Below, piece after piece: positions 1 through 28,051 of a stretch of 28,051 nt of DNA. A program made the translations under genes and the position numbers. Source of the stretch: a virus; IMG/VR virus record IMGVR_UViG_3300034198_014719, positions 1 through 28,051 of that record; one strand, given 5' to 3'. How positions within the stretch are numbered: position 1 is the first letter of the stretch; each line of letters begins with the position of its first letter. The notes under the pieces are model-generated. The model made no database searches, was not told the origin of the DNA, and worked only from the letters and a program-made list of their open reading frames with translations.

Positions 1-43
1 CTGGCTTTCCATACTTCTCAATGATTTGTTTTGTGGTCATCAT
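1..43 (-). CDS. 5' end of the M15 endolysin gene (duplicate copy cut by window edge)
   Basis: The first 14 codons of the peptidase gene that is complete at 27540-28007, present again only because the contig ends overlap. The ATG is at 43-41 and overlaps the TGA of the upstream gene (42-40). It is not a second gene. Confidence 0.9.
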   Translation of the reverse strand, partial: MMTTKQIIEKYGKP

Positions 44-87
44 TTGTCTTGTGATTTGTAGGTTTCAAGGTAGTACTCCATAGAGTC
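1..87. repeat. Direct terminal repeat, left copy (circular contig overlap)
   Basis: Bases 1-87 are identical to 27965-28051. Reading frames continue through the joint: the small gene ending at 40 and the endolysin starting at 43 (=28007) keep their usual ATGA overlap in both copies. An exact short repeat of this kind is what an assembler leaves at the ends of a circular or circularly permuted molecule, so it is probably not a biological terminal repeat. The unit genome is 27,964 bp. Confidence 0.93.
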
Positions 88-237
88 AATTCGATCACGG
101 GCAACTTCACCATGACAGAAAGCTCTTCTAATTTGTTCTATCTCCATTTGTTTAGCTTGTACAAAATCTTGTCTTGTTAATTTACCTTCTGAATGGTAAT
201 ATTGCTCTTGTAGCCATTCCACAGCTGTCTGTCTCAT
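40..237 (-). CDS. Small conserved phage protein, function unknown (65 aa)
   Basis: A 65-residue acidic, helical protein. It begins MRQTAVEWLQEQ and has an 'F.QAK.MEIEQI..A' segment around residues 25-40 and a 'YYLETY' C-terminus. This architecture (TAVEWL start, QAKxME helix, YYxET end) is familiar from many small proteins of Bacteroidota phages and prophages; no function is established to my knowledge. Its start overlaps the stop of the 91-aa gene by ATGA (237/234), and its own TGA overlaps the endolysin ATG, so it is the last gene of the early block and is translationally coupled across the contig junction. Confidence 0.85.
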   Translation of the reverse strand: MRQTAVEWLQEQYYHSEGKLTRQDFVQAKQMEIEQIRRAFCHGEVARDRIDSMEYYLETYKSQDK

Positions 238-509
238 CTCATTTGTTTTTGATAGTCATCATACAGCTCATCCAGTCCTTTGCCTTCAAAGCTCTTCTTT
301 GCTTCTCTGAAGCCAGCCTTGAAAGCTTCTCTCTTCTCCTGATCAATCTGGTGATCAGCAATGTGAAGAAGCACTGACTTGATTCTCTGAAGTGAATACA
401 TGCAGAAGTCTTTTGGCCTGAATTCTGGATCTTCCAGTGGCCATGTCTGTGACATCTTCATCTCTCTGGCAATCTGATTGCTCAGCTCTTCAAGTGCTTT
501 GCTCTTCAT
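234..509 (-). CDS. Hypothetical protein (91 aa)
   Basis: A 91-residue charged, predicted all-helical protein with no domain I recognise. It begins MKSKALEELSNQIARE and has a lysine/glutamate-rich second half (AFKAGFREAKKSFEGKG). It is joined by ATGA overlaps to the 266-aa gene before it (509/506) and the 65-aa gene after it, so all three are probably made from one message. The position at the end of the replication block suggests an accessory early function, but nothing in the sequence defines it. Confidence 0.8.
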   Translation of the reverse strand: MKSKALEELSNQIAREMKMSQTWPLEDPEFRPKDFCMYSLQRIKSVLLHIADHQIDQEKREAFKAGFREAKKSFEGKGLDELYDDYQKQMR

Positions 510-1306
510 TCAAATATGTCTTTTGTGGTCATTGCATCTTCATTGTTTTGATCTTTCCAGATTGATGCTGAAGATGGTCTCTTGTATTCAATTGCCCATG
601 GAGTGTATTGCATGGAAGCAATCCAGTGATCTTTGTCCACTGGCTTGAAGAAGCTGATCCTTGTCCTGATCTCTTCTTCTGATTTAAACTGATCAAAGAA
701 GAGCTTGCAAGCATAAGCTGAAGCTGTTGCATTGCTGGCAATTGGATCATCAGACTTTGGATTGTACACGAAAGAATGAAAGATGCTTTGCTCAGCTTTC
801 TTGGCTTCATTCAAGCACCAGTCAACTTGCTTCTTGCTGAGCTCATAGCCGAGGAAGTCATAGATGGTCTTGTATGTGATTGATCCAAAGTCAAAGAACT
901 TGGACATATCTCTTCTCTCTTCATTGTATTGTCTGAAGGAGGAGATCACCCATGCTTTTTTCTGATCTGAGCTGTACTTGATGTCCTTCTTCTCCATAGA
1001 TGTCTGGTGGATGTTTTGAGCTTCAGCTTTTTTGAATCTGATCAGATATTGAGAGATCCAGTTCATGATGTTCTTGACTGATGGCTTGATGATATCTTGA
1101 GCTTCTCTCCTCCCCATCTTGATGGCTTCAGTGAATTGCTCCTGAGTGATGGATGGATAGATGTAGAGATCATCAATCAATTGATCAGCTTGAGATAGGA
1201 ATGTCCTTTCATCTGGCTGATTGATTCCAAAATAGTCATAGAGATCTGCCAGTGCTTTGATCACAAAATATCTGGCATCTTGCTGGGATAGTTCTTTGAT
1301 CACCAT
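506..1306 (-). CDS. Putative replication-associated protein (266 aa), unknown family
   Basis: A 266-residue protein with two parts. An N-terminal helical region (about 1-90; contains QDARYFVIKALADLYDYFG and a 'QEQFTEAIKMGRREAQDI' stretch) is followed by a longer region with aromatic, charged segments. There is no Walker motif, zinc cluster or helix-turn-helix that I can see. It lies two genes downstream of the iteron-containing initiator, the position of helicase-loader genes (lambda P, 233 aa) in lambdoid phages, and is of similar size. That role is inference from position only. The start overlaps the 88-aa gene by 7 nt and the end overlaps the 91-aa gene by 4 nt. Confidence 0.75.
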   Translation of the reverse strand: MVIKELSQQDARYFVIKALADLYDYFGINQPDERTFLSQADQLIDDLYIYPSITQEQFTEAIKMGRREAQDIIKPSVKNIMNWISQYLIRFKKAEAQNIHQTSMEKKDIKYSSDQKKAWVISSFRQYNEERRDMSKFFDFGSITYKTIYDFLGYELSKKQVDWCLNEAKKAEQSIFHSFVYNPKSDDPIASNATASAYACKLFFDQFKSEEEIRTRISFFKPVDKDHWIASMQYTPWAIEYKRPSSASIWKDQNNEDAMTTKDIFE

Positions 1307-1566
1307 GGATTGAGAATTGATCTTTGAAGTGTTTCAATCTGATCAATCAGATCTTTGTTGATATTAGGCATCAGCTTGAGTCTGAGCTTTGCTTTCTCCA
1401 GAAGTTCAAAGGTCTCTGGAGCTCTTGAGATCAAAGGAGCATACTTGCCTCCCATGGTAGTGAAGAATTGGAGAATTGGCTCATCTGAGCTTGATTCAAA
1501 GATCTTGAGACTTGAGAGCTCTTGATCTGTGCTTCTGGTATTCCAGAAGAATTGATTTGTTTTCAT
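1300..1566 (-). CDS. Hypothetical protein (88 aa)
   Basis: An 88-residue protein, MKTNQFFWNTRST..., with a glycine-containing middle (TTMGGKYAPLISRAPE) and helical C-terminus. Not recognised. It is the first gene downstream of the best Bacteroidota-type promoter in the window (1587-1616), with a leader of about 20 nt that is A-rich and has no Shine-Dalgarno sequence. It overlaps the 266-aa gene by 7 nt. It could therefore head a short transcript covering 1566 to 40 and onward across the junction. Confidence 0.75.
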   Translation of the reverse strand: MKTNQFFWNTRSTDQELSSLKIFESSSDEPILQFFTTMGGKYAPLISRAPETFELLEKAKLRLKLMPNINKDLIDQIETLQRSILNPW

Positions 1567-1586
1567 TTACTTGTGTTTTTGTTTTA

Positions 1587-1616
1587 CAAATATAGTTAGA
1601 TTTTCCCTCTTTGCAA
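1587..1616 (-). promoter_or_regulatory. Candidate Bacteroidota primary-sigma promoter (TTG-N19-TATATTTG)
   Basis: On the minus strand, TTG at 1616-1614 is followed after exactly 19 bases by TATATTTG at 1594-1587. This matches the -33/-7 consensus of Bacteroidota housekeeping promoters (TTTG and TAnnTTTG, spacing about 19-20). The -7 box lies just past and partly over the stop codon of the initiator gene, so it would re-start transcription for the 88-aa gene and everything after it. The match is complete for the -7 element and 3 of 4 for -33. Confidence 0.6.
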
Positions 1617-2315
1617 TAGTGCATCCGCTGGATTTATTCCACCATAGTCATTCTTTTTTCCTTTGCTGAATGATTTTCTGGACAGATTCCAGTTCCTGAA
1701 ATGCTCATTCACTTTGGTGATATTGAAATAAGTGGATGATCCCAGTGATGCATGGCTGATGAATTGATCAATGATCTCTGGCATCTTGTCTCTTGGAATC
1801 TGATTGTGATCAGCGAATCTCAGGAAGTGCTCTTCTTGATCTCTGAATTCCTTTTCAAAAAAAGCAATATCTCTCACTTTATTACTTTCTTCCTTTCTTA
1901 CTTTCTCTCTTTCTTCCTTAATATATATAGGGTTGACACCTGACTTGACACCCCACTTGTCACCCCAGTTGACACCCCACTTGACACCCTCACTGCTACA
2001 TTTTGGAGCAGTGGACACATCATCAGGAATCTCAATATCATCCAGATTGATGACATAGATCTTGATGTTGTTGGTCAGAGATCTTCCAGTGAACTGGAGA
2101 AATCCGACATCTTCCAGAGCTTGGATGTGCCTTGTGATTGCATTTCTGGAGAGACAGATATCAGCTGAGATGTTGGAGATATTGAGATGGAATTGCTCTC
2201 TCTTTTGCTCATTCCAGATCTGTGAGCAATAGCTCCCGAATCCATAGACTGCAAAGGATATTCTTCTGTCATGAAGGAGATCTTTGAGTCTCTTCTGTAT
2301 GTGATAGCCAGTCAT
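1596..2315 (-). CDS. Replication initiator with winged helix-turn-helix and in-gene iterons (239 aa)
   Basis: A DNA-binding replication initiator resembling lambda O in organisation. The N-terminal part (about 30-95) reads as a winged helix-turn-helix: 'ISNISADICLSRNAITRHIQ', then 'LEDVGFLQFTGR' as recognition helix and wing. Residues 108-128 are five four-residue repeats (GVKW, GVNW, GDKW, GVKS, GVNP) encoded by the 12-bp iterons. A Lys/Glu-rich linker follows, then a C-terminal domain with 'YFNITKVNEHFRNW', a pattern seen at the C-termini of phage replication proteins that contact host replisome factors. I chose the ATG at 2315, behind an A-rich leader (AAAACAACA). An upstream in-frame ATG at 2363 would start inside the tRNA-like element. 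Inferred role: binds the iterons in its own gene and recruits the host helicase. Confidence 0.85.
   Translation of the reverse strand: MTGYHIQKRLKDLLHDRRISFAVYGFGSYCSQIWNEQKREQFHLNISNISADICLSRNAITRHIQALEDVGFLQFTGRSLTNNIKIYVINLDDIEIPDDVSTAPKCSSEGVKWGVNWGDKWGVKSGVNPIYIKEEREKVRKEESNKVRDIAFFEKEFRDQEEHFLRFADHNQIPRDKMPEIIDQFISHASLGSSTYFNITKVNEHFRNWNLSRKSFSKGKKNDYGGINPADALLQRGKI
1933..1992 (-). repeat. Five tandem 12-bp iterons: probable replication origin
   Basis: Plus-strand units: TTGACACCTGAC (1933), TTGACACCCCAC (1945), TTGTCACCCCAG (1957), TTGACACCCCAC (1969), TTGACACCCTCA (1981). They are contiguous and exactly in register with codons. Immediately to the left (about 1860-1930) is an A/T-rich, strand-asymmetric tract, polypyrimidine on the plus strand and ending in ATATATATAG, which would suit a DNA unwinding element. 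Iterons plus an AT-rich flank inside the initiator gene is the known layout of the lambda origin within gene O. Confidence 0.75.
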
Positions 2316-2331
2316 TGTTGTTTTTGTTTTG

Positions 2332-2409
2332 ATCTCACAGCTGGAATCGAACCAGCATTTCAATCAGCTCAATTCAATGGCTGAAGGAAAGTCCTTTCTT
2401 CTTGTGAGA
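2332..2409 (-). tRNA. tRNA-like cloverleaf, possibly a degenerate tRNA (GAA anticodon position)
   Basis: This element fills most of the 112-base gap between two genes. Minus-strand reading: 7-bp acceptor stem TCTCACA (2409-2403) pairing with TGTGAGA (2339-2333), extendable by one A-T pair; a D-arm region with AAG/CTT stem and a GG-containing loop; a stem TCAGC/GCTGA in the anticodon position; and a perfect T-arm, GCTGG TTCGATT CCAGC, with the canonical TTCGA loop. No CCA is encoded. The anomaly is the anticodon arm: the stem closes an 11-nt loop (CATTGAATTGA) rather than 7. If C.A and A.G mismatches are allowed, a 7-nt loop TTGAATT would present GAA (Phe) but with U at position 37, which normal tRNAs lack. 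It is either a divergent or decayed tRNA, or a tRNA mimic in the leader of the initiator gene. Confidence 0.55.
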
Positions 2410-2427
2410 TGATGCAAAGATATTCAA

Positions 2428-2643
2428 TCAAGATCCACAGCCAAAGCAATCGAAAGGAGAATCACTTGGTTTGTTCATCTTGTCATTGTTGTAATCACCT
2501 ATCAGTTGCTTAATCCAGTTGATCTCTGATCTGATGTGGAATTGCTCATCTGTCATCTGGCCATTGATCTGATTCTCCAGATGGCTCATGTGCCATTTTA
2601 GATCACTGAGCTCTTTGTCATTTGTCGGTTTCTTGTACTCCAT
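2428..2643 (-). CDS. Hypothetical protein (71 aa), Cys at C-terminus
   Basis: A 71-residue helical protein starting MEYKKPTNDKELSDLKWHM and ending DCFGCGS. Two cysteines three apart (DCFGCGS) might bind metal with a partner, but a single CxxC is not enough to call a zinc site. It overlaps the 127-aa gene by 26 nt and is the last gene before the tRNA-like element. Not recognised. Confidence 0.7.
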   Translation of the reverse strand: MEYKKPTNDKELSDLKWHMSHLENQINGQMTDEQFHIRSEINWIKQLIGDYNNDKMNKPSDSPFDCFGCGS

Positions 2644-3001
2644 TTTCTTCTGTTTTCATGTGATCATTCCATTGCTGGTGAAGTTGTCTGATTGCTTCTT
2701 CAATCACCAGATATTCCGCTGGATGGAAGGTTGCAAGAGCTTTGGTCACAGCATCAATCCCTCTTCCTATGTTCAGCATCAGATCTTCATCATTGTCAAA
2801 GAAGAGAGTGCTGAATGTGTTCAAATAGATGGAGAGCTCAGACTCCAGAGATCTGGAGAGATTCTTGACTTTTTGCTTGTAGAAAGGAGTTGACTTCAAT
2901 TCATCCAGTGCTTCTCCAAGTGCTTGCATGAGACAGATGTTCCTCAAGAGAGCAAGCTTCATCTGCTCCTTGGATTGTTCAGAGATTCCTTGCTTGATCA
3001 T
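2618..3001 (-). CDS. Hypothetical protein (127 aa)
   Basis: A 127-residue predicted all-helical protein. It contains MQALGEALDELKSTPFYKQ and a C-terminal 'RQLHQQWNDHMKTEEN' stretch. No known domain is visible. The ATG overlaps the stop of the 67-aa gene (3001/2998, ATGA). It belongs to the block of small unknown genes between the ERF recombinase and the initiator, so an early role in recombination or replication is possible but unproven. Confidence 0.78.
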   Translation of the reverse strand: MIKQGISEQSKEQMKLALLRNICLMQALGEALDELKSTPFYKQKVKNLSRSLESELSIYLNTFSTLFFDNDEDLMLNIGRGIDAVTKALATFHPAEYLVIEEAIRQLHQQWNDHMKTEENGVQETDK

Positions 3002-3201
3002 GGCATCTGAGTTTTATGGTCATAGACATCATTCAGCTCACAGAACTTCTTCAGAGCTTTCATCAGCTCATCCTGATCTTTCTCTGATAGGAAGACATCA
3101 TTCATGTCTTGATCTTGGATCTTGAGGATTCTGATCTCTCTCAGCCAAGGGATCTCAAAAGTCACTTCAAGATCCCTGAATTCATCATACGTGTGTATCA
3201 T
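2998..3201 (-). CDS. Hypothetical protein (67 aa)
   Basis: A 67-residue acidic protein, MIHTYDEFRDLEVTFEIPW..., with a predicted beta-rich first half and a helical second half (EKDQDELMKALKKFCEL). Not recognised. It starts 7 bases after the stop of the 70-aa gene with an A/T-rich leader and no Shine-Dalgarno sequence, and is coupled to the 127-aa gene by an ATGA overlap. Confidence 0.75.
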   Translation of the reverse strand: MIHTYDEFRDLEVTFEIPWLREIRILKIQDQDMNDVFLSEKDQDELMKALKKFCELNDVYDHKTQMP

Positions 3202-3207
3202 AGTTTT

Positions 3208-3420
3208 TTAAATGTTTCGATATTTTTCTGTCATTCTGATCATCATCTCCATCTTGAGATCTTGATACTCCACAGAGACATTCTTTCTGGAGTGCTTATT
3301 GAAGAATCCATTCATCAGATTCACAATGGATATCATGTAGTTCTCTTTGTCATATCGGCATGACTCAATGGCTTTGATGACATAGTCATAGTCATTCATG
3401 ATTCTCTGGAAAGGACTCAT
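3208..3420 (-). CDS. Hypothetical protein (70 aa)
   Basis: A 70-residue basic, helical protein, MSPFQRIMNDYDYVIKAIES..., with no domain I can name. Its ATG overlaps the TGA of the 158-aa gene (3420/3417). It sits in the uncharacterised block downstream of the ERF gene. Confidence 0.75.
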   Translation of the reverse strand: MSPFQRIMNDYDYVIKAIESCRYDKENYMISIVNLMNGFFNKHSRKNVSVEYQDLKMEMMIRMTEKYRNI

Positions 3421-3893
3421 CTCAGTGTGATTTTGATGGTGGTCTTTGATTTTTTGATTGGAGGAAAGATGATCTCAATTGATCCAGTCTCTTCATCCAC
3501 CAGTTGCATTCTTCCAGTCAAGGACTTCAAGAAGGTCTCAATGGCTTTCTTCTCTTCTTCCAGTGCTTCCATTTGCCAGAGAATGTCATTGTATCTTGGA
3601 TGATTGCATTCAGAGAAGTCATAAGTCACTCCAGATTCCACTCTTTCAGCTCTTGATCCAAAGACATCAGCTTTGCCATTGCTGTACTTGTCCAGCTCAG
3701 TCATGCAAGATTCTTCAGTTTGCTTGATTGCATTCTGGAGAGACTCAATCAAGATCTTTGCCTTGATTCTGAATTCAAGTGGATTGGTCAGTCCGAATTC
3801 CACATTTGAGGAGAGAGCTTCACTCAGAGTCCTCATGCTTTCCTTTCCTGAGAGATTGCTCAGGAGTTCTTCAGTTGTTTTGATGATTTCCAT
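3417..3893 (-). CDS. Conserved phage hypothetical, recombination neighbourhood (158 aa)
   Basis: A 158-residue protein. The centre has 'ESGVTYDFSECNHPRYNDI' followed by a glutamate-rich helix (MEALEEEKKAIETFLKSL) and a beta-type tail ending TTIKITLR. The 'VExGxxYDxSxC' plus 'EEEKKxxExFL' pattern recurs in small proteins near recombinase or nuclease genes of Bacteroidota phages; I know no assigned function. The start lies inside the 3' end of the 151-aa gene (23-nt overlap) behind an A/C-rich leader (AAAACAACAACAATC), the usual leader style in this genome. Confidence 0.78.
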   Translation of the reverse strand: MEIIKTTEELLSNLSGKESMRTLSEALSSNVEFGLTNPLEFRIKAKILIESLQNAIKQTEESCMTELDKYSNGKADVFGSRAERVESGVTYDFSECNHPRYNDILWQMEALEEEKKAIETFLKSLTGRMQLVDEETGSIEIIFPPIKKSKTTIKITLR

Positions 3894-4326
3894 GTTCTTG
3901 ATTGTTGTTGTTTTTGCTGTGTTGTCTTTGTTCTGAGATGTAGAATGGATGAAGCTTCTTGATCTTCAAGTATCTGTTTTTGAATTCTTCCAGCTCCTTT
4001 GGATCAATGGAGACTCCTTCATACTTTCTGGAGATCTTCTGAATCCTGATCCTTTCATAGTCTTCTCTCAATTGCTTCTGATAGGCTTGATCATCTCCTT
4101 CCATGATTCTCTCTCTGTACATCTTTGCAACTTCTGGAAGAGAAGCAATTGACTCAAAAGCATGGATCAGCTGTCTGAGCTTTTTGAAGCTTGGAGCTGA
4201 GTCTGTCATGACATAAGTCATCGGCTCAGTGTATGGCATTGAATTGGCTTTGCAGAACTTTGGCCAGCTCATTGGTCTGTGATTGTACATATCCATGAGC
4301 ACAAGGATTCTTTCTTGCTTGGTCAT
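3871..4326 (-). CDS. Hypothetical protein (151 aa)
   Basis: A 151-residue basic protein, MTKQERILVLMDMYNHRPMSW..., with a long charged helix (YRERIMEGDDQAYQKQLRED) and an Asn/Gln/His-rich disordered tail. No nuclease or HTH motif could be confirmed. It is coupled to the ERF gene by ATGA (4326/4323). The low-complexity tail is partly an effect of the overlapping leader of the next gene. Confidence 0.75.
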   Translation of the reverse strand: MTKQERILVLMDMYNHRPMSWPKFCKANSMPYTEPMTYVMTDSAPSFKKLRQLIHAFESIASLPEVAKMYRERIMEGDDQAYQKQLREDYERIRIQKISRKYEGVSIDPKELEEFKNRYLKIKKLHPFYISEQRQHSKNNNNQEHGNHQNN

Positions 4327-4964
4327 TTGTCTCCGTATTTGATAGCCTTCTTGAATTCTTGAATCTGATCTTCAGTCATGGTGAATTTTGCCTGAGCTTT
4401 CTGGAGGATGTCAAGCTCTCCATTGTTGTATCTCTTCACCATCATGTCCAGAATGTCCTGAGTCATCTCCATCAGCTGAGCTGTCACTGGTGATGCTGGC
4501 GCTGGCTTATTTGCTGGCGCTGTGATTGGCTTTTGAGCTGGCTTGGATGCCTCGGCCTTCTCATGTGTATTTGTGGCATCTGAGTCTTTTGTATCATCAA
4601 TTAGAAGCAATCCTCCAAGAGCATACTTTCTTGCATAGCTTGTGGCTGATCCAGTGATCTGTGATGAGTCCATTCCTTTCTTGATCTCTTCTTCTCTGGC
4701 AAAGGAAGATACTTGAATGCTTTCAGATCCATTGGTGAAGATTGCTGTGGCCTTGACATAGTATCTCTCACCAACATGCTGGAGCTCTTCTGTCAGATAG
4801 ATGGCATGATCCTCTGGAATCAATGGCTTGATAGCTTCAAGGATGTCCTCAGCTGATCTGTGGTAATATCCACCAAACTTGTTCAAATTACTCTTTGGAG
4901 CTTTGAGTCTTTTTTGCAATTCATTCAATCCCTGAATGATATTTGCGGTTTTCTTTGTTGTCAT
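4323..4964 (-). CDS. erf: ERF family single-strand annealing protein (213 aa)
   Basis: A phage recombinase of the ERF superfamily: it binds single-stranded DNA and anneals complementary strands, typically during genome circularisation and recombination-dependent repair. The signature 'GSATSYARKYALGG' (about 105-118) followed by an acidic 'DDTKDSDATN' stretch is the ERF core. A Pro/Ala-rich linker (about 139-160) leads to a C-terminal helical region that may bind a partner. I chose the ATG at 4964, which fits the family N-terminus and clears the upstream stop (4978). The in-frame ATG at 5072 would add 36 residues overlapping the previous gene. Confidence 0.9.
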   Translation of the reverse strand: MTTKKTANIIQGLNELQKRLKAPKSNLNKFGGYYHRSAEDILEAIKPLIPEDHAIYLTEELQHVGERYYVKATAIFTNGSESIQVSSFAREEEIKKGMDSSQITGSATSYARKYALGGLLLIDDTKDSDATNTHEKAEASKPAQKPITAPANKPAPASPVTAQLMEMTQDILDMMVKRYNNGELDILQKAQAKFTMTEDQIQEFKKAIKYGDK

Positions 4965-4977
4965 TGTAGGTGCAAAT

Positions 4978-5205
4978 TTATTGAATTTTTTGATTTTCAA
5001 AGAATTTTTTGAGAAGCTGGAAGCTTCTTTCTGAGATCCTTCTTTGATAGAAAGCTTTTTTGTAGGTGACATTTGAGACTGGAAGAGACTTCAGTGAGAT
5101 GTTCTGATCATGTCTGATCCTCTCCCATTCATAGATCATGTCATCTGTGATGAAGACTATCTTCTCACTTGGTCTCCCTCTTTTTGCTGTGAAGATTGTT
5201 GTCAT
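4978..5205 (-). CDS. Small putative DNA-binding protein (75 aa)
   Basis: A 75-residue basic protein. 'KRGRPSEK' near the N-terminus is AT-hook-like, and 'ISLKSLPVSNVTYKKAFYQR' followed by 'RISERSFQLLKKFF' resembles the helical pattern of a small Xre/Cro-type helix-turn-helix, though the match is loose. The ATG at 5205 is preferred; it overlaps the 55-aa membrane protein by 41 nt. If it binds DNA it is the only visible candidate for an early-region regulator. Confidence in the gene is moderate and in the function low. Confidence 0.65.
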   Translation of the reverse strand: MTTIFTAKRGRPSEKIVFITDDMIYEWERIRHDQNISLKSLPVSNVTYKKAFYQRRISERSFQLLKKFFENQKIQ

Positions 5206-5332
5206 ATTTTTGAGATAGATTGATGATGAATGGAATGATTGACATGATTGCCCAGAATAGATTGTGATCAAGGATTGAGAAGATGATCATGGCCAAAAGC
5301 CAGATTGCCATCAAGATGCTGTGCTTCTTCAT
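5165..5332 (-). CDS. Small membrane protein (55 aa)
   Basis: A short gene of 55 codons plus TGA. The protein has a basic start (MKKHS), two hydrophobic segments (about 6-21 and 25-39; ILMAIWLLAMIIFSIL and WAIMSIIPFII) and a basic, hydrophilic tail. Its ATG overlaps the upstream TGA in the same ATGA arrangement (5332/5329) used by confirmed neighbours, which argues it is real. It is probably an inner-membrane protein; function unknown. Confidence 0.72.
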   Translation of the reverse strand: MKKHSILMAIWLLAMIIFSILDHNLFWAIMSIIPFIINLSQKYDNNLHSKKRETK

Positions 5333-5610
5333 TTGCCTTCTTCTTTTGCTGATTCAACAATCTCCTCCAATAGCCATACTGGAAAATTGGATCTTTCCTG
5401 ATGCATGAATTTGATGACTTGCTCAAGAGCATCAATCATGGCTGGAGCTTTGCTTGCAAGAATGGCATTGTACTTCATCTCAGATGGATTCATCTCTTTG
5501 TCCATGTAGCCGAAATCAGCAATGATGATCTCTTTGCCTTGGCTGTCTTTTGAATAGATTTCAGCTACTCCACCGAAATACCATTCAGTCTGTGTGAATT
5601 GTGCTTTCAT
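5329..5610 (-). CDS. Phage hypothetical, Ea22-like C-terminal motif (93 aa)
   Basis: A 93-residue protein with a beta-rich N-terminal half (WYFGGVAEIYSKDSQGKEII) and a helix 'YNAILASKAPAMIDALEQVI'. This helix matches the 'NAxLIaxAPelLeaLe' motif common to many small early phage proteins (Ea22-type and relatives) of unknown function. I chose the ATG at 5610 behind an A-rich leader; an upstream in-frame ATG at 5643 overlaps the previous gene. The stop overlaps the 55-aa membrane protein. Confidence 0.8.
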   Translation of the reverse strand: MKAQFTQTEWYFGGVAEIYSKDSQGKEIIIADFGYMDKEMNPSEMKYNAILASKAPAMIDALEQVIKFMHQERSNFPVWLLEEIVESAKEEGK

Positions 5611-5629
5611 TGTTTCTGATTTGTTTTTT

Positions 5630-5962
5630 TTATAGATATGCAATTGTCAAAAGTTCTTTTGCTTTATTATTGATGTTTTGAATATAGTCCTCAAATGAAA
5701 TATTAGCCCATGGTGAATATTGCTTTTGAAAAACTTCTTTGGTGACTGAAGATTCCCCTTTGTAATATTTCAACATTCTACCATGATCTCCTTTGCCAAT
5801 AAGATCAACACGACCAAAGAAAAATTCTCCATTGATTGTGCAAGCATTATACTCACGATTGCTTGATCTGGTTGAGATGATATTGCCATTCTCATCCATT
5901 ACCTCATAAAAGAATTTTCCAGCTTTACGAGTTGTTTCTGTTTTTTTCAAAGTGTATTTCAT
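5630..5962 (-). CDS. First gene of the early unit, hypothetical (110 aa)
   Basis: A 110-residue basic protein, MKYTLKKTETTRKAGKFFYE..., that looks like a small beta-sheet domain (strands around 15-70) followed by a helical tail. Not recognised. It is the first gene after the tandem terminators and the candidate promoter at 5984-6014, so it should be the earliest expressed. Base composition differs from its neighbours: it is more A/T-rich and less CpG-depleted (3 CpG in 333 bp), which may indicate later acquisition. Confidence 0.78.
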   Translation of the reverse strand: MKYTLKKTETTRKAGKFFYEVMDENGNIISTRSSNREYNACTINGEFFFGRVDLIGKGDHGRMLKYYKGESSVTKEVFQKQYSPWANISFEDYIQNINNKAKELLTIAYL

Positions 5963-5983
5963 TGTTTTGTTGTTTTGATATCA

Positions 5984-6014
5984 CAAAGGAATAGAGAAGA
6001 TTTTAATTGTGCAA
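5984..6014 (-). promoter_or_regulatory. Candidate early promoter (TTG-N20-TTCCTTTG)
   Basis: On the minus strand, TTG at 6014-6012 and TTCCTTTG at 5991-5984 are 20 bases apart. This is one base off the Bacteroidota -7 consensus TAnnTTTG. It lies in the largest gene-free stretch of the genome (5963-6178, 216 bases), between the terminators and the first early gene, exactly where an early promoter is needed. The -7 mismatch keeps confidence moderate. Confidence 0.45.
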
Positions 6015-6056
6015 GCGTTATGTGAAAATAAAATAAAGAATTTTTTCTGAGAAGGC

Positions 6057-6076
6057 AAAAAAGCTGGAATCCAGCT
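6057..6076 (-). terminator. Rho-independent terminator, second of a tandem pair
   Basis: On the minus strand AGCTGG-ATT-CCAGCT (6076-6062) is followed by TTTTTT ending at 6057. It lies about 25 bases beyond the first terminator and backs it up, separating late from early transcription. Confidence 0.75.
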
Positions 6077-6099
6077 CAGAATCAAAGAAAAAAAAGTTC

Positions 6100-6125
6100 A
6101 AAAAAAAAGCGCCATTGCTGGCGCT
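6100..6125 (-). terminator. Rho-independent terminator, end of late operon
   Basis: On the minus strand AGCGCC-AGCAAT-GGCGCT (6125-6108) is followed by a run of nine T (6108-6100). This GC-rich hairpin is one of the few places where CpG is retained in the genome. It lies 54 bases after the last late gene (80-aa membrane protein). Confidence 0.85.
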
Positions 6126-6178
6126 AATTACAAAAACAACAAAGTTTGGAAAACTTTATCAAATGTACAAAAGCAATC

Positions 6179-6421
6179 TCAATCTTTGGGATCTTCCTGA
6201 ACTGGTAAATTTGAGAAAACTGACAGCACAGCGCCACCAGTCAACAAATATCCACCTAAGGCAATGATGCCAGCTGGCAAAGAGATTGGAGCTGTAGTCA
6301 AAACACCTCCCACAGCTGTGATCAGATATCCCACTTTTGCAAGATTCTGGAAGAATTTTGGAGTTGGAGCATTGAGTCTTTCAATGACATTCATCTCATC
6401 TGCTTTTTTGAATTTCTTCAT
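6179..6421 (-). CDS. Small membrane protein of the lysis cassette (80 aa)
   Basis: An 80-residue protein with a charged N-terminus (MKKFKKADEMNVIERLNAPTP) and two hydrophobic, Gly/Ala-rich segments (about 28-46 and 50-68). The 'APTPKFFQNLAKVGYLITAVGG' region (here split at the helix start) is typical of small membrane proteins found next to holins in Bacteroidota phages. It starts one base after the holin stop and is the last gene before the terminators. A holin-accessory or antiholin role is plausible but inferred from position. Confidence 0.82.
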   Translation of the reverse strand: MKKFKKADEMNVIERLNAPTPKFFQNLAKVGYLITAVGGVLTTAPISLPAGIIALGGYLLTGGAVLSVFSNLPVQEDPKD

Positions 6422-6422
6422 A

Positions 6423-6824
6423 TCATTTATTTTTGAAGTTTTTTGTCTCTGACATGCTTCTCTGAAGCTTGTCTTTTAAGTTGTTGTAAATTGAGAAGCC
6501 AAAGATCTTCTGAAAGCTTTCATCAATTGACTTCAATTCCACCATAGCAATCACACCAGCCACAATCTTTGTCAATGGTATCTCTTGCATGATCACATAC
6601 TTCTCAATCAGAAAGAGAGCAAGAATGGCCAGCTCATACAGAAGAATCTTGGAGATGGTGTGTGACATCTTTCTGGAGCTGATCTCTTCATTTGACTTCC
6701 ATGCTCTATACAATCCAAAGAGAAAGTCACAGATGATCAAGATGAAAATGGTCACAAACAATGGAAAGACTGGAGTGATCACTGCCCATGTGGCCAGCAA
6801 GAGATTGATGATCCACTGCTTCAT
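6423..6824 (-). CDS. Phage holin family protein (133 aa)
   Basis: A holin: an inner-membrane protein that forms lesions at the end of infection so endolysin can reach the cell wall. It has hydrophobic segments at about 4-32, 58-74 and 84-96. 'ICDFLFGLYRAWKSNEEISS' with the conserved Asp/Gly after the first membrane segment, then 'SRKMSHTISKILLYE', matches the toxin-secretion/phage-lysis holin pattern. I chose the ATG at 6824, which forms an ATGA overlap with the 48-aa gene. The longer in-frame start at 6869 would put a hydrophilic extension before the first membrane helix. Its endolysin is encoded on the far side of the early region rather than next to it. Confidence 0.85.
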   Translation of the reverse strand: MKQWIINLLLATWAVITPVFPLFVTIFILIICDFLFGLYRAWKSNEEISSRKMSHTISKILLYELAILALFLIEKYVIMQEIPLTKIVAGVIAMVELKSIDESFQKIFGFSIYNNLKDKLQRSMSETKNFKNK

Positions 6825-6967
6825 GATAGAAAGATCTTTATGTAACATCCATTTGAATCTCTTTCCCACAGCTCAGCATCTTCAGAAGACATCAGAAGCT
6901 TTGCATCTTCTAAATTGTCAAAGAAGTTGATCTCATTGTTTTGAGTCACAAGATATTTTTTGTCCAT
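6821..6967 (-). CDS. Small hypothetical protein between fibre and holin (48 aa)
   Basis: A 48-codon gene that exactly fills the gap between the tail-fibre stop (6970) and the holin start (6824). The protein is acidic (MDKKYLVTQNNEINFFDNLE ... WERDSNGCYIKIFLS) with no membrane segment. Its ATG is two bases after the fibre stop and its TGA overlaps the holin ATG, so it probably couples holin translation to the message. Function unknown. Confidence 0.75.
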   Translation of the reverse strand: MDKKYLVTQNNEINFFDNLEDAKLLMSSEDAELWERDSNGCYIKIFLS

Positions 6968-6969
6968 GC

Positions 6970-8526
6970 TTATAGAATTAAGAGTGCTTTGAAGAAACGA
7001 TATGCTATTTGATCATTGATGACTGATCCATATCCTGACAACTGAAAGACTATATTGCCACCAGCTGTTATTGTTGCTGTAGTAGATGATGCATTGACTG
7101 ATCCATATGCTCCTTGCATGACAGATCCAGCTGTTCCTCCCATCATTCTGATTGATGTGGAGCTCTCTCTGTACAGATTGATCTGGTATTGATATTGATG
7201 TCCAGATGGAGATGTGATATATCTCTTTGTCCCGTTTATGTCATAGCTGATTCCTCCTATTCCTGATCCAGTTGCAATCCTTTCACACATACCATTGATC
7301 TGGATGATTGATCCCACTGGCATCTGGCTCTCTGGAATGGTGAAAGCATGTCCAGTCAATGTCTGAAGATTTGCTGATCCAGTTGCTGTGATTGTGATGC
7401 TCACAGATCCAGCATTTGCCAGAGCTTGAATAGGCAAAGTCTGGAAGGTTTTATCTCCTCTAAAGTATTGTGAAGTAGTGCCAGCTGTGATTGAATTCTC
7501 CTTTGCATTTAAAGCTGTCTGTGTTGCTGTGCTCACTGGCTTGTTTGCATCACTTGTGTTGTTGACATTGCCAAGTCCTACAGCTTCTTTTGTGATGTCA
7601 GATGTCACTGCAATAGTGCCATTTTTATCTGGAAGATAGTGATCTCTTGTCTCTGTTAAATTAGTTGTGAAGAGATTTGACTGGATTGTATCTGTCTTAT
7701 GCAATTGAATGAATCCATCTTCAATCACCAATAATTTGTGGCCATCAGCATCTTCAATGTGAAAGTCTCCATCAGTATAGTGAATGCTTGCATGGTTGTC
7801 ATTTGCCTCATCTAATAAAAAGACTTTATTTGAATAAAGATCATGAATGCCCAGATCAACATCTCCACTCGCTCCAGAATAAGGCACAGCTTCTGGCTGA
7901 AGCTCCCATACTGATGCACCTTCACTGCTATCTGTACAAACATAGAGAGATCCATTGTCTAATACCCAGCGAGATCCATTGACAAATCCTTTTGTGACAT
8001 CATCATTGATGGTCGGAGCTTGTGTAAAATTGTAGCGAGATTCTCGAATTGTCAAGCCTCCATCATTCATGATGTAAAGCCTTCCAGCCTCCCACTTCAT
8101 TTCATATCCCACAGCACAGATCTGAGCAATTCCTTTTGATCCACCATTGCCAGCATCAATTGTCCCTTCCTTCAATCTTGATCCATTGTCCAATAGAATC
8201 TGACCTCCAGATCCAAGAATCATCTTGGAATCATTGAGCAATTGAATGTCCTCATCAGCTGTGTTGCCTTCATCCAAAACTTCTGCAAGAGTTGGAGTTC
8301 CTCCTCCTCCACCAGAAGAATAGATCACAAGATCTCCATCTGTGATGCCTGATTCATACCAATATTCCTCAGCTGTGCCAGCATTGTCAATCAATACCTT
8401 CAATCCAAGGAATCTCCTATCTTCATGAATATATGAATTGGCTTCAGCTACAGAAGCAAAGACTCCAAGTCTGTCATCAGCTGGCGCTGGCTTGTTTATT
8501 TGTAGATTGTCTGTCAGTTTTATCAT
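6970..8526 (-). CDS. Tail fibre / receptor-binding protein (518 aa)
   Basis: An extended, repetitive, Gly/Ser/Asn/Thr-rich structural protein. The N-terminal part (about 1-75) ends in a glycine run and carries 'YWYESGITDGDLVIYSSGG', the usual lead-in of Bacteroidota-phage fibres. Beta-helical segments with ILGSGGQILLDNGSRL follow, then 'EAVGLGNVNNTSDANKPVST' and 'TSQYFRGDKTFQTL', widely shared tail-fibre modules. The C-terminus (about 370-518) is a Gly/Ser/Thr-rich head likely to contact the host surface. No chaperone-peptidase triad is visible. It starts by ATGA overlap with the 276-aa protein. Confidence 0.85.
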   Translation of the reverse strand: MIKLTDNLQINKPAPADDRLGVFASVAEANSYIHEDRRFLGLKVLIDNAGTAEEYWYESGITDGDLVIYSSGGGGGTPTLAEVLDEGNTADEDIQLLNDSKMILGSGGQILLDNGSRLKEGTIDAGNGGSKGIAQICAVGYEMKWEAGRLYIMNDGGLTIRESRYNFTQAPTINDDVTKGFVNGSRWVLDNGSLYVCTDSSEGASVWELQPEAVPYSGASGDVDLGIHDLYSNKVFLLDEANDNHASIHYTDGDFHIEDADGHKLLVIEDGFIQLHKTDTIQSNLFTTNLTETRDHYLPDKNGTIAVTSDITKEAVGLGNVNNTSDANKPVSTATQTALNAKENSITAGTTSQYFRGDKTFQTLPIQALANAGSVSITITATGSANLQTLTGHAFTIPESQMPVGSIIQINGMCERIATGSGIGGISYDINGTKRYITSPSGHQYQYQINLYRESSTSIRMMGGTAGSVMQGAYGSVNASSTTATITAGGNIVFQLSGYGSVINDQIAYRFFKALLIL

Positions 8527-9353
8527 GTGAATTGCATTGAATCAGTTGCTAAAGTTTGCCATTGGCTGATATAAACATCATAAGAGATGCCATCAATGAC
8601 TTCAGAATTGTTGAATTGGAAGAGCTCAGAGAAAAATCCTTGATCAAAGCTATTCCTGAACCAGTTGGAAGGCAAGCTTCTTGTCTCTGGAATAGCCAGC
8701 CACAGATAACTGTTCTCAGTTGCTTCAGCATCAAAAGTGATGATCAGATCTTGTCCATCTTGAATCACCTTTGAGCTTCCAGAAGTTGGATCAATGTCTT
8801 CCATCACTTCACTTGTGCCATAGTAATATGTGAAAGTCTCCTCAATGATTGGAAGCTTGCACAAGCTCTTAGGGAAAGGGACTTCAAAGGAGCAATTCAC
8901 ACGACATCCAGCCACACGATCACTTCTATCATCCACAAAGAATCTCACATCTTGATTCACCAGCATGTTGAAGTCATCAGCAAAAGTCATCTGATATCTG
9001 ATCACATAGTCTGTGGCCAGCTGAAGCATGTCACTCATGACTTCATCAGCTTGAAGAGTCTGGAATCTGACAGCATCTCCACCAGTTGGAAGATCAGGAA
9101 TCTTTGGAATCTCCTCAAGTTTGTCCATGAAGATCAGTCCCACATTCATGACCACTGAATTGGCTTGAATTCTGGAGTTGTTGAATTCGGCAAAGACCAA
9201 AGGATAGTAGATCCGATCAATAGAAGCATCAACAAAGTTCACTATTTTTCTGGAATCATCACTCAGGATGTTTCCAGTTCCGAATGACTTCACCAGTGGA
9301 TGACTTCTGCTGAAGTCTCTCAGTGATTTTTTGATTGTATTCCAGCTTCTCAT
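8523..9353 (-). CDS. Phage structural protein, head-tail or tail-completion type (276 aa)
   Basis: A 276-residue protein with two parts. The N-terminal part (about 1-165) begins with 'LRDFSRSHPLVKSFGTGNIL' and contains strands and a 'DEVMSDMLQLATDYVIRYQ' helix, the pattern of tail-completion or terminator-like proteins common in Bacteroidota phages. The C-terminal part (about 190-276) looks like a beta-sandwich (DLIITFDAEATENSYLWLAI). Its position after the connector and before the fibre fits either head-tail joining or fibre attachment. The ATG at 9353 follows an in-frame TAA directly, so no longer form is possible. Confidence 0.75.
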   Translation of the reverse strand: MRSWNTIKKSLRDFSRSHPLVKSFGTGNILSDDSRKIVNFVDASIDRIYYPLVFAEFNNSRIQANSVVMNVGLIFMDKLEEIPKIPDLPTGGDAVRFQTLQADEVMSDMLQLATDYVIRYQMTFADDFNMLVNQDVRFFVDDRSDRVAGCRVNCSFEVPFPKSLCKLPIIEETFTYYYGTSEVMEDIDPTSGSSKVIQDGQDLIITFDAEATENSYLWLAIPETRSLPSNWFRNSFDQGFFSELFQFNNSEVIDGISYDVYISQWQTLATDSMQFT

Positions 9354-9399
9354 TTACAAATTTTTGAATCTTCTCCAGTGTTTTCTTTTTGATTTTCAT
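9259..9399 (-). CDS. Possible very small gene (46 aa), overlapping the next gene
   Basis: An ATG one base after the stop of the connector gene (9401) opens a 46-codon frame: MKIKKKTLEKIQKFVNEKLE and then a Gln/Lys-rich stretch. Its last 95 bases overlap the start of the 276-aa gene in another frame. In favour: it fills an otherwise empty 47-base gap in a genome without gaps, and the lysine-rich helical sequence looks protein-like. Against: short length and heavy overlap. It could instead simply be a coupling leader. Confidence 0.4.
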   Translation of the reverse strand: MKIKKKTLEKIQKFVNEKLEYNQKITERLQQKSSTGEVIRNWKHPE

Positions 9400-9400
9400 A

Positions 9401-9976
9401 TCAGCAATCACAATCTCTTGAAAGTCTTCCTATGTATTTTCCATTGAAGTCATATCTGCATGATCTCTTCAAAGCAAGTCCAGTCCGATAGTTGCTTCTG
9501 TTTGGAAGGATGGTATCATAGTCACCAGAAGGACTGGCATAGGCTGGAAAGTCTGAATCATTGGTGATCAGATATCTTGTCAATCTCTCAGAATACCATT
9601 CTGCTTTGTTTCTGAAGAAGTCCATCTGATCCTTCAGCTCAGACATTGAAGCAATCTGAGCATTCTCAGAAGTCCCTCTCTGGACATTCATATTGTCATA
9701 TCTGAAAGCCAAGATCATTGGAGCTTCAGTCATCACCCACCATGTCAAGGCTGGTTGAATGTATTCCTTGAGAAGATTTTCATTGAGCTCAGTGAGATCA
9801 TCATTGATGATTTGATCACTGATCTCTTTGAATAGATCTGATCCAATTATTTGCTGGATGTACATCTCTTGGCACATCACAATTGTTGGCCTGAGCTTGA
9901 TCAGACTGACATTCTCACTGATGAAGGCATTGTCCTTCAAGTTGTTTTCCGATATGAATAGTGGCTTTGGGCTCAT
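9401..9976 (-). CDS. Head-tail connector-like protein (191 aa)
   Basis: A helical 191-residue protein. 'FISENNLKDNAFISENVSLI' and 'IQQIIGSDLFKEISDQII' resemble the all-helical connector/adaptor proteins of Bacteroidota phages (DUF6712-like): an 'I..aQ...I..ilG..Lf..i' core helix followed by 'LLKEYIQPALTWWVMTEAP'. Such proteins bind the portal and form the neck, which fits its place directly after the portal gene. I chose the ATG at 9976 (ATGA overlap with the portal stop); the longer start at 10021 lies inside the portal frame. The C-terminus is Cys/Arg-rich (RDCDC). Confidence 0.75.
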   Translation of the reverse strand: MSPKPLFISENNLKDNAFISENVSLIKLRPTIVMCQEMYIQQIIGSDLFKEISDQIINDDLTELNENLLKEYIQPALTWWVMTEAPMILAFRYDNMNVQRGTSENAQIASMSELKDQMDFFRNKAEWYSERLTRYLITNDSDFPAYASPSGDYDTILPNRSNYRTGLALKRSCRYDFNGKYIGRLSRDCDC

Positions 9977-11940
9977 GATTTCTTTCTTTTTACAAGGACT
10001 TGTGACCAGATATGACGGCATGATGGTCTTGTCACTCCATTGGTGGGATCATGATACCATCCTCCTCTTGTCTCCCAGACAGATCTTCCAACTTTTTGAG
10101 AGATGAAGTCAATGTCTTGTCTTCTGAAGTATTTCTTTGACTCAATCATCACCTTGCAGAATTCTCTTGTGGTGGGAATGATGGCTTTTCCATACTCTGG
10201 AAGGACATCATATTTGTACATGATCTCAATTCCAGCAATTCCTTTCTCTTTCCTGATGAAGTCCTTTGACTTCTCTCCAAGTTGCTTCAATGTTCCTTTG
10301 ATATTGATTGCTCCTTGATCAATCAGATAGGAGATCCTCTCACTGATCAGATCAATGTCTTGTCCAGTTGCAATTGAGATCTCAGTTGCTGAGACATTTG
10401 GATTCTTCTCAATCTCCTTCAAGATCTGGCTGTCAAGATCTTCATATTCTGACGCAAATTCAATCTCCTGATTCTCGAATCCATACCTCATTGGCCTTGA
10501 TTTTAGCTCAATGAATTCTTCTTGAATGTGACCTCTCTCAGCAAAAAGAGCAAGAACTTCTTTGTCCTCACTGATTGAGCTGAATTGAGTTGGTGTGCTT
10601 GATGCTGTGGATGGAGGAAGGCCAGCCAGAGATCTGATCTCAGCATCTGTCATCTTCTCCAGAATCTTATTGGCCACCAAAGGACTCAAGGCTTGAATGC
10701 TGTCAGTTGTTTTTGGTGTGTTGACAGAATCATCTGGAAGTCCAGCCATTGTCCTGAGCTCAGCTCTGGAAGCAATCTGAAGCAATGAAGCTTCTGTCAG
10801 TCTCTCATTGATTGGATCTGTAGGCACAATGGAAAGCACATTGCCAAGTCCAGCAAAGCTCAGAATGTAGTTGAAGATCTTCTCAATCTTTTGCTGTCTG
10901 TCATTGATATAGACATTCTTGAAGAGCTCATAAGCTTCAATGATCTCTGATCTCCCACCAAGCTGGCCAGACTCCTTGATTCCAAAGAGCATGCCTGATG
11001 TCACTCTGTGAGATGTGAAGATCTCTTGCTGGATCTGTGAATTCAAGATATCGAATTGCTTGTCAATATCAGCTGGATTGATTGGTAGAACTTCAAGAGC
11101 TCTGTCTCTTCCATCATTGAAAGCAATCATGATTCTATCACCAGAATCTCCAGCAAATTTGTTCTTCACTTCCTTCTCAATCTCAAGCTCCTCCTCCTCA
11201 GATGGAAGTCCATTGTTGAAGTTGAAGATCATTCCTCCCAGAAAGCCATTCCTGAGATTGTTGACATGGAAGTTTGCAATCCTTGCATCTGTTTCAATGT
11301 AGCTGATTGCTCCAAAATACTCTGGCAATGGATAGTAAATTGTCGCTGGAGAATAACTTCCAAAATAGAAGAGCTGTTTGCCAAAGCGGTTGTCTGGATT
11401 GAATGGCTCATACTCAATTAATCCATCAGGATCACCTGACTTCTTCCATTCTTCTGCAAAATAAAACTTTGAGAAGTCTGGAGATACCCTGATCTTTCCA
11501 GCATTCACATGGCTGATGGCTGATGGCTCTCCTTGAAAGTTCCATACCACTTCCAAGGCAATTGAATTGAAGATCTCAAGATCATTGGCCACCTTGAAGA
11601 GAATGTCATTCAAGTCATCATAGGGATTGGGATTCTCCAGAAGAGTCTGAAGAGTTGCAAGAGCTTCACCAGTGACAGCTTTGGCATCATAAGTCCATCC
11701 CTTTCCAACAATGTAATTCACTTTCCCATTGATGATGGCATTGTGCTTGGCTGATTTTTGATACAGCTCAAGCAAGAAGACATTCAGAAGATTGTCATTG
11801 CCATAGTTGACATACTTTGCTCCATTCTTCACCTTGAATTCTGGAAGCTTGGCTTCAAATTTCAATGGCTTCTCAAAGCTTTTATTCCAGCTCATTTGTG
11901 GCTTATTGCCTATGACCTTATATCCTTTTTTCGTTCTCAT
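9973..11940 (-). CDS. Portal protein fused to winged-helix and MuF-like C-terminal domains (655 aa)
   Basis: The portal forms the ring at the capsid vertex through which DNA passes. Residues about 30-400 carry the portal core: 'YQKSAKHNAIINGKVNYIVG' near the N-terminus and 'QQEIFTSHRVTSGMLFG' near the end of the core are typical of this portal family. A low-complexity spacer (about 400-500) follows, then a small winged-helix-like domain (503-548; 'NVSATEISIATGQDIDLISE'). The C-terminal domain (about 575-655) has 'TTREFCKVMI', 'WETRGGWYHDP' and 'SCRHIW' with Cys595, Cys641 and His643, the pattern of MuF-like minor capsid/head morphogenesis domains. It is therefore a portal-MuF fusion. The gene lies downstream of capsid and tail tube genes, an unusual place. 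Confidence 0.9.
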   Translation of the reverse strand: MRTKKGYKVIGNKPQMSWNKSFEKPLKFEAKLPEFKVKNGAKYVNYGNDNLLNVFLLELYQKSAKHNAIINGKVNYIVGKGWTYDAKAVTGEALATLQTLLENPNPYDDLNDILFKVANDLEIFNSIALEVVWNFQGEPSAISHVNAGKIRVSPDFSKFYFAEEWKKSGDPDGLIEYEPFNPDNRFGKQLFYFGSYSPATIYYPLPEYFGAISYIETDARIANFHVNNLRNGFLGGMIFNFNNGLPSEEEELEIEKEVKNKFAGDSGDRIMIAFNDGRDRALEVLPINPADIDKQFDILNSQIQQEIFTSHRVTSGMLFGIKESGQLGGRSEIIEAYELFKNVYINDRQQKIEKIFNYILSFAGLGNVLSIVPTDPINERLTEASLLQIASRAELRTMAGLPDDSVNTPKTTDSIQALSPLVANKILEKMTDAEIRSLAGLPPSTASSTPTQFSSISEDKEVLALFAERGHIQEEFIELKSRPMRYGFENQEIEFASEYEDLDSQILKEIEKNPNVSATEISIATGQDIDLISERISYLIDQGAINIKGTLKQLGEKSKDFIRKEKGIAGIEIMYKYDVLPEYGKAIIPTTREFCKVMIESKKYFRRQDIDFISQKVGRSVWETRGGWYHDPTNGVTRPSCRHIWSQVLVKRKKS

Positions 11941-12305
11941 AAATTTGGCAATATATACTCAATTGGATTGTCAATTGTTGGATCAGTTGTCTCTGTCCTT
12001 TGGATCTCATAGAGTCCCACTTCTACAATCCCACTGATCTCTGATGATTCTGGTGATGTAGCTCCAGAATCTCCTTCATAAAGAACATAAGTGCACTGGC
12101 CTTCTGGGATTTCTGGGATGCTCACAGAGAAAGCATTGTATCTGTTTTGATCATCACTCAAGTCAGTTGACTTTGCAAAGCTGATGAAGTAATTATCATT
12201 TGTTGCTGAGTGCTTGATGTATAAATACAGAAAGCTTCCTTCATACATCCACTCTGTGGCTGTGAAGTAGAGCAATTGAGTTTCATCTGATTGGAGAATC
12301 TGCAT
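11937..12305 (-). CDS. Small virion-module protein, unknown (122 aa)
   Basis: A 122-residue acidic, beta-rich protein: 'LLYFTATEWMYEGSFLYLYI', 'PEIPEGQCTYVLYEGD', then 'ISGIVEVGLYEIQRTE'. This alternating-strand pattern is found in small proteins near tail-tube or portal genes of related phages; I do not know a function. It starts after the tail-tube terminator, 8 bases behind a copy of the AATCTGCATT element, so it probably begins a new transcript or translation unit that includes the portal (ATGA overlap 11940/11937). Confidence 0.78.
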   Translation of the reverse strand: MQILQSDETQLLYFTATEWMYEGSFLYLYIKHSATNDNYFISFAKSTDLSDDQNRYNAFSVSIPEIPEGQCTYVLYEGDSGATSPESSEISGIVEVGLYEIQRTETTDPTIDNPIEYILPNL

Positions 12306-12313
12306 AAATATAG

Positions 12314-12326
12314 AATGCAGATTTTT
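12314..12326 (-). promoter_or_regulatory. Repeated TCTGCATT leader element, copy C
   Basis: Minus strand AAAAATCTGCATT, ending exactly 8 bases before the ATG of the 122-aa gene (12305). Shared with copies at 26914-26930 and 21300-21316, which have the same 8-base spacing, and in part with 14537-14546. Here it follows a terminator directly, which favours a promoter or start-site role over chance. Confidence 0.6.
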
Positions 12327-12337
12327 TCAATGATTGC

Positions 12338-12367
12338 AAAAAAAAAGAGGATCACTGAGATCCCCTT
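12338..12367 (-). terminator. Rho-independent terminator after the major tail protein
   Basis: On the minus strand AAGGGGATC-TCAGT-GATCCTCTT (12367-12345, 9 bp with one G.T pair) runs into nine T (12346-12338). It lies 22 bases after the tail-tube stop. Confidence 0.85.
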
Positions 12368-12388
12368 CTAAACCATAGAAAAAAACAA

Positions 12389-12880
12389 TTAGTCCACTGA
12401 AATTGTTCCGCTGTATGAATAAGCTGGAGAAGTCTCAAGAGCTGTGAATGTCAATGTCATTCCATTCAAGTCACCCATGGCTGTGCCTGAAGTGCTTGAT
12501 CCAGTTGTCATGTAACATCCATTCTCATAGCCAAGAATCCATTTGTTGCCATTACGATCCACAGCAATGATGGCACATTTGTTCTGAGCAAGAAGTTTCA
12601 ATTCATTTCTCACTGATGCTGTCAACTTTGGAAGCACAATCACAAGCTCAGTTGAATAGAATCCAGTCTGATTCTCAATTGATCCAGTGAATGTCTCTGT
12701 GAATTGAGCTGTCTGAGGAGGAAGCTCATATTTGAAGAAATCACCAGTCTCTGTGCTGATCACTCCAGCTGTCACTGATCCATAGGTGATGGAATCAAAT
12801 TCAGCAATGTACACCTCTTTAAGGCCACCGACAGAATCACGACAGCCAAGAGAAAAACCTGATGTTAAATTGCAAGCCAT
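12389..12880 (-). CDS. Major tail (tube) protein (163 aa)
   Basis: The tail-tube subunit. The sequence begins MACNLTSGFSLGCRDSVGGL, a start shared by many Bacteroidota-phage tail-tube proteins, and continues with a beta-sandwich ('YIAEFDSITYG', 'FTETFTGSIENQTGFYSTEL', 'CAIIAVDRNGNKWILGYENG'). Length is normal for a small tube protein. It is bracketed by terminators (before it, after the capsid gene; after it at 12338), has an A-rich leader, and is less CpG-depleted than most genes, all consistent with high expression. The preceding 42 bases between terminator and ATG must hold any promoter of its own; I see TTGTAA and TATAAG but with only 15 bases between them. Confidence 0.88.
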   Translation of the reverse strand: MACNLTSGFSLGCRDSVGGLKEVYIAEFDSITYGSVTAGVISTETGDFFKYELPPQTAQFTETFTGSIENQTGFYSTELVIVLPKLTASVRNELKLLAQNKCAIIAVDRNGNKWILGYENGCYMTTGSSTSGTAMGDLNGMTLTFTALETSPAYSYSGTISVD

Positions 12881-12907
12881 ATCTTATATCTTTTTTTTAT
12901 TTGTTAC

Positions 12908-12938
12908 AAAAAAAGGGAAGGGATCATCCCTCCCCTTT
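12908..12938 (-). terminator. Strong rho-independent terminator after the major capsid gene
   Basis: On the minus strand AAAGGGGAGGGA-TGA-TCCCTTCCCTTT (12938-12912) forms a 12-bp stem with a single G.T pair, followed by a T run (12914-12908). It lies 20 bases after the capsid stop. Confidence 0.9.
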
Positions 12939-12958
12939 GTTAGATGTTATTTGTCAGA

Positions 12959-13906
12959 TTAGGATGCAGCCATCATGAAACGTACAGCTTGATCTGGGAA
13001 TGCAATCTGAGTACCAGCTTTGAATTCACAAACAAACTTCACATTGCGATCACTTGGATCATAGTAGATCTCAAAGTTCTCTTCTTCATTGGCCAAGTCT
13101 GTACCAAAAACAAAGTTGGACAAGCGACCACCATAAAGATCATAAGTGCCATTCAAGCCATGTACAGCAATCAACTTGATGTTGGAAGCTGGAAGCATGA
13201 TCTCTCCAGACTCAGCACCAGCCAAGTATGCTGGATTGAAATAGTTCTGAGTCACAAGTCCTTGCTTTACAGCTCTGAAAACATCCCAGCCACAGAAGAT
13301 CACCACATCATCATGACCGATGATATCAGCTGGCATGTATGTCTCAAAAGTGTTCAACAATTTGATAGCATTCGCTGGAGTGCTGATCAAAGTTGCAAAG
13401 CTCAAGTCAGTTGACCAGCCATAAGCTGAAGCATTCAAGTCAATCACAGATGCATCATTCGCAATCTTTGCAAAGCCAGTGATTGATCCAGATCCTCCAG
13501 TGCCTTGCCATACAGCTGTCTCAAGAGCTTTCTTGATAGACTTCAACTTCTCTTCAACATATTGCTGTTCAAATGGAATAGAAGTGTACATGCTACCAGC
13601 TGGAAGCTGAGACTGCATCCAATAGTTCTCAAGCTCAGAAGGACAAAGAGCTTCATGAACTTTTACATGCACAGCTGTGATGTTGCGCTGTGAGAAGTTG
13701 GTTTCATTGGTTGAAGCATCAAAGCCACAGCTATTTCCATAAACGAAAGTAGTTGTCTGATTCATCAAGTTCAAGGCATTTGTGCCTTTTACTCCCAATT
13801 GCTTTGCCACCAAAGAAGTGGTCTTTGCCTCAAATAAGCTCTTGGCCAATAAAGGCAAGCCTTGCTCATTTACATAGGCTGTTAAGTCTGCTAAATCGTA
13901 AGCCAT
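12959..13906 (-). CDS. Major capsid protein, HK97-fold (315 aa)
   Basis: The shell subunit of the head. Features of this capsid family: N-terminal 'YVNEQGLPLLAKSLFEAKTT' helix, a P-domain helix 'VEEKLKSIKKALETAVWQGT', 'DIIGHDDVVIFCGWDVFRAV' and the C-terminal 'NVKFVCEFKAGTQIAFPDQA' strand region. It is directly downstream of the scaffold (stop 13911) and followed by a strong terminator. It carries about 9 CpG in 948 bases, roughly three times the density elsewhere, mainly through CGT/CGC arginine and similar codons. This is expected if translational selection on a highly expressed gene overrides the genome's CpG avoidance. No large N-terminal delta domain is present; the separate scaffold takes that role. 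Confidence 0.92.
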   Translation of the reverse strand: MAYDLADLTAYVNEQGLPLLAKSLFEAKTTSLVAKQLGVKGTNALNLMNQTTTFVYGNSCGFDASTNETNFSQRNITAVHVKVHEALCPSELENYWMQSQLPAGSMYTSIPFEQQYVEEKLKSIKKALETAVWQGTGGSGSITGFAKIANDASVIDLNASAYGWSTDLSFATLISTPANAIKLLNTFETYMPADIIGHDDVVIFCGWDVFRAVKQGLVTQNYFNPAYLAGAESGEIMLPASNIKLIAVHGLNGTYDLYGGRLSNFVFGTDLANEEENFEIYYDPSDRNVKFVCEFKAGTQIAFPDQAVRFMMAAS

Positions 13907-13910
13907 TTTT

Positions 13911-14516
13911 TTACTTGTTTAAATCTTTTAATGATGTAGCCAACTTATTGAAGTAGGCCATATTTTTTTCTTTTTTACCTTTGAAGGCTGAGAAAGCAAC
14001 TGGCTTGCTTGGCTCTTCTGTAGGTTGTTTTGATAGCTCAGTCACCACAGAATTCATTGCTGTAGTTGCTGACAATAAGCTGTCAAGTGCCATTGAGATC
14101 TTGGAGATCTTCTCTTCAAGAGATTTGATTCTTGAATCCATTTCACTCATCATGTCAGGATTCATCACCTCAGCTTCAATCTCTTCAGCTGTCTCTTCAG
14201 AAGGATCAGCTGATGCTTCAACTTCAATCTCCACCTTTGGCTCTTCTTCTTCAATTGGCATGATCTCTGTGATCACTCCACCAGTGACAATGATCTTGGC
14301 CACACCTACAAGCACATGCTCTCCATCTGGAGCTGGGACTTCTGATGCTGTTTCTGGATCAATGACAAAGACTGGAGCACCCACAACAATCTCTCCATCA
14401 ATTTTCACTTCAGCACCTGATTCTGTTGAATACATGGCAAAAGCAACTTGCTTGGATAGACTGACAGATACACCAAGAAGATTCTTGATTGATTTCAAAA
14501 GTTCTTTCTTGTCCAT
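13911..14516 (-). CDS. Capsid scaffolding protein (201 aa)
   Basis: Located between protease and capsid genes, where scaffolds lie. Residues about 30-85 form a small beta domain ('GAEVKIDGEIVVGAPVFVID', 'APDGEHVLVGVAKIIVTGG') typical of Bacteroidota-phage scaffolds. An acidic Glu/Ala/Pro-rich linker (about 85-125) and a coiled coil (about 125-160; 'RIKSLEEKISKISMALDSLL') follow, then a basic C-terminal tail likely to contact the capsid protein. Assembly-stage protein, presumably cleaved by the neighbouring protease. The 55-base leader carries a partial TCTGCATT element and a promoter-like TTGACT-N17-TATAAG. Confidence 0.82.
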   Translation of the reverse strand: MDKKELLKSIKNLLGVSVSLSKQVAFAMYSTESGAEVKIDGEIVVGAPVFVIDPETASEVPAPDGEHVLVGVAKIIVTGGVITEIMPIEEEEPKVEIEVEASADPSEETAEEIEAEVMNPDMMSEMDSRIKSLEEKISKISMALDSLLSATTAMNSVVTELSKQPTEEPSKPVAFSAFKGKKEKNMAYFNKLATSLKDLNK

Positions 14517-14524
14517 AAGTTTAT

Positions 14525-14553
14525 CTTATAATTATTGAATGCAGATAAGTCAA
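14525..14553 (-). promoter_or_regulatory. Candidate promoter TTGACT-N17-TATAAG with TCTGCATT copy D in the spacer
   Basis: Minus strand TTGACT (14553-14548) and TATAAG (14530-14525) are 17 bases apart, a good general sigma-70 layout; the spacer contains ATCTGCATTC (14546-14537), the core of the repeated element. It lies in a 55-base gap before the scaffold and capsid genes. The short distance to the ATG (8 bases from TATAAG) would give a leaderless or nearly leaderless message. Confidence 0.45.
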
Positions 14554-14571
14554 AAAGTGACAGAATCAAAG

Positions 14572-15159
14572 TCACAAAATTTTCTCAATCATTCTGATGA
14601 TCTCAAGCTCTTCAGAGATTTCTTGCTTCTGCATCTCCACAAGCACCTGATCAAGCTTGCCTTCAATGGAGAATCCTCTCCAGTTGCCAGTCATCACTTC
14701 TTCATTCCAGATCTTTGGATCTGTGATCTTGATTGATCCATACCATGTCCCATCTGGAAGATCTTCAAAGCCTTTAGGATGATGGATGCCTCGGCCTTTA
14801 TCAGCAATCCATGTCTCAAACATGAAAGCATCCTTGACAATATCTCTGTGATGTTTGTTGATCTGATCTGTCATGCCTTCTTTCATCCATTGAAGATTGA
14901 GATCAAAGATGGTTTCTTTGGAAAGCTTTACATAGTAGTCACCGATCTCATCATCATGTCTGAAGATCAGCTTGTCTGGAATCAGCAATGCTCCAGTCAA
15001 GATCATTCTGGTGGGATCTTGAGAGAATCTCACATCATCAGAGAACGCAAAGAAGTTTCTCTCAATTGCTGGATTAGTCACCAAAGAGAGAAAGGACAAG
15101 CCTTGATCTTCTGAATTCAAGACCAGCTCAAATACTGGTAAGTCTTTTATTTTTTCCAT
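14572..15159 (-). CDS. XkdF-like prohead protease (195 aa)
   Basis: A head maturation protease of the XkdF (Peptidase_S78_2) type. Its signature runs in order: 'ILTGALLIPDKLIFRHDDEI' (about 53-72), 'DYYVKLSKETI', 'INKHHRD' (His103/104), 'FETWIADKGRG' (about 114-124), 'LPDGTWYGSIKI' and 'WRGFSIEGKL' (about 160-169). It would cleave scaffold and possibly capsid N-termini during head maturation. It is followed by the scaffold and capsid genes as expected, but preceded by the tape measure, which is not. In relatives I remember, the segment at 115-117 reads E-S-W; here it is E-T-W, so a likely active-site Ser is replaced by Thr. Confidence 0.85.
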   Translation of the reverse strand: MEKIKDLPVFELVLNSEDQGLSFLSLVTNPAIERNFFAFSDDVRFSQDPTRMILTGALLIPDKLIFRHDDEIGDYYVKLSKETIFDLNLQWMKEGMTDQINKHHRDIVKDAFMFETWIADKGRGIHHPKGFEDLPDGTWYGSIKITDPKIWNEEVMTGNWRGFSIEGKLDQVLVEMQKQEISEELEIIRMIEKIL

Positions 15160-15160
15160 G

Positions 15161-17272
15161 TTATTTAATTTTTGAAGTTGCTTTCAATCTTTTTGATCTT
15201 CCTTGCATATCTGTCATCTCTGATTCCACCACATAAGCCTTGACTGATCTGTTCTGCTTGAGATCTCCAAACTGATCCAGCTGAATCTGTGTGCCAGTTG
15301 GAAGTTGACTGCCAAAAGCTGAAGCTGATGGAGCTGATGTCAAGCCAGCTCCTGAAGGGACAGATCCTCCACCTCCTCCACCTGAATTTGGAATCTGGAC
15401 TTTGTTGATCTCTCTCACTTGCTTGAATCCATTCAAAGCAATGACAGAAGCATTGGCAATCTTTACAGCTGTACCGAATGGCTCTGGATATGGATTCTTT
15501 GCTTTGATGACTTCAGAGATCCCCAGATAGGTATTGATCAGAGCTTGTGCTGAAGCCAGTGCTTTGCCAGCTTTTGTCTCCTTGCCTACAGCATCAGAGA
15601 GAGCTCCAAAAAGATCAGCCACACCTTTGGTCAGTTCTTTCTTTCCTTGCAATTGAGCTTGATCAAGTTTCTTGACAGCTTCATTGTATTGCTCTTGAGT
15701 CAAGATACCATTCTGAAGTCCATTTGTCAGAATTGAATTGATCTCATCATAGGTCTGAGAATAGTCTTCAGCTCCTTTCTCAAGTGCTTTCCTTTGCTCA
15801 TCCTTTGTCTTATCAGCAATCTCTTTCTTCTTGAGTGCAATCTGATTCTCAATCTCAATTGTGCTTGCTCCATAGTCCTTCTGGATCTGAAGGAGTTGCT
15901 CAAGCTTTTGCAATTCAAGATCAGCTGTGCTCTGATTATTGACTTTTGCATTGGTGATCAATGTATCAAAGTAGCCATTTGAAAGCTCCTTTGCTTTGTT
16001 CAATTCATCTTCAGTCCTCTTCAGGAAGTCTTCTGAGTTCTTCTTCTTAGCTTCTTCTGCTTTTTTATTTGCTTCATCAATCTTCTTCTGATCCTCCTCT
16101 CTTTGTTTTTGAGCTTTGTCAGATGCTTCTTTGTCAAGCTTCTGGACTTCAAGCTTGAATCCAGCTTGCTCATTCACCATCTGATTGAGCTTCTTCTCCA
16201 TCTCATCAACACTCTTCTGGCCTTCCTTGGCCATCTCTTCTGGATCAAAAAGAATGGATGCTCCAAAGTCTTTCACCTTCTCAAAGCTCTCACCAAGATT
16301 CAACTTGAAATCAATGCCAGCTCCAAAAAAGTTGGCTGTCTCAATCAAGCCATTCACAATGCCATCAATGGAATTGGTCAGGAGCTTCATTGGATATGTC
16401 AAGACATTCAAGATGCCCATGACAATATCTTTATTCCTCTTTGCTCCTTCTACAGCTTGCTTGTTTGCCAGTTGTTGTCCTTTGATCTGACTTTTGATTC
16501 CATTGATGATGGCATCAGTCTCTTTGATCTTGATATTCAAGATGTCTCTCTGGCTCTTGCCTTGAAGCTTCAATACGTTTTCAGTATCTTTTGTCAAGTT
16601 ATATTTTTTCTCAGCTTGCTCTGTGTCAAGCTTTGACTTTTTTATCATTGCTTCAGTCTCTTGACTCACTCCAGAGACAGCTTCTTTCAAGTCATCCCAA
16701 TAAGCCACAAGAGTGCCGATCAGCACAATGATTGCTCCAATTCCAGTGGCCACCAAAGCTCTTGAAAATCCCTTTGTTGCTGTAGTTGCAACTTCAGTGC
16801 TCACTGCATTGGCCTTCTGAGCATTGCTCAAGAATAAAGAGCTGAATGCTGATTCCTTCTGCAAGATGTTTGTGATCTCTGTCACTCCCTGAAGAATGGC
16901 CATTGCTCCCTGAGTTTTCAAGATGGCCTTCTGGAGATCTTCATTCTCAGATCCAAAGACAGCCATTGCTCCCTGAGCAACTGCAAAGCCACCAGCAATC
17001 CCTTGGATGGCCTGAGTCATTGCATCAAGCTTGTAAGTATCTGAAGCCAGAGCATTGATTCTGGCTTTCGTATCTCCTATCTGATCCTTCAGCTGGCCAG
17101 CTCTCTGTGCCATCTTCTGGAATTGAGCTGATCCTTCTTCACCAGCTTCAGACATTCGATTCATCTCCTTCTCAATCTCCTTCAGCTCTTGCTTCAGAGA
17201 CTTAAATCCCTTGGTTGCTTCATTGGTATCTGAGGAGACCTTGAGCAATATATCTTTTTCTACATCTGCCAT
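15161..17272 (-). CDS. Tail tape measure protein (703 aa)
   Basis: Sets tail length and is ejected with the DNA. The N-terminal coiled coil (about 15-70; 'GFKSLKQELKEIEKEMNRMS') is followed by the Ala/Gly/Gln-rich block 'MTQAIQGIAGGFAVAQGAMA', typical of Bacteroidota-phage tape measures, then a hydrophobic segment (about 172-191; 'LVATGIGAIIVLIGTLVAYW') and a very Lys/Glu-rich coiled coil (about 370-430). The C-terminus has a Gly run. At about 1.5 angstrom per residue, 703 residues would give a tail near 100 nm, so a siphovirus (inference from the usual rule). It lies between the tail-tip genes upstream and the protease downstream. Confidence 0.9.
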   Translation of the reverse strand: MADVEKDILLKVSSDTNEATKGFKSLKQELKEIEKEMNRMSEAGEEGSAQFQKMAQRAGQLKDQIGDTKARINALASDTYKLDAMTQAIQGIAGGFAVAQGAMAVFGSENEDLQKAILKTQGAMAILQGVTEITNILQKESAFSSLFLSNAQKANAVSTEVATTATKGFSRALVATGIGAIIVLIGTLVAYWDDLKEAVSGVSQETEAMIKKSKLDTEQAEKKYNLTKDTENVLKLQGKSQRDILNIKIKETDAIINGIKSQIKGQQLANKQAVEGAKRNKDIVMGILNVLTYPMKLLTNSIDGIVNGLIETANFFGAGIDFKLNLGESFEKVKDFGASILFDPEEMAKEGQKSVDEMEKKLNQMVNEQAGFKLEVQKLDKEASDKAQKQREEDQKKIDEANKKAEEAKKKNSEDFLKRTEDELNKAKELSNGYFDTLITNAKVNNQSTADLELQKLEQLLQIQKDYGASTIEIENQIALKKKEIADKTKDEQRKALEKGAEDYSQTYDEINSILTNGLQNGILTQEQYNEAVKKLDQAQLQGKKELTKGVADLFGALSDAVGKETKAGKALASAQALINTYLGISEVIKAKNPYPEPFGTAVKIANASVIALNGFKQVREINKVQIPNSGGGGGGSVPSGAGLTSAPSASAFGSQLPTGTQIQLDQFGDLKQNRSVKAYVVESEMTDMQGRSKRLKATSKIK

Positions 17273-17273
17273 G

Positions 17274-19463
17274 TTATTGTATTATTGTTTGCGGTTTGGT
17301 TTCATCTCCTATCACAGCTCCTGATCCATTGGTGAGCTCAAATTGACTTGGCTGGAATTCCACCAAGTTCAAAACTTTCACCAGATCCACCTTTGTGGAT
17401 TCTGAGCTGTTTGCATCATAGTCATGAATGGTGTGAATCCTGAATACCACTCCATTGATTTGGATCAATTGTCTGAAGTCAAGATTCATCACATCCACTG
17501 GACTCAAATTCAAGTACAAAGTGATCTTCTTTGCATCCTTGTCAGTGAGCTCATTCACATAGTCTCTCCAATAAATATTGAATAGATTGGCATTCGTGTA
17601 CTTCCAGATCTGAGATGTCTCTGAATTTGTTGTCCAGTAAACTTCATAAGGAATCCCAAAGCTCAAGTCAAGAGTTGGATTGTACGAATCATTCAGATGG
17701 CCAGCATAAGGATATCTTTCAAGAGTTGTCCCCTCAAAAACAAAGTAGCCATCAATGACTGGATAGGTCAGATAATTGAAGAATTGAAGCTTGAGTCCAT
17801 TGGTGATTGGCTTGATCACTCCATTCTCATCCACATCATACATCCTTGAATAAAGTCTTGAGCTGGAAGAATAGCCAGCCATTGGAGTGATCCCAAAGAT
17901 CAGCTCATTCTTCACTTCATCTGTGCTGAAGTCATTTGTCACTTCATACTTCCTTGATCCGTATGGCTGGACATAGGCTTGCTGGTATCTCTTCTCAAAG
18001 AATGTGCCTCCATTCTTATAGCTGAAGAAGAAAGTCTTCTTCTGACAGAATCCTTGTGGCTCAATGGTGATCTCCTTCTTGACATCCCACTTCTGAGTCC
18101 AGTCAAGTGGAGTGCTTGACAGATAGAAGTCCTTCCATGGCTCAATGTAGATCTTGCTCTTGTCATATTTATCAGTCCAGACATACAGATTGAAAGCCTT
18201 GACAATTGATGCCATGAATTCTGATTGCTTGATGTTTGGCACAATGGTCTGATTCATGTCCCATGTGAAGCCTTCTTGCATCACTGGTGTGCCAGAGATC
18301 TGATTCAGCCAATAAGTCTGTGCCCATACCACTCTCATCTTCACCACTCCAGCAACATTGTTCAAAGTCATTCTCACTTCAATGGTATCTCCAGCCGATA
18401 AAGCAATTTGAATCACATTGCCTCCAGACTTTGGATCACCAAGTTCACTATCATTCCAATTCAAAAAGAAAAAATCAGAATGATATGCTCCATTGAGATA
18501 CAGCTTGAAGGTTGCTGTGATGTTCACATAGTCTGAATCAGGAAAGCATGTTGTATTGAATTGAACATTTATGGTCTGATCAGCTTGGCTCTGATATTTG
18601 TATGTTGTCTCATTGTAGTTTCCACCATCAAAGAAAGGAGCTGGAGTGATGACTCCCATCTCCAGAACATATGTGCTTCCATTGGCCAGATAGGGATTGC
18701 TTGTCTGGATTGGAAAGGTCATATTTTTCAATCTTACTCTGTAGAGGAAAGTCTCAAGCAAAGCATCTGGAAGCAAAGGAAGTCCAGAGATGCCATAAGG
18801 AATACCAATTCTTTTGAAGTCTTCTGTCTCAAAGAAGTTGCTCTCAATTGTATAGCCATGCATATCAGCAATTCTGTCAACATACTCCTTCAGATAGATG
18901 GCTGGAAGCATGTCTTCAACATAGTACAAAGCTGATGCTGGTGGTGTGTTTGTTCTTTCAAAGGAAGGTCTTCCTATGTCATTGATTGGATAGTAATATC
19001 CTTGGCCAGCGCTGGAGATGTTATTTGTCCAGCTGTCTTGCATGTTGGTCTGACTCCACTCATGATCAAGATCTGAGAAGTCCAAGTCAGTGAGCTGATA
19101 GTTGCTGGCTGTCCTGAAGAGATTTGCAATCTCCCCATAGACAGAGAGCTCATAGGATCTGTCTCCATCCACTTCTTTCACTGCAAGGAGCTGGCCGATT
19201 CCTTCCATCACCATGATGCCATCTTGAAAGATCATTGCTGTGGCTTTGATAGTTGGATCAAAATTGACTATCCAAGAATCAAAGAGATAGATGTGACCAA
19301 AGATTGCATCATTGTTGACTGATCCAGTGACATCAATTGTCCTTGAGAAAGTTGATTGCTTCTCAGTTGGATTCTCAAGATCATTCAAGCTGAGATTCAA
19401 TTGAATCTGAATGTCTTCACTCAGATCAATTCTTTGTCCATTTAGATAGAGCTCTGTGATCAT
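17274..19463 (-). CDS. Tail tip / baseplate hub-like protein (729 aa)
   Basis: A large beta-rich structural protein. The N-terminus reads 'LYLNGQRIDLSEDIQIQLNL', then 'DLENPTEKQSTFSRTIDVTG', the standard start of a large tail protein found next to tape measures in Bacteroidota phages and thought to form the tail tip or hub. The body has many aromatic strands and 'DYDANSSESTKVDLVKV' near the end. No lysozyme or peptidase motif is seen. It overlaps the 416-aa gene by ATGA and ends one base before the tape measure, so the three form one tail unit. Confidence 0.78.
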   Translation of the reverse strand: MITELYLNGQRIDLSEDIQIQLNLSLNDLENPTEKQSTFSRTIDVTGSVNNDAIFGHIYLFDSWIVNFDPTIKATAMIFQDGIMVMEGIGQLLAVKEVDGDRSYELSVYGEIANLFRTASNYQLTDLDFSDLDHEWSQTNMQDSWTNNISSAGQGYYYPINDIGRPSFERTNTPPASALYYVEDMLPAIYLKEYVDRIADMHGYTIESNFFETEDFKRIGIPYGISGLPLLPDALLETFLYRVRLKNMTFPIQTSNPYLANGSTYVLEMGVITPAPFFDGGNYNETTYKYQSQADQTINVQFNTTCFPDSDYVNITATFKLYLNGAYHSDFFFLNWNDSELGDPKSGGNVIQIALSAGDTIEVRMTLNNVAGVVKMRVVWAQTYWLNQISGTPVMQEGFTWDMNQTIVPNIKQSEFMASIVKAFNLYVWTDKYDKSKIYIEPWKDFYLSSTPLDWTQKWDVKKEITIEPQGFCQKKTFFFSYKNGGTFFEKRYQQAYVQPYGSRKYEVTNDFSTDEVKNELIFGITPMAGYSSSSRLYSRMYDVDENGVIKPITNGLKLQFFNYLTYPVIDGYFVFEGTTLERYPYAGHLNDSYNPTLDLSFGIPYEVYWTTNSETSQIWKYTNANLFNIYWRDYVNELTDKDAKKITLYLNLSPVDVMNLDFRQLIQINGVVFRIHTIHDYDANSSESTKVDLVKVLNLVEFQPSQFELTNGSGAVIGDETKPQTIIQ

Positions 19464-20710
19464 AGTGGAATGGTCTGATCAATTGTCAACTTGTATGTGA
19501 TGGTCAGATTCTTCAGCTGATCAAAGTCTCTTTTGAAGACTTGGAATGAAGTATTTGTGATGATCACTGGAATCATCAAGGTGTTTATCTTCACCCACAC
19601 GAAAGGACTTGTAACCATCTCTTGAAGCCATTGGAATTCAGAATCTGAAAGCCAATTGCTTTGGACTTGATATTCTTTTGTCCACTTGAGATCACTGATG
19701 AATCTTGATGAATCAGTCATCTGGTAGCCATAGCTGGAAGATCCTCTCACAAGCAATGGCTTCGAGCTCTCCACTCTGGTGATGGTGTTGCTCTCTCTGT
19801 TTGGTTTGGTGAATTGGAAGGTATCAATCCCACCAATAGCATTCTGAAAGTAGAATTCAGTGACTTCAGTCTGAGGACATTCATCAGTCAAGACAATTGT
19901 GTACATCTCTGTAGCATATTGCTCTGAATCAAAGCTGATCTCTCCTTGAATAGTAATATAGCAGAATGGCTCAAGTCCCATGTCTGCATCTCCATTTCTT
20001 CCATCACTTGTGATGCTTTCTGGGATTGTCTGAATGTTTCTCCATCCAGCTGGAATTCTGAAGCAAGAGAATTGATTGTCTTCTGAAGTGCTGTGATCAT
20101 AGTATAGATCAGTCTTGATTGAATAGCTTCTGAGAAGTGATCCTTCCTGATTGTAATATTTGTATCTTATTCCATCAATGGTGGGAATTGTAAGCTGTTT
20201 GCTCATGAAGTACAGCCATGCATGATCAAGCTGGATTGTTGTTGTCCTCTTTGTTGTCCAGTTTGTCAAGGCTTTCACAAGGAAGTCTCCAGCTCCATCA
20301 GCAATCCAGTCATTCTGATCAAATTCTGGAAAGTCAAAAACTGGAAGAGCTGAGAGATATGCATTGCCAGAGAAGGAATCCTGAAGAGCTGAAAGAGTGC
20401 CATCAATCTCATTGAACAATTCCACATCATAGGAGACATTCATCTGTCTGTTGTATGCTGTTGGAGTGCTGAGATCATTATCAGCATTCAAAGTCAGAAG
20501 GCTTCTCAAGACTTCTCTGATATTGAAGTATGCTTGTAAAGTTGTTGGATCTGGAGCTGATTTGAATCTTGCAATCACATCTCCTTGTAATTTCACATCA
20601 ATCACATAAATGAATCCAGATGTCCCAGCTGTAGAATCCCATGTCACAAAGGTGATTGGATTTCCTATAGGAGTGAATTCTGATGGTGTTTGCAAAAAAG
20701 TTGTAGCCAT
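19460..20710 (-). CDS. Tail protein, distal-tail-like (416 aa)
   Basis: A 416-residue beta-rich protein starting MATTFLQTPSEFTPIGNPIT, a lead-in shared by Bacteroidota-phage tail proteins that sit just before the large hub protein. It contains 'YFNIREVLRSLL', 'SCFRIPAGWRNIQTIPESIT' and a C-terminal part ('MIPVIITNTSFQVFKRDFDQ', 'LTITYKLTIDQTIPL') that resembles the closing strands of distal-tail-type proteins. Role in the tail tip is inferred from context and pattern. The start overlaps the previous stop by one base (TAATG). Confidence 0.72.
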   Translation of the reverse strand: MATTFLQTPSEFTPIGNPITFVTWDSTAGTSGFIYVIDVKLQGDVIARFKSAPDPTTLQAYFNIREVLRSLLTLNADNDLSTPTAYNRQMNVSYDVELFNEIDGTLSALQDSFSGNAYLSALPVFDFPEFDQNDWIADGAGDFLVKALTNWTTKRTTTIQLDHAWLYFMSKQLTIPTIDGIRYKYYNQEGSLLRSYSIKTDLYYDHSTSEDNQFSCFRIPAGWRNIQTIPESITSDGRNGDADMGLEPFCYITIQGEISFDSEQYATEMYTIVLTDECPQTEVTEFYFQNAIGGIDTFQFTKPNRESNTITRVESSKPLLVRGSSSYGYQMTDSSRFISDLKWTKEYQVQSNWLSDSEFQWLQEMVTSPFVWVKINTLMIPVIITNTSFQVFKRDFDQLKNLTITYKLTIDQTIPL

Positions 20711-21291
20711 TAGATAGTCTCTTTTATTATTTGAATGTTTGCATCAGCCACCGATTCCATCAGAAGTCTGATTCTTTCCTCTGTCAAAGCTGGATCTCTG
20801 AATGGCCTTGGCTTGATACCATACTTGAAGATGTTCTTCTGGATGTCAGATGCTTTGCTCTCAATGTCTTCCAAGTTATTCATGCCAGTGAAGATCCCCT
20901 TTGCATTTCCCCACTCCACAATAGCTGAAAGTGGTGGATATTTTGAAGAATAGCTGAATGGAGAATTTGGAGCTTTCTTGCTTGACTTTGCTCCCTTCAC
21001 TCCATACTCCATATACTTCCAATATTTATTGGCTTGGATCACCACTTGATAGGTATCTCCAAACCTTTCATAAGGAAGAGGAATGATGGACTGCCTGAGC
21101 TTTCCAGTTGCTCTCCCATCCTTGATGCCATTGGTTGATCCCATGTTGTTGAATTCTTGCTTGAAAAGTTCTGCTTGCTCATTGCACCAGTCAAAGATCT
21201 TTTGGATGGTTTCATTCTCCATCTCAGTTGTAAGATCTTCTTCCATGAATCCAACATCACCAATTATCTCAGCGCTAAACTTTTCAGCCAT
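20710..21291 (-). CDS. HK97 gp10-like tail-completion / neck protein (193 aa)
   Basis: Resembles HK97 gp10-type proteins, which close the top of the tail or the neck. 'RATGKLRQSIIPLP', then 'YQVVIQANKYWKYMEYGVKG' and a conserved Tyr-x-Glu-x-Gly segment are the family hallmark. The C-terminus has 'GIKPRPFRDPAL', the usual 'xPRPFxxPA' motif of this family. It begins 8 bases after copy B of the TCTGCATT element. Confidence 0.83.
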   Translation of the reverse strand: MAEKFSAEIIGDVGFMEEDLTTEMENETIQKIFDWCNEQAELFKQEFNNMGSTNGIKDGRATGKLRQSIIPLPYERFGDTYQVVIQANKYWKYMEYGVKGAKSSKKAPNSPFSYSSKYPPLSAIVEWGNAKGIFTGMNNLEDIESKASDIQKNIFKYGIKPRPFRDPALTEERIRLLMESVADANIQIIKETI

Positions 21292-21299
21292 GTAAATGG

Positions 21300-21316
21300 A
21301 ATGCAGATTTTTCTAT
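21300..21316 (-). promoter_or_regulatory. Repeated TCTGCATT leader element, copy B
   Basis: Minus strand ATAGAAAAATCTGCATT (17 bases), identical to copy A at 26914-26930. It includes the TAG stop of the upstream gene and ends 8 bases before the ATG at 21291. Confidence 0.6.
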
Positions 21317-21579
21317 CTGTTACCTTTGTTTTTTGCCTCCCAAAGATCTTGACTGGCTTGATCATTCATGAAGATGATCATGTTGAAGAATTCATACAAA
21401 GGAAGCTCAAAGACTTCCTTCCATTTCAGTCTGTCCTTGCCAGCTATCTTGTCCACCATAATCAGCCATCCATAGATCTCAGTGAAGTTTGTTGACTGAT
21501 CAGGAAGATCTGTCACTTCAGTTTGTTGCTGATCAAAAAGCGCTCTAAAGTTTTTGACAAGCTCAGATAACTGAGCAAA
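21313..21579 (-). CDS. Tail assembly chaperone, frameshift extension (C-terminal part of a 255-aa fusion)
   Basis: The -1 frame opened by slippage at the nine-U run. It has no stop from 21579 to the TAG at 21315-21313, giving 88 residues added to the first 167 of the upstream frame: FAQLSELVKNFRALFDQQQT and then 'EIYGWLIMVDKIAGKDRLKW'. In phages such as lambda, the longer frameshift product (gpGT) binds both tape measure and tail tube. An internal GTG (21516) overlapping the zero-frame TGA could alternatively start a separate 67-aa protein; the uninterrupted frame upstream of this GTG back to the U run favours fusion. Confidence 0.75.
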   Translation of the reverse strand, partial: FAQLSELVKNFRALFDQQQTEVTDLPDQSTNFTEIYGWLIMVDKIAGKDRLKWKEVFELPLYEFFNMIIFMNDQASQDLWEAKNKGNR

Positions 21580-22079
21580 AAAAAAGCGCTGATCCCCATT
21601 GCATCCACAGCTTTCATGTGTTTTCTGACCAGATCAGCCTTCTTCTGGTGATGACTTCCATCATACTTCTTTGGATTGCCGATCCAGTTTGTCTCTCTCA
21701 GCAATGTTGCAACAATCTGGTGAAGATTCTCCACTGCCTTGGCTGGATCTTTGGTGAAGTGAGCAAAGTCCACCCACTGAGCTGTGGTGAATTCATCAAA
21801 GAGTCTGGAGATGTAGTATCTTTTGCCATCAAGCTTGACATAGAATTTGAATGGCTTGAATGGCTCTTGATTGAGATCAGCTCTGATCTTTCCATACCTA
21901 TTCAAAAGCTCATCAATGTCCATCTCATCCACTTCATCCATGGTCTTCTGATCCACAATTGCAATGACTGACTTGGCCATGTCCAAAAGCTCAAAGTTAT
22001 TTGGTATTTCTTGGATGGCTTGGAGTTGCTGGACATTCAACATCTCCCATGTCTTATTGTTTTTTTTACCTGATAGCAT
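21513..22079 (-). CDS. Tail assembly chaperone, short (zero-frame) product (188 aa)
   Basis: A 188-residue protein, beginning MLSGKKNNKTWEMLNVQQLQ with 'FYVKLDGKRYYISRLFDEFT' in the middle and a Phe/Leu-rich end ('GISAFFLLSYLSLSKTLERF'). By size, frameshift signal and its place before the tail genes I assign it as the gpG-like tail assembly chaperone, which coats the tape measure before tube polymerisation. The 'NKTWEML' segment near the start resembles the domain beginning of such proteins, so the first ATG (22079, 14-nt overlap with the terminase) is kept. The frameshift site lies at codons 165-167. Confidence 0.78.
   Translation of the reverse strand: MLSGKKNNKTWEMLNVQQLQAIQEIPNNFELLDMAKSVIAIVDQKTMDEVDEMDIDELLNRYGKIRADLNQEPFKPFKFYVKLDGKRYYISRLFDEFTTAQWVDFAHFTKDPAKAVENLHQIVATLLRETNWIGNPKKYDGSHHQKKADLVRKHMKAVDAMGISAFFLLSYLSLSKTLERFLISNKLK
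21561..21585 (-). promoter_or_regulatory. Programmed -1 frameshift site: nine-U slippery run plus hairpin
   Basis: In the message, GC-U(9)-GCUCAG UUAU CUGAGC: the U run spans 21585-21577 and the perfect 6-bp hairpin spans 21576-21561. The zero frame reads GCU UUU UUU UUG CUC; after slipping back one base the frame reads UUU GCU CAG and joins the open frame ending at 21313. The hairpin lies 3' of the U run, so this is not a terminator. Spacing between heptamer and hairpin is only about 2 nt. Confidence 0.78.
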
Positions 22080-23208
22080 ATTTTCCTGAATTGGTTATTC
22101 TGAATTTGTTTAATCCCACATACATCATGCCATCCAGAAGGTGATCATCCTTCTTGATTGGCTCATTGCTTCCATCATCTTTGTATTTATAGGAAGAGAT
22201 CTCTCTGATGAAGTTCTTTGAATTGGCTGTGATGTGAATCTTGAATCTTCTCATGATATCAATCATCACTCTCTTCTCCTTTCCTTGAGCTGGCTCAATT
22301 CTCCAGCCAAGTCTTCTGAGCTCCTCTATGGACTTTGGCTCAGCTGAATCAGCAACAATGATCTCTGTCTTCTTCACTCCCAGATTGAGGAATCTATCAC
22401 TGATGTCTTGATTTGTCAGTCCAGTCTCATAGAGAATCTCCTGAGCATAGATCTCTCCATCCATCTTGAAGATCTTGCTCACAGCTGTAGGTGAATTGGA
22501 GAATCCAAAGTCAAGACCATAAGAAATCAATTCAGCTTGAGCTGGGATGCCTTGACAGATATCCCAATTCCTGAAGACAAGTCCTTCTACCTTTCCAGTC
22601 AATCCTCTGGCATAAACTTTCCAGAGCTCAATGTCCTGATCTTTCAGATCCTCAATCTTCTGTCTGATGGAATCTGGCACGAATGGATTGTGCCTATGAT
22701 CACTGATGATCAGCTGTACTTCTGGAAGTCCTATCAGCTTATCATGTACCCAGAATTTTGCATTCGGATTGAAGTCCATAAAAGTCTGGTGTGTTGTCCT
22801 CATGTACAGCTCATGGAAGATCTCTTCATCAATTCCATTCACCTCATTCAAAAAGAGGAAAGCTCTCTTCCCAGACTTGGCATCTTGCCCATTGTCATAG
22901 CTCTTGAATTCCATGACAGCATCATTGACAAAGGTGAAGATCCTATCACTGGCATTGTAGGCTTTTATCCATGATTGAATCTCTGGTGACTTGGCTACAA
23001 TGGTTTGCATGTCTCTGAGAGCTCCAGACTTTAGATTTGGAATATCTTGTCCCACAATTGTTATTGTGGCGCTGGGATTCTCAATGGCCTTCAAGATCAA
23101 CACCTGAAGGATGCTGTATGTCTTGCCAGAGCTTGTCCCTCCTTGATTGATCACAATCTTGGCTGTGCTCTGGTAGTTTGCTTCAAATATTGGTGAAGTT
23201 TTAAACAT
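22066..23208 (-). CDS. terL: Terminase large subunit (380 aa)
   Basis: The packaging motor and nuclease, Terminase_3-like. ATPase: Walker A GGTSSGKT (23-30), Walker B-like 'RAFLFLNEVN' (115-124, catalytic Glu122 with Asn in place of the usual Asp before it) and coupling motif 'DFNPN' (145-149). Nuclease: Asp233 in 'YGLDFGF', Asp287 in 'VADSAEP', and Asp355/Asp359 in 'KDDHLLDGMMY'. I chose the ATG at 23208 ('MFKTSPIFEANY'), the usual family start; an in-frame start at 23265 would add 19 residues overlapping the small subunit. It overlaps the small subunit by 8 nt. Length is somewhat short for the family, but both domains are complete. Confidence 0.93.
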   Translation of the reverse strand: MFKTSPIFEANYQSTAKIVINQGGTSSGKTYSILQVLILKAIENPSATITIVGQDIPNLKSGALRDMQTIVAKSPEIQSWIKAYNASDRIFTFVNDAVMEFKSYDNGQDAKSGKRAFLFLNEVNGIDEEIFHELYMRTTHQTFMDFNPNAKFWVHDKLIGLPEVQLIISDHRHNPFVPDSIRQKIEDLKDQDIELWKVYARGLTGKVEGLVFRNWDICQGIPAQAELISYGLDFGFSNSPTAVSKIFKMDGEIYAQEILYETGLTNQDISDRFLNLGVKKTEIIVADSAEPKSIEELRRLGWRIEPAQGKEKRVMIDIMRRFKIHITANSKNFIREISSYKYKDDGSNEPIKKDDHLLDGMMYVGLNKFRITNSGKYAIR

Positions 23209-23644
23209 CTTGGATCTGATCTTCTGAGCTGGCCAGTGGGATGTCACTTGCAATGACTTCAACATTGATCACTGGATCTGGCATCTGTATGGTGGTGGTG
23301 ACTGATTCTTTAGGCTTTCCAAAAGCTCTGTCAAAGAGGACTTCAAGAATATGTGCTGATCCTTTCTTTCTGTCTCTGATAGCTTTGTTTGCAATCAAGT
23401 TCAGCCAGAATGGTACATCATCTCTCTTGACAAGATCTTCAATTTGAGGAGTTGTCATGCAAAGCACAGCCATGATCAGATCACTGGCATCAGCATTGCT
23501 CATCCTGATCTGATGCTCATCCATGAAGTAATTCTTCAATTGATTGGTGATCTTCTTTGCTGATCCAGCTCTATTGATGTTTTGAGGATTATTTCTGAAT
23601 CCTCCTTTCTTGATGTTCTCCAGTCTTTTGTCACCTTCCTTCAT
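23201..23644 (-). CDS. terS: Terminase small subunit (147 aa)
   Basis: Recognises phage DNA and recruits the large subunit. The N-terminus 'GGFRNNPQNINRAGSAKK' is the low-complexity 'NPQNINRxG' start found in small terminases of this type (DUF5681-like). A helical part ('SNADASDLIMAVLCM', 'DVPFWLNLIANKAIRDRKKG') and the C-terminal 'AFGKPKESVTTTIQ' motif follow, common in small terminases and their relatives. It sits directly before terL with an 8-nt overlap. Confidence 0.85.
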   Translation of the reverse strand: MKEGDKRLENIKKGGFRNNPQNINRAGSAKKITNQLKNYFMDEHQIRMSNADASDLIMAVLCMTTPQIEDLVKRDDVPFWLNLIANKAIRDRKKGSAHILEVLFDRAFGKPKESVTTTIQMPDPVINVEVIASDIPLASSEDQIQDV

Positions 23645-23829
23645 AGCTCAATCCTTTCAACTAACTTCTCAAGCTTGTCAACAATCATCAATCTGATTGC
23701 ATATTCATTGCCAGTGTTTGTTGTTTCAAGAATGTCATTGACATCACCCAGCATGTTCACCATCTGGTGGTAAAAGTCAAGAGCATCACTGGCTCTTCCA
23801 ATTGCATCATGATCTTTGATCTCTTCCAT
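23641..23829 (-). CDS. Hypothetical protein before the terminase (62 aa)
   Basis: A 62-residue acidic helical protein, MEEIKDHDAIGRASDALDFY..., with no recognisable domain. It is coupled on both sides: the start shares one base with the HAD gene stop (23829) and the stop overlaps the small terminase start (ATGA, 23644/23641). It may assist packaging, inferred only from position. Confidence 0.72.
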   Translation of the reverse strand: MEEIKDHDAIGRASDALDFYHQMVNMLGDVNDILETTNTGNEYAIRLMIVDKLEKLVERIEL

Positions 23830-24131
23830 CAGTGAAAAAGTATTGCTTTTGTTTTGCTGTCTTTGAGCTGATCAATCACATCTGGATTGTTATCATAAAA
23901 ATATGATAGATTGAGCTCTTTGACTTTTTGAACTTTTTGCTTATTTGATCCTACAGCAAAAACATTCTCCAAAGGTATTCCAATATCTTCAGCAATTTTC
24001 TTCATGCTGTCACTGACTTCATTCCTTGCTGATATGATGAAGATATCATCTCCCATCTTTTTTTTCAATTTAGCTGTCATGATTCCCTTTGTGGTATTCA
24101 AAGTCTGATCAAAGTCAAATCCTATTTTCAT
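23829..24131 (-). CDS. Mini HAD-superfamily phosphatase (100 aa)
   Basis: A minimal HAD fold. Motif I 'GFDFDQT' with Asp6 (nucleophile) and Asp8, motif II Ser34 in 'FIISARN', a lysine (Lys64 or Lys66) as motif III, and motif IV 'YDNNPDVI' (Asp80). It has no cap domain. Such small phage HAD proteins could act on nucleotides or polynucleotide ends; the substrate cannot be read from the sequence. I chose the ATG at 24131, which makes an ATGA overlap with the 151-aa gene. The longer frame up to 24212 adds a non-homologous extension inside that gene. Confidence 0.83.
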   Translation of the reverse strand: MKIGFDFDQTLNTTKGIMTAKLKKKMGDDIFIISARNEVSDSMKKIAEDIGIPLENVFAVGSNKQKVQKVKELNLSYFYDNNPDVIDQLKDSKTKAILFH

Positions 24132-24583
24132 GATTCCAATTCTTTGAGCTTTGATGTTGCCCATCTCAGACCAGCCTTTCCTCCCCAAAGAAGATAGGAG
24201 ATGAAGCCACAATCTTCTGAACTATCAGCATCCTCATAGTATGACTCAGCTCTGGAGAGAAATGACTTCATTCTTTTTATCGTTTCAATTGAGATGGCTT
24301 CTTTGTTTGCCAGTTGCTGTGCTCTGAGCTTGCCAGTTCTCAAGGCACATTGATTCCCCACCTTCTCATTCAAAGCAATTCCTCTCTTTGCATTGTTCAC
24401 CACAGCTTCAGGATAGTCATTGAAGCTCTGAAGAGCTATCATTGCATCCTTTCTGGCTTGTGTATTGCACACAGCAAATCTATTGACTGGATCAGGGAAT
24501 TCATTTGTCATGCTTGAATTGCTCATACATCTGTCAATGAATTTAGCCTTGCTTTCTCCTTGTTCTCTTTTTGGTAGTGGCAT
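24128..24583 (-). CDS. Phage protein with capsid-maturation-associated domain (151 aa)
   Basis: Residues 1-50 read 'MPLPKREQGESKAKFIDRCM ... EFPDPVNRFAVCN', and residues 55-150 'DYPEAVVNNAKRGIALNEKV', 'RTGKLRAQQLANKEAISIET', 'MKSFLSRAESYYEDADSSED' and 'CGFISYLLWGGKAGLRWATS'. Both modules recur in phage head proteins, often attached to or near prohead protease and portal genes. Here they form a free-standing protein upstream of the terminase. The molecular function is not known to me. The start overlaps the 87-aa gene by 41 nt, but the 'MPLPK' start is conserved in relatives. Confidence 0.78.
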   Translation of the reverse strand: MPLPKREQGESKAKFIDRCMSNSSMTNEFPDPVNRFAVCNTQARKDAMIALQSFNDYPEAVVNNAKRGIALNEKVGNQCALRTGKLRAQQLANKEAISIETIKRMKSFLSRAESYYEDADSSEDCGFISYLLWGGKAGLRWATSKLKELES

Positions 24584-24806
24584 TGGTTTCTGTTGTTTGT
24601 TGCTGTTTAAAAAAGTATTTCATCACAAAGTTGAAGCTGGTGATATGGCATGCTGGGCAATTGGTTGGATATCTTCTACCATGAAGCTCCTCCCATGCCT
24701 TCTGAATGATCAGGATCTCTTCTTTTGTCAGTTGCAATGTCAAGATCTCTTGCATTCTTTTGTACTTGTCCACAAGGATTTCAAGTGCTTTGATATTTTC
24801 GCTCAT
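24543..24806 (-). CDS. Hypothetical protein with CxxC and basic tail (87 aa)
   Basis: An 87-residue protein: a helical N-terminal part (1-45; 'ALEILVDKYKRMQEILTLQL'), then 'TNCPACHITSFNFVMKYFFK' with Cys50/Cys53 and a nearby His, and a Thr/Lys/Arg-rich tail (TTKKRTRRKQG). It could be a small zinc- and nucleic-acid-binding protein, but one CxxC is weak evidence. It starts by ATGA overlap with the 84-aa membrane protein. Confidence 0.72.
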   Translation of the reverse strand: MSENIKALEILVDKYKRMQEILTLQLTKEEILIIQKAWEELHGRRYPTNCPACHITSFNFVMKYFFKQQQTTETNATTKKRTRRKQG

Positions 24807-25057
24807 AGGTATATCAGTTTTTTAATCAAGTGAGATATTACCAGAGAGATCATGCCAGATCCAAGCATGGAAAGTCCTTGATCAATTGATGAAGGGATCT
24901 CCCAGATCAAGATCAATGTGATCCAGAAAGCCAGACATTCTGTGCAATTGAATGGCTTGACATTTATTCTCTGGCCGATTCCAGTCAAAGTGGTGATTCC
25001 AACTGAAGCACATGCTCCAGCAATGATCTCAAAGATCATCCAGTTCTCTGCATTCAT
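24803..25057 (-). CDS. Small membrane protein with CxxC motif (84 aa)
   Basis: A membrane protein with hydrophobic segments at about 6-25, 43-55 and 61-78. A conserved-looking 'KPFNCTECLAFW' (Cys38, Cys41, Trp45) lies at the start of the second segment. Small phage membrane proteins with 'pfxCxxCxxFW' are common (DUF1360-like or related) and of unknown role. It overlaps the sigma-like gene by 29 nt and is coupled to the 87-aa gene. Confidence 0.78.
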   Translation of the reverse strand: MNAENWMIFEIIAGACASVGITTLTGIGQRINVKPFNCTECLAFWITLILIWEIPSSIDQGLSMLGSGMISLVISHLIKKLIYL

Positions 25058-25577
25058 AAGATTCTGCTTTTTTATTTATTGATTCAATCAGCTTCTGTCT
25101 GACTTGCTTGAGAAGCTGTCTGATAGTGTTGTATGGTATTTGAGTGATGTCACTCATCTTTTTCTGAGATCCCATGTCAATATACATCTGGAAGATCTTA
25201 TCTTCAAAGAAGAGGAGCTCATCAAGAGCTTCAGGCATGATGGACAGCTTCTTCTCTTTGTCAATGGCTTCTGGCATGGTATCTTCAAAGCATGGCTCTT
25301 GAATCAGAATGAATTGCTCCCAGTCAAGTCTCTGGAACTTGTCTCTGTACTTCTTGTCCCACAGCTGATACTTGCCCAGATACATGTGCCACATCATCTG
25401 AAGCACATAGAATCTCTGGCCACCAGATTGATGAATCTCTGTGAGCTTCTCTGGTGTTTTCTCCAAAAGTGCAAGCATCATCTCCTGATAGAGATCTTCT
25501 CCATCTTGGCCAGCCAAGTCATAAGCATACTTCCTATAGGAGTTATGCTTGAGGATTTCTTTCAAGAGAGGATGCAT
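25029..25577 (-). CDS. RNA polymerase sigma-70-like factor (182 aa)
   Basis: Reads as a small, ECF-like sigma factor. Residues 14-38 ('YRKYAYDLAGQDGEDLYQEM') carry the region 2 pattern D-x-E-D-L-x-Q-E used for core binding and -10 recognition. Residues 137-166 ('QKKMSDITQIPYNTIRQLLK', then 'QVRQKL') form the region 4 helix-turn-helix for the -35 element. It may direct host polymerase to phage middle or late promoters; the TCTGCATT elements are candidate targets. It is encoded upstream of terminase, at the right place to switch on virion genes. A DNA-binding terminase-associated role is an alternative, since sigma-like proteins are often mis-assigned in phages. Confidence 0.72.
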   Translation of the reverse strand: MHPLLKEILKHNSYRKYAYDLAGQDGEDLYQEMMLALLEKTPEKLTEIHQSGGQRFYVLQMMWHMYLGKYQLWDKKYRDKFQRLDWEQFILIQEPCFEDTMPEAIDKEKKLSIMPEALDELLFFEDKIFQMYIDMGSQKKMSDITQIPYNTIRQLLKQVRQKLIESINKKAESYECRELDDL

Positions 25578-25588
25578 GGCTGTGATCT

Positions 25589-25867
25589 TTAGAATGGAGG
25601 ATCATTGTCTGGTGCATATCCATGCCTCAAGAGGACTTCTGGAATCTCAGACTTGATTGATTCTCTTTGCTGATTGTTTTCTGGTGGATTGTACTTGACA
25701 AAGTGAGATGCTTTTGACTTCTGATCAATCTGTTTTCTCTTGCCTACATAGAGAAGGACATCTCCATAAGCATTGACTGGAATGTTCAGGAGCTCTTCTC
25801 TTTTGATTGAGATTCTGATTCCTCCATACTGATTCTCCCATCCAGTTCCTACAAATTTTGCTTCCAT
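25589..25867 (-). CDS. Hypothetical, possibly OB-fold DNA-binding protein (92 aa)
   Basis: A 92-residue protein: 'MEAKFVGTGWENQYGGIRIS' start, then 'NAYGDVLLYVGKRKQIDQKS', 'ASHFVKYNPP', and a charged disordered tail. The N-terminal 60 residues look like a small beta barrel, and the 'RKxxDxxSKxxHxV' segment occurs in short Bacteroidota-phage proteins. I cannot assign a function; single-strand DNA binding is a guess. Its leader (AAATAGAAAAAAC before ATG) contains the first part of the repeated element without TCTGCATT. Confidence 0.7.
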   Translation of the reverse strand: MEAKFVGTGWENQYGGIRISIKREELLNIPVNAYGDVLLYVGKRKQIDQKSKASHFVKYNPPENNQQRESIKSEIPEVLLRHGYAPDNDPPF

Positions 25868-25874
25868 GTTTTTT

Positions 25875-26018
25875 CTATTTAAGTGGTTTATTTCTATTCT
25901 CTAAAAGTACGAAAACAATGGCCAGCAACAAAATTGCCACAGCAAAGAAGGTGATCACTTCTGATCCATCAGCTTGTCCTTGATTCACCATGACTCCATC
26001 TTTGAGTGATTCTTTCAT
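25875..26018 (-). CDS. Small single-span membrane protein (47 aa)
   Basis: A short protein with one hydrophobic helix (about 22-39; 'ITFFAVAILLLAIVFVLLEN') and a basic end (NRNKPLK). I chose the ATG at 26018, which makes an ATGA overlap with the metallophosphoesterase stop; a longer in-frame start (26108) would lie inside that gene. It could be a lysis accessory (pinholin or spanin-like), since endolysin is four genes upstream, but nothing specific shows this. Confidence 0.68.
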   Translation of the reverse strand: MKESLKDGVMVNQGQADGSEVITFFAVAILLLAIVFVLLENRNKPLK

Positions 26019-26905
26019 TGATATCCAATTGCTGGTGTAAAGTTGTATTCCATGGAGTGAATATCCTCTCCAGCCTGATATCTCCTGACCATTGAGACAT
26101 CCATCCAATATCCACCTAAAGGCTTTGGAGGAGCGCCTCTTTCAACATGCCATCCGAAAGATCCATCATTGAATTCTTCCTTGTAGGTTGCTGTCCTGAC
26201 TTCATGAATATGCTTGAAGCATACTTCAGTCCGTTTGTTGGTCTTGACATATTCTTTGATGCTGGTGATGTGATAGAGCTCATGGACATGCCCCATCCAG
26301 ATCACATCTGCATTCATCACTGAATTGGCCATCCTATAGTGCTGAATCGTTCCTCTTGTCACAGCTCCTCCTCCTCCATAGCCATGATGATACTTCATCA
26401 ATCCGTTGCAACATTTGCCAGCTCTGAAAGCGCTGAATTTTACCCATCCAGAATATCCACCAACATGGATGCTGGTGTTGTTCTTGAAGTTAAGAAGCTG
26501 GACAAAGCGCTGGAGGATGTCGAATTCATTCTTCTTGATCACTGATGTCTCATGGTTTCCATAAGCAAAGAAGATGATGTGCTCAGCATAAGGACTCCAC
26601 CACTCCACAGCTTCATCTATCACAAGATCAAAATAGTTGATGCCCATGTGCTCAGGTCTGACATCTGATTTGGTATGTCTTTTGTCATTCACTCCTTGCA
26701 TGATGCAGAAGGTATCTCCATTCACCATGATCTTTGCTCCTCTCTTGACTGCTTCATCCAGATGCTTTTTCAAGACATCTCTCTTGCATTTAGGATGATC
26801 AAAGTGGACATCACTGATCAGAAGGAATTGGAATTTTTCATGATTCTTTTTTGCCACCATTCTGACATCAATGATGTTCTTGCCTATTTTGTTGGATGTG
26901 ATCAT
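26015..26905 (-). CDS. Calcineurin-like metallophosphoesterase (296 aa)
   Basis: Carries the complete metallophosphoesterase motif set: 'ISDVHFDH' (Asp32, His34), 'VNGDTF' (Asp64), 'YGNHET' (Asn117, His118), 'YHHGYG' (about 173) and 'MGHVHE' (about 203). It binds two metal ions and hydrolyses phosphomono- or diesters. Phage members act on nucleotides, DNA ends or cyclic nucleotides; the substrate is not evident. The C-terminal 90 residues have Trp/Gly-rich segments ('RGAPPKPLGGYWMD') often seen in phage versions. The start used follows copy A of the TCTGCATT element by 8 bases; Met16 is an alternative start. Confidence 0.9.
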   Translation of the reverse strand: MITSNKIGKNIIDVRMVAKKNHEKFQFLLISDVHFDHPKCKRDVLKKHLDEAVKRGAKIMVNGDTFCIMQGVNDKRHTKSDVRPEHMGINYFDLVIDEAVEWWSPYAEHIIFFAYGNHETSVIKKNEFDILQRFVQLLNFKNNTSIHVGGYSGWVKFSAFRAGKCCNGLMKYHHGYGGGGAVTRGTIQHYRMANSVMNADVIWMGHVHELYHITSIKEYVKTNKRTEVCFKHIHEVRTATYKEEFNDGSFGWHVERGAPPKPLGGYWMDVSMVRRYQAGEDIHSMEYNFTPAIGYQ

Positions 26906-26913
26906 AAATATGT

Positions 26914-26930
26914 AATGCAGATTTTTCTAT
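26914..26930 (-). promoter_or_regulatory. Repeated TCTGCATT leader element, copy A
   Basis: Minus strand ATAGAAAAATCTGCATT, identical over 17 bases to copy B and containing the TAG stop of the upstream gene. It ends 8 bases before the metallophosphoesterase ATG at 26905. Confidence 0.6.
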
Positions 26931-27226
26931 TCATTCATCAAGATGGTGATCAATCTTGCTCTGTACTTGGATGGAAGAATTCTGGATGTGATCAGCTGTG
27001 ATCTTTTATTCCTCCATCTTCCAGTCTTGATGTTGAAGAAAAGAATCTTCCTGAAGTATTCAATCTCATTCCTGAGATTCACAATGAATTCAGAAGCCTG
27101 AGATGATTCATATCTGAGCTCATCATGCTGATTCTTGATGGCCTTGAGTCCTTGATAGTAGTTGTATGCCCATGCAAGAAATTCAAGGCTTTCATCTGAT
27201 TCAAAGCCGTACATCTTTGCCTTCAT
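26927..27226 (-). CDS. Hypothetical protein (99 aa)
   Basis: A 99-residue basic, helical protein. 'SLEFLAWAYNYYQGLKAIKN' and 'NEIEYFRKILFFNIKTGRWR' are its most distinctive parts; aromatic and Arg/Lys-rich, suggesting nucleic-acid or membrane contact, without a known motif. It is coupled by ATGA to the DUF1064 nuclease gene, so a role in the same step is possible. Confidence 0.72.
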   Translation of the reverse strand: MKAKMYGFESDESLEFLAWAYNYYQGLKAIKNQHDELRYESSQASEFIVNLRNEIEYFRKILFFNIKTGRWRNKRSQLITSRILPSKYRARLITILMNE

Positions 27227-27543
27227 ATCTCTGTGATCTTTATGTTGTAGTGTTTCTCAATGATCTTCTTCTTCAGCTTGTACATTGGTGTTTTCATTCC
27301 TTTGACATCTTCAATGATGATCTTGGCCTGAGCATAGTCATAGTACATGAAGTCTGACTTGTATGTGAACATCTTGATCCCATCAATGGTGAAGGTGAAT
27401 GGATGCTGAAGGATCAGATCTGTGATCTCTCCAGCTTTCTCAAGGATTTTCAAGAATCCGTATCTCTCAGCCTCCTTCTTTGAATCAAAGGTGATCCCAT
27501 CTATCTGAGTCTTCTTGCTGTTGTATTTTGATTTCTTGATCAT
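27223..27543 (-). CDS. DUF1064-family PD-(D/E)XK nuclease-like protein (106 aa)
   Basis: Matches DUF1064, small phage proteins with a restriction-endonuclease-like fold. 'KYNSKKTQIDGITFDSKKEA' at the start with Glu24, 'YKSDFMYYD' with Asp64, and 'IIEDVKGMKT' with Glu78 and Lys81 form the active-site layout. Such proteins are thought to process branched or recombining DNA, possibly as resolvases; this is family inference, not shown here. It lies between the endolysin and a 99-aa protein, coupled on both sides by ATGA overlaps. Confidence 0.85.
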   Translation of the reverse strand: MIKKSKYNSKKTQIDGITFDSKKEAERYGFLKILEKAGEITDLILQHPFTFTIDGIKMFTYKSDFMYYDYAQAKIIIEDVKGMKTPMYKLKKKIIEKHYNIKITEI

Positions 27544-28007
27544 GACTTGATTTCAAAATGCATGGAATCATAGTTCTTCTCTTTGCCCAGATTTATGAAT
27601 CCATGCTTGTAGAAGATGTCAATCATAGGCTTGTATTCTGGTTTGCTGAATTGAGATCTTGTCCATGAAGTTTTGAGTCCATTCCTGACTGGATCAAGAT
27701 CAATGGCAATTGCCCATGAATGTCTGGAATAGTCATTGCCTCCTCTCATCTTCCTGAATGCAAAGCACCCACCAAAGAGATCAATGCCCAGCTCTTGGAT
27801 TCTTGCCAGTCCATAAACTGCCAGCAATTCCTTGAAGACTTTCTGAAAGTTCTCAGCCACAAGTCTGTGACATCTCATTCTGGTGATGGTGGTGTTTTTG
27901 TCCCATGCCAGTCTCATTGGATATGGAAGAGAGATTGTCACCAGATAGTCACTGCCATCATCATCTGGCTTTCCATACTTCTCAATGATTTGTTTTGTGG
28001 TCATCAT
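27540..28007 (-). CDS. Endolysin, M15-family peptidase (155 aa)
   Basis: A peptidoglycan endopeptidase of the M15 (VanY / L-alanyl-D-glutamate peptidase) type. The zinc-site motifs are intact: 'SRHSWAIAIDLDP' with His96 and Asp103, and 'YDSMHFE' with His150; 'GGCFAFRKMRG' before them is the usual lead-in strand. It degrades the cell-wall cross-bridge or stem peptide at lysis once the holin has opened the membrane. No signal peptide is seen. It starts at the first ATG (28007), overlapping the previous TGA. It is unusual that the holin is not adjacent: the early region lies between them in the circle. Confidence 0.9.
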   Translation of the reverse strand: MMTTKQIIEKYGKPDDDGSDYLVTISLPYPMRLAWDKNTTITRMRCHRLVAENFQKVFKELLAVYGLARIQELGIDLFGGCFAFRKMRGGNDYSRHSWAIAIDLDPVRNGLKTSWTRSQFSKPEYKPMIDIFYKHGFINLGKEKNYDSMHFEIKS

Positions 28008-28051
28008 TTGTCTTGTGATTTGTAGGTTTCAAGGTAGTACTCCATAGAGTC
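27965..28051. repeat. Direct terminal repeat, right copy (circular contig overlap)
   Basis: Exact copy of bases 1-87. Removing one copy gives the 27,964-bp circular unit and joins the 65-aa gene and the endolysin into an unbroken operon. Confidence 0.93.
28004..28051 (-). CDS. 3' end of the 65-aa small phage protein (duplicate cut by window edge)
   Basis: Last codons and stop of the gene that is complete at 40-237, repeated by the contig overlap. Not a separate gene. Confidence 0.88.
   Translation of the reverse strand, partial: DSMEYYLETYKSQDK

Follow-up and report, generated by a model that had tools for sequence, protein, structure and literature searches.

A conserved run of nine Ts in a probable tail assembly chaperone gene of Bacteroidota phages is a likely site of RNA polymerase slippage

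Tail chaperones that come as two products are a textbook example of ribosomal frameshifting. Chaperones of the gpG/gpGT type bind the tape measure protein, both forms are needed for tails, and both are absent from virions. The tail chaperone gene usually lies directly upstream of the tape measure gene, although this position is not strictly required. The best-described pairs, gpG/gpGT of lambda and gp13/14 of HK97, arise by a ribosomal −1 shift. Programmed transcriptional slippage has been shown by experiment for dnaX of Thermus thermophilus (A9) and mxiE of Shigella (a U run), and in mxiE the slippage joins two overlapping frames to give a longer protein (PMC1088944).

We analyzed a 28,051-nt stretch of viral DNA from IMG/VR (referred to as the window), in which a gene next to terL shares features with both groups. 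Compared with lambda and HK97, its N-terminal part (N-part) gives HK97 gp13 as the first, weak match in the PDB, whereas the slip site is an uninterrupted U9 whose length is conserved and which has no conserved stimulator, the gene lies next to terL and not beside the tape measure gene, and no sequence similarity was detected. It resembles dnaX and mxiE in having a gene-internal A/T run of about nine, but those are cellular genes, whereas here we infer slippage in a phage tail gene.

A two-product gene next to terL

The U9 run lies near the 3′ end of a 188-codon minus-strand gene, and an in-phase slippery heptamer of the form X_XXY_YYZ is present as GC[U UUU UUU]UUG. The preliminary description of this DNA had placed the run at 21585-21577 in the zero frame GCU UUU UUU UUG, followed by a −1 frame open to 21313 and by a GTG that overlaps the zero-frame stop, and had given product sizes of 188 aa and, if the frames are joined, 255 aa. 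All of these were verified in the sequence. The features of the locus and its surroundings are as follows.

22066..23265 (−): terL (terminase large subunit), upstream neighbour; PF04466 E 2.9e-13, PF17288 E 1.2e-10, phrog_2 E 3.5e-27
21313..22079 (−): gene with two products, a probable tail assembly chaperone, whose −1 fusion has 255 aa; conserved in the relative L002 and across a large family
21513..22079 (−): short product of the zero frame, 188 aa (N-part, gpG-like); model with pLDDT 92.8, weak HK97 gp13 match
21577..21585 (−): U9 slip site, GCU UUU UUU UUG; run of 9 or 10 in 165/165 tabulated family loci
21313..21576 (−): gpT-like extension (C-part) in the −1 frame, stop included; hhalign E 1.4e-8 to the family C-part, 9/7/25 bias against L002
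21513..21576 (−): dual-coded stretch from the run to the zero-frame stop; 3 differences from L002 in the 45 nt from the run
21561..21576 (−): probably incidental 6-bp hairpin; C-C mismatch in L002, not present in the window's clade, 2 nt past the in-phase heptamer
20710..21291 (−): downstream neighbour, tail-completion/neck-like (HK97 gp10-like, weak); phrog_5 E 0.0019, PF04883 E 0.052
15161..17272 (−): tape-measure candidate, about 4 kb downstream; phrog_24676 E 6.9e-14, phrog_1538 E 4.2e-7

No other U9 run of the window lies inside a gene. Since this run is the only gene-internal one, and since it is found again, together with the −1 frame, in L002 and about 200 related loci, the site is more than a chance occurrence. 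The other two coding-strand U9 runs (6100-6108 and 12338-12346) are intergenic and possibly parts of terminators. A second slippage-prone run, an A8 in the mRNA (22060-22067; GGT AAA AAA AAC, codons 5-7), is found close to the gene's 5′ end and is also present in L002 (GGTAAAAAAAAT).

The locus sits in a tailed-phage morphogenesis cluster. As had been described, terL is directly upstream and the tape measure is far downstream, so that the gene directly follows terL and is not directly upstream of the tape-measure candidate, an uncommon place for a tail chaperone. Many phages that infect Bacteroides, Flavobacterium, or other Bacteroidota carry relatives of this terL. The portal gene (9973-11940) is also far downstream of terL, which is unusual for a portal, and the C terminus of its product gives a winged-helix-like match (PF13412, residues 501-545, E 3e-4).

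Structure models of the N-part were confident, with a pLDDT of 94.3 for the family and 92.8 for the window, and the two models matched largely the same viral proteins in BFVD. One of these relatives is named tail assembly chaperone and is weakly similar (E 7.7e-3). When the window N-part was compared with the PDB, HK97 gp13 (2ob9_A) came first among the nine matches listed, at a weak Z of 3.7; a Foldseek search of the PDB with L015 returned nothing convincing and no tail-chaperone match. A second domain in the −1 frame that overlaps the end of the first frame is a feature of gpG/gpGT-type chaperones and, as judged from the sequence, is present here. Thus, the synteny within the morphogenesis cluster, the two-product layout, and the weak HK97 gp13 match suggest that the gene is likely a tail assembly chaperone, in line with the identity first proposed for it. 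The short and long forms would then act as gpG- and gpGT-like chaperones that handle the tape measure protein in tail assembly.

L002, the closest relative, keeps both the U9 and the −1 frame, with 74% identity in that frame. After the zero-frame stop, the differences between the window and L002 were distributed 9/7/25 over the codon positions of the −1 frame, and those in the N-part were distributed 34/20/69 over the zero-frame positions. Just 3 differences were found in the first 45 nt from the run onward. Moreover, a large family of Bacteroidota phages carries a C-part, likewise in the −1 frame, that is homologous to that of the window (hhalign E 1.4e-8). These comparisons indicate that the −1 frame is coding, under selection, and joined to the N-part. 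The fusion of the two frames claimed in the preliminary description is therefore real and conserved by comparison with relatives: no homologue was found with a clearly separate, non-overlapping second gene, and no close relative was found to have lost the run or the frame.

Relatives of the gene and the length of the run

In direct searches with the window protein, L002 was the only hit among viral contigs, and phage records, Pfam, and PHROGs gave nothing significant. The family was reached through a homologue of the downstream neighbour of the gene, which led to L007 and L008, whose layout is the same as that of the window, U9 included, then to Nonlabens phages, and finally to scans with the N-part. 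The scans returned several hundred relatives, of which 165 loci, forming 53 clusters at 70% amino acid identity, were tabulated. The N-part of the window is homologous to that of the family at E 1.3e-5, and PHROG 32199 (function not assigned) covers the family N-part. Two cultured phages, Nonlabens P12024L (JQ823123) and P12024S (JQ823122), are members. Like the window, they have the N-part, the −1 C-part, the T9, and the place adjoining terL, whereas their run is in another phase (CTT TTT TTT TAT), they are only about 20% identical to the window, and the pair is annotated as two hypothetical proteins. A prophage of the T9 family was found in 1 of 395 Bacteroidota genomes, namely the centre genome itself.

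Two other groups of candidates were set aside. Single-ORF proteins after terL (L003 and Bacteroides phages) looked similar by eye, but the profile comparison was not significant, and they are not counted as relatives. Flavobacterium phage 6H (L179, NC_021867) encodes a distant protein of the same fold at 10047-10927 (−), followed by an unannotated gap of 300 nt, but it has no T9 and its frame arrangement differs, the −1 frame opening only past a stop.

The run was T9 in 157 and T10 in 8 of the 165 family loci; it was never shorter, and no interrupted heptamer was found. It starts at codon position 2 in most loci and at position 3 or 1 in the others. When the Ts outside the in-phase heptamer were counted on its 5′ and 3′ sides, the combinations 1+1, 0+2, 2+0, 1+2, and 2+1 were observed, and their sum was never below 2. 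Under random pairing, 5.2 clusters with fewer than nine Ts were expected and none was observed, and zero was reached in 0 of 200,000 permutations, a test that ignores relatedness; most clusters share phase 1 by descent. Trees were built for this reason. The N-part tree contained at least eight changes of run length or phase, and the tree of the fused protein indicated that phase 2 and phase 0 each arose more than once. On the latter tree, the window grouped with L223, L224, L257, L234, and L259 (SH-aLRT 98), all of which have T9 in phase 2. Phe codons upstream in the same genes were TTT and TTC in a ratio of 305:105, and the absence of TTC at the slip site itself is therefore selected, under either mechanism.

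So that the sampling would not favour T9, a seven-row scan led by terL was also performed. Both parts were found in 45 loci. Of these, 41 had T9, two had T11 (L201 and L227), and two had T7 (L181 and L183), the run thus being at least nine in 43 of the 45. The T11 sites of L201 and L227 keep the same −1 relation and possibly slip at a higher level. In one scan the two parts of L207 seemed to be in-frame, which is apparently due to a later indel in the C-part; its slip site is still T9.

RNA polymerase or ribosome

The preliminary description had stressed a perfect 6-bp hairpin (GCUCAG-UUAU-CUGAGC, 21576-21561) directly after the U9 as an uncommon slippery design. The hairpin is present as described, but it is not remarkable, since the window holds 96 perfect 6-bp hairpins, which puts the probability of a hairpin start in a given 10-nt interval at 3.4%. 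In L002 it contains a C-C mismatch, and it is absent from the five sequences of the window's own clade. A stimulatory hairpin is expected to start 4-10 nt after the slippery motif (PMC4066793), whereas this one starts 2 nt past the in-phase heptamer. Across the family, no structure signal was detected either downstream of the run (mean z −0.12) or upstream of it (0.15). The hairpin is thus probably incidental, and its proposed role as a stimulator in the slip signal was rejected. Upstream motifs resembling a Shine-Dalgarno sequence were rejected likewise, as they occurred in 5 of the 53 clusters against a background of 11.5%, with no excess. Some ribosomal frameshift sites work without stimulators. 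Taken together, the sequences suggest that the T9 lineages seem to need nine Ts in any codon phase and without a conserved stimulator.

Ribosomal slippage requires seven Us in phase, while slippage by RNA polymerase requires a run that fills most of the RNA:DNA hybrid, in any codon phase. Since a run of at least nine is kept in all three codon phases, transcriptional slippage is favoured. RNA polymerase would slip on the run of nine A's in the template, at which the RNA:DNA hybrid would consist entirely of rU:dA, and part of the mRNA would carry U10 (or U7) in place of U9. Normal translation of the U10 mRNA would yield the 255-aa fusion with the junction A-F-F-F-A-Q-L, and the U9 mRNA would yield the 188-aa protein, so that the ratio of the products would be set by transcriptional slippage with no need for RNA structure. 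A run of at least nine that is conserved, and that is independent of codon phase (0, 1, 2) and of RNA structure, is what this mechanism calls for. Consistently, when homologues conserve the length of a 9A/9T run, purposeful transcriptional slippage has been regarded as very likely (PMC1088944), and poly(T) is favoured for slippage by E. coli RNA polymerase (PMC6260861). We consider programmed RNA polymerase slippage at the T9 a better explanation of the two forms than a ribosomal frameshift and, from the sequence comparisons, put its probability at roughly 0.7. The junction peptide, which had been suggested as a test, would not distinguish the mechanisms, because the U10 mRNA reads GCU UUU UUU UUU GCU CAG and, when read normally, gives the same fusion and the same peptide.

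The ribosome had been taken as the slipping machine by default, and a programmed −1 ribosomal frameshift, in which two Phe-tRNAs slip together on U_UUU_UUU, may also contribute. Every T9 site contains this heptamer in phase, and relatives with a T7 run in fixed phase or with a hairpin site (L188) seem to use ribosomal shifting, as described below. Moreover, for lambda-type tail chaperones the ribosomal −1 shift is the established mechanism (PMC5009743). The extra Ts would, on a ribosomal mechanism, be inherited, raise the efficiency, or encode preferred residues. However, T7 or T8 would suffice for the ribosome, and phase shifts should leave such runs behind; they were found in 0 of the 165 T9-family loci, whereas 4 of the 32 loci of the T7 clade have T8. 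A conserved stimulator is also missing, the window hairpin being too close to the heptamer and not conserved, and in E. coli the heptamer U_UUU_UUU shifts much more weakly than A_AAA_AAG (PMC5009743). The run of at least nine in all three phases points to transcriptional slippage, and the ribosomal frameshift appears possible but rather unlikely.

Two further explanations dispense with a programmed slip. The second frame might be a separate gene that is translated from the GTG at 21516 by translational coupling, as the overlap of this GTG with the zero-frame stop and the two-gene annotation of the Nonlabens phages would allow. However, the −1 frame of L002 has no ATG, GTG, or TTG before codon 63 of 85, which means that the window's GTG is not conserved as a start, and in the family this frame is open and conserved back to the run, with no common start within its first 25 codons in 30 of 54 sequences. 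A separate gene is therefore very improbable. It is about as improbable, or slightly more so, that the run length varies at the DNA level, by phase variation or by sequencing or assembly error. T9 runs are indeed prone to sequencing error. They are also prone to replication slippage (discussed in PMC1088944). Nevertheless, many independent assemblies and the two cultured phages give 9 or 10 Ts with the same −1 relation, this relation of the two parts is identical in all three run phases, and the dual-coded stretch is conserved in L002.

Related clades and the meaning of the T9 run

The T7 sequences L181 and L183 belong, together with L261-L293, to a common prophage clade that was found in 57 of 301 genomes from one Bacteroidota family and that forms a single separate branch on the fused tree. 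Its chaperones resemble that of the window in layout and in the −1 frame of the C-part, and the terL proteins of L181 and L183 are 51-54% identical to that of the window. In contrast to the window, runs of 7-9 are found in a fixed phase: in 32 loci of the clade, the site CA[T TTT TTT] contained T7 in 27, T8 in 4, and T9 in 1, always in the same codon phase. RNAalifold returned no covarying structure in this clade. Because at least seven Ts are kept in a fixed phase, the site looks like a ribosomal U_UUU_UUU site. In L188, a high-GC sequence, there is no T run; around position 3240, CAT TTT ATC is followed at once by a strong, 10-bp GC-rich hairpin, and the C-part is in the −1 frame. This single sequence looks like a ribosomal frameshift site. 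The sites of the T7 clade and L188 suggest that the −1 fusion is conserved while its signal differs between clades.

The mechanism of dnaX differs between Thermus and E. coli. A comparable case may exist here: we lean, by a small degree, towards the view that a large group of Bacteroidota phages sets its chaperone ratio by RNA polymerase slippage at an invariant T9, as the first known example, and that the prophage clade switched to a ribosomal T7. In the openly accessible literature, to which subscription journals largely do not belong, transcriptional slippage was found described neither for tail chaperones nor for Bacteroidota phages.

For annotation, an unnamed gene after terL with an internal T9 in Bacteroidota phages should be read as a −1 fusion. 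The cultured phages P12024L and P12024S make slippage directly testable. If the proposed mechanism is true, the ratio of the two products would be set at transcription, and the homologous T7 and T9 clades would represent a natural experiment on one mechanism turning into the other, in which the output is conserved but not the mechanism.
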